Below, in pieces: positions 1 through 64,000 of a stretch of 64,000 nucleotides of DNA. A model generated the notes under the pieces. It ran no database searches. It was not told the DNA's origin and was given only the letters and a program-made list of their open reading frames with translations. Within the stretch, counting starts at the first letter, position 1. Each line of letters starts with the position of its first letter. The stretch comes from Microbacterium sp. Se63.02b (GTDB lineage: Bacteria > Actinomycetota > Actinomycetes > Actinomycetales > Microbacteriaceae), in NCBI RefSeq assembly GCF_014171575.1, contig NZ_CP050453.1, forward strand, positions 3,720,001-3,784,000, in the 5' to 3' direction. Both the position numbers and the translations under genes were made by a program.

Positions 1-1447
1 CGATGCCGCCGTAGTTCGCTGCCGCGTCGCGCCCGGCGTCGAAGAACGGGTACTGCAGGATGGCCGCGGGGAACACGATCTCGTTCATCGACGGGTTGTA
101 GTAGGCGTTGACCATCTGCGGGGGCATGTGCCACTCCGCGCGGTCGATGGGCTTGCCGACCTTGTCGACGTTGCGGTCATGCTCGAAGATCGACGCCCTG
201 CGCACATTGCCGAACAGGTCGGCCCGGTCGATCTCGAGGGTGCTGTAGTCGCGCCACACCTCGGGGTGACCGATCTTCGGGGTGAACGCGTCGAGCTTCG
301 CGAGTGCACGCTCCCGCGTCTCGGGCGTCATCCACTCGAGGTCGGTGATGCTCCGGCGATAGGCCTCGACGAGGTTCGCGGCCAGCTCGTCCATCGCGGC
401 CTTGGCCGTCGGCGGGTAGTGCCGCTCGACGTAGACCTTGCCGATCGCCTCGCCCAGGGCGCCTTCCGTCAGGGAGACGCCGCGCTTCCAGCGCTCCCGG
501 ATGGTGGGGACGCCGGTGAGCTCGGTGCCGTAGAAGGAGAAGTTCTCCTGCACGAGGTCGTCGGTGAGGTACGGGGCCGCCGCATGCACGGCCTTGGATC
601 GGAGCCACGCCTTCCAGTCATCGAGGTGCTCGGCGGTCAGCAGCGCCCCGAGGCCCTCGAAGAAGCTCGGCTGCGACACGACCACCTCGTCGAAGGCGGC
701 GGGGTTCGACGGCGAGACGGCATCACGCCACGGGACGAGGTCGACACCAGCGAGCTCCTGCAGCTCGTCCCAGGTCTTCAGGTTGTACGTCGCCACGGCG
801 TCCCGGCTGCGCACGTTGTCCCAGTGGTGTCCTGCGAGCTCGGTCTCGAGCGCGATCGCACGTTCGGCGTTCTGCGCGGCATCGGGGACGCCGGCGAGGT
901 CGAGCAGCCGCTCGAGGTGCGCACGGTACGCGGCCCTGGTGTCGGCGAACGTGTCGAGGCGGAAGTAGCTCTCGTCCGGCAGCGACAGCCCGGCCTGGAC
1001 GAGCACCGGAAGGTAGCGCTCGGGGTCGCCGGGGTCGCCGTCGACGTAGAGGCCGATGATCGCCGCACGACCATCCCGATCGTAGGCGCCGACCGTGCGG
1101 AGGAACGCGGGGATGTCGGCGATCGCGTCGATCTCGGCGAGGGTCTCGGCCAGCGGTGCGACCCCGGCCGCGTCGATGCGCTCGGTGTCCATGAAGCTCG
1201 CGAACAGGTCGCCGATCTTGCGGGCGAGCGTGCCCTCCGCGGCGTCCTGCGACTCCTCGATGATCGTCCGCACATCCTTCTCGGCCTGTTCGGCGAGCAG
1301 GTGGAAGGACCCCCAGCGCGCTTTGTCGCCGGGGATCTCGGTGCGGGCGATCCACGCGCCGTTCACGTGACGGTACAGGTCGTCCTGCGGGCGGATGTCG
1401 GAGCTGAACTCGTCGAGAGCGAGGCCAACGGGAAGAACGTCAGTCAT
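1..1447 (-). CDS. M13 family zinc metallopeptidase (neprilysin/PepO-like), 3' end outside window
   Basis: The 482 visible residues start at an ATG and run off the left edge without a stop. They carry the M13 N-terminal pattern: a short lead, DDLYRHVNGAWI near residue 23, then a long helical region. Near the edge come WHMPPQMVNAYYNPSMNEIVFPA-type residues (NAYY, then NEIVFPAAIL) and NYGGI. In the family this is followed directly by the HExxH zinc motif, so the catalytic residues lie just outside the window. Family members are about 630-660 residues, so roughly a quarter is missing. There is no signal peptide, which fits the cytosolic or loosely membrane-associated actinobacterial oligopeptidases. 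It is transcribed alone, downstream of the two-component pair. The family call is firm; the substrate is unknown. Confidence 0.9.
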   Translation of the reverse strand, partial: MTDVLPVGLALDEFSSDIRPQDDLYRHVNGAWIARTEIPGDKARWGSFHLLAEQAEKDVRTIIEESQDAAEGTLARKIGDLFASFMDTERIDAAGVAPLAETLAEIDAIADIPAFLRTVGAYDRDGRAAIIGLYVDGDPGDPERYLPVLVQAGLSLPDESYFRLDTFADTRAAYRAHLERLLDLAGVPDAAQNAERAIALETELAGHHWDNVRSRDAVATYNLKTWDELQELAGVDLVPWRDAVSPSNPAAFDEVVVSQPSFFEGLGALLTAEHLDDWKAWLRSKAVHAAAPYLTDDLVQENFSFYGTELTGVPTIRERWKRGVSLTEGALGEAIGKVYVERHYPPTAKAAMDELAANLVEAYRRSITDLEWMTPETRERALAKLDAFTPKIGHPEVWRDYSTLEIDRADLFGNVRRASIFEHDRNVDKVGKPIDRAEWHMPPQMVNAYYNPSMNEIVFPAAILQYPFFDAGRDAAANYGGI

Positions 1448-1472
1448 GCGCACCAGCCTAAGACCCGCGGGG

Positions 1473-2633
1473 TCACGTGTGGTCGGGTGCGCCGCCGAAC
1501 GGAAGGAGCACGTTCATGCGGAAGCCGTCGTCCGTGTGCTCGGCGAACACCTCGCCGCCATGCGCCCGCGCGAGACCGCGCGCGATCGACAGCCCGAGAC
1601 CGGCTCCCGAGGCGACGCCGTCGTGATCGGCCGGGGATGTGCGCGCCGCATCTTCGCGCCAGCCAACGTCGAACATGCGGTCGAGGTCCTCCACGGCGAC
1701 GCCGGCCCCGTGATCGAGGATGCCGAGCACGAGCCGGTTCCGCTCGATCTCCGTGGCCGAGACCACGATCTCGGTGCCCCGCGGGGCGTGCCGGATGGCG
1801 TTGGTCAGCAGGTTGACGATGATCCTGCCGAGGTGGTGCGGATCCGCCCAGAGCACGTGGCCGCCCACCCCCTCTCCACGATGCGCACACCGTGTCGGTC
1901 GGCTGCAGCGGCCACATCGGCGACAGCGTCCGACACCACGTCGAGCAGCTCGACCTGCTGCGTCTGCACCTGCACCGCCCCCGAAGTCAGCGTGGAGAGC
2001 TCGAAGAGGTCGTCGACCATGCGGCTCATCGTCTCCACCTGCACCCGCACCTGCCCGGCGAAGAGCTCCGGCGCGTCCGCCGCCCCCACCTCGATCGACT
2101 CGGCGAGCGCGCGCACCGCGGTCAGCGGGGTCCTCAGATCGTGCGAGATCCAGGCGAAGAACCGTCGCCGCGCCGAGTCGAGGCGTTCCAGCTCCGCCTT
2201 CGCGGCATCCACCCTCGCCGACGCATCCGCCAGCTGCACCGACAGCTCGTCGAGCTCACGCGATCCACCCTGCGCCGCCGTGATGACGCCCCCGCGCCCC
2301 ACCTCGTCGAGCGATGCCGAGAGGCGGCCGAACGACGACCGCATCGCCCGCGCGACGACCCACGCGGTGGCGAGCCCGAGGATGAGGGACACCCCGATCA
2401 CGACGAGGAGGACGGTCAGGTCGTGCGGGAGAGATGTACATCTCGACCGAGATCGCGACGACCCCCGCCGCCATCGCGACGACCCCGGCGCTCGCGACGA
2501 GCATCAGCTGCGCGCGGACCGACCGGCGGCGCATCAGACGCAGCAGCGCCAGGGTGATCGCGGCCACGCAGACGGCGGCGATCACGCAGGTCAGCACGAT
2601 CGTCAGGACGTCGGCGGCGGCGAGCTCGATCAT
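1473..2633 (-). CDS. Sensor histidine kinase, OmpR-type partner (two apparent frameshifts)
   Basis: The start MIELAAADVLTIVL overlaps the stop of the response regulator upstream. The N-terminus has two membrane helices (roughly residues 5-28 and 40-60) and a third after the first break. A HAMP-like linker follows, then the phosphoacceptor motif FFAWISHDLRTPLTAVRAL (H in SHDLRTP), and the ATPase with N box NLLTNAIRHA, DHGAG and GAGLGLSIARGLARAHGG. The frame breaks twice: an extra base near 2430 (after EMYI) and a missing base in the CCCCC-type run near 1868-1872 (between VERG and GGHVLWADP). Corrected length is about 386 residues. Both breaks are more likely sequence errors than inactivation, because every domain is conserved on both sides. 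The signal is unknown. Confidence 0.85.
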
Positions 2634-3327
2634 GAACCGTCGCCCAGCGTCGAGAAGCGGTAGCCCACGCCCCACTCCGTGCGCAGGTGCACCGGATCAC
2701 GCGGATCGCTCTCGATCTTCTCCCGCAGCCTGCGCACGTGCACCGTCACCGTCGACGGTTCGCCGAAACTCCAGCCCCACGCCTCACGCAGGATCTCCTC
2801 ACGGCCGAGCGGCCGCCCCTCGTTGCGCACGAGGAAGAGGAGCAGGTCGTACTCGCGCCCGGTGAGCGCGATCTCCTCGCCACGCACGCACACACGACGT
2901 CGAAGCGGATCTATCGCGAACACGCCGGCGCGCACCTCCCCGGCCGATGCCTGCCCCCTCTGAGAGCGCCGGACGAGCGCGCCGACCCGCACCAGGAGTT
3001 CCCGCAACGAGAACGGCTTCGCGAGGTAGTCGTCGGCACCGAACTCGAACCCCTCGATGCGGTCGTCCAGCTGCCCGAGCGCCGTGAGCATCATGATCGG
3101 CACGTCGGAGAAGGACCGCAGGTCGCGGCACAGCTCGTCGCCGCTGATGCCGGGCAGCATCCGATCGACGACGACCACGTCGGGGTGCCGTCGCGCAGCG
3201 CCGTCCGCGCGGAGACCCCGTCGCCGAAGGTCGAGACCACGTAGCCGTTGGCCCGCAGATACGCCCCCACGGCTTCGCGCACGGTGGGGTCGTCTTCGAC
3301 CACCACGACCTCGGCTGCCTCCTGCAT
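2630..3327 (-). CDS. OmpR/PhoB-type response regulator (one apparent frameshift)
   Basis: The receiver domain has the acidic pair VVEDD, the phosphorylation Asp in VVVVDRMLPGISG, T in MMLTALG and K in YLAKPFSLREL. A winged-helix DNA-binding domain follows (ALTGREYDLLLFLVRNEGRPLGREEIL, then VTVHVRRLREKIE and GVGYRF). The frame breaks near 3183-3187, right before the phospho-Asp strand. One extra base in the C/G run (GGCACCCC) joins DGTP to DVVVVD, giving about 232 residues. It is co-transcribed with the kinase (4-bp overlap). A short inverted repeat upstream may be its own target. The regulon is unknown, but the divergent DM13/DoxX pair is an obvious candidate. Confidence 0.87.
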
Positions 3328-3369
3328 GGGGTCGACACTAGTCGCGGCCGCTGCGGCCCCGACCCGTTC

Positions 3370-3385
3370 CTTACGGTTCCGAAAG
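3370..3385. promoter_or_regulatory. Inverted repeat between response regulator and DM13 lipoprotein
   Basis: CTTACGG-TT-CCGAAAG: 7-bp arms with one mismatch around a 2-bp centre, in the divergent promoter region. It is a candidate binding site for the adjacent response regulator. This is inferred from position and symmetry only. Confidence 0.3.
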
Positions 3386-3493
3386 GTCTTCCCCGCCAGG
3401 GGCGTCGGCTTCCTAGCGTTCTTCGAAGTGCGATCCGCCGCGGCATCCGTCGCTCAGGGCACAGACATCGCACACCGTGAACAGGAGATCCTC

Positions 3494-3940
3494 ATGCGCA
3501 AGACAGCTCTCGCCGCCACCGCGGCTCTCGCCCTCGCCCTCACCCTCTCGGCGTGCAGTTCGCCTGCCGCGACCGAAGACCCCGCACCGGAGTCCTCGAT
3601 GTCGCAGAGCACCGACGACGGCACGGCGATGACCATGACCGAGATGACCGGTGAGTTCATGGGCCTGAACGACAAGATGGTCTCCGGCACCGTCACCGTG
3701 TCGGACGACGAGATCGCCCTCTCCGACTTCTCGTCGGACGAAGGCCCCGACCTGCACGTCTACCTCACCAACGGCACGGATGAGGCCGCCGTGTCCGAGG
3801 GCATGCTCGTCGATGCCGTCTCGATCGACACCGCCTCGCAGACCTTCATGCTCGACGGTGTCGACACCTCGAAGTACACCTACGTCGTGATCCACTGCGA
3901 CAAGGCGAAGGCCGTGTTCGGAGCAGCCGAGCTGTCATGA
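3494..3940 (+). CDS. Secreted lipoprotein with DM13 domain
   Basis: An AGGAG site precedes the ATG by 7 bp. The 148-residue product has a lipoprotein signal (MRKTALAATAALALALTLSAC, lipobox LSAC, Cys about 21), a low-complexity Ser/Thr/Asp linker, and then a DM13 domain: GEFMGLNDKMVSGTVTVSDD, DEGPDLHVYLTNG, YTYVVIHCDKAKAVFGAAEL. DM13 is proposed to be a cytochrome-like electron-transfer domain; the single Cys in VIHCDK fits its conserved Cys. The stop overlaps the DoxX start (ATGA), so the two are translationally coupled. The role is probably extracytoplasmic redox chemistry; partner and substrate cannot be read from sequence. Confidence 0.85.
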   Translation: MRKTALAATAALALALTLSACSSPAATEDPAPESSMSQSTDDGTAMTMTEMTGEFMGLNDKMVSGTVTVSDDEIALSDFSSDEGPDLHVYLTNGTDEAAVSEGMLVDAVSIDTASQTFMLDGVDTSKYTYVVIHCDKAKAVFGAAELS

Positions 3941-4398
3941 CCGGATCGCGACCGGCGGGGCCCCTGATCGGCTCGGTGCTCGGGGGCGGGGCCAGAGTGG
4001 CGGTCGGAGTCCTGTGGCTGAACGAAGGCTTCGTGAAGTATCGGGCGGGCTTCGGGGCGGCCGACATCGCCCTCGTGACCGGGAGCACGGAGGAGAACCC
4101 TCGGGTGCCGTGGTTCTTCGCGCCCGTCGGGTCGTTCATGCAGACGGCTCCGGGACTGTTCGGGGTGGTGATGCCCGCGCTCGAGGTCGCCCTGGGGCTC
4201 CTGCTGGTCGCGGGGCTGCTGACCAGGATCGCGGCGTTCGTGTCGATCGGGACGTTGATGCTCTATTGGAGCGCGGATCAGCTGATTGCCGCGTACCCGG
4301 CGATGGTCGTGCTCTGCGCTGTCGTGCTGCTCCTCCCGGCGGCGGGACGCTTCGGAGTGGACGGCTGGCTGCGAAGGCGGAGGCGGGTCAGCGCGTGA
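3937..4398 (+). CDS. DoxX family integral membrane protein
   Basis: A 153-residue protein with about four hydrophobic segments: residues 12-30, 68-90 (FGVVMPALEVALGLLLVAGLL), 95-110 and 118-135. The layout and LEVALGLLLVAGLLTR are typical of DoxX/SURF4-related proteins, where DoxX is the membrane subunit of thiosulfate:quinone oxidoreductase and its relatives join oxidative-stress complexes. It starts inside the stop of the DM13 lipoprotein, suggesting the two work as a membrane redox pair. The C-terminus overlaps the convergent GntR gene by 11 bp. The family assignment is good; the function is inferred. Confidence 0.8.
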   Translation: MTGSRPAGPLIGSVLGGGARVAVGVLWLNEGFVKYRAGFGAADIALVTGSTEENPRVPWFFAPVGSFMQTAPGLFGVVMPALEVALGLLLVAGLLTRIAAFVSIGTLMLYWSADQLIAAYPAMVVLCAVVLLLPAAGRFGVDGWLRRRRRVSA

Positions 4399-5110
4399 TG
4401 CGCATCCGGAGCACGTCCGTGCGCTGCAGCGTCACTCCGTAGGCGAGAACCCCGCCCTGGACGTCGGTGGTCACCTGCTCTGTGCGCAGCACCGGCGTGC
4501 CGGCGTCGACATCGAGCGCGGTGGCCTCCGGCTCCTCGAGCCGCACCGCCTCGATGTCGGTCGTCGTGTGCGAGACGACGTCGTCGATGTGTCCGTTGAG
4601 CATGTCGAACAGGCCGGAGTCGACCGTCGTCATGGGCGCGGGGTCGATCGCGACGCCGTGGATCGTCGCAGGGATGTGCTCGATCATCTGCGCAGACGGG
4701 GTGTCGTCGACCGCGAACAGTCGGTAGACCCGCCACACGCCCGACTCCGGCTCGACGCCCAGCACCTCGGCGATCTCGGGCGGAGCGGGCACGAGCGTGT
4801 ACCCGGCCTCGCGCAGCGCGACCGTGCGTCCGACGGCGTGCACGCGGTCACGGTAGGAGGCGATGGCCGACATGCTCAGCGAGGACGAAGGTCGAGGCGC
4901 GCTGACGAACGTGCCGACGCCCCAGTTGCGCGTCACGAAGCCCTCGGCCTCGAGCACCCCCAGCGCCTCACGCACGGAACCGCGGCTCACGTCGAGGCTC
5001 TCGGCGATCCGTTTCTCGTTGGGGAGCCTGTCGCCCACGACGTACTCGACATCGATCAGCTGTCGCAGCGCCGCGACGGTGTTCCTCACTACGCTGTCAC
5101 GCTTGGCCAT
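4388..5110 (-). CDS. GntR family regulator, HutC/UTRA subfamily
   Basis: This 240-residue protein has an N-terminal winged helix-turn-helix (VGDRLPNEKRIAESLDVSRGSVREALGVLEAEGFV, residues about 26-60, ending in GVGTFV). A UTRA-type ligand domain follows, with VWRVYRLFAVDDTP, MIEHIP and a C-terminal YGVTLQRTDVLRMRI strand. The ATG chosen (MAKRDSVVRN) gives the usual family length; upstream in-frame starts lie in the neighbouring gene. It is the last gene of the ten-gene peptide-import operon and is the natural local repressor. Its ligand is probably a peptide or hydrolysis product handled by the operon (inferred). Confidence 0.88.
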   Translation of the reverse strand: MAKRDSVVRNTVAALRQLIDVEYVVGDRLPNEKRIAESLDVSRGSVREALGVLEAEGFVTRNWGVGTFVSAPRPSSSLSMSAIASYRDRVHAVGRTVALREAGYTLVPAPPEIAEVLGVEPESGVWRVYRLFAVDDTPSAQMIEHIPATIHGVAIDPAPMTTVDSGLFDMLNGHIDDVVSHTTTDIEAVRLEEPEATALDVDAGTPVLRTEQVTTDVQGGVLAYGVTLQRTDVLRMRITR

Positions 5111-5119
5111 CGGGTCCCA

Positions 5120-5160
5120 TCGAGAAGTCTGCTGTCGTACGTCGAGAAGTTGTCCTCTCG
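5120..5160. promoter_or_regulatory. Repeat-rich leader of the GntR regulator gene
   Basis: The 55-bp gap between the dipeptidase and its regulator holds TCGAGAAGT twice (5120-5128 and 5142-5150), 22 bp apart, i.e. two helical turns. The second copy forms an inverted repeat CGAGA-N8-TCTCG (5143-5160). A near copy, TCGAGAGT, lies at the -35 of the operon promoter (about 15185). Possible autoregulatory operator; no consensus was tested. Confidence 0.3.
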
Positions 5161-5165
5161 GATTT

Positions 5166-6395
5166 CTACCAGACCTCGCCGAGAACACGCATCGCGTTGC
5201 CGCCGATGACCTTCGCAATGTCCTCGTCGCTGTAGCCGTGTTCGACGAGCCAGGCCGTGATGTTCCAGAAGTTCTCACCGGGGTTCTCGAGACCCTCGAC
5301 GTACTCGACGCGCGGGTGCTTCTCATGCTCCGGCGACTTCTGCGCGTAGTTGCCCGCATAGGCCTTGTGCACGGCGACGTGGTCTCCGAACATCGTGTCG
5401 GGGCCGAACGAGACGTGATCGATGCCGACGAGGTCGACGCAGTAGCGGAAGTGGTCCATGACCGAGTCGATCGAGTGCGTGAGGTGCTCGGACGAGATCG
5501 TGGTGTGCGGAGCCGCCTCCAACCCGATGAGCCCGCCGCGCTCGGCGCACGCGATGATGGTCTCGTCGCTCTTCATGCGGTCGATCGGCCAGACGGCGCG
5601 CGCACCGGCATGGGTGATCATGACGGGTACGGCCGAGTGGTCGATCGTCTCCAGGCAGGTCCGGTCCCCCGAGTGCGAGATGTCGATCAGCATGCCGAGC
5701 TTGTTCATGCGATCGACGGCCCGACGACCGAAGGTGGTGAGGCCGCCGTCCGCCGGCTCCGAGAGGCCGGAGCCGAGCATGTTCGACTGCGAATAGGCGA
5801 TGCCGAGCTGACGAACGCCGAACCCGTACAGCATGTCGATGCGGTCGAGTTCGTTCTCGATCATGGTGGAGCACTCGAAGCCCGCGATCAGTGCCACCCG
5901 CCCGTCGCGCTTGGCGGCGTGGATGTCGTCCACGCTCGTGGCCAGCCGGACGTAGTCCTGTTTGGCGAGGTCTGCGAGGCGGAACCCGAGCGCATAGATC
6001 ATGTCGTCCCACTTCCAGCCGCTCTGACTGGTCACGCAGGATGCCCCCGCCATGAAGTTGTCGATCACGGCGGTCAGCCCCGAACGTGACAATCCCTCGT
6101 AGCCCGTGCGCTGACGGCCGGTGCGGTTGTACCGCCGTACCTGGTCGCCGTCTTCGGGCAGCACGATCGCGTGCTCGTGCAGAGAGAGCACGATGTTCTC
6201 GTCCATCAGCCGACGCATGCGGGCCCGCTGCTCCTCATCGAGGTCGAAGGCACGCGCGGGGACGCGATCGACCTCCGCTGCGAGGTCGAAGTGCTGGTAG
6301 TCGCGGCCGGCCTCCAGGTAGCCGTACGCCGTGTATCCGGAGTACTGCGGGGCATTGCCTGCGGGGAGGACGGGCGAAGAGGACGAAGAGGACAT
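5166..6395 (-). CDS. M19 family membrane-dipeptidase homologue, copy 1
   Basis: This 409-residue amidohydrolase-fold protein belongs to peptidase family M19 (renal/membrane dipeptidase; L-L and L-D dipeptides). Visible landmarks are the bridging-Glu region (GFECSTMIENELDRIDMLYG), NMLGSG, the zinc His regions LIDISHSGDRTCLE and VMITHAGARAVWP, and GIDHVSFGPD. The first metal motif, HxD in characterised members, is here SLHEHAIVL (H73, H75), so the Asp ligand is His. There is no signal peptide, so it is probably cytosolic and acts on imported peptides. It is about 50-60% similar by eye to the second copy at the promoter-proximal end of the operon. The serine-rich start is weakly defined. Exact substrate unknown. 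Confidence 0.87.
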   Translation of the reverse strand: MSSSSSSPVLPAGNAPQYSGYTAYGYLEAGRDYQHFDLAAEVDRVPARAFDLDEEQRARMRRLMDENIVLSLHEHAIVLPEDGDQVRRYNRTGRQRTGYEGLSRSGLTAVIDNFMAGASCVTSQSGWKWDDMIYALGFRLADLAKQDYVRLATSVDDIHAAKRDGRVALIAGFECSTMIENELDRIDMLYGFGVRQLGIAYSQSNMLGSGLSEPADGGLTTFGRRAVDRMNKLGMLIDISHSGDRTCLETIDHSAVPVMITHAGARAVWPIDRMKSDETIIACAERGGLIGLEAAPHTTISSEHLTHSIDSVMDHFRYCVDLVGIDHVSFGPDTMFGDHVAVHKAYAGNYAQKSPEHEKHPRVEYVEGLENPGENFWNITAWLVEHGYSDEDIAKVIGGNAMRVLGEVW

Positions 6396-6406
6396 GACGG
6401 TGCTTC

Positions 6407-7417
6407 CTAGCGTGCGAGGGTGTTCTCGGGGATGAGGGGGAAGTGGCAGGCGACGTCTCGGTCGCCGGATGGTGCTGTGGCCCGCAACGGCGGCGCCTCG
6501 CTCGCGCAGACGTCCTGCGCCCGCACGCAGCGCGTGCGGAAGCGGCATCCGCTCGGGGGATCGACGGGGCTCGGCGGATCGCCGGCGAGCAGCGAGCGGC
6601 GACCGCCCCGTCGCGTCGGGTCGGGCACGGGGACGGCCGCGAGCAGCGCGTCGGTGTACGGATGGGCGGGGGTGTCGTAGACCTCGGCTCGGTCTCCGAT
6701 CTCCGCGACGCGCCCCAGGTACATCACGCCGATGCGATCCGAGATGTGACGGACGACGGACAGATCGTGTGCGATGAAGACGTAGGCGAGGCCCAGTTCG
6801 CGTTGCAGCCGCTGGAGGAGGTTGACGACCTGCGCCTGCACCGAGACGTCGAGTGCCGAGACCGGTTCGTCGCAGATGATGACCTCCGGTGAGAGCGCGA
6901 GCGCACGCGCGATCCCGATGCGCTGGCGCTGCCCGCCGGAGAACTGGAACGGGTAGCGATCGAGGTGGTCCGGGTTGAGACCCACCAGCTCCGCCAGCTC
7001 CGCGATCCTCGGCTCACGTCCGCCCCGCGGCGTCACCTCGGGATGGATCTGGAATGGCTGGAGCAGCGTCTCGCGCACGGTGCGGCGCGGGTTGAGCGAG
7101 GAGTAGGGATCCTGCAGCACGATCTGCACGCGTCGGCGCATGTCGTCGCGCTGCGCGCCCCGCAGGCGGTGCAGGTCGGCCCCGCGGAAGCGCACCGCAC
7201 CGGAGGTGGGCGTCTCCAGGCCGACGATCGTGCGCGCCAGGGTCGACTTGCCGCATCCGGACTCGCCGACGATGCCGAGCGTCTCACCCTTGCGCAGCTC
7301 GAAGCTCACGCCGTCGAGCGCGCGCACCACGCGTCCTCCGCCTCCGAATCGGCCGCCTCGCACCGGGAAGTGCTTGGTGAGGTCTTCGACCGTCAGCACC
7401 ACGTCATGCTCGTCCAC
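6407..7417 (-). CDS. Peptide ABC transporter ATPase (DppF/OppF-like)
   Basis: A 336-residue ATPase. I chose the GTG start (VDEHDVVLTVEDL) because AGGAGG lies 6 bp upstream; an ATG further upstream has no such site. Motifs: Walker A GESGCGKST, Q-loop LQDPYSSLNP, signature FSGGQRQRIGIARAL, Walker B VIICDEP, H-loop IAHDLSVV. The C-terminal oligopeptide/dipeptide extension (GCRFRTRC...C) supplies the cysteines that bind an Fe-S cluster in Dpp/Opp ATPases. It overlaps the DppD-like gene by 14 bp and pairs with it to energise the importer made by the two permeases and the lipoprotein of the same operon. Confidence 0.93.
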   Translation of the reverse strand: MDEHDVVLTVEDLTKHFPVRGGRFGGGGRVVRALDGVSFELRKGETLGIVGESGCGKSTLARTIVGLETPTSGAVRFRGADLHRLRGAQRDDMRRRVQIVLQDPYSSLNPRRTVRETLLQPFQIHPEVTPRGGREPRIAELAELVGLNPDHLDRYPFQFSGGQRQRIGIARALALSPEVIICDEPVSALDVSVQAQVVNLLQRLQRELGLAYVFIAHDLSVVRHISDRIGVMYLGRVAEIGDRAEVYDTPAHPYTDALLAAVPVPDPTRRGGRRSLLAGDPPSPVDPPSGCRFRTRCVRAQDVCASEAPPLRATAPSGDRDVACHFPLIPENTLAR

Positions 7418-8414
7418 TGAGCACCTCCTCACGTCGATGGCACGCCGAGACGCGCCCGGTATCGGCGCCGACGGGCCGTGGCTCCGGCCGCTCGGTCGCG
7501 CAGATGTCGATCGCCGCGTCGCAGCGGCCGCGGAACGCGCACCCCTGACCGAGGTCGAGCAGGTTCGGCGGAGCGCCGGGAATCGCCCACAGCACGTCGT
7601 CGTCGCGGTCGGGGCGCGGCATCGAGCGCAGCAGACCCCGCGTATAGGGATGCGCAGTCCGCTCGAACAGCTCGAAGATGGTGCCGCGCTCGACGATGCG
7701 GCCGGCGTACATCACCGCGACCTGGTCGGCCACCTCGGCGACGACGCCGAGATCGTGCGTGATGAGGATGAGGGCCATGCCCGTCTCGCTCTGCAGCTGC
7801 ACGAGGAGGTCCATGATCTGCGCCTGGACGGTCACGTCCAGTGCGGTGGTCGGCTCATCGGCGATGAGCACCTTCGGTTCGAGGGCGATCGCGAGCGCGA
7901 TCATGATCCGCTGCCGCATCCCGCCGGAGAACTGGTGGGGATAGTCCTTCGCGCGCTCCGCCGGCGAGGGGATGCGCACACGGCCCATGAGCTCGACCGC
8001 CCGCTCCCACGCCGCCCGACGACTCATCCCCCTCCGCACACGCAGCAGCTCGGCGATCTGGCCGCCGACGGTGTACACCGGGTTCAAGGCCGACAGCGAG
8101 TCCTGGAACACCATCGCGATGCCCTCGGCGCTCACGGTACGACGCGCGGCAGGATCCATCGTGAGCAGGTCCTGCCCCTCGAACAGGATCTCGCCCGCCG
8201 ACACCCGCCCCGGTGGGGTCTCGATCAGGTTCATGACGGTCTGCGCCGTGACGGACTTGCCCGACCCCGACTCGCCGAGGATGGCGAGCGTGGTGCCGGC
8301 CGACACCTCGAAGGTCACGTCCTGCGCTGCCCGCACGACACCATCGCGTGTCGTGAACTCGACGCTCAGACCGCGCACGCTCAGCACCGGATCGCTCAGC
8401 ACAGGAGCGCTCAT
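7404..8414 (-). CDS. Peptide ABC transporter ATPase (DppD/OppD-like)
   Basis: A 336-residue ATPase, same length as its DppF-like partner. Walker A GESGSGKSV, Q-loop FQDSLSALNPVYTVG, signature FSGGMRQRIMIALAIA, Walker B VLIADEPTTALD, H-loop ITHDLGVV. The C-terminal DppD/OppD extension has GQGCAFRGRCDAAIDIC with its Cys cluster. The GGMRQR signature and TTALD mark the OppD-type subunit, against GGQRQR in the other. The ATG overlaps the alpha/beta hydrolase stop. It couples ATP hydrolysis to peptide import at the inner face of the membrane. Confidence 0.93.
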   Translation of the reverse strand: MSAPVLSDPVLSVRGLSVEFTTRDGVVRAAQDVTFEVSAGTTLAILGESGSGKSVTAQTVMNLIETPPGRVSAGEILFEGQDLLTMDPAARRTVSAEGIAMVFQDSLSALNPVYTVGGQIAELLRVRRGMSRRAAWERAVELMGRVRIPSPAERAKDYPHQFSGGMRQRIMIALAIALEPKVLIADEPTTALDVTVQAQIMDLLVQLQSETGMALILITHDLGVVAEVADQVAVMYAGRIVERGTIFELFERTAHPYTRGLLRSMPRPDRDDDVLWAIPGAPPNLLDLGQGCAFRGRCDAAIDICATERPEPRPVGADTGRVSACHRREEVLSGRA

Positions 8415-9262
8415 CCGCGCACTCCCGCTCTGTGCAGGAAGTCGCGCACGACCGCCTGGAACTTCTCGGGCTCCTCCAACTGCGGCGAGTGCCCCGACTC
8501 CTCGAACACCACGAGCTCGGCGCCGGGGATGCGATCGACGATCTCCTGCGAGGCGGGGACGGGCGTGCGCCAGTCGTGCCGTCCCACCACGACGAGGGTC
8601 GGACACGCGATCTCCCCCAGCCGCGGAAGGAGATCGTACTTCGGCATGTTCACCCCGAACGCCGCGTTGTGGGTCGCGTGGTGGTAGGTCGTCGCCCTCG
8701 CCTTGCGCTCGGTGGCCTCCGGGTCGTACGCGTGGTCGTAGAGGGGCAGGATGCCACGCCAGTACCGCTCGAATTCGGCGTCGTCGGCGAAGTGCCCCGT
8801 CCCGATCCGCGCGATGGTCCAGTCGTCGATCACGACCCTGTCGGTCTGGCGCGCCCGTTCGACGGCCAGATGGTCGTAAGCGGTGTTGGCCGCGGTGTCG
8901 CGCAGGATGAGCGCGCTCACCCGCTCCGGGTGGGCGAGCGTGTACTCCATCGCAAGGAAGCCGCCGTAGGAGCCCCCGGCCATCACGATCGTCTCGAGAC
9001 CGAGGCTTTCGCGGATCGCATCGATGTCGGCGACCCATTGTTCGTGGGTGTACGGCGGTTCGTCCGCGGATTCGCCCGATCCGCGGGCATCGAACGTGAC
9101 GATCCGGTAGTCGTCGCTGAAGGGTCCGAACGAGCGCACCGGCTCCGCACGGGAGCCCAGGCCCGGCGCTCCATGATGCACGATGATCGCCGGGGCATCG
9201 TCGTCCCCGAGGATCTGCAGCTTGATCCTGGCGCCGTTGACGGTGTCGAAGTACTCGCTCAT
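8411..9262 (-). CDS. Alpha/beta hydrolase, proline-iminopeptidase-like (S33)
   Basis: A 283-residue alpha/beta hydrolase. Oxyanion motif HHGAPGLGS, nucleophile elbow VMAGGSYGGFLAMEY (GGSYGG), acid in VVGRHDWRTPVPAS, catalytic His in FEESGHSPQLEEP. The organisation and FDARGSGESADEPPYT resemble the proline iminopeptidase subgroup of family S33, which removes N-terminal residues from small peptides. It lies between the M24 gene and the ATPases, overlapping both neighbours by 4 bp, so it is made with the importer and likely acts on its cargo in the cytosol. An ester or amide hydrolase role is possible. Confidence 0.83.
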   Translation of the reverse strand: MSEYFDTVNGARIKLQILGDDDAPAIIVHHGAPGLGSRAEPVRSFGPFSDDYRIVTFDARGSGESADEPPYTHEQWVADIDAIRESLGLETIVMAGGSYGGFLAMEYTLAHPERVSALILRDTAANTAYDHLAVERARQTDRVVIDDWTIARIGTGHFADDAEFERYWRGILPLYDHAYDPEATERKARATTYHHATHNAAFGVNMPKYDLLPRLGEIACPTLVVVGRHDWRTPVPASQEIVDRIPGAELVVFEESGHSPQLEEPEKFQAVVRDFLHRAGVRG

Positions 9263-10430
9263 GCGATCGTGTTCTCCTCGAGAGTGCGCGGATATCTGGT
9301 GAGGCGCTCCGGACCGTCTGCGGTCACGAGCACCGAATCGGAGATGCGGTAGCCGGCGTGGCCGGGGATGTAGATCCCCGGCTCGCTGGAGAGGATCATC
9401 CCCGGGGCGAGCACGGTCGGGTCCCCGTCCTCGACCCACGGGGCCTCGTGCTGGGCGATGCCGATCCCGTGGCCCTGTCGGTGGCGGATGTACCCGCCAA
9501 GACCCGCATCACGGATGACGTCGAGGCACTCGGTGTTGACGGACGCGCAGGTGCGACCGACCGTCATCGCCTGCGTGCCGATCTCCTGTGCCCGCAGCGC
9601 GACGTCGAAGTATGCCCGCTGCGCGGCCGAGGGCTCCCCGATCACGAACGTGCGCTCGCTCTCGACGAACCGACTCCCGACGGCGGCGCCGAGCGACAGG
9701 ATCAGCGTGTCGCCGATCTCGAGTCGGCGTCGGCTGGGCAGCCCGTGCGGACGTGCCGCATTCGGCCCCGCGTACACGAGTCCCCCGCGAGCTTCGTGGT
9801 GTAGATCACGTGCGAATAGCGCTCGTACATGCGGTCGGTGCCGAACCCGATCACCTCGCGGGCGAGGTCGCCCTCGGTGGGCAGCGGTCCCCCGGATCGC
9901 AGGGCCCCCTCGATGAGCGCCCGTCCGGCTCCGAGCATCTCGTCGCACACCTCGGCCGCCTGTCGATGGAGCTCGATCTCCTCGGGTTCCTTCCGCAGCC
10001 GCAGGTCGCTCAGGATGCGGGTGCGGATGAAGCTGCTCGCGGGGAGGGCATCCACCAGTGCCGCCCGTGCCCCGATCGTCAGGGCGCCGCTCACGCCGAT
10101 CCGTGCCAGCGGAGTCCCGCTCTTCGCCAGCTCGTCGGCCAGGTGCTGCTCCGGCGTTCGCACACCCGGGTACTCGAAGTAGGTGCGGATGTCGGCATGC
10201 ACGCCCTGTGCTGCCGCGTACTCCGCGTCCAGCTCCGGCAGCAGCGCGAACCGGGAGCCGTCGCGACCGAACCAGAGATAGACCGGGCGTTCCGTCACGG
10301 CGTAGAAGAAGCCGATCAGGTAGGCGACGTCGCCGGGCACGGTCACGATCAACCCGTCGAGCTGATCCTCGGAGAGACGCGCGCGCACGCGATCCTGGAT
10401 GCGCTGGTAGAAGTCGTCTGCGAGCTTCAT
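9259..10430 (-). CDS. M24 (aminopeptidase P/creatinase-like) protein with altered metal site (one apparent frameshift)
   Basis: The corrected product has 390 residues: a creatinase N-terminal domain (1 to about 140) and a pita-bread M24 domain. The frame breaks at 9781-9785; adding one G to the run joins IYTTKLA to GGLVYAGPNAARPHG. In the M24 domain the usual metal ligands D, D, H, E, E align as S (ILSLG, about 246), E (FVESERTF, about 257), H (GHGIGIAQHEAP), E (LSSEPGIYIP) and S (GYRISDSVLVT). Two of five ligands are replaced by Ser and one by Glu, so a normal two-metal aminopeptidase site is unlikely. A metal-free, creatinase-type hydrolase is the obvious alternative. Start and stop overlap its operon neighbours. 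Confidence 0.82.
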
Positions 10431-11305
10431 CACACACCTCTCAGGCGCGGGTCGCGCGAGTCGTTGTAGCGGATGCCGGCGATGGTCGCGGCGAGCACCA
10501 GGACGAGGATCGCGAGCGAGGGGAACAGGGTCTGCCACCACGCCGTCGCGATCACCCCGGACCGCTGCGCATTGAGCAGGATGCGCCCCCACGACCAGGT
10601 GCTGGGGTCGCCCATGCCGAGGAAGCTCAGTCCGGCCTCGGAGATCACGGCTCTGGCCGCCTGCAGCAGAACACTGACCACGACGAGGGGCATGACTGCC
10701 GGGAGGATCTCGGTGGAGAGGATGCGGATCGGACCAGCCCCGAGCACCCGCGCCCCGTCGATGTAGGGCATCGACGACACGACCAGCGCGTTGGAGCGGA
10801 TGAGCCGGGCGACTTCCGCCCACGAGAGCACACCGATCACGACCGTGAGGGTCAGGACGCTCGGCCCGGCCAGCGCGGTCACCAGGATCATGAGGGGCAG
10901 CAGCGGGAGCGAGAGCATCACGTCGGTCAGCGTGGTCACGATCGGGTCGAGTCGTCGGACGTAGGCCCCGATCAATCCCAGCGCCGTGCCGATGACGATC
11001 GCGATCACGGATGCCGCGGCCCCGACGATCAGGCTCACCCTGGTGCCCCAGACCACTTGGGCGAACACGTCCTGCCCGAGGTCGTCCGTACCGAACCAGT
11101 GCTGCGCGGACGGGGGCTGGAGGATGTCGACGCCGAGCCCGCTCGGCTTGTCGACGATCATCGGTCCGAAGATCGCGGTCAGCGCGAACACGACGAGCAC
11201 GCCGACCGAGAGCCATCCGGATGGCGACGAGAAGTAGCCTCCGCCGCGACGTCGGCGGCGGGTCAGGGCGTCGAGGTTCGTCGGCGCGGGAAGTGTGGTG
11301 CTCAT
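10430..11305 (-). CDS. Peptide ABC transporter permease (DppC/OppC-like)
   Basis: A 291-residue permease. One N-terminal helix (GWLSVGVLVVFALTAIFGPM) is followed by the conserved periplasmic motif HWFGTDDLGQDVFAQVVWGTR, four to five more helices and the EAA-type coupling loop (ARVLGAGPIRILSTEILPAVMP, then SEAGLSFLGMG). These identify the DppC/OppC subfamily. The stop shares the ATGA of the M24 start, and the gene overlaps the DppB-like permease by 4 bp. It forms the translocation pore with that protein. Confidence 0.93.
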   Translation of the reverse strand: MSTTLPAPTNLDALTRRRRRGGGYFSSPSGWLSVGVLVVFALTAIFGPMIVDKPSGLGVDILQPPSAQHWFGTDDLGQDVFAQVVWGTRVSLIVGAAASVIAIVIGTALGLIGAYVRRLDPIVTTLTDVMLSLPLLPLMILVTALAGPSVLTLTVVIGVLSWAEVARLIRSNALVVSSMPYIDGARVLGAGPIRILSTEILPAVMPLVVVSVLLQAARAVISEAGLSFLGMGDPSTWSWGRILLNAQRSGVIATAWWQTLFPSLAILVLVLAATIAGIRYNDSRDPRLRGV

Positions 11306-12255
11306 GTGCGGATCCTGGGGTTGAGGAACATGGCGATGAGGTCGGTGGCGAGGTTCGCCAGGACGACGGTGAGGGCGAGGATGACGAAGGCGCCCTGGAG
11401 CATCGGGTAGTCGAGCTGCTGAACCGACTCGTAGATGAGGCGTCCGACGCCCGGGTAGGCGAAGATCGTCTCGGTGAGCACGGCGCCGCCGACGAGCGTT
11501 CCGAGCTGGAGGCCCATCAGCGTCAGCGCGGGGATGAACGCGTTGCGCAGCGCGTGCAGCCAGGTGGTGCGGCGTGGCGTGTATCCGCGTGATCGCGCGC
11601 TCTTGATGTAGTCCTCGCCGAGCACCTCGAGCATGTTGGTGCGGAGGGTGAGCGCGTACGGCCCGACCTGCACCAGGACGAGCGAGAACAACGGCAGCGC
11701 CAGATGCTGGAACAGGCTCAGGTAGGCGGCGACCCCTCTGGTGTCGGGGTCGATCGCGCCACCGATCGGGAACATGCCCAGGTTCGCGGCGAAGACGACG
11801 AGCAGGAAGATGGCGACGCTCGGCACGAACAGCGCATTGCTGGTGATGCCGAGGAACTGCACGAGCTTGTCGACCGCCTTTCCGCGCCCCACGGCTGCGT
11901 ACACGCCGAGCGGGATCCCGATCAGGATCGTCAGCACGAACGCCGACCCCGCGAGCAGGAGCGTCCACGGCAGCCGCTCCAGGAGCACGTCGGTCACGGG
12001 GACGAGCTGCCGGAACGAGACACCGAGATTCCCGGTGAGCAGCTCGCCGAGATACAGCAGGTACTGCACGAGCAGCGGCTTGTCCAAGCCGTACTGCTCG
12101 CGCAGCGCCTGCTGCATCTCCGGGGTCATGTCCCCCTCCACGACGAGGAGGGTGGGATCGGCCGGCAGCAGCCGCAGCAGGAAGAACGTGATGGTCACTG
12201 CGATCCAGATGGTGAGCACCGCCCGCAGGGCCTTCTTCGAGGCGTAGTGCAGCAT
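11302..12255 (-). CDS. Peptide ABC transporter permease (DppB/OppB-like)
   Basis: A 317-residue permease. N-terminal helix LTIWIAVTITFFLLRLLPADP is typical of DppB/OppB; then YGLDKPLLVQYLLYLGELLTGNLGVSF, further helices, the EAA loop (SARSRGYTPRRTTWLHALRNAFIP) and C-terminal YPMLQGAFVILALTVVLANLATD. AGGAGG precedes the ATG by about 10 bp. It lies directly after the binding-protein gene and is coupled to the DppC-like gene. Confidence 0.93.
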   Translation of the reverse strand: MLHYASKKALRAVLTIWIAVTITFFLLRLLPADPTLLVVEGDMTPEMQQALREQYGLDKPLLVQYLLYLGELLTGNLGVSFRQLVPVTDVLLERLPWTLLLAGSAFVLTILIGIPLGVYAAVGRGKAVDKLVQFLGITSNALFVPSVAIFLLVVFAANLGMFPIGGAIDPDTRGVAAYLSLFQHLALPLFSLVLVQVGPYALTLRTNMLEVLGEDYIKSARSRGYTPRRTTWLHALRNAFIPALTLMGLQLGTLVGGAVLTETIFAYPGVGRLIYESVQQLDYPMLQGAFVILALTVVLANLATDLIAMFLNPRIRT

Positions 12256-12297
12256 GCCGTCCCTTCCTCCTCGTCGTGTTCTGATCGATCGACCGGG

Positions 12298-13920
12298 TCA
12301 GACCGGTCGGACCTGCGCCAGCGAGTAGCCGGTCACCATGCCGAGCAGATCGCTCGGCGACGGGTCGAAGCCCTCGAAGCGGTCGGAGCGGTAGGCGAAC
12401 CGGAACGTCTCGACGTACAGCGGGGTCAGCAGCGCCTGATCGTGGACGTACTCGTCGATCGCGCGGATCTTCTCCCCGAACGCGTCCTTGTCGACCGTCA
12501 CCGCGGCGTCGTCGATCAGAGCGTCGAGCTCGGCGTCCTGCACCAGGTTGTAGTTGATGCCGCCGGGGTTCGACGAGAGATAGGTGCTGCGCAGCTGGTC
12601 CATCGGGTTGTCGAAGACGCCCCACTGCGAGAGGTCGATGTCGTACTGGCCGTCCTTGGTGCGCGAGAGGAAGGTGTTGCGTTCGATGCACGCGACGGTC
12701 AGCTCGATACCGGCATCCACGGCGTCCTCGCGGACGACCTCGGCCACTCGGGTGAGGTTGGCGTTGGACTGGTCGCAGAGCACCTCGAACGACAGCCCGT
12801 CGAGCATCCCGTCGCCGTCGGCGTCGGTGTAGCCCGCGTCTTCGAGCAGCGCCTTCGCGCCGGCGGGGTCGAACGGATACGCCTCGAGGTCGGGGTTGTC
12901 GAACTCCCCGAAGATCGGCGAGATCGGACCGACCATCTCCTGGCCGTCTCCCTGGAGGATCGTCGAGATGATCGACTCGGTGTCCACCACCATCGACAGC
13001 GCCTGGCGCACCGGTTGCTCGGCGAGGGTCGCGTTCTGCATGTTGTAGGTGAGGTGGGCGAAGCCGAGGGATCCGACCTCCTGCATGGTGATGTCCGCTT
13101 CGGGCTCGAGCGAGGCCGCAGCAGATGCGGGGACCGGAGTGCCCATGAGGTCGATGTCGCCGTTGCGCAGCGCCAGGATCATCGTGTTCACGTCGGGGTA
13201 GACGACGTATTCGACCGTGCCGACCGCGGCGCCGCCCTCAGGCGCGTAGGGGTAGTTCTCGTTCGCCTTGAGCACGTACCGCTGGCCGCGCTTCATCGAG
13301 TCGAGGACGTACGCGCCGGCGCCGACCCAGCCGTCGGCCTGATCGTTCGCGAAGGTGCTGAGGTCGCCGGCTTCGCTGAAGATGTGCTCGGGGACGACGC
13401 GCATCCAGAATCCGACGCCTTCGGCGAAGGGCGCGTACGGCTGGGTGAGGTGGAAGATCACCGTCGTGTCGTCGGGGGCCTCGATCGATTCGACCCAGGT
13501 GAGCTTCGCGGCGACGTTGCCGAGCTGGTTCTCCATGATCGCCTCGGCCGTGAACTTCACGTCGGAGGCGGTCACCGGCTCCCCGTCGCTCCACTCGAAG
13601 TCGTCGCGGAGCGTGTAGATCACGGTCGCGCCGTCGTCTTCGAGCGTGTACTCCTCGGCGAGTTCCGGCACCTTCTCCGCGTTGCCGTCGATGCGCAGCA
13701 GCTGCGGGTACATCGCGTTGAGGATCCAGCTGTCGGTCTTGGACAGCGAACCGAGCGGGTTGAAGTTCGCGACGTCGGTCGTGGTGCCGATGCGGAGCGT
13801 CGATGCTCCGGCCTCGGTGTCGGGCTGTTCGCCCTGGTCCTCGTTGAGGCCGCAGCCCGCGAGGAGGAGCGCGGCCGCGGCGATGCCCGCAACGATTCCC
13901 GTGCCTCTGTATCTCTTCAT
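12298..13920 (-). CDS. Peptide-binding lipoprotein of the ABC importer (SBP family 5)
   Basis: A 540-residue extracellular solute-binding protein. Signal peptide and lipobox AAAALLLAGC (Cys about 23) anchor it to the outer face of the membrane. The mature protein has the family-5 layout: NFNPLGSLSKTDSWILNAMYPQLLRID, LRDDFEWSDGEPVTASDV, NGDIDLMGTP and repeated substrate-lobe motifs. TDADGDGMLDGL resembles the DxDxDG Ca-binding loop common in this family. It sits second in the operon, 3 bp after the M19 gene, ahead of the permeases. The ligand is presumably di- or oligopeptides, perhaps modified ones, given the peptidases encoded with it. Confidence 0.92.
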   Translation of the reverse strand: MKRYRGTGIVAGIAAAALLLAGCGLNEDQGEQPDTEAGASTLRIGTTTDVANFNPLGSLSKTDSWILNAMYPQLLRIDGNAEKVPELAEEYTLEDDGATVIYTLRDDFEWSDGEPVTASDVKFTAEAIMENQLGNVAAKLTWVESIEAPDDTTVIFHLTQPYAPFAEGVGFWMRVVPEHIFSEAGDLSTFANDQADGWVGAGAYVLDSMKRGQRYVLKANENYPYAPEGGAAVGTVEYVVYPDVNTMILALRNGDIDLMGTPVPASAAASLEPEADITMQEVGSLGFAHLTYNMQNATLAEQPVRQALSMVVDTESIISTILQGDGQEMVGPISPIFGEFDNPDLEAYPFDPAGAKALLEDAGYTDADGDGMLDGLSFEVLCDQSNANLTRVAEVVREDAVDAGIELTVACIERNTFLSRTKDGQYDIDLSQWGVFDNPMDQLRSTYLSSNPGGINYNLVQDAELDALIDDAAVTVDKDAFGEKIRAIDEYVHDQALLTPLYVETFRFAYRSDRFEGFDPSPSDLLGMVTGYSLAQVRPV

Positions 13921-13923
13921 GTG

Positions 13924-15126
13924 TTACCAGACCTCTTTCAGAACTCGCAGAATGTTCGTGCCGATGACTTTGCGGATGTCCTCGTCGCCGTACCCGTTTT
14001 TGACGAGCCAGCCGACGATGTTCGTGAAGTTCTCCGCGGGGTTCTCCAGGCCCGCGACGTGAGAGACGCGCGGATGCTCCACGTGTCCGTGTGCCTGACT
14101 GATGGTCAGGTGGCCGGAGAAGGAATCGTGGAGCCCGACGTGGTCTCCGAAGTTCGTGTCGGGGCCGAAGGCCACGTGGTCGATGCCGACCAGGTCGACG
14201 CAGTAGCGGAAGTGATCCATCACCGACTCCAGCGAATGCTCGGGGTGCTCGGCGGAGAGCGTCGTGTGCGGGGCGGCTTCGATGCCGATCACTCCGCCCC
14301 GTTCGGCACACGCGATGATGACCTCGTCGGGCTTCATCCGGTTGGTCGGCCAGACGCTGCGCGCACCGGCGTGCGTGATGAACACCGGCACGGACGACTC
14401 GTCGATCACGTCCATGCTGGTGCGGTCGGAGGAATGGGAGATGTCGATGGCGAGACCGAGTCGGTTCATGCGCTCGACGGCTCGACGTCCGAAGCTCGTG
14501 ATCCCGCCGTCCTGGGGCTCTGCGAGTCCGGAGCCGAGCTGGTTCGCCATGGAGTAGGCGATGCCGATCTGGCGGATCCCGAGACCGTAGAGGATGTCGA
14601 GTCGGTCGAGCTCGTTCTCGATCGCGGTAGCGGCTTCGAGCCCCGCGACGAGGGCGATCCGACCTGCGGCCTTCGCGTTCTCCAGGTCGGCGACGGTCCG
14701 GGCGACGACGACGTGATCCTGCTGCGCGACGTCGGCGAAGCGCAGGCCGATGTCGAACACGACGTCGTTCCACTTCCACCCGTTCTCACTCGTGACGCAA
14801 TTGGTGCCGTTCATGAAGTTGTCGAAGAAGGCGGACATGCCCGATCGCGCGAGTCCGGCGAACCCCATGGCGTTGCGCCCCGTGTGGTTGTACTCACGCA
14901 GTTGATGCGGGTCGGCCGTGAGGATCTTGGGGTGCTCATGCAGTGAGATCGCATGCTCGTCGGAGAGAAGGCGGGCGACCCGCTGCACCTGATCGGGGTC
15001 GAGCCCGAGCTCATACGCCGGAACGCGGCCGAACTCCTGCGCCAGGGCGAAGACGCGGTAGTCGACGTGCGGCTCCAGATAGTCGAAGGAGGTGTATCCG
15101 CGATAGTTGCCGCTTGGCTCTTGCAT
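13924..15126 (-). CDS. M19 family membrane-dipeptidase homologue, copy 2
   Basis: First gene of the operon; 400 residues from the ATG that gives MQEPSGNYRGYTSF. Paralogue of copy 1, with matching landmarks: LEAATAIENELDRLDILYG, AIDISHSSDRTSMD, VFITHAGARSVWPTNRMK, GIDHVAFGPDTNFGDHV, and a C-terminus TNILRVLKEVW. As in copy 1 the first metal motif is SLHEHPKIL (H63, H65), not HxD. There is no signal peptide. Keeping two diverged copies at opposite ends of one transporter operon suggests different substrate ranges. The family is certain at fold level; activity is not proven. Confidence 0.87.
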   Translation of the reverse strand: MQEPSGNYRGYTSFDYLEPHVDYRVFALAQEFGRVPAYELGLDPDQVQRVARLLSDEHAISLHEHPKILTADPHQLREYNHTGRNAMGFAGLARSGMSAFFDNFMNGTNCVTSENGWKWNDVVFDIGLRFADVAQQDHVVVARTVADLENAKAAGRIALVAGLEAATAIENELDRLDILYGLGIRQIGIAYSMANQLGSGLAEPQDGGITSFGRRAVERMNRLGLAIDISHSSDRTSMDVIDESSVPVFITHAGARSVWPTNRMKPDEVIIACAERGGVIGIEAAPHTTLSAEHPEHSLESVMDHFRYCVDLVGIDHVAFGPDTNFGDHVGLHDSFSGHLTISQAHGHVEHPRVSHVAGLENPAENFTNIVGWLVKNGYGDEDIRKVIGTNILRVLKEVW

Positions 15127-15138
15127 GTGTCTCCAGTG

Positions 15139-15161
15139 GTCGGACCTCTTACCTCTCCGAC
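15139..15161. promoter_or_regulatory. Dyad at the start of the peptide-import operon, candidate GntR operator
   Basis: Perfect 6-bp arms GTCGGA (15139-15144) and TCCGAC (15156-15161) enclose 11 bp, just downstream of the -10 box. The decamer TCTTACCTCT inside it (15147-15156) recurs as TCCTACCTCT at 15233-15242, upstream of the -35. Placement over the transcription start fits repression by the operon's HutC-type regulator (inferred). Confidence 0.4.
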
Positions 15162-15188
15162 TATAGGGACGCCGAAATGCGCCGTCGA
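15160..15188 (-). promoter_or_regulatory. Promoter of the peptide-import operon
   Basis: On the minus strand, -35 TCGACG (15183-15188) and -10 TATAGT (15160-15165) are separated by 17 bp, 33 bp before the ATG of the first M19 gene. The match to sigma-70-type actinobacterial promoters is good at -10 and moderate at -35. Confidence 0.5.
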
Positions 15189-15275
15189 GAGTCACATGCA
15201 CTTCGTAACACGGTGGTTACAAAGACTGGAGGTCCTACCTCTAGGCGAACAGATCGCGGTTCGCGACGCCGCGCG

Positions 15276-15836
15276 TCACCCGCGGCGGAACAGACGACGT
15301 CGCGGCGGGCGCGGCTCGGGTGCCGACACGGACCGTCCTGCGCGGCGCGCCGCCCAGGCCGCCACTTCGGCGTCGACGTCACGAGGAGCCGTCACGACGG
15401 GCGGGCCGCCCTGGAGCTGGCGGCGCGCCTCGCGCACCCGCCGATTGAAGTCCTCCAGCACGTCTCGCACGTCCGACTCGCGTCCGAGCAGGTCGAGTTG
15501 GTCGTTCAGCTCCCGATCCTCCGCACGCAGCAGGATGGCGGGCGGTCCGAGACCGGTCAGGTTCTCGGTCTCGATCTTGCGGCGGATCCACCAATCCGGG
15601 TCGTGGTGGGTGCCCAGTCCTTCCAGAGGCTTGCCTGCGCCTGGCAGGTCGTCGAAGTCGCCGCGGCGGATCGCCACCTGGATGGCGGTCTCGATGAAGG
15701 CGGCGCGATCGACAGCCGCCGCGATCCCCGGCGCGACGCCCGTCTCCTCGTCGCCGACCGCACTGTCGCCGTCCGCGCTGTCGCCGCTCCGCCGGTTCGC
15801 GAGATACCGTGCTGCGGCGTCCCTGGGGTCCGTCAT
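15276..15836 (-). CDS. DUF1992 (DnaJ homologue subfamily C member 28-like) protein
   Basis: A 186-residue soluble protein with the DUF1992 core: AIQVAIRRGDFDDLPGAGKPLEGLG, DPDWWIRRKIETENL, GPPAILLRAEDRELNDQL, then an Arg-rich tail. The domain occurs in bacterial proteins of unknown function and in eukaryotic DNAJC28; no J domain is present here. Single gene, transcribed away from the MATE gene. Molecular function unknown. Confidence 0.8.
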   Translation of the reverse strand: MTDPRDAAARYLANRRSGDSADGDSAVGDEETGVAPGIAAAVDRAAFIETAIQVAIRRGDFDDLPGAGKPLEGLGTHHDPDWWIRRKIETENLTGLGPPAILLRAEDRELNDQLDLLGRESDVRDVLEDFNRRVREARRQLQGGPPVVTAPRDVDAEVAAWAARRAGRSVSAPEPRPPRRRLFRRG

Positions 15837-15954
15837 GATGCACCTCCGTGGCATCCGAGCTCTTCTCCACCCTACGACGACGCCGGCAGTGCAGGATCGA
15901 CGACGCCGGCAGTGCAGGACCGACGAGGTCGGCCCCAGGTCATAGGCTCGGAGG

Positions 15955-17276
15955 ATGACCGCGCGCACCTCCCTCAATCGAGAGATTCTGCGTCTGGCGG
16001 TTCCCGCGCTCGGCGCGCTCATCGCCGAACCCGCGTTCCTCATCGTGGATGCCGCGCTCGTCGGACATCTCGGCACGACTCCGCTCGCGGGCCTCGGCAT
16101 CGCGGGGGCGGTGCTGCAGACGATCGTCGGACTGATGGTCTTCCTCGCCTACTCGACGACTCCGGCGGTCGCCAGACGGTTCGGCGCAGGCGAGCCGGGT
16201 GCCGCGGTGTCGGTCGGCGTCAACGGGATGTGGCTGGCGCTCGGCCTCGGCGCCGTGCTCGCCGCGATCGGCGCCGTCTCCTCCCCTGGCTCGTCTCGCT
16301 CTTCGGTGCGAGCGAGGCGGTGGCCGCCCAGGCCAACGAGTATCTCGTCATCTCGATGTGGGGCCTGCCTGCCATGCTCATCGTCTTCGCGGCGACCGGT
16401 CTGCTGCGCGGCATGCAGGACACGATGACGCCGCTCTGGATCGCCGGACTCGGCTTCGGCGCCAACGCCCTGCTCAACTGGCTGTTCATCTACGGACTCG
16501 GCTGGGGCATCGCCGGATCCGCCGCCGGAACGGTGACGGCGCAGTGGGGCATGGTCGCGGCCTACGCGCTGGTGATCCGCCGCCTCGCCACGCGCCACAG
16601 CGCCTCGCTTCGTGCGCAGCGCGCCGGGATCCGCAGCACCGCCACATCGGGTGGCTGGCTGTTCCTGCGCACCGTGAGCCTGCGCGTCGCTCTGCTCGCG
16701 ACCGTGGGCGTGGCCACCGGCATCGGCACCGATGAACTCGCGGGGTGGCAGATCGTGTTCACGATCTTCTCGGCCGCGGCCTTCGCGCTCGACGCTCTCG
16801 CGATCGCCGCGCAGGCTCTCATCGGGAAGGAACTGGGTGCCGGCGACGAGCAGCAGGTGCACCGGGTGCTCGCTCGCACGGTCGCGTGGGGCGCCTGGTT
16901 CGGCGTTATCGTCGGCGCGATCATCGCTGCGCTGTCCGGGCTTCTCGGGATCATCTTCACGGGTGACGCCGAGATCGCGACGCTCGTGCAGCCGGCACTG
17001 CTCGTGCTGGCGGTCGCCCAGCCGATAGCCGGCGTCGTCTTCGTGCTCGACGGGGTGCTGATGGGCGCGAACGACGCTCGATACCTGGCGATCGCCGGCG
17101 GCCTCAACCTGGTGCCGTTCCTTCCCGCGCTGTGGATCATCGCCGCGACCGGCGTCGACGGCGGTGCCGGTCTCGTCTGGCTCGCGGTCGCATTCTTCGG
17201 CGTGTATCTGCTCGCTCGGCTGGCCACTCTGGGCTGGCGGGTGCGCTCGGGACGCTGGCTGGGAGCACCCGCATGA
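15955..17276 (+). CDS. MATE family multidrug/metabolite exporter (one apparent frameshift)
   Basis: The corrected length is 440 residues with about 12 membrane helices. N-terminal LRLAVPALGALIAEPAFLIVDAALVGHLGTTPLAGLG is the classic MATE/DinF start. After the break come LLRGMQDTMTPLWIAGLGFGANALLNWLFIYG and VGVATGIGTDELAGWQIVF. The frame breaks in the CCCC run at about 16279-16282; one extra C gives SSPWLVSLFGASEAV. It exports organic cations or metabolites with Na+ or H+ (family knowledge). The stop overlaps the next start (ATGA), so the following gene is coupled. Confidence 0.88.
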
Positions 17277-18154
17277 CCCCTGCGCAGGAGTGGCCGGGAG
17301 ACGCCGCCACGGTCACGCGATGGGTGCGGGCCTCTCTCCGTCCCGAGGAAGCGGAGTTGGAGGTGCGCGGGCTCGCCGACGTGCGGGTCTCGTGCGAGGT
17401 GGCCGGCGACGACCTCGAGCACCTGACGCTCGATGCGAGTGATGTCGAGCTGCGCGTGCGTGCCCCGAAGAACGGGACGGCGTCGTCCGCCGCCGCGACG
17501 ACGCCCTCGGAGACCCCCGCCGTCGTGCATCGACGCCGGGGCACCGCGCGCACGCTGCGCGTGACCGCACGGCCCGTGCGCATCGAGGGCGTCCCTCTCA
17601 CGATCGATGCCCAGGTGCACGACACCCCCGTCGAATGGCTCGTCTACGCCGAACCTGCTGTGGCGGGCCGCCCCGAGAGCCGCTTCGGCATCGAGGTCGT
17701 CGAAGAGGGCGCCGGGATGCGCGGCTCCCTCCTCGCCTCTCTGGGCGCCGCCGATCTGACTCCGTTGCTGACGAGGGTCCTCCGTCCGGCGGTGCAGGCG
17801 GGCGGAATGCGCCTCCGACGCGTCAGGGCGCACGTGGCGCAGGACGGTGCCGACGGCATCCGCGTCGACGTCGCGGCAGGCGTGCGCTGGCGGGTCCTTC
17901 CCGCGTCGGCCCGCGCGACGGTCCGTGTCGGCCTCCGCCCCGACGGTGTCATCACGGTGCGGGACATCCGCGTGTCCAGCGGCAATCCGGTGATCGCGCT
18001 CGCACTTCGCGCGGCACGCAAGCCCATCCGGGCCGAGATCGGCCGCTCCCACGACCTGAACGAGATCCTCGGCCTCGGGAGCTCGGCTCCGCGCCTGCAC
18101 GACGTGCGCGTCACGATCGACGACGACATCACGATCACGGCGCGTCTGGGCTGA
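17273..18154 (+). CDS. Uncharacterised actinobacterial protein, possibly LmeA/DUF2993-like
   Basis: A 293-residue protein coupled to the MATE gene. It is beta-rich, without a signal peptide or clear helix. EGVPLTIDAQVHDTPVEW and a C-terminal amphipathic stretch (VSSGNPVIALALRAARKPIRAEI) recall the lipid-binding tubular LmeA/DUF2993 family, but the resemblance is weak and several usual features (an export signal, for instance) are missing. Function unknown. The coupling suggests a role beside the MATE transporter. Confidence 0.5.
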   Translation: MTPAQEWPGDAATVTRWVRASLRPEEAELEVRGLADVRVSCEVAGDDLEHLTLDASDVELRVRAPKNGTASSAAATTPSETPAVVHRRRGTARTLRVTARPVRIEGVPLTIDAQVHDTPVEWLVYAEPAVAGRPESRFGIEVVEEGAGMRGSLLASLGAADLTPLLTRVLRPAVQAGGMRLRRVRAHVAQDGADGIRVDVAAGVRWRVLPASARATVRVGLRPDGVITVRDIRVSSGNPVIALALRAARKPIRAEIGRSHDLNEILGLGSSAPRLHDVRVTIDDDITITARLG

Positions 18155-18276
18155 GTGTCTCTGCACCGATTCTGATCAGAACGACTTCTTCACACCCGCC
18201 GGTTCCCGCGGAATACTACCCCCGCCGCCCCTGGCGTCCTCGACGATGATCGAGAGACACTGAAGGGATGCTGGGG

Positions 18277-18555
18277 ATGACGGAACCACAGGTCTGGACC
18301 CTGATCGGCGTCTTCGCCGCGGGGATGTTCGGCACGCTCACACTCATGTCGACGATGTTCCTGCGCACGATGCAGAACGGATTCGACGGGGTGCGCACCG
18401 AGATGCGCAACGAATTCGCGAGCGTGCGGACGGAGTCGGCCAGCGAGTTCGCCGGCGTGCACACCGAGATCCGGGCGATGCACGAGCGCATCGATCATCT
18501 CGATCGCGATGTCAGTGCGATCTATCGCCACATCTTCGGTATCGACCGCGGCTGA
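18277..18555 (+). CDS. Small single-helix membrane protein with 11-residue coiled-coil repeats
   Basis: A 92-residue protein. I chose the ATG at 18277 because AAGGG lies 9 bp upstream; the ATG at 18268 has no room for a site. One N-terminal membrane helix (TLIGVFAAGMFGTLTLMSTMFL) is followed by 11-residue repeats such as NGFDGVRTEMR, NEFASVRTESA, SEFAGVHTEIR, AMHERIDHLDR, predicting a long hendecad coiled coil on one side of the membrane. It resembles in plan the protein at 34980-35249. No known family recognised. Confidence 0.65.
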   Translation: MTEPQVWTLIGVFAAGMFGTLTLMSTMFLRTMQNGFDGVRTEMRNEFASVRTESASEFAGVHTEIRAMHERIDHLDRDVSAIYRHIFGIDRG

Positions 18556-18557
18556 AC

Positions 18558-19025
18558 TCAGGCGATCTCGAGTTCCGCGATCACGATCTTCTTCATGTGC
18601 ATGAGCGCCTGGATCTGCTCCGGCCGCTGCTGCAGGAGGTCGAGACCTGCGGGGACGACCTGCCAGCTGACGCCGAACCGGTCCTTGCACCAACCGCACG
18701 CCTCGGCTTCCGGAACCGCCGACAGCGCATTCCAGTAGTGGTCGATCTCGTCCTGGTCGGCGCACTCGATCATGAACGACACCGCCTCGTTGAAGGTGAA
18801 TGCCGGGCCGCCGTCGATGCAGCCGAACCGCGTGCCGTTCAAGGTGAACTCGCCGTTGATGACCTTCCCCGACATCCCCTCGAAATGCTCGCTGAGGTTC
18901 TCGTCCGGGTAGCGGGTCACCTGGTCGATCGACGAGTTCGGGAACACCGAGACGTAGTACTCCATCGCCTCCTGCGCCCGGTCGACGAACCAGAGATAGG
19001 GACGGATGGGTGTGACGCCTGCCAT
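18558..19025 (-). CDS. PhnB-type VOC (glyoxalase-fold) protein
   Basis: A 155-residue VOC protein: IRPYLWFVDRAQEAMEYYVSVFPNSSI, then FTLNGTRFGCIDGGPAFTFNEAVSFMIEC and ACGWCKDRFGVSWQVVP. This is the PhnB/3-demethylubiquinone-methyltransferase-like group that often includes epimerases and resistance proteins; no specific reaction can be assigned. AGGAGG lies 5 bp before the ATG, which fixes the start. It ends 2 bp from the convergent small membrane protein gene. Confidence 0.82.
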   Translation of the reverse strand: MAGVTPIRPYLWFVDRAQEAMEYYVSVFPNSSIDQVTRYPDENLSEHFEGMSGKVINGEFTLNGTRFGCIDGGPAFTFNEAVSFMIECADQDEIDHYWNALSAVPEAEACGWCKDRFGVSWQVVPAGLDLLQQRPEQIQALMHMKKIVIAELEIA

Positions 19026-19090
19026 GTCGGCCTCCTCGATCGGCACTCACGCTACGCCGAGGACCCGTGGCTGTCGAGGGGTCCGGTCGC

Positions 19091-19768
19091 TCAGCCGGCG
19101 TACCGTCGACACCACTCGTACATGATCACGGCGGCTGCGGCACTCGCGTTGATCGAGCGCGTCGATCCGTACTGGGTGATCTCGATGTGAGCAGACGCGG
19201 CGGCGAGCGCCTCTGCCGACAGCCCAGGCCCCTCCTGGCCGAACAGCAGCACGCACCGCTGCGGAAGATCGGCCCTGTCGACCGGTACGGCGCCCTCGAC
19301 GTTGTCGACCGCGATGATCGGAAGGCCCTCAGTGGCGGCCCACGCGGCGAACGTCTCGACGTCGTCGTGGTGCACGACGTGCTGGTAGCGGTCGGTGACC
19401 ATGGCGCCGCGCTTGTTCCACCGGCGACGCCCGATGATGTGGACGGTGTCGGCGAGGAACGCGTTGGCGCTGCGCACGATCGACCCGATGTTCATGTCGT
19501 GCTGCCAGTTCTCGATCGCGACGTGGAACGGATGCCGCTGCGTGTCGAGGTCGGCGACGATCGCCTCCATCCGCCAGTAGCGGTAGCGGTCGATCACGTT
19601 GCGGGTGTCACCGGCCGCGAGGAGCTCAGGGTCGTACTGCTCCCCCTCGGGCCAGGCCTCCTCACCTCCGGGCCATGGCCCCACGCCGTAGCCGGGCTGG
19701 GCGGTGGATCCGACGGCCGGCTCTTCCCGCGGCTCGGTGTTCCGGCTCTCCGGTGCGGCGTCATCCAT
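19091..19768 (-). CDS. SPOUT (TrmH/SpoU-type) RNA ribose methyltransferase
   Basis: A 225-residue SPOUT enzyme. Motif 1 NIGSIVRSANAFLADTVHIIGR, motif 2 CVLLFGQEGPGLSAEAL, motif 3 YGSTRSINASAAAAVIMYEW form the SAM-binding trefoil knot. The N-terminal 50 residues are a variable Gly/Pro/Glu-rich lead. Probable 2'-O-methyltransferase of rRNA or tRNA; the target nucleotide cannot be told from sequence. It is divergent from mntH and shares its upstream region. Confidence 0.88.
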   Translation of the reverse strand: MDDAAPESRNTEPREEPAVGSTAQPGYGVGPWPGGEEAWPEGEQYDPELLAAGDTRNVIDRYRYWRMEAIVADLDTQRHPFHVAIENWQHDMNIGSIVRSANAFLADTVHIIGRRRWNKRGAMVTDRYQHVVHHDDVETFAAWAATEGLPIIAVDNVEGAVPVDRADLPQRCVLLFGQEGPGLSAEALAAASAHIEITQYGSTRSINASAAAAVIMYEWCRRYAG

Positions 19769-19828
19769 CCCGCCAGGCTATCGCCGCGACTCCCGCAGGC
19801 CGCACCGGAAGGAGGCGGCCTGGGGATA

Positions 19829-19872
19829 TTTAGGTACACCGAAAAATACGGTACGGTTTCGGTGTGCCTAAA
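19829..19872 (+). promoter_or_regulatory. Tandem MntR (DtxR-family) boxes over the mntH promoter
   Basis: Two 16-bp sites of form TTTnGGn4CCnAAA: TTTAGGTACACCGAAA (19829-19844) and TTTCGGTGTGCCTAAA (19857-19872). Together they also form a larger inverted repeat (15 of 16 positions). A -10-like TACGGT (19847-19852) lies between them, and the second box covers the GTG start of mntH. This matches DtxR/MntR repression by Mn2+; mntR is three genes downstream. Confidence 0.75.
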
Positions 19873-21156
19873 AATAACGCGCTTCCGCTGACGACCCGGG
19901 CCGCCGGTCCTGCCGGCGCCCCGCGCAGCCTGTGGCTGCTCGGACCGGCGCTCGTGGCCGGCGTCGCCTATCTCGACCCCGGCAACGTCGCCAGCAACAT
20001 GACCGCGGGCGCGCAGTACGGGTACCTGCTGGTGTGGGTGGTCCTCGCGGGAAACGTGATGGCATGGCTGATCCAGTACCTTTCCGCGAAGCTCGGCGTC
20101 GTCACCGGGCAGAGCCTTCCCGAGGTCCTGGGTGCACGACTGACACGCCCGTGGGCACGCCGCGCATACTGGCTGCAGGCCGAGCTCGTGGCGATGGCCA
20201 CCGACCTGGCTGAGGTCATCGGCGGCGCGGTCGCCCTGAACCTGCTGTTCGACGTCCCCCTGCTCCTGGGCGGTCTCATCACCGGCGCGGTCTCGATGGT
20301 CCTGCTCGCCGTGCAGAGCCGTCGCGGCGCGCGTCCGTTCGAGTTCGTGATCATCGGGTTGATGGCCGTGATCACGATCGGCTTCGTCGCCGGAGTGTTC
20401 GTGGCTCCGCCCGACCCGGCAGGAGTGCTCGGCGGGATGGTGCCTCGCTTCGAAGACACCGGTTCGGTCCTGCTGGCCGCCTCCATCCTGGGCGCGACGA
20501 TCATGCCGCATGCGATCTACGCACACTCCTCACTCGCCCGCGATCGGTTCGGCGCCACCACCGCTCACCTCGGCGACGAGGCGGCACGCACCGACACGTC
20601 GCGCATCCGCCGCCTGCTCACGGCCACGCGATGGGACGTGTCGATCGCGATGGTGATCGCCGGCAGCGTCAACCTCTGCATCCTCCTGCTCGCCGCGGCC
20701 AATCTCGCCGGCGTCGAGGGCACCGACTCGCTCGAGGGCGCGCACGCCGCCCTCGCTGCCGGGCTCGGGCCCGTCGTCGCGACGTTCTTCGCCGTCGGGC
20801 TGCTCGCCTCCGGCCTTGCATCGACCTCGGTCGGCGCCTACGCCGGTGCCGAGATCATGCATGGACTCCTGCACGTGCGCATACCGCTGCTCGCCCGACG
20901 ACTGGTCACCCTGATCCCCGCGCTCGTCATCCTGGGCATCGGGTTCGATCCGACGCTCGCGCTGGTGCTCAGCCAGGTGGTGCTGTCGTTCGGCATCCCC
21001 TTCGCCCTGATCCCCCTGGTCGTGCTCACCGCCCAGCGCCGGACCCTCGGCCCGTGGGTCAACCGCCGCGGGACCACCGCAGCCGGGGTGCTCGCATCCG
21101 TGCTCCTGATCGCTCTGAACGGAGCGCTGCTCTGGCTGGTGCTGACCGGCGCCTGA
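19864..21156 (+). CDS. mntH: Nramp Mn2+/H+ symporter
   Basis: A 430-residue Nramp transporter with 11 helices. Metal-binding TM1 motif AGVAYLDPGNVASNMTAGAQYGYLL (DPGN) and TM6 motif ASILGATIMPHAIYAHSSL (MPH) are intact, indicating Mn2+ or related divalent uptake. The start is GTG inside the second MntR box, with no ribosome binding site and a -10 only 12 bp upstream, so the mRNA is probably leaderless. The context (MntR boxes, mntR downstream) says manganese-repressed. Confidence 0.93.
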   Translation: MPKNNALPLTTRAAGPAGAPRSLWLLGPALVAGVAYLDPGNVASNMTAGAQYGYLLVWVVLAGNVMAWLIQYLSAKLGVVTGQSLPEVLGARLTRPWARRAYWLQAELVAMATDLAEVIGGAVALNLLFDVPLLLGGLITGAVSMVLLAVQSRRGARPFEFVIIGLMAVITIGFVAGVFVAPPDPAGVLGGMVPRFEDTGSVLLAASILGATIMPHAIYAHSSLARDRFGATTAHLGDEAARTDTSRIRRLLTATRWDVSIAMVIAGSVNLCILLLAAANLAGVEGTDSLEGAHAALAAGLGPVVATFFAVGLLASGLASTSVGAYAGAEIMHGLLHVRIPLLARRLVTLIPALVILGIGFDPTLALVLSQVVLSFGIPFALIPLVVLTAQRRTLGPWVNRRGTTAAGVLASVLLIALNGALLWLVLTGA

Positions 21157-21175
21157 GCCCGGATAGGCTCGACAC

Positions 21176-21475
21176 ATGTCTGCCGAGAGCGCCCGCCGCA
21201 ACGTCCGCATCCTCACCTGGATCGGCCTCGCGACCGGCGTGATCGGCGGCCTTCTCGTCGCGTTCCCGAAGGTCATCGGCGCAGGCAGCCCGTGGGTGCA
21301 GCTCGCGCTGGGCGTCGCCACCCTCGTGCTCGCCTTCCGCGCCCGCAAGGTCGGGATCGCCGAGATCGAGGGGTTCGACGGCCGGCTCTCGCTGGCCGCA
21401 GCTCTCCTCGGCTTCCTCGTGCTGTTCTTCGCCGGTCAGGCTGCGTACGGCATGCTCGCCGCCGCGACGAACTGA
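21176..21475 (+). CDS. Small membrane protein between mntH and mntR
   Basis: A 99-residue protein with three hydrophobic segments: ILTWIGLATGVIGGLLVAF, WVQLALGVATLVLAF, LSLAAALLGFLVLFFAGQAAYGM. It starts 20 bp after mntH and precedes mntR by 55 bp, in the same direction. Not recognised as a named family. Location suggests a role in Mn homeostasis (accessory or small regulator of MntH), but this is only context. Confidence 0.65.
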   Translation: MSAESARRNVRILTWIGLATGVIGGLLVAFPKVIGAGSPWVQLALGVATLVLAFRARKVGIAEIEGFDGRLSLAAALLGFLVLFFAGQAAYGMLAAATN

Positions 21476-21530
21476 TCCGACCCTCGGGTCCCCCGCGTGG
21501 GCCCGCGAGCACACCACGTAGGCTGGTCAG

Positions 21531-22163
21531 GTGGCATCCCCGGCAGCTGACGACTACCTGAAGACCGTCTACGCGCACACCGAGTGGCAGGACGCGCCGA
21601 TCACTCCCTCGGTGCTCGCCGCCAAGCTCGGGATCGCCCCGTCGTCGGTGACCGAGATGGTGAAGAAGCTCGCCGCCGCAGGCCTCGTCTCGCACGTGCC
21701 CTACGGCGCGGTGCGGTTGACGGATGCCGGCACGGCTCGCGCCCTCGCGATGGTGCGCCGGCATCGCCTGATCGAGACGTGGCTGGTGCAGGAGTTCGAC
21801 TACGGGTGGGACGAGGTGCACGACGAGGCCGAGGTACTCGAGCACACAATCAGCGACCGCCTGCTCGAGGGCATCGACGTCCGGCTCGGACGCCCCCGCT
21901 TCGACCCGCACGGCGATGCGATCCCCGACGCCGACGGCCGCATCGAGCGCGAACCCTTCGTCCTGCTCGCCGATGCGCCGGTCGGGCACACCGGCCACGT
22001 TCTGCGCGTGGACGACCGCGACCCCGAACTGCTGCGGGCGCTCGACACCCTCGGCCTCGCGGTCTCGTCGACCGTGACGGTGACGGCATCCGGCGTCGAG
22101 GTCGGCGGTGTCGCGACAGCGCTGCCGGATGGCGCAGCTCAGGTCGTCTGGCTCAGCGCCTGA
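21531..22163 (+). CDS. mntR: Manganese-responsive DtxR-family repressor
   Basis: A 210-residue protein from a GTG start. DtxR winged helix: DYLKTVYAHTEW, APITPSVLAAKLGIAPSSVTEMVKKLAAAGLVSHVPYGAVRLTDAG. A metal-binding dimerisation domain follows (RRHRLIETWLVQEFDYGWDEVHDEAEVLEHTISDRLLEGID, with H, E and D ligands), then an SH3-like C-terminal domain. Its position behind mntH and the tandem DtxR-type boxes at mntH support MntR over IdeR. Confidence 0.87.
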   Translation: MASPAADDYLKTVYAHTEWQDAPITPSVLAAKLGIAPSSVTEMVKKLAAAGLVSHVPYGAVRLTDAGTARALAMVRRHRLIETWLVQEFDYGWDEVHDEAEVLEHTISDRLLEGIDVRLGRPRFDPHGDAIPDADGRIEREPFVLLADAPVGHTGHVLRVDDRDPELLRALDTLGLAVSSTVTVTASGVEVGGVATALPDGAAQVVWLSA

Positions 22164-22229
22164 CGGGCGCATCACGGTCGGGCGCGACACGGTCAGGCGC
22201 GCGTCACCCCCGGCCTCTAGGCTGTGCAC

Positions 22230-23042
22230 ATGGCACAACGAGACGACATCGAATGCTGGCTCACCGACATGGACGGCGTGCTCGTCCATGAGAACGACGC
22301 CATCCCCGGAGCGTCCGAGCTGCTCGCCGGGTGGGAGAGCGCGGGCATCCCCTATCTGGTGCTCACCAACAACTCGATCTTCACGGCGCGCGATCTGTCG
22401 GCACGCCTCCGCATCAGCGGACTGCACGTGCCGGAGGAGCGCATCTGGACCTCGGCTCTCGCGACGGCCGACTTCCTGAAGCAGCAGCTGCCCGGCGGTT
22501 CGGCCTTCGTGATCGGCGAGGCCGGCATCCTCACGGCTCTGCACGACGCGGGCTTCATCATGACCGAGACGAACCCCGACTTCGTGGTCGTCGGCGAGAC
22601 GCGCAACTACTCGTTCGAGGCGATCACCAAAGCGATCCGCCTCATCATCGGCGGGGCGCGCTTCATCGTCACGAACCCGGACGCCACGGGCCCGAGCACC
22701 GACGGACCACTGCCGGCGACCGGCGCCATCGCCGCCCTCATCACGAAGGCCACGGGCAAGGAGCCGTATGTGGTGGGCAAGCCGAATCCGATGATGTTCC
22801 GCTCGGCGCTGAACAAGATCGGCGCGCACTCGAAGCGCACCGGCATGATCGGCGACCGCATGGACACCGACGTCGTGGCCGGCATCGAGGCGGGCCTGCA
22901 CACCGTGCTCGTGCTCACCGGCATCAGCGACCAGGCCGAGATCGAGAAGTACCCGTTCCGCCCCGACGAGATCGTGCAGTCGGTGGCCGACCTGCTGCCG
23001 CGGATCACCGAGACGATCACGACGGTGAAGACGAAGAAGTAG
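22230..23042 (+). CDS. HAD-IIA phosphatase (NagD-like)
   Basis: A 270-residue HAD enzyme of subclass IIA. Motif I WLTDMDGVLVHEND, motif II VLTNNSIFT, Lys motif VVGKPNPMMFRSAL, motif III MIGDRMDTDVVAGIEAGLHTVLVLTG. I prefer the ATG at 22230 over the GTG two codons earlier. Members dephosphorylate sugar phosphates or nucleotides such as UMP in NagD. Monocistronic or first of a loose three-gene run with the next two genes. Confidence 0.88.
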   Translation: MAQRDDIECWLTDMDGVLVHENDAIPGASELLAGWESAGIPYLVLTNNSIFTARDLSARLRISGLHVPEERIWTSALATADFLKQQLPGGSAFVIGEAGILTALHDAGFIMTETNPDFVVVGETRNYSFEAITKAIRLIIGGARFIVTNPDATGPSTDGPLPATGAIAALITKATGKEPYVVGKPNPMMFRSALNKIGAHSKRTGMIGDRMDTDVVAGIEAGLHTVLVLTGISDQAEIEKYPFRPDEIVQSVADLLPRITETITTVKTKK

Positions 23043-23045
23043 GCC

Positions 23046-23624
23046 GTGGGCGCACTCGACGACGGCGAACGACTCCGGGCGGCGGATGCCACGGCCTGGC
23101 GCGCCTGGCTCGAGGCGAATCACGAACGGGCGGCGGGTGTCTGGCTGCTCAGCGTGCGCGGCGCCTCCGACGGGGTCGGCTACGAGGATGCCGTGCGGCA
23201 GGCGCTGTGCTTCGGATGGATCGACGGCCCGGTGCGGGTGTTCGGCGACGGGACGGACGAGCGCGCCAACGGACAGTGGTTCTCCCCGCGCCGACCGGGC
23301 AGCGGTTGGGCCGCGACGAACAAGGCCCGCATCGCGGAACTCGCGGCGGAAGGGTCGCTGGCTCCGGCCGGCATCCGCGCGCTCGAGGCCGCGAAGGCGA
23401 ACGGCTCCTGGACGGTGCTCGACGGGCCGGAGGCCGGCATCGAACCGGAGGAGCTGACGACCGCCCTCGATGCCGTGCCCGCCGCACGTGAGAACTGGGA
23501 CGCTTTTCCGAAGTCGGTCAAGAAGTTCGGACTCACCCAGATCGCGATGGCCAAGCGGGCGGAGACCAGAGCGGCCCGCGTCGCGAAGATCGTGGCGGAT
23601 GCCGCGGAAGGGAAGCGCCCATGA
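23046..23624 (+). CDS. YdeI/OmpD-associated (bacteriocin-protection-like) protein
   Basis: A 192-residue cytosolic protein from a GTG, 3 bp after the HAD gene. Core: WRAWLEANHERAAGVWL, VGYEDAVRQALCFGWIDG, WFSPRRPGSGWAATNKARI, and a C-terminal ENWDAFPKSVKKFGLTQIAMAKR. This is the widespread YdeI/OmdA family, linked in a few species to antimicrobial peptide or stress tolerance but without known biochemistry. Confidence 0.8.
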   Translation: MGALDDGERLRAADATAWRAWLEANHERAAGVWLLSVRGASDGVGYEDAVRQALCFGWIDGPVRVFGDGTDERANGQWFSPRRPGSGWAATNKARIAELAAEGSLAPAGIRALEAAKANGSWTVLDGPEAGIEPEELTTALDAVPAARENWDAFPKSVKKFGLTQIAMAKRAETRAARVAKIVADAAEGKRP

Positions 23625-23797
23625 GCCAGAGCGACCTGCTGTTCCTGGTGATGTTCCTGATCCTGCTCAGCTCGCTGACCGTGTTCATCGTGCAGTTCGT
23701 GCGGTCCCGCCGTCGCCGCGGACCGGACGAGGGTGCGGGCGACGGGCGTGCGGGCTGGTGGGAAGGCCCCTGGGACGACGACGACCGACGGCGTTAG
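23621..23797 (+). CDS. Short single-pass membrane protein (58 aa)
   Basis: ATGA overlap with the YdeI-family gene. The product starts MSQSDLLFLVMFLILLSSLT, has one membrane helix, a basic RSRRRRGP patch setting the inner face, and an acidic-aromatic tail (GWWEGPWDDDDRRR). Its end overlaps the convergent OppDF gene by 4 bp. Unknown function; coupling and codon use make it likely real. Confidence 0.55.
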   Translation: MSQSDLLFLVMFLILLSSLTVFIVQFVRSRRRRGPDEGAGDGRAGWWEGPWDDDDRRR

Positions 23798-25423
23798 CCC
23801 GCGAGTGACGCCCCGGGGATCGCGGCGAGCAGCTCCCGCGTGTACGGATGCTGCGGGTCGTCGAAGATGCGCTCGGGGGTGCCGCTCTCGACCACGACGC
23901 CGCGCTGCATGACGTGCACCTCGTCGGAGATCATGCGCACGACGGCGAGGTCGTGGCTGATGAACAGGTAGCTCAGGCCCAGACGGCGCTGCAGGTCGGC
24001 GAGCAGGTCGAGGATCTGCGCCTGCACCAGCACGTCGAGCGCGGACACCGCCTCGTCGAGCACCACGAGTTCGGGCTCGAGCGCGAGCGCGCGGGCGATC
24101 GCCACACGCTGACGCTGCCCTCCCGACAGCTCATGAGGAAGTCGCTCGGCCATCGCCGCAGGCAGCGCGACCTGCTCCAGAAGCTCGAGCACCCGCGAGC
24201 GTCGTGTCGCCGTGGAGCCGATGCGGTGCACGCGCAGAGGTTCGGTGATCGACTGCTCGACCGTGTAACGCGGGTCGAGCGATGCGTACGGGTTCTGGAA
24301 CACCGGCTGCACGCGGCGACGCAGGGCGAACAGCTCCTTGCGGCGGAGCGTGGTCAGGTCGACGCCGTCGAAGAGGATCGAGCCCGAGGTGGCGTCTTCG
24401 AGACCGAGCACCATGTTCGCCGTCGTGGACTTGCCCGAACCCGACTCGCCGACGATCGACACCGTGGTCCCCCGGCGGATCTCGAAGCTCACTCCGTCGA
24501 CGGCCGTGAATGTCTGGGGCTCCCCCGCCTTGGGTGCGCGGAGGGCGAACTCCTTGCGCAGGTCGCGGATCTCCACGAACGGCGTCCCGGTCGCTGCCTC
24601 GCGCTGCGGGAGGGCGTCCCGGCGCGAGGCGAGGCTCGGCGCGGCGGCGAGCAGCTGCTTCGTGTACTCGTGCTGCGGATTGCCGAGAACCTCGGCCGAC
24701 GTGCCCTCCTCGACGATGTGACCGCGGAACATCACCACGATGCGGTCGGCGCGCTCTGCGGCGAGCGCCAGGTCGTGGGTGATGAGGAAGACCGCGGTGC
24801 CGAGTTCGTCGGTGAGCGCGTCGAGCTGGTCGAGGATGCGCCGCTGCACGGTCACGTCGAGGGCCGAGGTGGGCTCGTCGGCGATCAGCAGGCGCGGCTT
24901 GCAGGCGAGGCCCATCGCGATCAGCACGCGCTGGCGCATACCGCCGGAGAACTCGTGCGGGTACTGGTGCGCCCGCTGCGCGGCATCCGCGATCCCCACC
25001 ATCTCCAACAGCTCGACGACCCGCGCCTTCGTGGCGTCGCCGTGGGTGTGGCCGTGCACCTCGAGCGCCTCGCCGATTTGCTCACCCACGCGCATGAGCG
25101 GGTTGAGGTTCGACATCGGGTCTTGCGGCACGAGACCGATCCCCGCCCCGCGCAGCGAGACCATGGCGTTCTCCGGGAGCTCGGTCAGCTCGCGCCCGTC
25201 GAAGCGGATGCTGCCGGCGGTGATCACGCCGTTCTCGGGCAGCAGTCGGTTGACCGCCGCCGCCGTGGTCGACTTGCCCGACCCCGACTCCCCCCACGAT
25301 CGCGACGGTCTCGCCCGCGGCGACGTCGATGGTGATGTCACTGATCGCCGTGACCAGCTCGGAACCGGTCCGGAAGGCGACGGCGAGGCCGCTGATGCTC
25401 AGCACGGGCTCGGTGGTGCTCAT
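23794..25423 (-). CDS. Fused double ABC ATPase of the muropeptide-type importer (OppD-OppF, one apparent frameshift)
   Basis: Last gene of the MurNAc operon; 542 residues after correction. Two full ATPase domains: the first with VPQDPMSNLNP, FSGGMRQRVLIAMGLA, LLIADEPTSALD; the second with GESGSGKST, FQNPYASLDPRYTVE, LSGGQRQRVAIARAL, VVLDEAVSALD (Pro of the usual DEP is Ala). The frame breaks inside the first Walker A at 25293-25298: GGGGGG needs one G fewer to give VGESGSGKST. It supplies the energy for the two permeases at 29135-30990. Fused GsiA/YejF-like ATPases of this size are common in Opp-type importers. Confidence 0.9.
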
Positions 25424-26547
25424 GATGTTCTCGTTCCTTCATTGTCACGGAGTGCCTGGTCACCGGCGGATGTCGGGGCGCCGCCCAGGAGTGCGGGCAG
25501 CGCCGTGCGCCACAGCGCCTCGGTCGGCGCGGGTTCGGGCGCGAAGAGGCGGTTGGTCAGCAGGACGGCGGCGGTACCGGTGCCCTGGACGATGCCGAGG
25601 GCGCAGCCGGTGTAGCCGGGGTGCCAGAGCAGCCGAGTCTGCCGACCGGCGACGGCGACGCTGTCGCTGCGCCACCCGAGGGCCTGCCCCGCGTCGGGCC
25701 CGTCGCGGAAAAGCTCCGCCACGACCTCCGAGCGCCACAGCTCGGGGTGTGTTTCGGGGGCGGCGAGCGCGGCGCCGAGGGTGAGCAGGTCGTCGGCGGT
25801 GCTGAAGAGTCCCGCATGACCGGAGACGCCGCCGAGCGCGTGGAAGCAGTTGCCGTCGTTCACGCTTCCGGTGACCTCGCCCTCACGCCAGGCGAAGTCG
25901 CGGTCGGCCGTGAGGATCGGGTACGGCTCGCCCGTCGCGACCATCCGACGTTCGGCCGCGTCACCGATGCCGGAGGACGCCACAGGCCGGGCGACCGGAC
26001 CGTACCCGGTGCGGGCGAGCCCGAGGGTGCCGTGACGAGCTCGCGGACGGCAGCGTCCAGGGGTGTTCCGGTGACGACCGCGATGATGCGGCCGAGGAGC
26101 ATGAAGCCGAGGTCGGAGTAGTGGCGCCCCTCATCGAGCCCGTAGCGCAGCGGGACCGCGTCGATCGCGTCGGCCGGATCGAGGTGCTCGCGGTCGAGGT
26201 ACAGCGGCTGCCACTCCCAGAGCCCCGCACGATGCTGCAGCAGGTGACGCACGGTCGTCCCCGCCGCGCACGGGGTGCCGGGCAGGAAGCGCTCGACCGG
26301 ATCGTCGAAGTCGAGGTCCCCACGGCTGACCAGCCGCAGGATCACGGTCGTGGTCGCCGCGACCTTCGACACCGAGGCGATGTCGAACGCGGTCGCGGTG
26401 GTCATCGGCGTTCCCGCGAGGTCGGCGAAGCCGCCGGCTGCGAGGTCGCGTCCGGCCGTGGTCACCACTCCCGCGACGGCACCTCGGGGCGCGGAGGTGC
26501 TCGCCAGGACGGCGGCGACGGCCGCGACGGCGCTCCCCGGCGCTCAT
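25420..26547 (-). CDS. Beta-lactamase/DD-peptidase-fold serine hydrolase in the MurNAc operon (two apparent frameshifts)
   Basis: After correction 375 residues. Catalytic SxxK in FDIASVSKVAAT, YxD/N in YSDLGFMLLG, and LLWHPGYTG in place of KTG. The family is class-C beta-lactamase-like (Pfam Beta-lactamase). The start ATG overlaps the GNAT stop, but reaching SAVAAVAAVLASTSAPRGAVAGVV needs one C fewer in the CCCC run 26535-26538; a second break near 26023 needs one extra base (TAPLGLARTGYG). No signal peptide is seen, unlike secreted relatives. Homologues are recurrent partners of murQ (yfeW in E. coli, ybbE in Bacillus), so cleavage of stem peptides or muropeptide esters is plausible. Confidence 0.83.
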
Positions 26548-27047
26548 GCCCACTCCTTGCGCATGCGCTGCTCGGGTTCACCGAACTCCGGCTGCGTGCG
26601 GGTCGCCCCGTCGGGGTGCCAGCCCTTGGCCTCGTAGAAGCCGATCGATGGCAGGTTGGCCGCGAACACCCAGAGCGTCGCGGCGCCGGCTCCGACCTCG
26701 CGCAGCGCCTCGGTCGCACGCGACAGCAGCGCGCCGCCGATACCGCCGCCGTGCGCTCGTGGCGAGACGTAGAGCGAGTGCACGGCACCGTCGATGCCGC
26801 CCTCCGCGCCGTCGGTCGACGCATACCGGGTGATCCCGACGATCACGCCGTCCCGTTCCGCGACGAGCACCGTCCCGTCGGAAGAGGTCAGCACCCGACG
26901 CCACAGCGTCTCGGCGCGTTCGTCCGTCATCGCCTCGACGGCCGCATCCGGCAGCACACCTCGGTAGCTCTCACGCCAGCACGCGAGGAACACCTCGAGC
27001 ACCCCGGACAGGTCGTCCGGGGTGGCGCGGCGCACCTGGAGGTTCAC
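26544..27047 (-). CDS. GNAT family N-acetyltransferase
   Basis: A 167-residue GNAT from a GTG that overlaps the anmK stop. Motifs: LQVRRATPDDLSGVLEVFLACWRESYRG, acetyl-CoA loop SLYVSPRAHGGGIGGALLSRATEAL, and ATLWVFAANLPSIGFYEAKGW. Substrate unknown. Being embedded between anmK and the serine hydrolase suggests acetylation of an amino sugar or amino acid released from cell-wall fragments (inferred). Confidence 0.85.
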   Translation of the reverse strand: MNLQVRRATPDDLSGVLEVFLACWRESYRGVLPDAAVEAMTDERAETLWRRVLTSSDGTVLVAERDGVIVGITRYASTDGAEGGIDGAVHSLYVSPRAHGGGIGGALLSRATEALREVGAGAATLWVFAANLPSIGFYEAKGWHPDGATRTQPEFGEPEQRMRKEWA

Positions 27048-28233
27048 GATGCCGCGGCCTCCGTGAGCACGAGTGAGTCGACCGAGGCGACCGGCTCCGG
27101 CATCTGCAGCGGACCGGCACCCGGGGTGATGGTTCCGAGGATGCGTGGCTCGCGCGCTCCGGTGCCGCCGGGGACGATCGCGGGAACGCCGTGCATCGTG
27201 GACCAGCCGATCAGCGCCAGGAGGATGGCTTCCTTGCTGTCGGCCGGAGCCCCCAGCTCGTCGGCCAGCACGACCTCGGTCGCGGGGAGCGCGGCACGGA
27301 GCCCGTCGAGGATCAGCGGGTTGCGGCATCCGCCACCTGACACGGCGAGGAATCCGATGCTCGCGGCGTCCACGTCTCGCGCAACCGTGCGCACCGTGAG
27401 CTCGGTGAGCGTGCGCACGACATCGGCGACCGCGATCTCCCGCCCCTGCGCGGCGAGGTGCTCGTGCACGTAGCCGAGGTGGAAGTGCTCCTTGCCGGTG
27501 CTCTTGGGCGGGGTGAGGGCGTAGTACGGGTCGTCGAGGAGCGCATCGAGCAGCGCCTCGTCGACCGTGCCGGTGCGGGCGATCGCGGCATCGTCGTCGT
27601 AGCCGAGCGGGTTGAGGTCGTGTTCGACGATGACCGCATCGACCAGCGCGTTCGCGGGGCCGATGTCGTACGCGACCAGGCCGTCCTCGCGCACGACGGT
27701 CATGTTCGAGATGCCGCCGAGGTTCAACGCCGCCGTGACTCCGGCACGCCCGCGGAGAAGCAGCTCGTCGAGGAACGACACGAGGGGGCGCCGTGCCCAC
27801 CCACGGTGATGTCGCGGATGCGGATGTCGGACACCACGGGCGCGCCGACCTTCTCGGCGATCCACGCCGGCTGCCCGATCTGCAGGGTGCCGAGCGCATG
27901 TGCGCCGTCGACCCAGTGGTACACGGTCTGTCCGTGCGAGCACACCGCGTCGACACCGCCGACCTCTGCCGCGATGTCGGCCGCGACCTCGGCGAACGCC
28001 TGCCCGATGAGGGTGTCGAGCTCGGCCACCTCCGCGAGCGTCGTCTGCGCGGGCGGCAGTGCGGCGACCAGCCGAGCCCGCAGCTCGGGAGCGTACGGCA
28101 CGCTCGTCGCCGCGAGGACCGTGCCGCGCAGGTCGACACCGTGTGCGGTGAAGCCCCCGCTGGTCGCGAAGTCGACGACGGCCGCGTCGATCCCGTCGTG
28201 CGAGGTGCCGGAGATCAGTCCGAGGACGCGCAT
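27044..28233 (-). CDS. anmK: Anhydro-N-acetylmuramic acid kinase (one apparent frameshift)
   Basis: Corrected length 396 residues. It cleaves 1,6-anhydro-MurNAc and phosphorylates it to MurNAc-6-phosphate with ATP. Evidence: N-terminal [21 protein letters not shown], then [53 protein letters not shown] and [13 protein letters not shown]. The frame breaks in the CCCCC/GGGGG run near 27785; one more base restores GAPLVSF. It overlaps murQ, which takes its product. In family members GTSxDG and the D of DIGP bind ATP and the sugar. Confidence 0.92.
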
Positions 28234-29138
28234 CAGTTCTCCTCCAGAGCGGCGCGCAGCCGACCACCGGCCGCGTCGAGTCGAGTGGTGGCCGCGGCGA
28301 GGTCCTCACCGCGGCGGATCATGATCGACGCGAGCTTCACGTCGTAAGCGGCCGTCTCCAGCGCAGCCACCGCCGCGTCGCGGTCGGCATCCGCGATGGT
28401 CTGCACCATCCGGATGGCGCGCTCACGGAGCTTGTGGTTCGTCGCCTTCACGTCGACCATCAGGTTGCCGTAGGCCTTGCCGCCCCGCACCATCAAGATG
28501 GTCGAGAACATGTTGAGCACGAGCTTCTGCGCCGTGCCCGACTTGAGGCGCGTCGACCCGGACAGCACCTCGGGGCCGACCTCGACCTCGATCCCGTGCT
28601 CCGCGGCCGCACTGAGCGCGGTGCCGACGTTGCAGGAGAGCCCGATGCTGAGCGCGCCGAGCTCGCGCGCCCGGCGGACCGCCGCGATCACGTACGGCGT
28701 GCGTCCGCTCGAGGCGATCCCGATCACGGTGTCGAGTGGTCCGATCCCCGCGTCGTCGATGGCTGCGGCCCCCGCGTCCGCGTCGTCTTCCGCACCCTCG
28801 ACCGGGTTCACGATCGCGCCAGGCCCGCCGGCCATGATCGCGAACACCAGTTCCGGCGGGGTGCTGAACGTGGGAGGGCACTCCGAGGCGTCGAGCACGC
28901 CGATACGTCCGGGCGTTCCCGCGCCGACGTAGACCAGGCGCCCGCCCTGCGCCATACGCGCGGCGGTCGCCTCGATCGCCGGGACGATCTGCGGCAGTGC
29001 GCGCTGCACGGCGGCCGGCACCGTGGCATCCGCCTCGTTCATGGTCTGCGCGAGTTCGGCGACGCTCATCTGGTCGAGACGGGCGTACCGGGGGTCGCTG
29101 GACTCCGTGGCGAGTCCGCCGAGATCCTCCATGGTCAT
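28233..29138 (-). CDS. murQ: N-acetylmuramic acid 6-phosphate etherase
   Basis: A 301-residue SIS-fold lyase that removes D-lactate from MurNAc-6-phosphate to give GlcNAc-6-phosphate. Signature motifs: [67 protein letters not shown] and ending in the UBA-like helices ([17 protein letters not shown]). Start and stop overlap both neighbours, so it is tightly coupled to anmK and the permease gene. Confidence 0.95.
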
Positions 29139-30022
29139 CGCTTTCCTCTGTTCCGGGGGTCGAGACTGTCGCGCAGGCCGTCACCGAGCAGGTTCAAGCC
29201 GACCACGAGGAGCACCACGATCACGCCGGGCGCGATCATGGTCCATGGCGCGATCGTCACGAGGGTGCGCGCCTCGAAGATCATCGAGCCGAGCGACGGC
29301 GCGGGCGGAGGGGTGCCGAGGCCGAGGAAGCTCAGCGAGGCCTCGGTGAGCACGGCCCACGACAGCGACAACGTGACCTGCACGATGATGATCGACGTGA
29401 TGTTCGGCAGCACATGCCGGAACATGGTCGCCATGCGACTCTGCCCCGTGCTCTTGGCGGCCTTGACGTACTCCACCTCGCGCAGCGACAGCACGGGCCC
29501 GCGGGTGACGCGGATGAAGATCGGCACGTAGACGATCGCGATCGCGACGGCGATCGTGAACCAGTTCCGGTCGAAGACCGAGGCCAGCGACAGGGCGAGC
29601 AGCAGAGGCGGGAAGGCGAACAGCACATTCGTGACCGCGGTGATCGCACCGTCGGAGATACCGCGGTAGAAGCCGGCGATGAGTCCGCAGACGGTGCCGA
29701 CGACGGTGGCGAACGCGACCGCGACGAGCGAGATCAGCGCGGAGTTCGCGACACCGGCGGCCACGCGCGAGAAGACGTCGCGGCCGAACTGATCGGTGCC
29801 GAACCAGTGCACGCCCGACGGCGGCTGGAGGCGTGACGGCGGGTCCTGGGCGAGCGGATCGAACGGCAGCAGCCCGAACGCCGAGATGAGGCTGAGCACC
29901 CCGAGCAGGATCACGATGATGAGGCCGGCGAGGCCGCTGCGGCTGCGCAGCAGGAGGCGCACGCGCTCCATGGTGCGCCCACCGCCGGGGGCGATGGTCG
30001 GGGTCTGAGAGATGTCGGTCAT
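29135..30022 (-). CDS. ABC transporter permease (OppC-like) of the MurNAc operon
   Basis: A 295-residue permease of the OppC type: helix LAGLIIVILLGVLSLISAFG, then GVHWFGTDQFGRDVFSRVAAG, the coupling loop YVKAAKSTGQSRMATMFRHVLPNITS and TEASLSFLGLGTPPPAPSLG. It pairs with the OppB-like gene immediately upstream (4-bp overlap). As it is locked between binding-protein and murQ genes, the imported molecule is most likely a MurNAc-containing fragment rather than a general peptide. Confidence 0.92.
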   Translation of the reverse strand: MTDISQTPTIAPGGGRTMERVRLLLRSRSGLAGLIIVILLGVLSLISAFGLLPFDPLAQDPPSRLQPPSGVHWFGTDQFGRDVFSRVAAGVANSALISLVAVAFATVVGTVCGLIAGFYRGISDGAITAVTNVLFAFPPLLLALSLASVFDRNWFTIAVAIAIVYVPIFIRVTRGPVLSLREVEYVKAAKSTGQSRMATMFRHVLPNITSIIIVQVTLSLSWAVLTEASLSFLGLGTPPPAPSLGSMIFEARTLVTIAPWTMIAPGVIVVLLVVGLNLLGDGLRDSLDPRNRGKR

Positions 30023-30990
30023 GCGGCACGCACCCGAGGATCGATGACCCGGTACAGCAGGTCGGTGAGCAGATTGACGATGACGAAGGCGAGCGCGATC
30101 ACGAGGACGGTGCTCTGCACGAGCGCGTACTCCTTCTGCTGGATGCCCAGCAGGACCTGTCGTCCGATGCCGGGGAGCGAGAAGATCTGCTCCACCACGA
30201 CGGCGCCGCCGAGCAGGTAACCGAACTGCAAGCCGGTCATCGTGACGATGGGCACGAGCGCGTTGCCCAGCACATGGCGCACCTGCAGGCGGCGAGGCGG
30301 GACGCCCTTGGCCTTCGCGGTGCGGATGAAGTCGTTGGCGCGGATCTCCAGCACCGCGGTGCGGGTCGTGCGCATGATGGGCGCGGCGATGCCGAAGCCG
30401 AGCACGATCGACGGCAGCAGCATCTGCTGCAGGTTCAGCAGCGGGTCCTCGAACAGGGTGACGTACCCCTGACCGTTCGGGTTGAACCCGAACGACGAGG
30501 CGAGAACCGCCAGCAGCGCGGTGCCGAGGAGGAACGCGGGGATCGAGAGGCCGGCGAGTCCGACCACCTGGCCGACGCCGTCGCGGACCGAGTCGGGCTT
30601 CGAGGCGGAGAGCATGCCGAGCGGGATGCCGATCGCGAGCGCGATCACGATCGAGAAGATCGCGAGCTCGAACGTGACGGGGAGGGCGGCGAGCGTCAGG
30701 TCGAGCACGCTCGTCTGCGCGCGGGAGGAGAAGCCGAGGTTTCCCGTGAAGATGTTGCCCAGCCAGGAGAAGAACTGCACGAAGAGGGGCTGGTCGAGGC
30801 CGTAGTACGCCTCGAGGGCCGCACGCTGGGCGGGGGTGAGCGCTGCCGCCTCGGTACCGAGACCGGAGCTGATCTGGTCGCCGGGGATGGCGCGCAGCAT
30901 CAGGAAGACGAAGATGGCGACGCCGAGGAGCGTGCCGAGTGCTGCGAGGATGCGTCGCAGCACGCTGTTGCGGAGGAGCTGTCTGAACAT
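30019..30990 (-). CDS. ABC transporter permease (OppB-like) of the MurNAc operon
   Basis: A 323-residue permease: RRILAALGTLLGVAIFVFLMLRAIPGDQI, YYGLDQPLFVQFFSWLGNIFTGNLGFSS, coupling loop FIRTAKAKGVPPRRLQVRHVLGNALVP and a C-terminal VQSTVLVIALAFVIVNLLTDLLYRVIDPRV. The OppB/DppB assignment is firm. It is separated from the binding-protein gene by 65 bp that contain a strong stem-loop. Confidence 0.92.
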   Translation of the reverse strand: MFRQLLRNSVLRRILAALGTLLGVAIFVFLMLRAIPGDQISSGLGTEAAALTPAQRAALEAYYGLDQPLFVQFFSWLGNIFTGNLGFSSRAQTSVLDLTLAALPVTFELAIFSIVIALAIGIPLGMLSASKPDSVRDGVGQVVGLAGLSIPAFLLGTALLAVLASSFGFNPNGQGYVTLFEDPLLNLQQMLLPSIVLGFGIAAPIMRTTRTAVLEIRANDFIRTAKAKGVPPRRLQVRHVLGNALVPIVTMTGLQFGYLLGGAVVVEQIFSLPGIGRQVLLGIQQKEYALVQSTVLVIALAFVIVNLLTDLLYRVIDPRVRAA

Positions 30991-31019
30991 GCGAGTGTGT
31001 GGTGCCTGTCGTCGGGGAA

Positions 31020-31050
31020 CGAGGGGGTGCGGGGTGCCCGCACCCCCTCG
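31020..31050 (-). terminator. Intercistronic stem-loop between binding-protein and permease genes
   Basis: A perfect 14-bp GC-rich stem (31020-31033 with 31037-31050) with a 3-nt loop begins 5 bp after the stop of the binding-protein gene. No U-tract follows, so it may be a partial terminator or an RNA-stabilising 3' end that raises the amount of binding protein over permease. Confidence 0.6.
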
Positions 31051-31055
31051 ATCCG

Positions 31056-32603
31056 CTACTTGATGGAGGTGGTCCGCAGGTACTGCAGCGAGCCGTTCAC
31101 CATCGGGACGAAGCCGTCGACGTTCGACGCCGTCGCGGTGTACGTGTAGCTCGTGAACAGCCAGATCCACGCCGCGTTGTCCTCGAGGTTCTCGGAGACC
31201 TGCGCGTAGATGTCCTTGCGCTTGTCGGGGTCGGCCGTCTGGCGTCCCTCGGCGAACAGCGCGTCGAGCTCGGGCGACGAGTAGCCGGCGACCTTGTTCA
31301 GGTTTCCGGTGCTGGTGAAGTAGCGCCCGTACATGCCGTCGGGGTCGGGCCGACCGCCGTTGAGCGCCACGGCGGCGTCGAAGTCGGCGGCGATCCAGCG
31401 GTCGACGAACGCGCCGGACTCGAGGACCTCGAGCTCGAGGGTGATGCCCGCGTCGGCGAGCTGCGCCTTGAGGTTCTGGGCCTCGTTCACCGAGGTGGCG
31501 TACTCGCCCTGCGACACGATCGTCTTGATCGTGACGCCGTCTTCCTTGCCCGCCTTCTTCAGGTAGTCGGCGGCCTTGTCGAGGTCGCGCTCGGGGCAGG
31601 GGCGCGCGTCGGGGTCGGACTTGTAGGCCGGGGAGGTGATGGGTCCGGTGACCTCGCCCTCGCCGAGCGCTGCGGTGTCGAGCACCTCCTGGCGGTCGAT
31701 GGCGCACTGGATCGCGAGGCGGACGTTGACGTCGGTCAGGTCTCCGCGCGTGGCGTTCAGCTGCAGCGCGTGGTAGCTGAGCTGCGGGGTGGTCGCGACC
31801 TCGACGTTCGCACCCTCGGCGGTCTGCGCGACCAGCGGGTCGTCGAACACGGCCAGCTGCACGTTGCCCGACTGCATGGCCGAGACGATCGACGACTCGT
31901 CGGGGATCACCCGGAACTCCACAGTGTCGAGCAGTGCGGCGTCGCCCCAGTAGTCCTCGTTCTTGGCGAGGGTGATCGACTGGCTGGCCTTGCGGTCGTC
32001 GAGGATGAAGGGGCCGGTGCCGTTCGGCGTGGTGTTCAGCGCCTCTTCGGTGTCGTCGGAAGACAGCATCGCCATGTTGATCACGGCGAGGTTGGCGGGG
32101 AGCGCGGCGTCGGGGGCGCTCAGCGCGAGGGTCACGGTCGTCGCGTCGGTGGCCTCGACTGCGGTGACCGAGGCGAGCGAGCTGCTCGCGACGGCGGCGG
32201 TGGCCTCGGCGGCGATCGCGTCGAGCGAGTACTTGACGTCCTCGGAGTCGAACGCGCTGCCGTCGGCGAACGTCACGCCCTCGCGGAGGTGGAAGGTCAC
32301 GGTCAGACCGTCGTCGGAGACGTCCCACGACTCGGCGAGACCGGGAACGACGTTGAGCTCCTCGTCGAACTCGGTCAGCGTGCCGTACAGGTTCTGCAGC
32401 ACGTTGACGGCCTGGAACTGCGTGGCCTTCCACGGGAACAGGGTGTCGGGGTCACTGGTCACGCCGATGACGAGGTCGCCGCCTGCGGCGCCCTCCGCCG
32501 GCTTCGGGTCGGACGCGGGTGCGGAACAACCGGTGATGACGAGCGCCAATGCGACGCCCGTGGCGGTGAGAGCGCCGAATGACGCCCGCCGTGCTGTGCT
32601 CAT
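31056..32603 (-). CDS. Solute-binding lipoprotein (family 5) of the MurNAc operon
   Basis: A 515-residue lipoprotein; AGGAGG lies 7 bp before the ATG. Signal peptide and lipobox ALALVITGC (Cys about 26). The family-5 features include DLVIGVTSDPDTLFPW, NLYGTLTEFDEELNVVPGLAESWDVSDD, FHLREGVTFADGSAFDSEDV and RPDPDGMYGRYFTSTGN. First gene of the operon that continues into permeases, murQ, anmK and ATPase. Relatives bind oligopeptides, and some bind murein tripeptide (MppA) or glycosides; here a muropeptide or anhydro-MurNAc ligand is inferred from context. Confidence 0.9.
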   Translation of the reverse strand: MSTARRASFGALTATGVALALVITGCSAPASDPKPAEGAAGGDLVIGVTSDPDTLFPWKATQFQAVNVLQNLYGTLTEFDEELNVVPGLAESWDVSDDGLTVTFHLREGVTFADGSAFDSEDVKYSLDAIAAEATAAVASSSLASVTAVEATDATTVTLALSAPDAALPANLAVINMAMLSSDDTEEALNTTPNGTGPFILDDRKASQSITLAKNEDYWGDAALLDTVEFRVIPDESSIVSAMQSGNVQLAVFDDPLVAQTAEGANVEVATTPQLSYHALQLNATRGDLTDVNVRLAIQCAIDRQEVLDTAALGEGEVTGPITSPAYKSDPDARPCPERDLDKAADYLKKAGKEDGVTIKTIVSQGEYATSVNEAQNLKAQLADAGITLELEVLESGAFVDRWIAADFDAAVALNGGRPDPDGMYGRYFTSTGNLNKVAGYSSPELDALFAEGRQTADPDKRKDIYAQVSENLEDNAAWIWLFTSYTYTATASNVDGFVPMVNGSLQYLRTTSIK

Positions 32604-32690
32604 GCTGATTCCTCCTGGCTGGGGACCGCGTCGCCCTGGGTCGGTTCCGGCGATGCTGCCCGAACGTCCCACGAACATCCTCGGTCTGGG

Positions 32691-32748
32691 TTGGTACCAA
32701 AAGTACACGAAGGTCGCTTCTGATGTAACGGAAGTTCCTCTACTGTTA
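32691..32748. promoter_or_regulatory. Divergent control region of the MurNAc operon and its RpiR regulator
   Basis: The 166-bp gap between the lipoprotein and rpiR-type genes holds a perfect 10-bp palindrome TTGGTACCAA (32691-32700), a 9-bp dyad GGAAGTTCC (32730-32738) and TAAC...GTTA arms (32726-32729, 32745-32748). These are the likely operators of the MurR/RpiR-type protein. A -10-like TACTGT (32741-32746) faces the regulator gene. Confidence 0.45.
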
Positions 32749-32769
32749 TGAACACCGAACGGAGAACAC

Positions 32770-33672
32770 ATGTCCCCTGACGCCGCCCGCGACGACGCCG
32801 GCGCGCATCCCGTGCTCGTGCGCATGCGTGCCATCCGCCCCGAGCTGCGCCCGAGCGAGCAGCGCATCGCCGACCTGTTCCTCGCGGACCCGGCAGGAAC
32901 CGCCGGGCTCTCGATCGCCGAGCTCGCCCAGCGCTGCGACACCTCGACGACCTCCGTCGTGCGCTTCTGCAAGCGTCTCGGCTACGAGCATGTGCGGGAA
33001 TTGCGCAACCACGTGCTGCGCGACGTCGAGCGGGAGACCTTCGACACCGCGGCGCTCCCCGCCGTCTCGGGAGACATCGACCGCAACGACACCCTGACCG
33101 ACATCGTCGCGAAGGTCTCGCTCGCCGAGACCCTCTCGCTCGCCGACACCGCCAAGGTGCTCGACGTCGAGTCGCTGCGGGCCTCGGTCGACGCGATCAC
33201 CTCCTCGACCAGGGTCGACATCTTCGGCGTCGGCGCCAGCTCCATCGTGGGACTCGACCTGCAGCGCAAGCTCACCCGGATCGGGCGCACGGCCCTGGAG
33301 TGGTCCGACCCGCACGCCGCGTGGACATCGGCTGCGACCCTCGGACCAGGGAACGTCGCGATCGCCGTGTCCCACAGCGGGGCGACCACCGACACGATCG
33401 AGTTCCTGATGCTCGCACGCAGCGCCGGGGCGACGACGATCGCGATCACGAACCATGCGGGAGCGCCGCTGGCCGCCCAGGCCGACATCGTGCTCACGAC
33501 CGCAGCGCGCGAGACGGGCTTCCGCTCGGGTGCGCTCGGCAGTCGGATCGCGCAGCTCATGGTGGTCGACTGCATCTTCATCGGCGTGGCGCAGTCGAAC
33601 TACGACCGCTCGATGGAGGCGCTGCGCGACACGTTCGCCGCGGTGCACAGGGAGCGGACGGCGGGGGCGTGA
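32770..33672 (+). CDS. MurR/RpiR family regulator with SIS domain
   Basis: A 300-residue regulator: RpiR helix-turn-helix (RPSEQRIADLFLADPAGTAGLSIAELAQRCDTSTTSVVRFCKRLGY, residues about 27-75) and a C-terminal SIS sugar-phosphate domain (VDIFGVGASSIVGLDLQRKL, NVAIAVSHSGATTDTIEFLMLAR, ATTIAITNHAGAPLA). In E. coli MurR senses MurNAc-6-phosphate and controls murQP; divergence from an anmK-murQ operon makes the same ligand likely here. GTGA overlap with the MFS gene. Confidence 0.9.
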   Translation: MSPDAARDDAGAHPVLVRMRAIRPELRPSEQRIADLFLADPAGTAGLSIAELAQRCDTSTTSVVRFCKRLGYEHVRELRNHVLRDVERETFDTAALPAVSGDIDRNDTLTDIVAKVSLAETLSLADTAKVLDVESLRASVDAITSSTRVDIFGVGASSIVGLDLQRKLTRIGRTALEWSDPHAAWTSAATLGPGNVAIAVSHSGATTDTIEFLMLARSAGATTIAITNHAGAPLAAQADIVLTTAARETGFRSGALGSRIAQLMVVDCIFIGVAQSNYDRSMEALRDTFAAVHRERTAGA

Positions 33673-34860
33673 TCCCGGACGCCGGGCGTGCGCGAGCGGG
33701 ACTGTTCAGCGCATTCGCGGGCCTCGGCGTCACCGCGGCGCTCGTGCCGGCCGTGCTCCCCGCGGCGGAGCGCTCGATCGATGCCGATCTCAGCTCGGCC
33801 GTGCCCGTGCTGTTCGCCGGACTCCTGATCGGCGTGCTCACCTCGAGCCCCTCCTGATGCGCCGCCCGCCGCAGGTCGCCCTGATCCTCGGCGGCGCGCT
33901 CCAGGCGGCGGCCATCGTCGGGGTGGCACTCGCCGCGACCCCTGCGGTGTTCATCGCGGCCGCGGCCGTCGCCGGATTCGGCTTCGGACTCGTCGAGGCG
34001 TCGGGATCCGTGGCGGCCAAGTCGGTCGCCGTCGGCAGCGCGACCGGTCTGCTCAGCGCCCTCCTCGGCACCGTCGCCGTGTGCGCCGCGGTCACCCCGC
34101 TCGTCGTCGCCCTCGGTTCCGGCGTCCGCCCGGCGCTCGGCATCCTGGCCCTGGTGCCGCTCGTCTCCGTCGCGGTGTTCTCGGTCGCGATGTTCTCGGT
34201 CGCGGTGTTCTCCGACCCGATGTTCTCCACCTCGGCGCCCGCGGCGGCCCGCACCGAGGCCCCTCTCGTCGCGACGCCCGCGGACTGCTCGTGCTGCTTC
34301 CGTTCGCGGTGGCGCTCCCGCTCTACGTCGGCGTCGAGACCGTGCTGTCCGGGTGGTCGGCGGTGATCCCCGGCCGGATTCTCGCGGTCGATCCTGGCAT
34401 CGCTGCCCTGGGCACCTCGGCGTTCTGGACCCTGATGGCACTCGGCCGCTTCGGCGCGGCGACGCTGCGCCGCCTCGCCGTGCCGCCCACGCGGATCCTC
34501 ACGACCGCCACGTGCGTCGCCGCCGTCCTGATGGCGGCGGCTGGACTCCTCGTCGACCGGGCCCCCGGCTGGGCACTGGGCTCCCTGGCCGCCGTCGTCG
34601 TGCTCCTCGCTCCCAGTTACGGCCTCATCCTCGGCCTCGCGCTGGACCGCCTCGATCCGGCCCGCAGCGCGGCCGTGACGGGAGCGCTCGTCGCCTGCGG
34701 CGCGGTCGGCGGCACTGCCATCCCCACGCTGATCCTCCTGATCGGTCGGGATCCGGCGTCGGAGACGACCTTCCTGGTCGCGGCCGCACTGTGCGCGCTC
34801 GTCCCACTGCTGGTGTTGGTCGCCGCACGACCTCCCCGACCTGCGGCCGTACCGCGCTGA
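33669..34860 (+). CDS. MFS-type transporter (two apparent frameshifts)
   Basis: After correction 397 residues with about 11-12 helices, from a GTG coupled to the RpiR gene (LFSAFAGLGVTAALVPAVLPAAER, later LILGGALQAAAIVGVALAATPAVF, LFSDPMFS-type linker, LPLYVGVETVLSGW, GRFGAATLRRLAV, YGLILGLALDRLDPARSAAVTGALVACGAVGGT). Breaks: CCC run near 33846-33848 (needs one C: SSPLLMRRP) and GG near 34290 (needs one G: ATPAGLLVLLP). The VFSVAMFSVAVFSDPMFS stretch in the middle loop is an odd local repeat. The plan resembles sugar/fucose-type MFS permeases; cargo unknown, possibly a product of MurNAc breakdown. Confidence 0.75.
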
Positions 34861-34979
34861 CATCCCCTGCACATCTGCCGACAGTCGCGACCTTCACACA
34901 GATGCTGGAATACCGGCGCTCGCACCGGCGCGGGCGGCGTACCGTCGATGACACACCCATCCGCAGCAAGGAGCCGCCC

Positions 34980-35249
34980 GTGTCCACCGAGGTCCTCACG
35001 ATCGTCGTCAGCGCCATCGGCGTCGTGCTCACCCTCGGCACCAGTCTGTTCACCGCGGGGGCATGGCTGGTGCGCCGCATCGACGACCGCATCGACGCCG
35101 TCGACGAGAAGCTCAGCAGCCGCATCGATGCGCTCGACGAGAAGCTCAGCACTCGAATCGACGCTGTGGCCGCCGACGTCACCGACCTCAAGATCTCCGT
35201 CGCGCGCCTCGAAGGACCGCCGCGGCACCTGCTCACCGCGAGCCGCTGA
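34980..35249 (+). CDS. Small single-helix membrane protein with 11-residue coiled-coil repeats
   Basis: An 89-residue protein from GTG with AAGGAG 7 bp upstream. N-terminal helix VLTIVVSAIGVVLTLGTSLFTAGAWLV, then hendecads DDRIDAVDEKL, SSRIDALDEKL, STRIDAVAADV, TDLKISVARLE. Same plan as the 18277-18555 product but with different repeats. Monocistronic. Function unknown; a membrane-tethered oligomerising stalk is the structural reading. Confidence 0.7.
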   Translation: MSTEVLTIVVSAIGVVLTLGTSLFTAGAWLVRRIDDRIDAVDEKLSSRIDALDEKLSTRIDAVAADVTDLKISVARLEGPPRHLLTASR

Positions 35250-35271
35250 ACCCGCTTCCGCGAAGGAGCCC

Positions 35272-36177
35272 CTACCGCAAGACGAGAGCGGCGGCGCCGA
35301 TGAGCGGACCCTCATCGGCCAAGCCCGAGCGCACGACGCGGGTGCGACGCGAGTACTCGTGGACCGCGCTGGCGGTGAGCGCTTCCTGCACGAGGTCGAT
35401 GTAGTCGGGTGACACCCGAGAGAAACCGCCGCCGATCGCCACGACGTCGAGGTCGACGAGGGTCGCAGCATCGGCGAGCGCCTCACCCACGGCACGGGCC
35501 GAGCGCTCGATCGCCGCCCGAGCCAGACGATCGCCGGCCGCTGCATCCCTGGCCAGGTCTTCGCCCGTCGTCGCGCCGCCCCACCCCTGCTGCTGCGCCC
35601 ACGCGGCACTCGCCGGTCCTGAGGCGATCTCCTCGAGGGTCAGGCCGCCCTCTCGACGCACCTGCCCGAGGTGCCCCGCGTTGCCCGTGGCGCCGGGGAT
35701 ATAGGCGCCGTTCACGACGAAGCCGCCGCCCACCCCGGTCGAGACGACGATCGAGAGCGAGGCGCCGGCGCCCTGCGTCGCACCGAGCCAGGATTCGGCG
35801 AGCGCGAGCGCCCCGCCGTCGTGGCCGAGCCGGGTCGGGAGGGTACGTCCGAGAATGGCTGACGCCGCTGCGCGCACCGCATCGACGAGGCCGTACCCGC
35901 GGGCGAGGGGCATGTTGACGGGGGTGATGGAGCCGGCGATCCGGTCGACCGGTCCCGCGCTGCCCACTCCGGCTCCCACGAGCTCGGCGTCGACAGGCAG
36001 CGCGCCGAGCGCGTGCTCCACGATCGCGACGACGGCGGCATCGAGCGACGCGGCGGTCGCCGCCCGCCCTGTGGCCTGCCGGCTGCGGCTGCGGTCGACG
36101 AGCACCCCGTGCTCGTCGACGAGCGCGGCCTCCATCTTGGTCCCGCCGATGTCGACGGCGAGGGCGTACCGCGTCAC
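35272..36177 (-). CDS. ROK family sugar kinase
   Basis: A 301-residue ROK protein from a GTG overlapping the pyrE stop. Phosphate loop YALAVDIGGTKMEAALVDEHG, VGAGVGSAGPVDRIAGSITPVNMPL, LGHDGGALALAESWLGATQG, VSTGVGGGFVVNGAYIPGATGNAGHLGQV (GHxG) and AIGGGFSRV. The Cys-rich Zn motif of glucokinases and NagK is absent. ATP-dependent kinase of a hexose or amino sugar; it could feed amino-sugar recycling, but its operon partner is pyrE. Confidence 0.87.
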   Translation of the reverse strand: MTRYALAVDIGGTKMEAALVDEHGVLVDRSRSRQATGRAATAASLDAAVVAIVEHALGALPVDAELVGAGVGSAGPVDRIAGSITPVNMPLARGYGLVDAVRAAASAILGRTLPTRLGHDGGALALAESWLGATQGAGASLSIVVSTGVGGGFVVNGAYIPGATGNAGHLGQVRREGGLTLEEIASGPASAAWAQQQGWGGATTGEDLARDAAAGDRLARAAIERSARAVGEALADAATLVDLDVVAIGGGFSRVSPDYIDLVQEALTASAVHEYSRRTRVVRSGLADEGPLIGAAALVLR

Positions 36178-36734
36178 TGCGGGTCGAGCCCGAGGTCGTC
36201 GAGATCGAACGCGGCGCGCCATTCCAGTCCCTCGGCTTCGATCGCGGCCTGCGCTCCCGTCTTCCGGTCGACGATCACCGCGACCGCGACGACCTCGGCG
36301 CCTTCCTTGCGCAGGGCCTCGACGGCCTTGAGCGCCGACTGTCCGGTGGTCGAGGTGTCTTCGAGCACGACGACACGCTTGCCCTTGACGTCGGCGCCCT
36401 CGATCTGGCGGCCACGGCCGTGGTCCTTGGGCTCCTTGCGCACGACGAACGCGTCCAGCGGGCGCTCGGCGGCCACCGAGGCATGCAGCACGGAGTTCGC
36501 GATCGGGTCGGCGCCGAGGGTCAGCCCGCCGACGGCCACGACGTCGAGGTCGCCGATCAGGTCGAGCATGATGCGGCCGATCGCGGGGGCGGCCCGGTGA
36601 TCGAGCGTGAGCTTGCGCATGTCGACGTAATACGTCGCCTTCTTGCCGCTGGAGAGGGTGAAGTCGCCGTGGAACACCGCCTCGTCCGTGATGAGGTCGA
36701 GAAGGGTCTGGCGGTCTGCGTCGAGTGCGGTCAC
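36174..36734 (-). CDS. pyrE: Orotate phosphoribosyltransferase
   Basis: 186 residues from the GTG that gives VTALDADRQTLLDLI; a GTG seven codons upstream is possible. It makes OMP from orotate and PRPP in pyrimidine synthesis. Evidence: HGDFTLSSGKKATYYVDMRKLTLDHRAAPAIG, VAVGGLTLGADPIAN, FVVRKEPKDHGRGRQIEG (catalytic loop) and PRPP motif VVVLEDTSTTGQSALKAV. The last Asp/Glu-rich residues overlap the ROK gene start. Confidence 0.92.
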   Translation of the reverse strand: MTALDADRQTLLDLITDEAVFHGDFTLSSGKKATYYVDMRKLTLDHRAAPAIGRIMLDLIGDLDVVAVGGLTLGADPIANSVLHASVAAERPLDAFVVRKEPKDHGRGRQIEGADVKGKRVVVLEDTSTTGQSALKAVEALRKEGAEVVAVAVIVDRKTGAQAAIEAEGLEWRAAFDLDDLGLDPQ

Positions 36735-36771
36735 GGCATCCAGTGTAGGAGGCACGCCCTAGGCTTGACGC

Positions 36772-37632
36772 ATGCGCTTGGCCACCTGGAACGTCAACTC
36801 CATCCGCACCCGCGTCACCCGCACCGTCGAGTTCGCCGTCCGAGAGGATATCGACGTGCTGGCGATGCAGGAGATCAAGTGCAAGCCGGAGCAGTTCCCC
36901 TACGGTCCGTTCGAAGAGGCCGGCTACCACGTCGAGGTGCACGGACTCAATCAATGGAACGGCGTCGCTATCGCGAGCCGGCTGCCCATCACCGACGTGC
37001 GCACGGCGTTCGACGGCATGCCGGGGTTCGCGAAGGGGCATGAGGGCCCCGACGCGCCGCTCGAGGCGCGCGCCCTCGGCGTGATGGTCGACGGCGTACG
37101 CGTGTGGAGCCTGTACGTCCCCAACGGCCGTTCGCTCGACGACCCCCACTACCTCTACAAGCTGCACTGGCTGGAGCAGCTGAAGAAGTCCACGGCTGCC
37201 GAGCTCTCGGCGAACCCCGATCTTCCGCTCGCTCTGGTCGGCGACTTCAACATCATCCCGTTCGACCACGACAACGGCGACCCCGACATCGTGGTGGGCC
37301 GTTCGACCCATGTCTCACCGCCGGAGCGCGAGGCGTTCTTCGCGTTCCAGGATGCGGGTGTGACCGATGTCGTGCGCCCGCTGCTCCCCGAGGGATACAC
37401 CTACTGGGACTACCAACGGCTGAAGTTCCCCCGCAACGAGGGCATCCGCATCGACTTCGTCCTGGGCTCGCGCACCCTGGCCGAGGCTGTGACCGGCGCC
37501 TCGATCCACCGCGACGAGCGCAAGGGCGAGCAGCCCAGCGACCACGTCCCCGTGGTCGTCGACCTGGATGGCCGTCGTCTGGGAACGGGCGGCCCCGCGG
37601 AAGACGACGACCTCCCGATGATCTTCTCCTGA
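36772..37632 (+). CDS. xth: Exodeoxyribonuclease III (AP endonuclease family)
   Basis: 286 residues, full length for ExoIII. Motifs: RLATWNVNSIRTRV, DVLAMQEIKCKPEQFP (metal-binding Glu), WSLYVPNGRSLDDPHYLYKLHWL, LVGDFNIIPFDHDN, RIDFVLGSRTLAE and the catalytic SDHVPVVVDL. Repairs abasic sites and 3' blocking groups. Divergent from pyrE with only 37 bp between starts. Confidence 0.93.
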   Translation: MRLATWNVNSIRTRVTRTVEFAVREDIDVLAMQEIKCKPEQFPYGPFEEAGYHVEVHGLNQWNGVAIASRLPITDVRTAFDGMPGFAKGHEGPDAPLEARALGVMVDGVRVWSLYVPNGRSLDDPHYLYKLHWLEQLKKSTAAELSANPDLPLALVGDFNIIPFDHDNGDPDIVVGRSTHVSPPEREAFFAFQDAGVTDVVRPLLPEGYTYWDYQRLKFPRNEGIRIDFVLGSRTLAEAVTGASIHRDERKGEQPSDHVPVVVDLDGRRLGTGGPAEDDDLPMIFS

Positions 37633-37643
37633 ACGTTGCTCCC

Positions 37644-38456
37644 ATGACGGTGCGGCTGATCGCCACCGATCTCGACGGAACGCTGCTCGACTCCTCGTCC
37701 GGGGTCTCGGTGCGCACGAGGTCGGCGCTCGACGCCGCCCGTGACCGCGGCATCCATGTCGTGCCCGTGACCGCTCGGCAACCCATCGGTCTGCGCGCGA
37801 TCGCGGCTGATGCGGCTTTCGACGGCTGGGCGCTCTGCAGCAACGGGGCCTACGCCGTCCACCTCGTCGACGGACGGATGCTGTTCGCAGAAGAGCTCCC
37901 GGCCGACACGATCCGCACGCTCGCCGACGCGTTGCGGGCGAGCATCCCCGGCCTGCTGTTCGCGAGCGTTCGGGAGGGCGGCGAGACGTTCGTCGCCCAG
38001 CACGGCTACGCCGAGATCGCCGACGTCTCCGACCACAAGCGAGACCCCGAGACCATGGGCGGCGTGCCGCTCGATCGACAGGTGCTCTCCGCGCCGAGCC
38101 TGAAGCTCGTCATCCGGCATCCCGAACTCGCACCCCCGACTCTGTTCGAGGCGCTGCGCTCACTCGGACTCACGGGTTTCGAGGCCACCCTGTCGGGGGC
38201 GCCGTTCGTCGAGGTGATGGCGGAGGGCGTCACGAAGGCCACCGGCCTCGCCCGCCTCTGCGATCACCTCGGCATCGACCGCGCCGAGGTGATCGCTTTC
38301 GGCGATGCCCTCAACGACGTGGAGATGCTCCGGTGGGCCGGCCGCGGCGTGGCGATGGCGCATGCGGCAACCCTCGTCCAGGATGCTGCCGACGAGACCA
38401 CCTCCTCGAACGACGAGGATGGCGTGGCGAGGGTGATCGAGCGACTGCTCGGCTGA
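37644..38456 (+). CDS. Cof-type HAD phosphatase
   Basis: 270 residues, 11 bp after the exonuclease gene. Cof/HAD-IIB motifs: LIATDLDGTLLDSSSGVSVRT, VVPVTARQPIGLRAI, ALCSNGAYAV, GVTKATGLARLCDHLGI and VIAFGDALNDVEMLRWAGRGVAMAHA. Members dephosphorylate sugar phosphates, FMN or PLP; the substrate here cannot be assigned. Confidence 0.88.
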   Translation: MTVRLIATDLDGTLLDSSSGVSVRTRSALDAARDRGIHVVPVTARQPIGLRAIAADAAFDGWALCSNGAYAVHLVDGRMLFAEELPADTIRTLADALRASIPGLLFASVREGGETFVAQHGYAEIADVSDHKRDPETMGGVPLDRQVLSAPSLKLVIRHPELAPPTLFEALRSLGLTGFEATLSGAPFVEVMAEGVTKATGLARLCDHLGIDRAEVIAFGDALNDVEMLRWAGRGVAMAHAATLVQDAADETTSSNDEDGVARVIERLLG

Positions 38457-38460
38457 CACC

Positions 38461-38483
38461 GGCTCGACCGCGAAGGTCGAACC
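38461..38483. terminator. Stem-loop between convergent HAD and reductase genes
   Basis: GGCTCGACC and GGTCGAACC pair at 8 of 9 positions around GCGAA, 5 bp past the HAD stop and 13 bp before the convergent stop. Plausible bidirectional terminator without a U-tract. Confidence 0.5.
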
Positions 38484-38496
38484 GCGCCCTGACACC

Positions 38497-39146
38497 TCAG
38501 CCGAACGTCCCGACCTCGGGTACTCGATCCGTTCTCCCGTAGCGCAGCAGCGTCACGCCTTCGTCGTCGGTGATCGGCAGCTCGAGCAGACGCAGCACGG
38601 ACGGCAGGGCACTGTCGGCGAAGACCTTCTTCCCCGCGCCGAGCAGGATCGGATACACCCAGAGGTTCAGCTGGTCGAAGAGTCCCTCGGCCAGCAGCGT
38701 GTGCACGAAGTCGATGCTGCCGATCACGTGGACTTCGCTGTGCGCGGCGCGCATCGCGGCGATCTCGGCCGCGAGGTCGGCGCCGACGCGGGTGCTTCCC
38801 GCCCAGTCGAGGGCCAGGTCGTCGTCGCGTGTCGCCACGTATTTCGGCACCCGGTTGAAGAGCGTGCCGATGTCGCCGGACTCCCCTCGGTGTGGTGCGG
38901 CCAGTAGGAGGCGAAGATGTCGTAGGTCCGACGACCGAGGAGCAACGCATCCAGCCCGCGCATGCCCTTCTCGATCTCGGGGCCGACGCCGGAGGAGGGA
39001 TACCCCGCCTGCCAGCCGCTGAAACGGAACCCGCCCGAGGGGTCTTCGTCGATGCCGCCGGGCCCCTGTGCGACCCCGTCGAGCGTCAGGAAGAGGTCGA
39101 TCAGGATGCGGCCGCGCGTGGCGTGCTGCGTGCTGTCAGTGCTCAT
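38497..39146 (-). CDS. RibD C-terminal/dihydrofolate-reductase-like protein (one apparent frameshift)
   Basis: After correction 216 residues: GRILIDLFLTLDGVAQGPGG, GLDALLLGRRTYDIFASYWPHH, then KYVATRDDDLALDWAGSTRV, EVHVIGSIDFVHTLLAEGLFDQLNLWVYPILLGAGKKVF. This is the RibD_C/DHFR-like fold that binds NADPH, common in actinobacteria with unknown substrate. The frame breaks in CCCC/GGGG at 38883-38886; one more G gives TEGESGDIGTLFNRVPK. The ATG overlaps the HxlR regulator stop, so the two are co-transcribed. Confidence 0.83.
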
Positions 39147-39835
39147 GTCGTGCTCCCTACAGTCATCCGTGCGATGTGGAACGTGGTCGAGAAGGCGTCG
39201 AGCCAGGAGTCCTCTCCGCGGACCACCGCGACGACATCCTGCGCGAGCGCCTCGGCCGCGGTGAGGTCTCCGCCGATCAGGTGACGGATGCCGGGACCGG
39301 CGACGATCACGGCGTCCGGGTCCCCCTCGGGGAGTCGTCCGCCGACGGGCGGCGCGGGAGGGGCGAGCTGGGCGATGCGGAGTCCGCCGTCGCGCACGGA
39401 CGCGCGCAACGCCACGTCGCCCACGTGGAGTTCGTACTCGCCGTCTGTCGCCGCATCCGCCTGGAACGCCGTGCGCAGTGCCATGGTGAGCGAGTCCGGG
39501 GTGACCACGTCGCCCTCTTCGGGGTCGCCCATCGCCTGGAATCCCCAGCGGCCGAGGGCGAGCATGATCGGCTCGAACGAGCGCCCGTACGGGGTGAGCT
39601 CGTACACGAGGCCGCAGTTCAGCAGCGGAACCCGGCGCACGACGCCGCCCTCCTGCAGCTCCTTCAGCCGCGTGGAGAGGATGTTGGTGGGGATGCGCGG
39701 CAGGCCCTGCTTGAGGTCGGTGTACCGACGGGGACCGACGAGCAGATCGCGCACGATGAGCAGCCCCCACCGTTCCCCGATCAGCTCGACGGCGGTCGTC
39801 ACGCCGCAGTACTGGCCGTAGCTGCGCGCCGCCAT
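39143..39835 (-). CDS. HxlR family regulator with C-terminal SCP2-like domain
   Basis: 230 residues. HxlR winged helix: CGVTTAVELIGERWGLLIVRDLLVGPRRYTDLKQGLPRIPTNILSTRLKELQEGGVV, residues about 10-70, with a possible redox Cys at 10 and a second in LLNCGLVYEL. The C-terminal 100 residues (ALRTAFQADAA..., IVAGPGIRHLIGGDLTAAEAL) look like an SCP2 sterol-carrier/ligand fold. It follows the VOC gene (1 bp gap) and precedes the reductase gene: a small regulated detoxification set. Confidence 0.87.
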   Translation of the reverse strand: MAARSYGQYCGVTTAVELIGERWGLLIVRDLLVGPRRYTDLKQGLPRIPTNILSTRLKELQEGGVVRRVPLLNCGLVYELTPYGRSFEPIMLALGRWGFQAMGDPEEGDVVTPDSLTMALRTAFQADAATDGEYELHVGDVALRASVRDGGLRIAQLAPPAPPVGGRLPEGDPDAVIVAGPGIRHLIGGDLTAAEALAQDVVAVVRGEDSWLDAFSTTFHIARMTVGSTT

Positions 39836-39836
39836 G

Positions 39837-40274
39837 TCAGGCCGACGTCGCCTGATCCGCCACGTGGTCCGGCCCGTTCTCGACGGCCTCGGGGGTCATG
39901 TAGAGGAAGCCGAGGGAGTTGCCGTCGGGGTCATCGAGGTCGCGCGAGTACATGAAGCCGTAATCCTGCACGGGCTTGGGTTCGGTGCCGCCTGCGGCGA
40001 GGCCCTTGGCGAGGATCGCATCGACCTCCTCGCGGGAATCCCGGCTGAAGGCGACCGACACCTGGACGATCTCGTTCGGGTCGGCGATGGGCTTGTCTGT
40101 GAAGGTCGCGAAGAACTCGCGCTTGAGGACCATGAAGTAGATGTCCTCGCTCCACACGATGCAGGCGGCGTTCTCGTCGGTGAACTGCGGGCTGATGTCG
40201 CAGCCCAGCGCCGTGTAGAACGCCTTGGCGCGCTCGAGGTCGCTGGTGGGCAGGTTGACGAAGACCTTGGTCAT
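39837..40274 (-). CDS. VOC (glyoxalase/bleomycin-resistance fold) protein
   Basis: 145 residues; AAAGGAG is 5 bp before the ATG. VFVNLPTSDLERAKAFYTALGC, FTDENAACIVWSEDIYFMVLKREFF, SREEVDAILAKGLAAGG and DYGFMYSRDLDDPDGNSLGFLYM define the fold. First gene of the HxlR set, behind a large dyad. Reaction unknown; the family includes dioxygenases, glyoxalases and drug-binding proteins. Confidence 0.85.
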   Translation of the reverse strand: MTKVFVNLPTSDLERAKAFYTALGCDISPQFTDENAACIVWSEDIYFMVLKREFFATFTDKPIADPNEIVQVSVAFSRDSREEVDAILAKGLAAGGTEPKPVQDYGFMYSRDLDDPDGNSLGFLYMTPEAVENGPDHVADQATSA

Positions 40275-40307
40275 GATGACTCCTTTGTCCGGTGTTCTGC
40301 GCTCATG

Positions 40308-40341
40308 CTTGCAAATAACAACCATGCTTGTCAATAGCAAG
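40308..40341. promoter_or_regulatory. 34-bp inverted repeat at the VOC/HxlR promoter
   Basis: Arms CTTGCAAATAACAA (40308-40321) and TTGTCAATAGCAAG (40328-40341) match at 11 of 14 positions around CCATGC. The AT-rich dyad stands out in GC-rich DNA and lies directly upstream of the VOC gene, with a TTGACA on the minus strand inside the right arm. Likely operator of the HxlR regulator. Confidence 0.6.
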
Positions 40342-40399
40342 TAACCGATCCGTCGCCAGGGGGATGCCTCGACCCGCGCACCCGCCCTACGGTGGAGAG

Positions 40400-41665
40400 A
40401 TGCCCGCCGTCCCGTTCACCCGCACGCCGACCGAGCGCGAGCGCCGGGCGGATGTCATCCTCGCCGCCGTCATGTTCGTCGGTGCGGTGCTGAGCGCGGG
40501 GCTGTCCTCGATCGCAGAGATCTACGGGGAAGAGCAGGCACCGCTGTGGTGGGCGCTCGTCTACGCTGTCGTCGCCACCGTCCCCCTGGCTTTCCGCAGG
40601 CGCTGGCCGGGGACCGCCGCCGTGATCGTGGCCGCGGCGTACTTCACGGCCGTCACGATCCGCGTCCCCGAGATCTATGTGGGCAACATCGTGATGTTCC
40701 TCACGCTGTACACGGTCGGGGCGTGGATGAACGACCGTCGCCGCGCGATGCTCGTTCGGGTCGGCATCATCCTGGGCATGTTCGTGTGGTTGATCATCAC
40801 GATGTACCGCGACGCGATCAGCGAGGCCGACAAAGCCGACGTCGCCGCCGGAGCCATGTCGCCGTACGTCGCCTTCATGCTCATCCAACTGCTGCTGAAT
40901 GTGCTGTACTTCGGCGGCGCCTACTACTTCGGTGAGCGCTCCTGGGCCGCGGCTGCGCAGCTGGCGGTGCTCGAGCAGCGCACCGTCGAGCTCGAGCGCG
41001 AGCGCGAGGTCACCGCGGCTCAGGCCGTCGCCCTCGACCGCGTGCGCATCGCGCGCGAACTGCACGACGTCGTCGCGCACCACGTGTCGGTCATGGGCGT
41101 GCAGGCGGGCGCCGCGCGACTCGTGCTCGAGCGCGACCCCGCCGAAGCCGCCCGCATCCTCTCCGGCGTCGAGGGTTCGGCGCGCGACGCGATCCACGAG
41201 CTCCGCCAACTGCTGGAGACCCTGCGCACGCCGGGCGGCGAGACGACGGACGCGGCGTCGACCCTCGCGCTCGACGACATCGCCGACCTCGCCGATGCCT
41301 CCACCGAGGCGGGGCTGCCCACGGACTACGCGGTGATCGGCGAGCCGGTGCCCGTGCCGTCGCTGGTCGCGGTGAACCTGTACCGGATCGCCCAGGAGTC
41401 GCTCACGAACGCCCGCCGTCACGCCGGGAGCGGAGCGACGGCCGACGTGCGCGTGCGGTACGACGACGACGGCGTCGAACTCGAGATCGTCAACACCGGA
41501 CGCGCGATCACCCAACTCCGCCCGGGGCTCGGGCAGTTGGGCATGCGGGCGCGCGCCGCGGCATCCGGAGGCACGCTCGAGGTGTCGCCGCGGCCGCTGG
41601 GCGGGATGCGCGTGCGCGCGCGGGTGCCACTCCCGGCCCCGGCAGGATCGGCGGCGGATCGATGA
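40400..41665 (+). CDS. NarL-type sensor histidine kinase
   Basis: 421 residues. Four to five N-terminal helices (residues about 18-165; DVILAAVMFVGAVLSAGLSSI, IVMFLTLYTVGAWM), then a coiled coil ELEREREVTAAQAVALDRVRIARELHDVVAHHVSVMGVQAGAARLVL with the HisKA_3 phosphoacceptor H (RELHDVVAHH). The ATPase has RIAQESLTNARRHAGSGATADVRV and GLGQLGMRARAAASGG. Partner is the LuxR-type regulator that overlaps its stop (ATGA). Signal unknown; benE and the ABC exporter downstream are candidate targets. Confidence 0.92.
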   Translation: MPAVPFTRTPTERERRADVILAAVMFVGAVLSAGLSSIAEIYGEEQAPLWWALVYAVVATVPLAFRRRWPGTAAVIVAAAYFTAVTIRVPEIYVGNIVMFLTLYTVGAWMNDRRRAMLVRVGIILGMFVWLIITMYRDAISEADKADVAAGAMSPYVAFMLIQLLLNVLYFGGAYYFGERSWAAAAQLAVLEQRTVELEREREVTAAQAVALDRVRIARELHDVVAHHVSVMGVQAGAARLVLERDPAEAARILSGVEGSARDAIHELRQLLETLRTPGGETTDAASTLALDDIADLADASTEAGLPTDYAVIGEPVPVPSLVAVNLYRIAQESLTNARRHAGSGATADVRVRYDDDGVELEIVNTGRAITQLRPGLGQLGMRARAAASGGTLEVSPRPLGGMRVRARVPLPAPAGSAADR

Positions 41666-42346
41666 GCGCCCCGATCCGCGTCCTGCTGGTCGACGACCAT
41701 GCGCTGCTGCGCGCCGGCTTCCGGACGATCCTCGACACCCAGCCCGACATCACGGTGATCGGCGAGGCGTCGTCGGGCGCGGAGGCCGTGGCCAAGGCAT
41801 CGGCGCTCCGCCCCGACGTGATCACGATGGACGTGCAGATGCCCGATATGGACGGCATCGAGGCGACCAGGCTCCTCGTCGCCGACCCCGCGGTCGGCGC
41901 GGCCATCGCGATCGTGACCACGTTCGATCGCGACGACTACCTGTACCAGGCACTGGATGCGGGGGCGAGTGGGTTCCTGCTCAAGAACGCCGGAGCGGAG
42001 GATCTGATCGCCGCCGTCCGGGCCCTCGCCGCGGGCGACGGGATGCTCGCCCCGAGGTGACCCGCCGTGTGCTGGCTCGGTTCGCCGCGACGCCCGCTGC
42101 GCCACCTCCGGGGCACCCGTCGACCGCGGCCCCGCGCCGAAGGTCGCGCTCGCCGAGCCGCTCACCGAGCGCGAGACCGAGGTGCTGACCCTGCTGGCCG
42201 ATGCCCGCAGCAACGCCGAGATCGCCAAGGCGCTGTTCATCGGCGAGGCCACGGTCAAGACGCATGTGTCACGCATCCTCCAGAAGCTCGGCGCACGGGA
42301 TCGGGTGCAGGCGGTCGTGCTCGCGCATCGCATGGGCCTCGCGTGA
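41662..42346 (+). CDS. NarL/LuxR-type response regulator (two apparent frameshifts)
   Basis: After correction 228 residues. Receiver: RVLLVDDHALLRAGFRTIL, DVITMDVQMPDMDGIEATRLL (phospho-Asp), IVTTFDRDDYLYQAL, GASGFLLKNAGAEDLI. Output: LTERETEVLTLLADARSNAEIAKALFIGEATVKTHVSRILQKLGARDRVQAVVLAHRMGLA. The frame breaks at CCCC 42051-42054 (one C more gives LAPEVTRRVLARF) and again in CCCC near 42140 (one C more gives AAPAPKVALAEP). All functional motifs are intact. Confidence 0.87.
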
Positions 42347-42382
42347 CCACCCGCCTCCGCCCGCCGCGATAGCCTCGGATCC

Positions 42383-43555
42383 ATGCCAGACGCCGCCCCG
42401 CTGTCCCGTCCGATCCTGGCGGGGGTGGTCACGGCACTCGTCGGCTTCACGAGTTCGTTCGCGGTCGTGCTCACCGGACTCGACGCGGTCGGGGCCGACG
42501 CCGCGCAGGCGGCCAGCGGTCTCCTCGCGGCGAGCCTCACGATGGGACTCGCGTGCGTGGTGCTGGCGTGGCGGTACCGGATGCCGATCACGGTCGCGTG
42601 GTCCACACCCGGCGCGGCCCTCCTCGTGGCGACCGGGACCGTCGAGGGCGGATGGCCCGCCGCGGTCGGGGCCTTTCTCGTCACGGCCGCGCTCATCCTG
42701 CTCACCGCGCTGTGGCCCGCGCTGGGCTCTCTGATCGCCCGCATCCCACCGTCGATCGCGCAGGCGATGCTCGCCGGTGTCCTGCTGCCGCTGTGCCTGA
42801 CGCCGATCACGGGCATCGTCGCCAACCCGTGGGGCGTGGTCCCTGTCGTGCTGACCTGGCTGGTGTTCACACGACTCGCGCCGCGCTGGGCGGTGCCGCT
42901 GGCGTTCGTCGCCGCGGCGGTGGTGGTCGCGGTCTCGCTGATCGTCGACGGCGCCTCGTTCGACCCGGCGCTCCTGCTGCCGGGCTTCTCGTTCACGGCG
43001 CCGACGTTCACGGTGGGCGCGCTGGTCGGCCTCGCCGTACCGCTGTTCATCGTGACCATGGCCTCGCAGAACGTGCCGGGCATCGCCATCATGCGCAGCT
43101 TCGGATACGAGGTGCCCTGGCGGCCGGCGATGCTGGTCACCGGACTGGGCACCGCGCTCGGGGCCACAGCCGGCGGGCACGCCATCAACCTCGCAGCGAT
43201 CAGTGCCGCGCTCGCCGCATCGCCGGATGCCGACCCCGACCCGAAGCGACGGTGGGTCGCCGGGGTCTCCACCGGGGTGTCGTACCTGGTGCTGGGCGGC
43301 TTCTCGGCCGCGTTCGCCGCTCTCGTGGTGCTCGCGCCGGACGCCGTGATCCCCGCTGTCGCGGGGCTCGCCCTGTTCGCCGCGTTCGGTGCGTCCGTGC
43401 ACCAGGCCATCGACGATCCCGGCGAGCGGATCCCCGCGGTCGTGACCTTCCTGGTGGCGGCATCCGGAATCTCCGTGCTCGGGGTCAGCGCCGCGTTCTG
43501 GGCTCTCGTCGCCGGACTGCTGGTGCGCACCGCGCTGCACGCCGGCCGTCGCTGA
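42383..43555 (+). CDS. benE: Benzoate/H+ symporter
   Basis: 390 residues, about 12 helices. BenE features: LAGVVTALVGFTSSFAVVLTGLDAVGADAAQAASGLLAASLTMGL, RMPITVAWSTPGAALL, VPLFIVTMASQNVPGIAIMRSFGYEVPW and GGHAINLAAISAALAASPDADPDPKRRW. Imports benzoate-like aromatic acids with protons. No catabolic genes are near; a TCS precedes it. Confidence 0.88.
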   Translation: MPDAAPLSRPILAGVVTALVGFTSSFAVVLTGLDAVGADAAQAASGLLAASLTMGLACVVLAWRYRMPITVAWSTPGAALLVATGTVEGGWPAAVGAFLVTAALILLTALWPALGSLIARIPPSIAQAMLAGVLLPLCLTPITGIVANPWGVVPVVLTWLVFTRLAPRWAVPLAFVAAAVVVAVSLIVDGASFDPALLLPGFSFTAPTFTVGALVGLAVPLFIVTMASQNVPGIAIMRSFGYEVPWRPAMLVTGLGTALGATAGGHAINLAAISAALAASPDADPDPKRRWVAGVSTGVSYLVLGGFSAAFAALVVLAPDAVIPAVAGLALFAAFGASVHQAIDDPGERIPAVVTFLVAASGISVLGVSAAFWALVAGLLVRTALHAGRR

Positions 43556-43635
43556 CAGGAGGTCCACCGGGCGGGGGTGGGGAGTCCGCCATGCGGGGGA
43601 TGCCGCGCGTCGACGCCCTGCGTAGCGTGAAAGGC

Positions 43636-44532
43636 ATGACGACAGGAATGCTCGAACTCTCCGGCATCACCAAGAGCTACGGCTCTCGGCGCGTGCTCGA
43701 CGACGTCTCCTTCACGGTCGCCCCCGGGCGACTCACGGGCTTCGTCGGCGGCAACGGCGCCGGCAAGACCACCACCATGCGGATCGTCCTGGGGCTGCTG
43801 TCCTCCGACGGCGGCCGGGTCGACCTCGACGGCGCACCGATCACCGCCGAGGACCGCCGTCGTTTCGGGTACATGCCCGAGGAGCGCGGCCTGTACCCCA
43901 AGATGAAGGTGCTCGAGCAGATCGTCTACCTCGCGCGCCTGCACGGTTTCGGCAAGCAGGACGCCGCGGACCGGGCGACCGCCCTGCTCACGGAACTCGG
44001 CCTGGGCGAGCGGCTGAACGACACGATCGAGTCGCTGTCGCTCGGAAACCAGCAGCGGGCGCAGATCGCCGCGTCGCTGGTGCACGACCCCGAGGTGCTG
44101 ATCCTCGACGAGCCGTTCTCCGGCCTCGACCCGCTCGCGGTCGACGTGGTCGCTGGCGTCCTGCAGTCCAGCGCGGCGAAGGGCGCGTCGATCCTGTTCT
44201 CCTCGCACCAGCTCGATGTGGTCGAGCGTCTGTGCGACGACCTCGTCATCCTCGCCGGTGGCACGATCCGCGCGGCAGGGTCGCGTGACGGGCTTCGCGC
44301 CGAGCACGCCCGCGACCGGTACGAGCTGGTGTCGGCGGGGGATGCGGGCTGGCTGCGCACCGAGCCCGGTGTGACGGTGGTCGACTTCGAGGGCGGATAC
44401 GCGCTCTTCGACGCGGACGGCGCCGAGACGGCCCAGCGCGTGCTCCAGTCCGCCGTGCAGCGTGGTGATGTCGCCAGCTTCGCCCCCAAGCATCCGTCCC
44501 TCGCCCAGATCTTCAAGGAGGTCATCCAGTGA
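43636..44532 (+). CDS. ABC exporter ATPase (NatA-like)
   Basis: 298 residues. Walker A GGNGAGKTTTM, Q-loop YMPEERGLYPKM, signature LSLGNQQRAQIAASL (LSxGN variant), Walker B VLILDEPFSGLD, H-loop FSSHQLDVVERL. The PEERGLYPKM motif is typical of NatA-type ATPases that energise Na+ or drug export with an ABC-2 permease. It overlaps the permease gene. Confidence 0.9.
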   Translation: MTTGMLELSGITKSYGSRRVLDDVSFTVAPGRLTGFVGGNGAGKTTTMRIVLGLLSSDGGRVDLDGAPITAEDRRRFGYMPEERGLYPKMKVLEQIVYLARLHGFGKQDAADRATALLTELGLGERLNDTIESLSLGNQQRAQIAASLVHDPEVLILDEPFSGLDPLAVDVVAGVLQSSAAKGASILFSSHQLDVVERLCDDLVILAGGTIRAAGSRDGLRAEHARDRYELVSAGDAGWLRTEPGVTVVDFEGGYALFDADGAETAQRVLQSAVQRGDVASFAPKHPSLAQIFKEVIQ

Positions 44533-45617
44533 GCACCCCCGCCCCCGTTCGCAGCTCGAACGGCATCTGGCTCGTCGCCGAGCGCGAGATCGGATCGAAG
44601 CTGCGCAGCAAGGCCTTCCTGATCTCGACCGGAATCCTCCTGATCCTCGCTCTCGCGGGCATCGTCCTCGGCGGTTTCGCGAGCAAGAACACCGACACCA
44701 CGCCGATCGCCGCGACCGCGGAGACCGCGTCGGCCGTCTCCGCCATCCCGAACGTCGAAGTGACGACGGTGGCCGACGAGGCCGAAGCCGAGCAGCTCGT
44801 GCGCGACGACAAGGTCGACGCAGCCGTGCTTCCGGGCGACGGGCCTTCGGGCTACACGATCATCGCGCTGCAGGATGCTCCCGGCTCGATCGTGTCCGCC
44901 CTGTCGATCTCTCCCGAGGTCGTGATCCTGGAGCCGGCGACGACGAACCCCCTGCTGCGGTACTTCATCGCCATCGCGTTCGGACTCGTGTTCATGATGG
45001 CCGCCGCGACGTTCGGCGGGACGATCGCGCAGAGCATCGTCGAGGAGAAGCAGACCCGTGTGGTCGAGGTGCTGCTGTCGGCCATCCCCGCTCGCACGCT
45101 CCTCGCGGGCAAGGTGATCGGCAACACGGTGCTCGCGATGGGGCAGATCCTCGCGCTCGCAGCGGTGGCCACGATCGGGCTGATCGTCACAGGTCAACGC
45201 GAGGTGCTCACGACTCTCGGGGCGCCGATCATCTGGTTCGCGGTGTTCTTCCTGTTCGGCTTCATCCTGCTGGCGGCGATGTTCGCGGCTGCGGCGTCGA
45301 TGGTGTCGCGCCAGGAGGACATCGGCTCCACGACCACGCCGATCACGATGCTGATCATGGCGCCGTACATCCTCGTCATCGTCTTCAACGACAACCCGCT
45401 CGTGCTGACGATCATGTCGTACGTGCCGTTCTCGGCTCCGGTCGGCATGCCGATGCGCCTCTTCGTGGGCGAGGCGCAGTGGTGGGAGCCGTTGCTGAGC
45501 CTGGTGATCCTGCTCGCGAGCTGCGTGGCCGCGATCGTCATCGGCGCGAAGATCTACGAGAACTCTCTGCTGCGCATGGGATCCCGCGTCAAGCTCAAGG
45601 ACGCGCTGCGCGGCTGA
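44529..45617 (+). CDS. ABC-2 type permease (NatB-like)
   Basis: 362 residues. First helix KAFLISTGILLILALAGIVLGGF, a large external domain (residues about 45-145), then five helices including YFIAIAFGLVFMMAAATFGGTIAQSIVEEKQTRVVEVLLSAIPARTLLAGKVIG, the ABC-2 hallmark. Works with the ATPase at 43636. Cargo unknown (Na+, drug or lipid). Confidence 0.9.
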   Translation: MSTPAPVRSSNGIWLVAEREIGSKLRSKAFLISTGILLILALAGIVLGGFASKNTDTTPIAATAETASAVSAIPNVEVTTVADEAEAEQLVRDDKVDAAVLPGDGPSGYTIIALQDAPGSIVSALSISPEVVILEPATTNPLLRYFIAIAFGLVFMMAAATFGGTIAQSIVEEKQTRVVEVLLSAIPARTLLAGKVIGNTVLAMGQILALAAVATIGLIVTGQREVLTTLGAPIIWFAVFFLFGFILLAAMFAAAASMVSRQEDIGSTTTPITMLIMAPYILVIVFNDNPLVLTIMSYVPFSAPVGMPMRLFVGEAQWWEPLLSLVILLASCVAAIVIGAKIYENSLLRMGSRVKLKDALRG

Positions 45618-45629
45618 CGCCGGAACCGA

Positions 45630-45668
45630 GAAGCCCCCTGCTCCGCGTCGCGCGGACCAGGGGGCTTC
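45630..45668. terminator. Strong stem-loop terminator between natB-like gene and putA
   Basis: GAAGCCCCCTG (45630-45640) pairs fully with CAGGGGGCTTC (45658-45668); inside, TCCGCG pairs with CGCGGA around TCG. It is placed 12 bp after one stop and 20 bp before the convergent stop, so it can end both transcripts. Confidence 0.85.
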
Positions 45669-45688
45669 GTCGTCCGACCCGGGTCAGG

Positions 45689-48600
45689 TCAGATCACACC
45701 GTCGGCGAGCGTGGTGGGGTTGCCGAAGCGGTGGTTCGTGATCGAGACGGCCTGCTCGTGCAGGAACGGCAGCATCTCGACGCGGCCGGCGCCGGTCACC
45801 GCGTGCGACCAGACCGCGACGTCCGGGCTCCCGCCGAGTTCCTCGAACAGTGCCGACGCGTCACCGCCGACCAGACGCACGCGCTGCCACGAGTTCGCCG
45901 CCTTGGCATAGCGCTTAGCCCATACGGCATCCGACTCGTGCTTGACGGTCACACCGTGCGCGCGCAGCGCCTCGACGACGCGAGAGGGCAGTGCGGGAGC
46001 CGAGACCGTGAACGGGCTGCCGCTGCGCAGGGCGGCCGCGAGCACACGGATGCCGTCGACCACGGCTGCGTCCTCCGCGATGCGCACGTCGACCGCGACG
46101 GGCCGGTACCGGAAGAGGTTGCGCTCGACGCCGAGGCCGGACTTGTCGCTGACGGCGCCGAACTCGTCGATCCACGCCCGCTCGTCCGATGCGGCAGCGC
46201 GCTGCAGCCAGTCCGCCTCAGCCGCATCGACCTCGGCACCGGCCGCGTCGAGCAGTGCGCCGACGGCCGGAGCCACCGCGGCTCCTGGAGCGACCGCGGG
46301 AAGCTCCGCCGGACGCCACTCCCCAACCCGAAGAGGTAGTTCGGTCCACCGGCCTTGGCGCCGGCACCGACAGCCGAGCGCTTCCATCCCCGAACGGCTG
46401 ACGCTGCACGATCGCGCCGGTGATGCCGCGGTTCACGTACAGGTTGCCCGCCTCGACGCGGTCGAGCCAGGTGGCCACCTCGTCGGAGTCGAGCGAGTGG
46501 ATGCCCGCGGTGAGGCCGTAGTCGACCGCGTTCTGGAGTCGCAACGCCTCGTCCAGGTCTTCGGCGTGCATGATGCCGAGCACCGGGCCGAAGAACTCGG
46601 TCAGGTGGAAGTACGAGCCCTCGCGCACACCGGTCTTCACGCCGGGCGTCCACTGCTTTCCTTCGTCGTCGAGCTTGCGCGGCTTCACCAGCCAGCGCTC
46701 ACCCTTCTCCAGCTTCGTCAACGCGGTCAGGAGCTTGCCGTTCGCCGGCTCGATGATCGGACCCATCTGTGTGGCAGGGTCATCGGGCAGGCCGACGCGC
46801 ATCGAGGTCACGGCGTCTACCAGCTGACGCTCGAACCGCTTCGAGTCGGCGACGGAGCCGACGAGGATCGCGAGCGACGCGGCGGAGCACTTCTGCCCCG
46901 CGTGCCCGAATGCGCTGCGCGCCACATCGGCGGCGGCGAGGTCGAGGTCGGCGGAGGGGGTGACGATGATGGCGTTCTTGCCGCTGGTCTCGGCGAGCAG
47001 CGGCAGGTCGGAGCGGAACGAGCGGAACAGCTGTGCGGTCTCATACGCTCCCGTGAGGATCACCCGGTCGACGGTCGGGTTCGCGATCAGACGGGTGCCG
47101 AGGTCGCGCGAGGCGAGGTCGACGAGCACGAGCAGGTCTCGCGGCACCCCGGCGGCCCAGAGCGCCTCGACCATCACGGCCCCGCAGCGCTGGGTGAGCT
47201 TGGCGGGCTTGATGACGACCGCTGACCCCGAGGCCAGACCGGCGAGCACGCCCCCTGCGGGGATCGCGACCGGGAAGTTCCAGGGAGGGGTGACCACGGT
47301 GACCTTCGACGGCACGAACTCGGCCCCGGACACGGCCTCGAGGTCTTTCGCCCGCTCGGCGTAGTAGTGCGCGAAGTCGATGGCCTCGCTGATCTCGGGG
47401 TCGGCCTCGGCGATGGTCTTGCCCGCCTCGTGCGCCATGATCTCGATCAGCTGACCACGGCGCGCGGCGAGCTCGTCTCCGGCGCGGTGCAGCACGGCGG
47501 CGCGGTCGGCGGCCGGCAGCGCGGCCCACTTCTCGGCGGCCGCGGTCGCCGCGGCGAAGATGCCGTCGAGCTCGGCATCCGTCTCGACCTTGGCGATCGC
47601 GATCGTGTCGATGCCCAGCGTCGACGAGACGGAGCGCTGCAGGATCTCGCGCCCCCAGGTGCGGTTCGCGCCGAGCGCCGGGTCGGTGTCGGCCTGGTTC
47701 GCGAAGCCGGTCGTCGTGCCGGCGGGCGTCTCCGCGGTGCGGTCCTGCACACGGTGGGGTGCCGGCACGGCGCGGTCGAGTTCGAGGGCGGCGAGCGAGC
47801 GCTCGAAGCGCTCACGCTCCCGGGTCAGCAGTGTGGGGTTCGAGGCCAGCTCGAACACCGCCGACATGAAGTTCTCGGAGCTGGCGTTCTCTTCGAGGCG
47901 GCGCACGAGGTACGCGATCGCCACGTCGAACTCGGCCGGGTTCACGACCGGCGTGTAGAGCAGGAGCCGCCCGACGTCCTTGCGCACGGCCTCGGCCTGG
48001 CCGGTCGCCATGCCCAGGAGCATCTCGTACTCGACGGCATCCGTGACGCCGCGGGCCTTGGCGAGCAGCCATGTGTAGGCGATGTCGAACAGATTGTGCC
48101 CGGCGATGCCGATGCGTACGGCATCCAGTCGCTCGGGGGTCATCGCCCAGTCGAGCACCCGCTTGTAGTTGGTGTCGGACTCCTGCTTGGTGCCGTAGGT
48201 TGCCAGCGGCCAGCCGTGGATCTTCGCGTCGACCTCTTCCATGGCCAGGTTCGCACCCTTCACCACACGCACCTTGATCGGCGCCCCACCCTTGGCGCGA
48301 CGCGCCGTTGCCCACTCCTGCAGGTGCTGCATGGCCCCGAGGGCGTCGGGCAGATAGGCCTGCAGCACGATGCCGGCCTCGAGGTTCTCGAGCCCCGGCT
48401 GGTCGAGGATGCTCGTGAAGGCCGCGATCGTCAGGTCGAGGTCGCGGTACTCCTCCATGTCGAGGTTGATGAACTTGGCCTTGCCCTTTGCCTCGGCCGT
48501 CGCGGCGAGTTCGTAGAGCGGGGTGAGCTTCTCGACGACATCGGCCACGGCCTCGTCGAACGACCACATCGACAGCTGGCTCACGACGCTGGAGACCTTG

Positions 48601-49130
48601 ATCGACACGTAGTCGACGTCGTCTCGGGCCAGGAAGTCACGGGTGCCCTGCAACCGATGCCCGGCCTCACGCTCGCCGAGCACCGCCTCGCCGAGCAGAT
48701 TGAGGTTCAGGCGGTTGCCGCTCTTGCGCAGCTTGGCGATGGCGGGACCGAGCTTCGCCGGAGTGGCGTCGAGCACGAGGTGGCCCACCATGGCGCGCAG
48801 CACACGGCGGGAGATCGGCACCACGACTCCGGGGAGCTTGGGCGCCCAGAACCCGCCGGTCTTGATCGCGGCACGCAGATACCCCGGCAGCAGAGTCGGG
48901 GTGATCTCCGAGATCTCGGCGAGTGTGCGGCCCGCGACGCGCAGATCTTCCGGACGCATCACGCCGTCGACGAAGCCGACCGTGAACGCGAGGCCGTTCG
49001 GGTCCTTGAGCACTTCGGACAGGCGCTGGGCGGCCGGCTCGACGGGGTGGGTCTCACTCTCGACGAGCCAGCGCTGCACGAGGGCTGCGACGTCTTCGGT
49101 ACGGGGGGTGGTGTCATCGATGACGGTCAT
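45689..49130 (-). CDS. putA: Bifunctional proline dehydrogenase / glutamate-semialdehyde dehydrogenase (two apparent frameshifts)
   Basis: After correction about 1147 residues. Oxidises proline to pyrroline-5-carboxylate (FAD, residues about 100-450: INLDMEEYRDLDLTIAAF, VRVVKGANLAMEE, YGTKQESDTNYKRVLDWA, GIAGHNLFDIAYTW) and that to glutamate (NAD+: TPPWNFPVAIPAGGV, LAETSGKNAIIV, HAGQKCSAASLAILV with catalytic Cys, EFFGPVLGIMHA). A C-terminal domain of about 250 residues follows. No N-terminal ribbon-helix-helix, so not autoregulated; LysR is divergent. Breaks in CCCC at 46388-46391 (QPFGGWKRS) and 46321-46324 (FGLGEWRPAE), each one base short. Confidence 0.92.
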
Positions 49131-49235
49131 GGACGGGAACCTTCCGGGCAGGCGCACACCGGGGTTTCGTGTGCGGCTGGATCATTGTCCTGCCGGTCGC
49201 TAGGCTCCGTCTATCAACCGATTTGCGTGAATTCT

Positions 49236-49252
49236 GTTCACTCGAACTGAAC
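49236..49252. promoter_or_regulatory. LysR-type box between putA and its regulator
   Basis: GTTCA-N7-TGAAC, a perfect 5-bp dyad with a T-N11-A core, 13 bp before the LysR start and about 105 bp before putA. It fits autoregulation plus proline-responsive control of putA. Confidence 0.55.
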
Positions 49253-49265
49253 GAACGGAAGCGCG

Positions 49266-50173
49266 ATGCTCGACGTCAACCGCCTGCGCATGCTCGTGGA
49301 ACTCTCCCGCCGTGGAACCCTCTCGGCCGTCGCCGACGCGCTCTCCTACAGCAAGGCCTCGGTGTCGCAGCAGCTGAGCGCGCTGGAGCGCGATGTGGGA
49401 GTGCCCCTGCTGCGCCGCGTCGGGCGCGGAGTGCAGTTCACGCCGCAGGGGAACGTGCTGGTCGCCGAGGCGATCGGCATCCTCGATCAGCTCGAGCACG
49501 CCGAGGTCGCCGTCGCCGAGTCCCTCACCGAGGTCACGGGAACCGTGCGCATCGCGGTGTTCCAGTCGACGGCGCACTCGCTCCTGCCCCGAGCCCTCGC
49601 ATCGCTCAAGGTCCGGCACCCCGCACTGCGGGTCGAGGTCACCGAGTGCGATCCCGAGACCGGGTTGGTCGGGGTGTCCAGCCGCGACTTCGATCTGATC
49701 CTCGCCGAGCAGTATCCGGGGCGCACGCGCCCGATCCATGCCGACCTCGACCGCGTGGTGCTCGCGCACGATGCGATCGCGCTCGCGCGCCGCCCCGGCT
49801 CGCCCGCGCACGCGGATGCCGCCGCCGCCCTGTCGTCGACCCGTGACGAGCCGTGGGTGCTCGAGCCCGCCGGCACCGCCTCCCGGGCCTGGGCGGAGCA
49901 GCTCTGTCGCACGGCGGGATTCGAGCCCGACGTCCGCTTCGAGATCGCCGACCTCACCGCGCACGTGCGGCTGATCCACGCCGGCCTCGCGGTCGGTCTC
50001 CTGCCCGAGCTCGTCTGGGCCGGGGACACCCCGACCGTCGACCTGGCCCCGCTCCCCATGCGCCACGGCGCGAGATCTTCTCCTCGGCACGGCGCGTGTC
50101 GGCGGACGCGCCCTCGATCAGGGCGGTGCGCAGCGCACTGACCGACGCGGCGTCGCACGATCTGCCGATCTGA
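49266..50173 (+). CDS. LysR family regulator, likely of putA (one apparent frameshift)
   Basis: After correction 302 residues. HTH: LDVNRLRMLVELSRRGTLSAVADALSYSKASVSQQLSALERDVGVPLLRRVGRGVQFTPQG. Effector domain VRIAVFQSTAHSLLPRALASLKVRHPALRVEVTECD, IHAGLAVGLLPELV. The frame breaks in CCCC near 50055-50058; one more C gives LPHAPRREIFSSARRV and a normal C-terminus. Divergent from putA. Confidence 0.87.
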
Positions 50174-50194
50174 GATCCCGCGACATCGGGGAAT

Positions 50195-50210
50195 ATGCAT
50201 GCACATGCAT
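50195..50210. promoter_or_regulatory. ATGCATG-CA-CATGCAT inverted repeat upstream of the nitroreductase
   Basis: Perfect 7-bp arms around CA, 62 bp before the nitroreductase start, in locally AT-rich DNA (GGGGAATATGCATG...). Candidate operator; no cognate regulator identified. Confidence 0.4.
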
Positions 50211-50271
50211 CTGTTTGCTCCCGTGTACCCGGACGAAGGAGTCCGATCCACTCCTTCCGAAAGGCACTTCT

Positions 50272-50859
50272 GTGAGCACTCCCGTCATCGACCGCACCGC
50301 ACCGACCGAGCACCCCGTCCTCGACGTCCTCGCCGGCCGCTGGAGCCCTCGTGCCTTCGACGCGCAGAACTCGATCGACGAGGCCAAGCTCGCCACCGCT
50401 CTCGAGGCCGCCCGCTGGAGCCCTTCCGCCAACAACACCCAGCCCTGGCGCTTCATCGTCGCCCGCCGCGGAACGGCCCTGCACGCCCAGGTCGTCGATG
50501 CACTGATGGGCTTCAACCAGGCATGGGCCGGCAACGCCGCGGTGCTCGTGGTCGCGATCGCCGAGACGGCCGCAGCCGACGGCACGCCGATCACCCACGC
50601 GCTCTACGACCTCGGCCAGGCCGTCGCGCACTTCTCTGTGCAGGCCCACCACGACGGACTCCTCGTGCACCAGATGAGCGGCTTCGACCCGGAGGTCGTC
50701 CGCGAGTTCGCCGACCTCGAGCCCCGGTTCGTCCCCGTCACGGTCTTCGCCGTCGGCGAGTTCGGCGACATCGAGGCCCTTCCCGAGGTGCTGCAGCAGC
50801 GTGAGGTCGCCCCGCGCGTGCGCCGCCCGATCGACGAGACGGTGGTCCTGAGCGCCTGA
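50272..50859 (+). CDS. Nitroreductase family oxidoreductase
   Basis: 195 residues from a GTG (VSTPVIDRTAPT) with GAAAGG 8 bp upstream; an earlier GTG at 50215 lacks a site. FMN-binding motifs: RWSPRAFDAQNSIDEAKLATALEAARWSPSANNTQPWRFIV, ITHALYDLGQAVAHFSVQAHHDGLLVHQMSGFD. NAD(P)H-dependent reductase of nitro or quinone substrates. Confidence 0.9.
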   Translation: MSTPVIDRTAPTEHPVLDVLAGRWSPRAFDAQNSIDEAKLATALEAARWSPSANNTQPWRFIVARRGTALHAQVVDALMGFNQAWAGNAAVLVVAIAETAAADGTPITHALYDLGQAVAHFSVQAHHDGLLVHQMSGFDPEVVREFADLEPRFVPVTVFAVGEFGDIEALPEVLQQREVAPRVRRPIDETVVLSA

Positions 50860-50874
50860 CGCGCGCTTCTGTCG

Positions 50875-50905
50875 ACGGGGCCTCCGGAGTGTCCGGGGGC
50901 CCCGT
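50875..50905 (+). terminator. Stem-loop terminator after the nitroreductase
   Basis: ACGGGGCC-T-CCGG pairs with CCGG-G-GGCCCCGT around AGTGT, 15 bp past the stop and just before the UvrA-like start. Good stem, short T run (GTTAG). Confidence 0.7.
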
Positions 50906-50917
50906 TAGCGTGTGCGG

Positions 50918-53193
50918 ATGGATATTCTCCGCATCACCGGCGCGCGGACGAACAACCTCCGCGACATCTCCCTCGACATCCCCAAGAAGCTGCTCACCGT
51001 CTTCACCGGCGTCTCCGGATCGGGCAAGTCTTCGCTCGTGCTCGATACGGTCGCCGCCGAGGCGCAGCGACTCGTCAACGACTCGTATTCGACCTTCATC
51101 CGCGCCCGACTCCCGCAGCTGCCCGCACCCGACGTGCAGGCCATGGACGGGCTGACCTTCACCGTCCTGATCGACCAGCGCCGGTTCACGGGCAACGCAC
51201 GCTCGACCGTGGCGACCGCGACCGACCTGGCCTCTCTCGTGCGCCTGGTCTTCTCGCGGGTCGGCGAGCCGTCGGCCGGCTACTCCCCGGCGTACTCGTT
51301 CAACGACCCGTCCGGCATGTGCCCGACCTGCGAGGGCCTCGGCACCGTGTACGACATCGATATCGATGCGCTCATCGACCCCGAGAAGAACATCGACGAG
51401 GGGCCGGTGCGGTTCAGCCTGTTCCGCCCCGGCGTGTACCGCTGGAAGCGCTTCGCCTACTGCGGACTGTTCGACCGCGAGAAACCGTTGAAGGACTACT
51501 CGGTCGAGGAGATGGATCAGTTCCTCTACGCCGACAAGCTCAAGCTCGACGACCCCGATCCGCGGTTCCCGCAGAGCGCCCGGTTCGACGGCGTGATCAC
51601 CCGGATGCGCGACGTGTTCCTGAAGCAGCGGCCGGTGAAGATGTCGGCCTCGGTGCGCGAGGAGCTCGACCGGCTCGTGACCCGCCACACCTGCCCGGAT
51701 TGCGACGGCGCGAGGGTGAACGAGGCAGCGCGGACGAGCCTGATCGACGGACGCTCGATCGTGGAGTGGATGCGGCTGCCGGTGGCCGAGCTGCACTCCC
51801 TGCTCGGCGCCTTCGACGATCCGCGGGTGGCACCGGCTGTCGAGGGCATCCGTCACGTGCTCGACGCCCTCCTCTCGGTCGGGCTCGGCTATCTCACGCT
51901 CGACCGCGAATCGGCGACCCTGTCCGGCGGAGAGGCGCAGCGCGTCAAGATCGTGCGCCACCTGGGCAGCGCACTGACCGACGTGACCTACGTGTTCGAC
52001 GAGCCGAGCACCGGGCTGCACCCCGCCGACATCCAACGCCTCGTCGCCCTGCTGCAGCGGCTGCGCGATGCGGGCAACACGATCCTCGTCGTCGAGCACC
52101 ATCCGCAGGTGATCGCGGTCGCCGACCATGTGGTCGACCTCGGTCCCGGTGCGGGCTCTGCCGGAGGCATCGTGCAGTTCGAGGGGACGCCCGCAGCGCT
52201 GCGTGGCAGCGAGACGCTGACGGGACGGGTCCTCGCCGAGCCGCTGCGGGTCCGAGACACGGCTCGCGCGCCCTCGGGCCAGGTCACCGTGCGGGATGCG
52301 CGCTCGCACAACCTGAGCGGGTTCGATGTCGACGTCCCGCTGGGCGTGCTCACCGCGATCACGGGGTCGCGGGCTCCGGCAAGAGCTCCTTCGCCACGGT
52401 GGAGCTGCCGCGCCAGCATCCCGAGTTCACGGTCGTGGGTCAGGACCCGCTGCGTGGCGGCGCCCGATCGACGACCCTGAGCATCCTGCGGATCGCAGAC
52501 ACCGTGCGCGAGGTGTTCGCGGCCGCTTCGGGCCTCGACCCGTCGTGGTTCAGCTTCAACTCGCGCGGTGCGTGCCCCACCTGCCGCGGACGCGGGCACA
52601 TCACGACCGAGCTTGCGTTCCTCGACGATGTCTCGCTGCCCTGCGACGCATGCGGCGGCCTGCGCTTCAATCCGAAGGCGCTCGGCGTGCGGGTCGACGG
52701 CGCCTCGATCGCCGACGTCCTCGCATCGACACCTGCCGAGGCCCGCGAGCTGTTCTCCGCGCATCCCGACGTCGTGTCGGCACTGGACTGGGTGCAGCGC
52801 ACCGGCCTGAGCTACATCCCGGTCGGGCGCTCACTCGACACCTTCTCGGGCGGCGAGAAGCAGCGGCTGCTCCTCGCCCGGCATCTCAGCGACCCGCGGC
52901 GCGACCCCGCCGACCGGATCATCCTCGACGAGCCGACGTCGGGTCTGCATCCGACCGACGTCGACACGATCAACATCCTCTTCGACGATCTGCTCGACGA
53001 GGGCGCGACCCTGGTCGTCGTGGAGCACAACCTCCGGGTGGTCTCGCGCGCGGACCACGTGATCGACATCGGTCCCGGCGCCGGGTCGGACGGTGGTCGG
53101 CTGATCTTCGCCGGCACCCCCGCGGAGATCCTGCGCGACGACGACTCGCTCACCGGAAAGGCTCTCGCCGTCGCATCCAGCCCGCACTCGTGA
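50918..53193 (+). CDS. UvrA-like ABC ATPase, short class (one apparent frameshift)
   Basis: After correction 758 residues, against about 950 for housekeeping UvrA. Two ABC halves: GVSGSGKSSLV, LSGGEAQRVKIVRHLG, VFDEPSTGLH; then GVAGSGKSSF, FSGGEKQRLLLARHLS, ILDEPTSGLH. Zinc-module cysteines CPTCEGLG and CPTCRGRG/CDACGG; CPDCDGARV in between. The insertion that binds UvrB seems reduced. Short UvrA paralogues (UvrA2/DrrC type) are linked to drug tolerance. The break is in GGGG at 52363-52366. Confidence 0.87.
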
Positions 53194-53199
53194 ACCGGA

Positions 53200-55418
53200 T
53201 CAGTCGTCGAGCAGCTCGGCCTCGATCACCTCGTCCTCATCCTCGGACGAGGGCTCGGGATCGGGCGTCGCCGAGGTGAGCACGAGGCCCATCCGTCGGC
53301 GGCCACGTCGACGCGGACGGTGTCGCCGTCGTGCACGTTGCCCGAGAGCAGCGCGGTCGCCAGCTTGTTCTGCACCTCGCTCTGGATGAGCCTGCGCAGC
53401 GGCCGGGCGCCGAACATCGGGTCGTAGCCGCGCTCCGCGAGCCAGGCCCGAGCGTCAGGCGTGACCGCGAGCGTCAGCCGACGGTCGCGCAGACGGTCGT
53501 GCAGCTGATCGACCGACAGCTCCACGATCTGCGCGAGGTCGTCCTCGCTGAGCGCCGAGAACATCACGATGTCGTCGAGCCGGTTCAGGAACTCCGGACG
53601 GAAGGCCTGACGCACCAGCGCCATGACCTGCTCGCGCTTCTCGTCGGGCGACAGCACGGGGTCGATCAGGATCGGGGACCCCAGGTTCGACGTGAGGATC
53701 AGGATCACGTTCGAGAAGTCGACCGTGCGTCCCTGACCGTCGGTCATTCGACCGTCGTCGAGCACCTGCAACAGCACGTCGAACACCTCGGGGTGCGCCT
53801 TCTCGACCTCGTCGAGCAGGATCACGCTGTACGGACGGCGCCGCACGGCCTCGGTCAGCTGACCTCCCTGCTCGTAGCCGATGTACCCGGGAGGGGCGCC
53901 GACGAGGCGGGACACCGAGTGCTTCTCGCCGTACTCCGACATGTCGATGCGCACCATGGCGTGCTCGTCGTCGAAGAGGAACTCCGCGAGCGCCTTGGCC
54001 AGCTCGGTCTTTCCGACACCGGTCGGTCCGAGGAACAGGAACGAACCGGTCGGTCGGCCGGGGTCGCTGATGCCCGCACGCGAACGACGGACAGCGTCGG
54101 ACACCGCCTTCACGGCATCCTTCTGTCCGATCAGACGCTTGCCGAGCTCGTTCTCCAGGTGGAGCAGCTTCTCACCCTCGCCCTGAAGGAGACGCCCGAC
54201 GGGGATGCCGGTCCATGCCGCGATCACGGCGGCGATGTCTTCCTCCGTGACCTGCTCGTTGACCATGCGCGGTTCCGCCGGCGTCGCGGCCTCGGCCTGC
54301 TCTGCCTCGGCGATGTCGCGCTCGAGCCGTTTGATGGTCTCGTACTCGAGCTTCGACGCCTTGGTGTAGTCGGCGTTGCGCATCGCGAGGTCGCGCTGGG
54401 TGATCGCGTCGTCGAGCTGCTTCTTCAACTCGCCGACCCGGTTGAGACCCTGACGCTCGCGCGCCCATCGGGCCTCGAGTTCGGCCAGCTGCTTCTCCAT
54501 GCCCACGAGCTGCTCGCGCAGGGTGCCGAGACGCTCCTTCGAGGCCGCGTCCTTCTCGCGCTTGAGGGCGAGCTCCTCGAGCTTCATGCGGTCGACCTGG
54601 CGCTTGAGCTGGTCGATCTCGACGGGCGAGGAGTCGATCTCCATCTTGAGCCGTGACATCGACTCGTCGATCAGGTCGATGGCCTTGTCGGGGAGTTGGC
54701 GTGCGGGGAGATAGCGGTTCGACAGGGCGGCTGCGGCCACGAGAGCGCTGTCGGAGATCGTGACTCCGTGGTGCGCCTCGTACCGGCCCTTGAGGCCGCG
54801 GAGGATCGCGATCGTGTCCTCGACCGTGGGCTCGCCGACGTACACCTGCTGGAAGCGCCGCTCGAGTGCGGCGTCCTTCTCGATGAACTCGCGGTACTCG
54901 TTGAGCGTGGTCGCACCGATCAGACGCAGCTCACCACGGGCCAGCATCGGCTTGAGCATGTTGGAGGCCGCGACCGAACCCTCGCCGCCGCCCGCGCCCA
55001 TCAGCACGTGGAGCTCGTCGATGAACGTGATGACCTGCCCGTCGGACTCGGTGATCTCCTTGAGGACCTGCTTCAGCCGCTCTTCGAACTGGCCGCGGTA
55101 CATCGCGCCGGCCACGAGGGCGGAGATGTCGAGCGTGACCAGCTCCTTGTCCTTGAGGGATTCGGCGACGTCACCCGCGACGATGCGCTGAGCGAGACCT
55201 TCCACGACGGCGGTCTTGCCGACGCCGGGCTCTCCGATGAGCACGGGGTTGTTCTTCGTGCGGCGGGTGAGCACCTGGCTGACACGACGGATCTCGCTGT
55301 CGCGTCCGATCACGGGGTCGAGCTTGCCTTGGCGGGCACGGTCGGTGAGGTTGATGCCGAACTGCTCGAGGGCGGATTGCTGGTCTTGATTCTGGGAACC
55401 GGTCTGCGGGGTGGTCAT
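53200..55418 (-). CDS. clpB: ClpB-type AAA+ disaggregase lacking the N-domain (one apparent frameshift)
   Basis: 739 residues after correction. Begins at [24 protein letters not shown], so the N-terminal Clp_N domain is absent (full ClpB is about 860). Two AAA+ domains: Walker A GEPGVGKT (about 62-69) and GPTGVGKT (about 475), plus coiled-coil M-domain ([24 protein letters not shown] and [19 protein letters not shown]). No ClpP-binding loop seen. It unfolds aggregates with DnaK. C-terminus restored by one base in CCC at 53288-53290, giving an acidic [14 protein letters not shown] tail. HspR box upstream. Confidence 0.93.
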
Positions 55419-55484
55419 GCGCTCCTCCTGGGGATGCTCCTTCTGGTCGCCCCTGGCCCGCCAAGTCGGGGAGCCAGGTCAAAA

Positions 55485-55505
55485 GTTGAGTGGTATTGAC
55501 TCAAG
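55485..55505 (-). promoter_or_regulatory. HAIR element (HspR operator) upstream of clpB
   Basis: GTTGAGT-GGTATTG-ACTCAAG: inverted repeat matching the HspR-associated CTTGAGT-N7-ACTCAAG at 13 of 14 positions. It lies 67 bp before the clpB start. HspR represses dnaK and clpB regulons in actinobacteria. Confidence 0.85.
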
Positions 55506-55539
55506 TTTAACACTCACCGGATCGCTCCTCCAGCCCTGC

Positions 55540-56738
55540 TCAGCGCTCCCGCGCGATGGCATCCCAGATCGCGGCTGCGACGAGACGCTTGGACCCTGAC
55601 GCGGCGCCGGCATCCACACCGTCGGGCCCGAGGATGTGCACGGCGTTCTCCGCGCTCTCGAAGCCGCGCGCCCAGCCCACCGCGTTCACGACCAGCAGAT
55701 CGACACCCTTGCGCTGCTGCTTGCGGCGGGCGCGCGCGAGAAGCTCGGCATCGTCTTCCGGGGTCTCTGCGGCGAAACCGACGACGAACTGGCCCGGTCG
55801 TCGCGTCGAGGCGAGCGCCGCCACGATGTCCTCGTTCTCCGCGAGTTCGATCGGGGGCACTCCTCCGCCCTCCTTGGTGAGCTTGCGCTCCGACACCTCG
55901 ACGGGCCGATAGTCGGCGACTGCGGCGGCCATCACGACCACGTCGGCCCCGAGCGCCTCGCGCTTCATCGCGTCGGCGAGCTCGGCGGCGGCGCCGACCG
56001 TGACGATACGGATCGCCGGATGCCGCGCCTCGAGCAGGACGTCGCCGGAGACGTTCGCCGCCACCAGGGTCACCTCGGCTCCGCGGGCGGCGGCCTCCGC
56101 GGCGAGCGCGACCCCCTGCCTGCCGCTGGAGCGATTGCCGAGGAAGCGCACGGGATCGATCGGCTCCCGCGTGCCACCGGCCGACACCACGACGCGCACA
56201 CCCATGAGGTCGCCGGGGTGAGCAGCGCCTGCGCCGCCGCGAAGATCTCCTCGGGTTCCGACATCCGCCCCGGACCGCTGTCGCCGCCGGCGAGCTCGCC
56301 GTCGGCGGGTCCCACGATGTGCACACCGCGTTCCCGCAGCGTCGCGATATTGGCCTGCGTCGCCCTGTTCCGCCACATCTCCGCGTGCATGGCGGGGGCG
56401 ACCAGCACCGGAGCCTCTGTGGCCAGCAGGGTCGTGCCCAGGAGGTCGTCTGCGAGCCCCGCGGTGATCTTGGCGATGGAGTTCGCGGTCGCCGGAGCCA
56501 CGATCACGAGGTCCGCGGCCTGCCCGAGAGCCACGTGCCGCACCTTGGCCACGTCGTCGTGCACGCTCGTGGTGACCGGGTGCCGGCTGATCGCCTCCCA
56601 CGTGGGCAGCCCGACGAAGCGCAGCGCATCTTCGGTGGGCACCACGGTCACGTCGTGCCCACCCTTCGTGAGCAGGCGCACCAGGTGCACCGTCTTGTAC
56701 GCGGCGATGCCGCCTGTGACTCCGACGACGATGTTCAC
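55540..56738 (-). CDS. coaBC: Phosphopantothenoylcysteine decarboxylase / phosphopantothenate-cysteine ligase (one apparent frameshift)
   Basis: 399 residues after correction, from GTG (VNIVVGVTGGIAAYKT). CoaC half: FMN site GGIAAYKTVHLVR, SIAKITAGLADDLLG, APAMHAEMW (His replaces the Asn of PAMN). CoaB half: VRVVVSAGGTREPIDPVRFLGNRSSGRQG, VDLLVVNAV. Two steps of CoA synthesis, essential. The break in GGGG 56215-56218 falls at the domain junction; one base more restores TPGDLMGVRVVVSAGG. Confidence 0.92.
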
Positions 56739-56806
56739 GTCTCGATTCTGCCCCAGCATCCGCCGCCGCGGGCCGACGGGAGCATCCTCGACCTAGACTG
56801 GCACCC

Positions 56807-57507
56807 GTGTGCACGGTCGTGATCGATGTCGAGAATGCCGGATCCGCACGATTGCTCGCGGTCCGCGATGAGGACCCGCTGCGGGCCTGGGACTCCCTCG
56901 GCGCCTGGTGGCCCGAGGACTATCCCGGCGTGATCGGCATCCGCGATCGCCGCGCAGGTGGTGCGTGGCTCGCCGCGAACCCCGGGGAGCGGCGGCTCGC
57001 CGTGCTGCTGAACCGGGCGGATGTGCGCGACCTGCCGGACGGGCGGGCCGTCTCCCGTGGCGCCCTCGCCCTCGAATCGGTGAAGGGCCGCTCGCCGATC
57101 GCACCGCTGTCGATGCACGGCTTCAACCTGCTCGAAGTCGGCCCCGACGGCGCACGCGTGTTGTCGTGGGACGGGGTCGAACTGCGGGAGACCCGCATCG
57201 CCCCCGGGACGCACATGATCGCGCACGACGATCTCGACGACGCGACGACCCCGCGGATCGAGGCCTGGCTGCCGGAGTTCCGCGCTCTCGGCCCGACCGC
57301 GGATAGCCCGGACTGGACGGCGGAATGGACGGCGCTGCTCGCCTCTTCGGCGGCGCTCCCCCAGAAGACGACAGGGCGATCATCCGCGACAACCGCCCGC
57401 ACGGCTACCCGACGCAGTCACTGCTGTACTGCATCGCCTCCGTCACCGCCGAGGGCGTCGAGGTGCGCGACGTCACCCTCCCCTCGCCCGCGCACTGGGG
57501 CGGGTAG
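56807..57507 (+). CDS. NRDE/TANGO2 family protein (one apparent frameshift)
   Basis: 233 residues after correction. Starts VCTVVIDV with the Cys2 nucleophile typical of NRDE, then LLAVRDEDPLRAWDSLGAWW, AGGAWLAANPGERRLAVLLN and, after the break in CCCCC 57358-57362, DDRAIIRDNRPHGYPTQSLLYCIASVTAEG. NRDE/TANGO2 proteins have an Ntn-hydrolase-like fold and an unsettled role (heme or lipid handling proposed). Confidence 0.85.
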
Positions 57508-57528
57508 CCGAGGCGGTAGCCGCCCCGA

Positions 57529-58500
57529 TCAGGCCGCAGGCACCGACGACTCCTCGGCGCACGAGAACCGCGCGCGATAGGCCGTCGGGGTGAGCCCGAG
57601 CACTCTCGCGAAGTTCTGCCGGAGCACGGCCGCCGACCCGAACCCGCATTCGTCGGCGATGTGGTCGAGGGGAGGTCGGTGCGCTCCAGCATCCGCTGCG
57701 CGTGGATGATGCGCTGGCGCGCGAGCCAGGCGGCGGGGTGGCCCCGTACTCGGCCTTGAACCGTCGCGCGAACGTGCGCGGCGACATCAGGGCCCTCGCC
57801 GCGAGCTGGTCGACGCCCAGGTCGTCGCGCAGATGAGCGACCGCCCAGTCGGCGACGGCGGCGAGCGAGTCGGTGGGCACGACGGGGATGGGACGGTCGA
57901 TGAACTGCGCCTGCCCTCCGTCGCGCTGCGGGGGACCACCATGCGGCGGGCGATGCGATTGGTGAGCTCGGCCCCCACCTCCTGTCGGAGCAGGTGCAGG
58001 CACGCGTCGATCCCGGCCGCCGTCCCTGCACTGGTGATGATCTTGCCGTCCTGCACGAACAGCACGTCGGGGTCGATGTCGATCTGCGGGTACATGTCGG
58101 CCATGACGTGGGCGTACATCCAGTGCGTGGTCGCACGGCGTCCGTCGAGCACGCCGGCGGCGGCCAGGATGAACGACCCGCTGCACACGCTCATCACCCA
58201 GGCCCCGCGTTCGACCGCACGCCGGGCGACGTCGAGCAGAAGCGGGTCGATGTCGCCCCAGCGCTCCCGCGGCAGCGGGCAGAACACCACGAGGTCGGCT
58301 TCGTAGGCGTAGGCCAGATCGTGCTCGACGTTGATCGAGAAGCCGATCTTCGACGTCACGACGCCCGCGCGGGGAGCGACGATGCGGAAGTCGAAATTCG
58401 GCACTCCGTCGTCGGCGCGATCGAGACCGAACGCCTCGCAGGCGACGCCGAACTCGAAGGGCGCGAAACCGTCTTGGACGACGCAGGCGACAGTTTTCAT
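57529..58500 (-). CDS. GlxA-type regulator: DJ-1/PfpI plus AraC domain (three apparent frameshifts)
   Basis: 324 residues after correction. N-terminal amidotransferase-like domain: VACVVQDGFAPFEFGVACEAFGL, VMSVCSGSFILAAAGVLDGRRATTHW (Cys about 107). C-terminal AraC HTH: LAARALMSPRTFARRFKAEYGATPAAWLARQRIIHAQRMLERTDLPLDHIADECGFGSAAVLRQNFARVLGLTPTAYR. Breaks at GGGGG 57930-57934, GGGG 57735-57738 and GGGG 57669-57672, each one base short. Target unknown. Confidence 0.87.
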
Positions 58501-58587
58501 GCAGATGCTCCCGATTGGCAGTTTTCGTTTGTTCAGAGTCTATTCTGCCACTCGTGGCGTTTCAACACCGAACGTAGCGTTTCTGCC

Positions 58588-58749
58588 ATGTTCCTCATCC
58601 TCGCTCTCCTCCTCCTCGCCCTGTGGGCCATCGTCGCCACCGTCGTCGAACTCCGCCGCGACGGCTATCGCCGCACTCCGACCGACTGGACCCGCGTCGC
58701 CGAACGCGACATCGTCCAGCAGGCCGAGTCCGGCCACACCTACCGCTGA
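58588..58749 (+). CDS. Short single-pass membrane protein (53 aa)
   Basis: MFLILALLLLALWAIVATVV helix, then a basic, soluble tail ending in VQQAESGHTYR. Divergent from the GlxA-type regulator, 51 bp before the next gene. Typical of small conserved actinobacterial membrane proteins; no ribosome binding site stands out. Function unknown. Confidence 0.5.
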   Translation: MFLILALLLLALWAIVATVVELRRDGYRRTPTDWTRVAERDIVQQAESGHTYR

Positions 58750-58800
58750 CCGGCACGCTCCCTCCGACGCCGTGGAGCAGACGGGGCTACGCTCGTCGTC

Positions 58801-59449
58801 ATGAGCGAGCCGCAGCAGCCTCCCGTTCCCCCACCGGCCCCGTCGAACCCGCTGGTCCCGTGGAACCGCAGCAACCGGCCTCGCCTCCGCCCGCCACCCA
58901 TCTCCCCGCGGCTCCGCAATACCCCACCGGCCCGCACCACCCCGCCGGCCCGGACCACCCCGCCGGCCCGGACCACCCCGCCGGCCCGGAAGGCCATCCG
59001 CCGCGACCGCCCCGGCACCCCACGCGTATCCGACGGCGTATCCGACCGCCTTTCCGGCATCCACCTCTGCCATCCCGCCGGCGTACGCGACGCCGGGGAC
59101 CGGATTCCCCGGGCACGTCCCACCCCAGGGGCAGGGGCGCGCAGCCAACCCGCTCGGCGTCACGGCGTTCGTGATCGCCGTGGCCACTCTCGCAGTGAAC
59201 TTGCTCAGCTCCCTGGCACGGCCCTTCGTCTACGGGGGCGGTGGTGCCTTCGAGTTCATGCTCGCGCTCGACAACGGAATCGGGATCCTCAGTTTCTTCG
59301 CCTACGTCGTCGCCCTCGTGCTGGGACTGATCGCGGTGCGCCGTTCCCCGTCACGGCTGCTCACCGGCATCGCCATCGGCGTCGCGGGAGCCGGTGCCGT
59401 CGGCCTCGTGTTCACGGGACTCACGATCGGGCTGTACCAGTACTTCTGA
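58801..59449 (+). CDS. Pro-rich DUF4190-like membrane protein with GPxHPA repeats (two apparent frameshifts)
   Basis: 216 residues after correction. A 120-residue Pro/Gly/His-rich cytosolic arm (MSEPQQPPVPPPAPSNPLVP, then PVEPQQPASPPPATHLPA) includes three 18-bp repeats coding GPHHPA, GPDHPA, GPDHPA (58929-58982). A C-terminal pair of helices follows (VTAFVIAVATLAVNLLSSLA; LSFFAYVVALVLGLIAV; TGIAIGVAGAGAVGLVFTG). Breaks near 58849-58852 and in CCCC near 59010-59014. Confidence 0.75.
58929..58982 (+). repeat. Three tandem 18-bp repeats coding GPxHPA
   Basis: GGCCCGCACCACCCCGCC followed by two identical copies with GAC for CAC in codon 3. In-frame inside the Pro-rich arm; length variation among strains is likely. 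Confidence 0.8.
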
Positions 59450-59481
59450 GTCCGCTCCGATACCTCTGAGACCGCTTCGGC

Positions 59482-60709
59482 TCAACCAGCGGCGAGCACC
59501 CGGTCGTAGACCTCGATCATCGCGGCGGTGCGCGACGACTGTCGGAACGCCTCCGACACCGCAGCAACCGGAGTGGGCGCAGCCGCGACGGAGATGTCGG
59601 ATGCGGCGCGCTGCAGTGTCTCCGCGAGCGCAGCGACCCGCTGACTCTCGAGCTCGCGGCCCGACGCGTCGGCGCCGGCATCCGGAACCGCCCAGAGCCC
59701 CCGCCCAGCTCGGCGGCGATGTCGGGGTCGCAGATCACGGAGGGCGTGCCGAGCGTGGCGGCCTCGAACGGGGTCATCCCCTGGGTTTCGAAGCCGATCG
59801 ACGTCTGCACGAGCGCGTCGGCGGCGGCGATCCGCGCCAGAGTCTGCGGGTAGGTGAGGCGGCCGGCGAAGTGCACGCCCGCGTGGCCGGCGACGATCTT
59901 CTCCGCAGCTGCGCGCTGCGCCCGCCGCCGATGACCTCCAGGTCGGCATCGACCCCTGAGGCGACGAACGCCTCGAGGAACGGCAGCAGACGCTTCTCAG
60001 GACTCATCCGCCCCAACCACACGAAGCGCGGCCGGCCCGGAGTGCGCTCCGCAGGTGCTGCGGCCAGGATCTCGTCTCGCAGGTCGTCGTCGATGCCGTT
60101 CCAGATCACATCGACCCGCGGGAACACGTCATGCTGCTCGAGGCGCGCGGCGAAGTGCGTCGACGGCGCCGTCACGGCGGATGCGCCCGCAGCCAGTCCG
60201 CGCAGGAACGCCCAGCCGTCGGTGCCGCGCACCGGGTCGCCGATGCCGCGCATCGCGACGCGTCGCCATGCGTTCAGCACCGCGAGGACCGGGCGGTGCA
60301 GCGGGGTGACCGCAGCGATCCCGACATCGACACGGTTGTGCATGGTGTGCACGACGGGGATGCCGTGGCGGCGGGCATACCTGTGACCGATGAACGCGCC
60401 CCAGAAGTCGGCCTGCACGTGGACCAGGTCGACCGGCGGCCTCCTGGTCATCGCCGAGTCGAGAGTCCGATCGGTCGCGCGGCCCGGCCAGGTCATCGAG
60501 TATTCGCGGTCGACCGTGATCGGCATCGACGGGAGGTCGATGGACGCCCCGCCGTGCGAGCCGGACGAGGGACGGGACCCGTGCATCCGCGGCGCGACCA
60601 CCGTGACGATGTGGCCTGCGCGTTCGAGGAACTCGCGCTGGAGCCGCATCGACACCTGCGCGCCGCCGAGGGAGTCGAGGTGCTGATCGCCGAAGAAGAC
60701 GATGTGCAT
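59482..60709 (-). CDS. GT4 family glycosyltransferase (two apparent frameshifts)
   Basis: 409 residues after correction. Starts MHIVFFGDQHLDSLGGAQVSM (donor/acceptor cleft), then VDLVHVQADFWGAFIGHRYAR, RFVWLGRMSPEKRLLPFLEAF and the GT4 EX7E motif in GFETQGMTPFEAATLGTPS. Breaks at CC near 59903 (QLREKIVAGH) and CCCCC 59698-59702 (GGGLWAVPD), each one base short. Second of a two-gene operon of related transferases; likely a sugar on a lipid or cell-wall polymer. Confidence 0.87.
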
Positions 60710-60723
60710 GTCAGGCCGCTCTG

Positions 60724-61956
60724 CTACTCGGGCAACGGCTCGTCGCGGTACAGCGCCTCGAAGGTGTCGAGGGTGCGGTTGATGTCGTGGATCACGACAC
60801 CGTCGAGCGAGGCCCGCTGCATCCGCTCGTACTCGTCCGGCGACGCGGTGAGCACATCGGTGAGGCGCGCCGCGAGCTCGTCGACATCTCCCGGCGTGAA
60901 CAGGTACCCGTTCTCGCCGTCGTGCACGAGATGCGGGAGCGCGACGGCATCCGCCGCGACGATGGGCAGGGCCGAGGCCATGGCCTCCATCGTGGCGATC
61001 GACTGCAGCTCGGCGATCGACGCGATCACGAACAGGCTCGCGCGAGACAGCAGGGCCCGCAGCTCCTCGTCGGTGGTGCGACCGTGGAAGGTGACACGGT
61101 CGGCGAGCCCGAGCTGCGCGGTCAGGTGCTCGAGCTGCTTGCGCTGGTCGCCGCCGCCGACGATGTCGAACGTCGTGTCGAGCGCCGGGTCGAGCTTCGT
61201 CATCGCCTGGAGGATGACCTCGACCTGCTTCTCGGCGGTGAGGCGTCCGACGAAGACGATGCGGTTCTTGTCGCGGGGTCCGATGACGGGGGAGTACTGC
61301 GTGCGGTCGATGCCGCAGCTGACGGGGATGACACCCTGCACCTCGACGGTCTTCTCGAGGAAGTCGGCGGCGCGACGGGTCGGGGTCGTGATCGCACGCG
61401 TGAGATCGAAGGTGCGCTTCGCATCCGCCCAGGCGAACTTCAGGACGAGGTCGTCGATGAACTTCGGCATGGTCGTGTGGTCGAGGATGTTCTCGGCCAT
61501 GACATGGTTCGTGGCGATCACGGGGATACCGCGCTCGTGCGCGATGCGCGACAGACCGCGGCCGATCACGATGTGCGACTGGATGTGCACGATGTCGGGC
61601 TGGACCTGGTCGAGGACTGTGCGCGCGTAGTGCTTGGAGCGCCACGGCCACACGAACCGCAGCCAGTCGTGCGGGGGCCAGCGCACGGAGGGCAGCCGGT
61701 GCAGGGTCATCGGCTCGCCCTCGATCACCTCGGTGCGGGCCGGCGTGCGACGGTAGGCCTGGTTGGGGGCGACGACGTGCACGTCATGCCCGCGCTGGAC
61801 GAGGCCGGCGGCGAGGCGCTCGGCGAACCGTGCGGCGCCGTTGATGTCGGGCGCGAACGTGTCGCAGCCGATCAGGATCTTGAGCGGGCGGGGCGCGGGC
61901 TCGGCGGCGGGGCCGCTCGACGGATCGATCGGATCGTCGGAGGAGGTCACAGACAT
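60724..61956 (-). CDS. GT4 family glycosyltransferase
   Basis: 410 residues. LKILIGCDTFAPDINGAARFAERLAAGLVQRGHDVHVVAP, VQPDIVHIQSHIVIGRGLSRIA, RIVFVGRLTAEKQVEVILQAM and EX7E in SIAELQSIATMEAMASALPIVAAD. Resembles PimB/mannosyl- or diacylglycerol glucosyltransferases of actinobacterial glycolipid synthesis. First gene of the pair; 14 bp before the next. Confidence 0.9.
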   Translation of the reverse strand: MSVTSSDDPIDPSSGPAAEPAPRPLKILIGCDTFAPDINGAARFAERLAAGLVQRGHDVHVVAPNQAYRRTPARTEVIEGEPMTLHRLPSVRWPPHDWLRFVWPWRSKHYARTVLDQVQPDIVHIQSHIVIGRGLSRIAHERGIPVIATNHVMAENILDHTTMPKFIDDLVLKFAWADAKRTFDLTRAITTPTRRAADFLEKTVEVQGVIPVSCGIDRTQYSPVIGPRDKNRIVFVGRLTAEKQVEVILQAMTKLDPALDTTFDIVGGGDQRKQLEHLTAQLGLADRVTFHGRTTDEELRALLSRASLFVIASIAELQSIATMEAMASALPIVAADAVALPHLVHDGENGYLFTPGDVDELAARLTDVLTASPDEYERMQRASLDGVVIHDINRTLDTFEALYRDEPLPE

Positions 61957-62081
61957 GCTGCCTTACGATGTGGCGGCCAAGGAGAGCCCTGGTCGGGCGC
62001 TGGCCACTCTACCCGAGGGCCCTGATCGGACCGCCGAGGCATACCGGCATCCCTTCAGCCTCAGCCAGTAGCGTGGAGCGC

Positions 62082-62668
62082 ATGCGACTGAGCGCCGAGG
62101 CCGATCCCCAGCTGTGGATTCCCGTGACGGACTCGCTGGGGTGGAAGGGCCGCCGGCATCGCAAGGCCGCGATCCGGATGCTGCTCGGTCAGGTCAACGC
62201 GGCCGTCGGCGCGACGGAACGGCCCGGCTCGCGGTTCGGCGCGTGGGCGATGAGCCAGGCGGCGCCGATGCTCATGAAGCGGGCGGACGGCAGGGTGCTC
62301 GTATGGACCTGGAAGGCCGAGCCCGAACTCGTCGTGGCGATGGCGACCGCACAGGTCCTGACGCCGGATGTGCGGATCGCACGGGCCTCGATGCCGATGG
62401 ACTACGACGACACCGAGTCGTTCCCCACCCGACTGGGCGTGGGCGAGAAGCTGCTCGTGCCGATGCCGCCGTCTCCCGCCTCTCCCCCTTCGCGACCTAC
62501 ACCTGGGACACGGGCACGCACCTGGTAACCCTGACCGCGGTGTGCAGCGCCAAGGAGCGCTTCGGCACCCTGATCGGCGCGCTCGACGACCTCGCGCGCA
62601 GCCTCCGCATCGCCGACGATCTCACGGGCGGCGAGTCGCCCGACGTGCTGCGCCTGCCGCCCGCCTGA
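62082..62668 (+). CDS. Uncharacterised actinobacterial protein (one apparent frameshift)
   Basis: 195 residues after correction, no signal or helix. RLSAEADPQLWIPVTDSLGWKGRRHRK, SRFGAWAMSQAAPMLMKRADG, VLVWTWKAEPEL, YDDTESFPTRLGVGEKLLVP, then after CCCCC 62484-62488 FATYTWDTGTHLVTLTAVCSAKERFGTLIGALDDLARSLRI. The C-terminus reads like a two-layer beta/alpha domain. No family recognised. Confidence 0.65.
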
Positions 62669-62680
62669 TCTCGCACTCCG

Positions 62681-62715
62681 ACTACACAACTAGTGAAGTC
62701 GGGTAACTATGTAGT
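62681..62715. promoter_or_regulatory. Inverted repeat over the MarR gene promoter
   Basis: ACTACACAACTA (62681-62692) and TAACTATGTAGT (62704-62715) match at 9 of 12 positions around 11 bp, ending 12 bp before the ATG in AT-rich DNA. Typical of MarR autorepression; TAACTAT may serve as -10. Confidence 0.6.
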
Positions 62716-62727
62716 AGCATCATCATT

Positions 62728-63186
62728 ATGGATCCGCTGCTGCTCGACCGCCTGCTCCAGATCGGCGACCTGTTCCAACGCGACATGGCACGTGCGTTCG
62801 AGGGGACGGGACTGACGACGGCGCGGGTCCACCTGCTGTGGACCCTGCAGCACGCGGGCCCGTCCACTCAGAAGACGCTCGCCCGACTGTGCGAGGTCAG
62901 TCCCCGCAACATCACAGGGCTCGTGGACGCCCTGGAGGCCACGGGGCACGTCCGGCGCACGCCGCATCCCTCCGACCGGCGAGCGGTGCTGGTCGAGCTG
63001 ACCGCCTCGGCCTCCGAGACGATGGCACAGATGCAGAAGGAGCACACGGACCTCAATGCGACACTGCTCGCGGCCGTCGCCCCGGAGGACCGCGACGCCG
63101 TGGAGCGCGGAGTCTCCGCCATCGCCGCACACCTCGAGCAGCTCGTGGCTCAGGCGGCGGGCGAGCCCACGAAAGACGCCCCATGA
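62728..63186 (+). CDS. MarR family regulator
   Basis: 152 residues. Winged helix RVHLLWTLQHAGPSTQKTLARLCEVSPRNITGLVDALEATGHVRRTPHPSDRRAVLVELT, flanked by dimer helices (LLLDRLLQIGDLFQRDMARAF; AVERGVSAIAAHLEQLVAQAA). Its stop overlaps the next start, so it probably regulates itself and the membrane protein after it. Confidence 0.9.
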   Translation: MDPLLLDRLLQIGDLFQRDMARAFEGTGLTTARVHLLWTLQHAGPSTQKTLARLCEVSPRNITGLVDALEATGHVRRTPHPSDRRAVLVELTASASETMAQMQKEHTDLNATLLAAVAPEDRDAVERGVSAIAAHLEQLVAQAAGEPTKDAP

Positions 63187-63875
63187 TCGCCGAGCAGAGC
63201 GTGAGCGGAGCGAAGCAGCCGGCTCCGCCGACCGCCCCGACGCGCACCGCCCGCATCGGGAGCCTGCTCCATCGGGCGCTGATCGCCGAGCTGCGCGTGT
63301 ACTCGAGCATCGGCCGCGCGATCGCGAGACGGCCGGCGGTGCCGGCCGGTGGTACGGGGATCGGCTACCACCGCCCGGTACTGACCGTCCTCCTCATCTT
63401 CATCGTGCTCTCCGCCGTCGAGATCCCGATCCTCGACCTGATCGTGCACCCGTGGCCCGCCGTGCGCATCCCGATCCTGATCCTCGGCATCTGGGGACTC
63501 ACCTGGATGCTGGGGCTGCTGTGCGCGATGCTGCTGCGCCCGCATGCCGTCGGCCCCGACGGCATCCACGTGCGGAGCGGTCTGGAGGTCGACGTCTTCA
63601 TCCCGTGGGAGGCGGTGGCCTCCGTGGCGATCTCGAAGCGCGTCGACGAGCCGAAGCGGCCGCGCGTGACCGTGTCCGACAAAGGCGCCGAGTACGCGGA
63701 GCGGATGCAGGACGAGACGAACATCGAGATCGAACTCGAGCGCCCTCTGGCCGTCCATCTTCCGGGACTCGCACCGCGCGGCGGACAGCACGAGGTCACG
63801 AGCATCCGGCTCTGGGCCGACGAGCCTCGCGCGTTCCTCGACGCCGCGCGACCGTTCCTGACCGCCGCGGACTGA
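63183..63875 (+). CDS. Membrane protein with PH-like C-terminal domain
   Basis: 230 residues, ATGA-coupled to MarR. Two helices (LTVLLIFIVLSAVEIPILDL; RIPILILGIWGLTWMLGLLCAML) and then a soluble part with AVGPDGIHVRSGLEVDVFIPWEAVASVAISKRV, which resembles bacterial PH domains. Function unknown. Confidence 0.7.
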   Translation: MIAEQSVSGAKQPAPPTAPTRTARIGSLLHRALIAELRVYSSIGRAIARRPAVPAGGTGIGYHRPVLTVLLIFIVLSAVEIPILDLIVHPWPAVRIPILILGIWGLTWMLGLLCAMLLRPHAVGPDGIHVRSGLEVDVFIPWEAVASVAISKRVDEPKRPRVTVSDKGAEYAERMQDETNIEIELERPLAVHLPGLAPRGGQHEVTSIRLWADEPRAFLDAARPFLTAAD

Positions 63876-63905
63876 GCGGACGACGGGCTGCCGCCAGGAA
63901 CCCGA

Positions 63906-64000
63906 TCACTCCAGCCCGTGCTCCGCCAGCCACTCCTTCGCGACCGGCGCGGGCGCGCGCACGAGCCAAGCATCCGTGATGATCTCCTCGAGTCGGTCCC
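63906..64000 (-). CDS. MmcQ/YjbR family protein, 3' end only
   Basis: The last 31 codons read RLEEIITDAWLVRAPAPVAKEWLAEHGLE and stop at 63906-63908. LEEIITDAWLVRAP is the usual end of MmcQ/YjbR (CyaY-like fold) proteins. The start and most of the gene lie beyond the right edge, so the call rests on a short segment. Confidence 0.65.
   Translation of the reverse strand, partial: DRLEEIITDAWLVRAPAPVAKEWLAEHGLE

Follow-up and report, generated by a model that had tools for sequence, protein, structure and literature searches.

Characterised members of the M19 family, among them human renal dipeptidase (DPEP1, 1itq) and Sco3058 of Streptomyces coelicolor (3id7), carry a His-x-Asp (HxD) pair on their first strand, H20-x-D22 within the motif DGHND, together with a bridging Glu, two further His, an Arg and an Asp. 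The Cys-Gly dipeptidase GliJ (5lwz) also has this fold, as does its D38H mutant (5lx4), in which the Asp of the pair was replaced with His by engineering; the solved structure of this mutant indicates that the M19 fold tolerates the exchange. The family can also do without the pair, since the Pseudomonas aeruginosa 'amidohydrolase' 2i5g has a first strand reading IDGLII, which contains neither HxD nor HxH, and its bridging position is Gln rather than Glu, so M19 proteins can lack the site. Outside M19, phosphotriesterase and dihydroorotase carry HxH on the first strand, a pattern found in many amidohydrolases acting on cyclic amides. Many of these non-M19 HxH enzymes use a carboxylated Lys as the bridge, and the ligand set of many other amidohydrolases consists of HxH, a carboxylate bridge, His, His and Asp.

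Here we describe an M19 protein, copy 1, that reads SLHEH where 1itq and 3id7 read DGHND, with LHEH as residues 72-75 of its translation. It is encoded in a window of 64,000 nucleotides, the whole stretch of Microbacterium sp. Se63.02b DNA that was analysed. The features discussed below are as follows; 'rows' refers to the alignment of relatives described further on.

4388..5110, minus strand: GntR/UTRA regulator (family scan)
5166..6395, minus strand: M19 HxH protein copy 1, 409 aa (Pfam match)
5379..5381, minus strand: H339; His in 105/105 full-length HxH rows, Gly in HxD rows
5397..5399, minus strand: D333, catalytic Asp position (alignment)
5577..5579, minus strand: R273, substrate-carboxylate Arg position (alignment)
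5610..5612, minus strand: H262, metal ligand position (alignment)
5673..5675, minus strand: H241, metal ligand position (alignment)
5874..5876, minus strand: E174, bridging-Glu position; same residue in HxH, HxD and HxC rows
6179-6171, minus strand: codons CAC GAG CAC, H73-E74-H75, at the HxD position of canonical M19 (alignments)
6407..7432, minus strand: OppF-type ABC ATPase (ABC_tran and oligo_HPY, Pfam)
7404..8414, minus strand: OppD-type ABC ATPase (best NCBIfam model OppD, below cut-off)
8411..9262, minus strand: alpha/beta hydrolase (best NCBIfam model proline-iminopeptidase family, below cut-off)
9259..10430, minus strand: M24 peptidase gene, Xaa-Pro-dipeptidase-like (family from the intact relative in L082)
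10430..11305, minus strand: DppC-type permease (position and conservation)
11302..12255, minus strand: DppB-type permease (Pfam)
12298..13920, minus strand: SBP_bac_5 substrate-binding protein (best NCBIfam model NikA, below cut-off)
13924..15126, minus strand: M19 HxH protein copy 2, 400 aa, H63-E64-H65, 61% identity to copy 1

An HEH motif at the HxD position

Copies 1 and 2 both pass the gathering score of PF01244 (Peptidase_M19), at 215.5 bits (E 1.4e-63) and 224.1 bits respectively against a cut-off of 26, and M19 is the sole Pfam family reported for the M19 proteins. Scans against NCBIfam yielded no model close to its cut-off for either copy, and none at E 1e-5 for an HxH M19 protein of Deinococcus. 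The closest named protein among the best 80 of 548 relatives, from Microbacterium resistens NBRC 103078, is 88% identical to copy 1. Inspection of the N-terminus of copy 1 by eye found neither a signal peptide nor a membrane helix. Copy 1 belongs to the M19 sequence family, yet not to the canonical HxD membrane dipeptidases: HEH occupies the place of the first-strand His-x-Asp, whereas the bridging Glu and two His (E174, H241, H262), the Arg (R273) and the Asp (D333) are all at the positions they hold in 1itq and 3id7. It probably works like an HxD membrane dipeptidase nonetheless.

The Pfam match to copy 1 begins at profile position 29, past the HxD region, and in direct PDB sequence searches with the M19 protein the matches likewise began past this region, leaving it uncovered; the equivalence of HEH and HxD was therefore bridged through other alignments. 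A MAFFT alignment with HxD, HxC and other M19 proteins matched H73 to the His and H75 to the Asp of the pair, and E174, H241, H262, R273 and D333 to their M19 counterparts. An hhalign comparison of a 31-sequence subfamily alignment with 21 HxD proteins returned the identical pairing (probability 100%, E 5.9e-50). Finally, the HND of the HxD protein L025 aligns with H20-N-D22 of 1itq and 3id7 and with H36-N-D38 of GliJ, through which H73 and H75 fall on H20 and D22 of the two dipeptidases of known structure, and GliJ D38H carries the same replacement at the equivalent position. These three lines of support have sequences in common and are thus partly dependent. Together they bear out the original prediction that HEH stands in place of HxD.

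We consider it very improbable that the pairing is a misalignment, with a true HxD elsewhere in the protein and HEH away from the metal site. The gap in the direct searches leaves room for such an error, and many subfamily members have an HQD string where copy 1 has residues 145-147, but this string is missing from copy 1 (KQD) and from copy 2 (QQD), MAFFT and hhalign agree in placing HEH at the HxD position rather than at another, and the predicted model has a strand there. In this AlphaFold2 model of copy 1 (pLDDT 88.5, pTM 0.91), the strand spans residues 70-74, so H75 would lie just past its end. The model has the M19 fold, and its nearest fold matches do not belong to a non-M19 HxH family: the top 17 of the 50 listed are entries with the M19 fold (Z 34.0-39.9), and the next has Z 16.3. 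The best is 2i5g (Z 39.9, 27% identity), with GliJ (Z 38.2), its D38H mutant (Z 37.6), Sco3058 (Z 37.1, 26% identity) and DPEP1 (Z 37.0, 22% identity) also among them, whereas non-M19 members of the amidohydrolase superfamily, a different family from copy 1, match at Z of about 15-16.

Extent and conservation of the HxH clade

The alignment used to follow the motif has 152 rows, namely 106 HxH, 32 HxD, 9 HxC and 5 without the pair, whose bridging position is Gln. Some of these are one record present twice (e.g. L009/L109, L027/L058, L029/L113, L146/L094), and a fragment (L149) and a protein about 40% identical (L163) are counted among them. The HxH rows are relatives that share roughly 40% identity or more with copy 1; they comprise 105 full-length proteins and one N-terminal fragment, and correspond to 101 distinct sequences in 60 groups at 90% identity. 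Because H73 and H75 are kept in all 106, a chance origin of HEH is excluded. A reading of the gene as a pseudogene was likewise rejected, HxH being kept in 106/106 aligned relatives.

The conservation extends beyond the His pair. In line with the original prediction that the remaining His and Glu ligands are retained, E174, H241 and H262 are present in 105/105 full-length HxH rows, as are R273 and D333. The middle residue of the motif is acidic in 106/106 (Glu 64, Asp 42), and the residue two before the motif His is Ser in 105 rows and Thr in 1, in contrast to the Asp of HxD and HxC relatives, giving a signature of the type [S/T]LH[E/D]H. Ahead of the barrel lies an N-terminal segment, about 50 residues long, that is conserved in the clade, and a further His, H343, is found in 102 HxH rows and absent from two haloarchaeal ones. 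GliJ D38H is a single engineered change within DGHND, whereas here the replacement is natural and is accompanied by Ser where DGHND has its first Asp and by an acidic residue in the middle position. Thus HEH, which had been described as a feature of one protein and its copy and does occur in both, is in fact the signature of a whole clade; the observation is confirmed and widened accordingly.

A tree of 84 rows, built with the motif columns left out, placed 40 HxH rows on one side (SH-aLRT 100), 31 HxD rows on one branch (SH-aLRT 98) and 9 HxC rows on another (SH-aLRT 100). This was a quick tree with long-branch warnings and, being unrooted, it gives HxH no polarity. The HxC proteins (L013, L015-L020, L022, L142) are an M19 branch of their own, reading WDQH[A/T]C and with the rest of the ligand set complete. 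The proteins without the first-strand pair and with Gln for the bridging Glu (L014, L141, L143, L156, L157) are of the same type as PDB 2i5g; the Gln-type relatives in the tree lie together with the HxH clade on one side of the HxD branch, in a tree that was unrooted and did not include 2i5g, which is itself a further M19 variant, different from HxH.

The HxH rows span actinobacteria, Deinococcus and haloarchaea, and make up an uncharacterised branch of M19 in bacteria and archaea. Full-text searches of the open literature, read at the level of titles and the starts of abstracts, found no natural HxH M19 protein among the matches listed. The distribution of the clade is patchy: it occurs in 28 of 299 genomes of the bacterial family (E 1e-60 or better) and in 5 of 396 genomes drawn across the phylum (E 1e-50 or better), the genome studied here being counted in both. 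This genome has three HxH copies, two of which bound one gene cluster at its ends; the third lies away from the cluster at G000:C1:2334979-2336175. The same genome also has a canonical-type M19 gene with DGHND (L161, G000:C1:2363375-2364347), matched in three pieces as if frame-broken.

Gene neighbourhoods

The cluster bounded by copies 1 and 2 reads, in minus-strand order, M19 copy 2, binding protein, DppB, DppC, M24 peptidase, alpha/beta hydrolase, OppD, OppF, M19 copy 1 and GntR regulator, with the start codon of copy 1 eleven bases past the stop codon of the OppF-type gene. The importer may bring in the dipeptide or dipeptide-like amide on which copy 1 would act, although the binding protein scores nearer to the nickel model NikA (168.0 bits, cut-off 393) than to DppA (115.1 bits, cut-off 1005), both below cut-off. 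PDB sequence searches with the alpha/beta hydrolase listed an esterase first and a proline iminopeptidase second, and its fit to proline iminopeptidases is about equal to that to esterases and enol-lactonases; the M24 relative matches the Xaa-Pro dipeptidase model below its curated cut-off. A proline-type substrate is thus suggestive only. The reading frame of the M24 gene is broken between about 9783 and 9822, whereas the frame of the L082 relative is unbroken; the break could reflect a sequencing indel, because another M19 gene of this genome is split as well.

A scan of species genomes returned 548 relatives, the best 80 of which represent 60 loci, all titled actinobacteria. In 48 of these 60, the loci nearest the query rather than a sample of the whole clade, SBP_bac_5, both permeases, the M24 peptidase and the alpha/beta hydrolase each have a copy on the M19 strand, where presence within the flanks was scored and not strict adjacency. 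An OppD- or OppF-like ORF occurs in 50/60 (in L102 only a 37% one), a GntR-like ORF in 30/60 and a second M19 ORF in 24/60. All or part of the set is missing from 12 loci, four of them on contigs under 10 kb (L076, L094, L096, L108). A family of similar ORFs recurs in 24 of the 60 loci (L056-L115; e.g. L111:14716-15885 and L106:6837-7919) and looks like an Lrp/AsnC regulator in a Pfam run on the ORF near M19 in L106.

The surroundings of HxH genes in other lineages vary, and the gene calls around some of these loci are rough. Deinococcus sp. QL22 has, in a row, genes for a binding protein, two permeases, a BPL-N domain protein, M19, an alpha/beta hydrolase and a Xaa-Pro peptidase, and D. peraridilitoris has an M28 peptidase, binding protein, permeases and M19. 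Halolamina has an M28 peptidase gene and an Asp/Glu racemase family gene, the latter adjoining M19, Halorussus has M28 and M20-type peptidases with M19, and Paenarthrobacter has hydA and M20 genes about 7 kb from its HxH M19. A few kb from M19 in L106 lie an Asp/Glu/hydantoin racemase family gene and an amidohydrolase resembling the Xaa-Pro dipeptidase model, below cut-off, and in L159 a creatininase family gene is similarly a few kb away. In L160 (2297-7140), an HxH M19 gene lies near DUF885, an ApbA-type reductase and methylaspartate ammonia-lyase, possibly an amino-acid catabolic set. Taken together, these neighbourhoods read as amino-acid and peptide catabolism with substrates differing between branches; a single substrate for the whole clade is unlikely, because 12 of the 60 loci lack the full set and the neighbours in other lineages differ.

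Proposed mechanism and alternative readings

We suggest, with a probability of about 0.58, that copy 1, from a distinct clade with His-(Glu/Asp)-His, is a catalytically competent metallohydrolase of the M19 fold, probably located in the cytosol, and would cleave an imported dipeptide or dipeptide-like amide; its metals, activity and substrate, and its location, judged by eye, are all inferred. By analogy with renal dipeptidase, we take H73 and H75, with the bridging E174, to hold one metal, and E174, H241 and H262 to hold the second; on the same assumption, D333 would act as the base that activates the bridging water and R273 would grip the carboxylate of the substrate. The acid at position 74 may compensate for the charge lost with the Asp. 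The substrate would arrive through the neighbouring Dpp/Opp-type importer, with the M24 Xaa-Pro-type peptidase and the alpha/beta hydrolase acting alongside copy 1. The His for Asp exchange would, by analogy, give the clade the ligand set of many other amidohydrolases, with a Glu position as the bridge rather than the carboxylated Lys of many non-M19 HxH enzymes. Conservation of every ligand position across actinobacteria, Deinococcus and haloarchaea makes an active two-metal site the likeliest reading. Given the acidic middle residue in 106/106 rows and the lost preceding Asp, the change to this site may go beyond the exchange of one ligand. The original prediction of a probably active enzyme with a reshaped binuclear site is thus supported in part: it is the likeliest reading of the kept ligand positions.

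It is possible, if somewhat unlikely, that copy 1 is an ordinary zinc M19 dipeptidase in which the change from Asp to His is functionally neutral and the motif a mere lineage marker. The other ligands as well as R273 and D333 are kept, the neighbours are peptidase-like and GliJ accepted the same replacement in a solved M19-fold structure. On the other hand, HxH with an acidic middle residue occurs in 106/106 rows, the preceding Asp is lost in all of them and the clade-specific H339 is present in 105/105 (H343, found in 102 rows and missing from two haloarchaeal ones, being a weaker case), and the acidic residue, the lost Asp and H339 together suggest coordinated change. The clade may also hydrolyse a non-peptide amide, such as a cyclic imide, lactam, diketopiperazine or N-acyl compound, instead of ordinary dipeptides. 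This we regard as unlikely: HxH is typical of many amidohydrolases of cyclic amides, and the racemase family genes (L106, Halolamina), creatininase family gene (L159), methylaspartate ammonia-lyase (L160) and hydA (Paenarthrobacter) would suit such chemistry, but each of these is a single context, the commonest one seen is the importer with M24 and the alpha/beta hydrolase (48/60), and R273 is kept in 105/105 full-length rows. That copy 1 is a non-catalytic homologue appears decidedly improbable. The standard HxD is absent, and M19 proteins without first-strand ligands and with Gln for the bridging Glu do exist (five rows and 2i5g); unlike that type, however, full-length HxH proteins keep E174, H241, H262, R273 and D333 in 105/105.

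Returning to the reading of an active two-metal enzyme, we tentatively raise a wider proposal, itself rather unlikely, that the LH[E/D]H clade adds to the HxD, HxC and Gln types of M19 another naturally occurring design of the metal site, in which H-acid-H and H339 would support a different metal or reaction, for example the hydrolysis of cyclic or proline-type amides, in both archaea and bacteria. GliJ D38H provides an engineered precedent for the swap, which in this clade is natural. With a natural HxH branch beside the HxD, HxC and no-ligand types, M19 lends itself well to testing how a single fold rebuilds a two-metal site, and the conserved importer-plus-hydrolase neighbourhood makes the HxH substrate findable.

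Seven of 364 public plasmid records with a match were followed, and these gave at least five HxH genes, two from Deinococcus, one from Paenarthrobacter and two haloarchaeal. All five are annotated as 'membrane dipeptidase'; because their products lack the usual metal ligand of the family, a function would be assigned wrongly or the enzyme taken to be inactive. On the haloarchaeal plasmids of Halolamina (L153) and Halorussus (L154), the HxH M19 gene lies near M28 peptidases, and the plasmid location in haloarchaea may point to transfer between domains.
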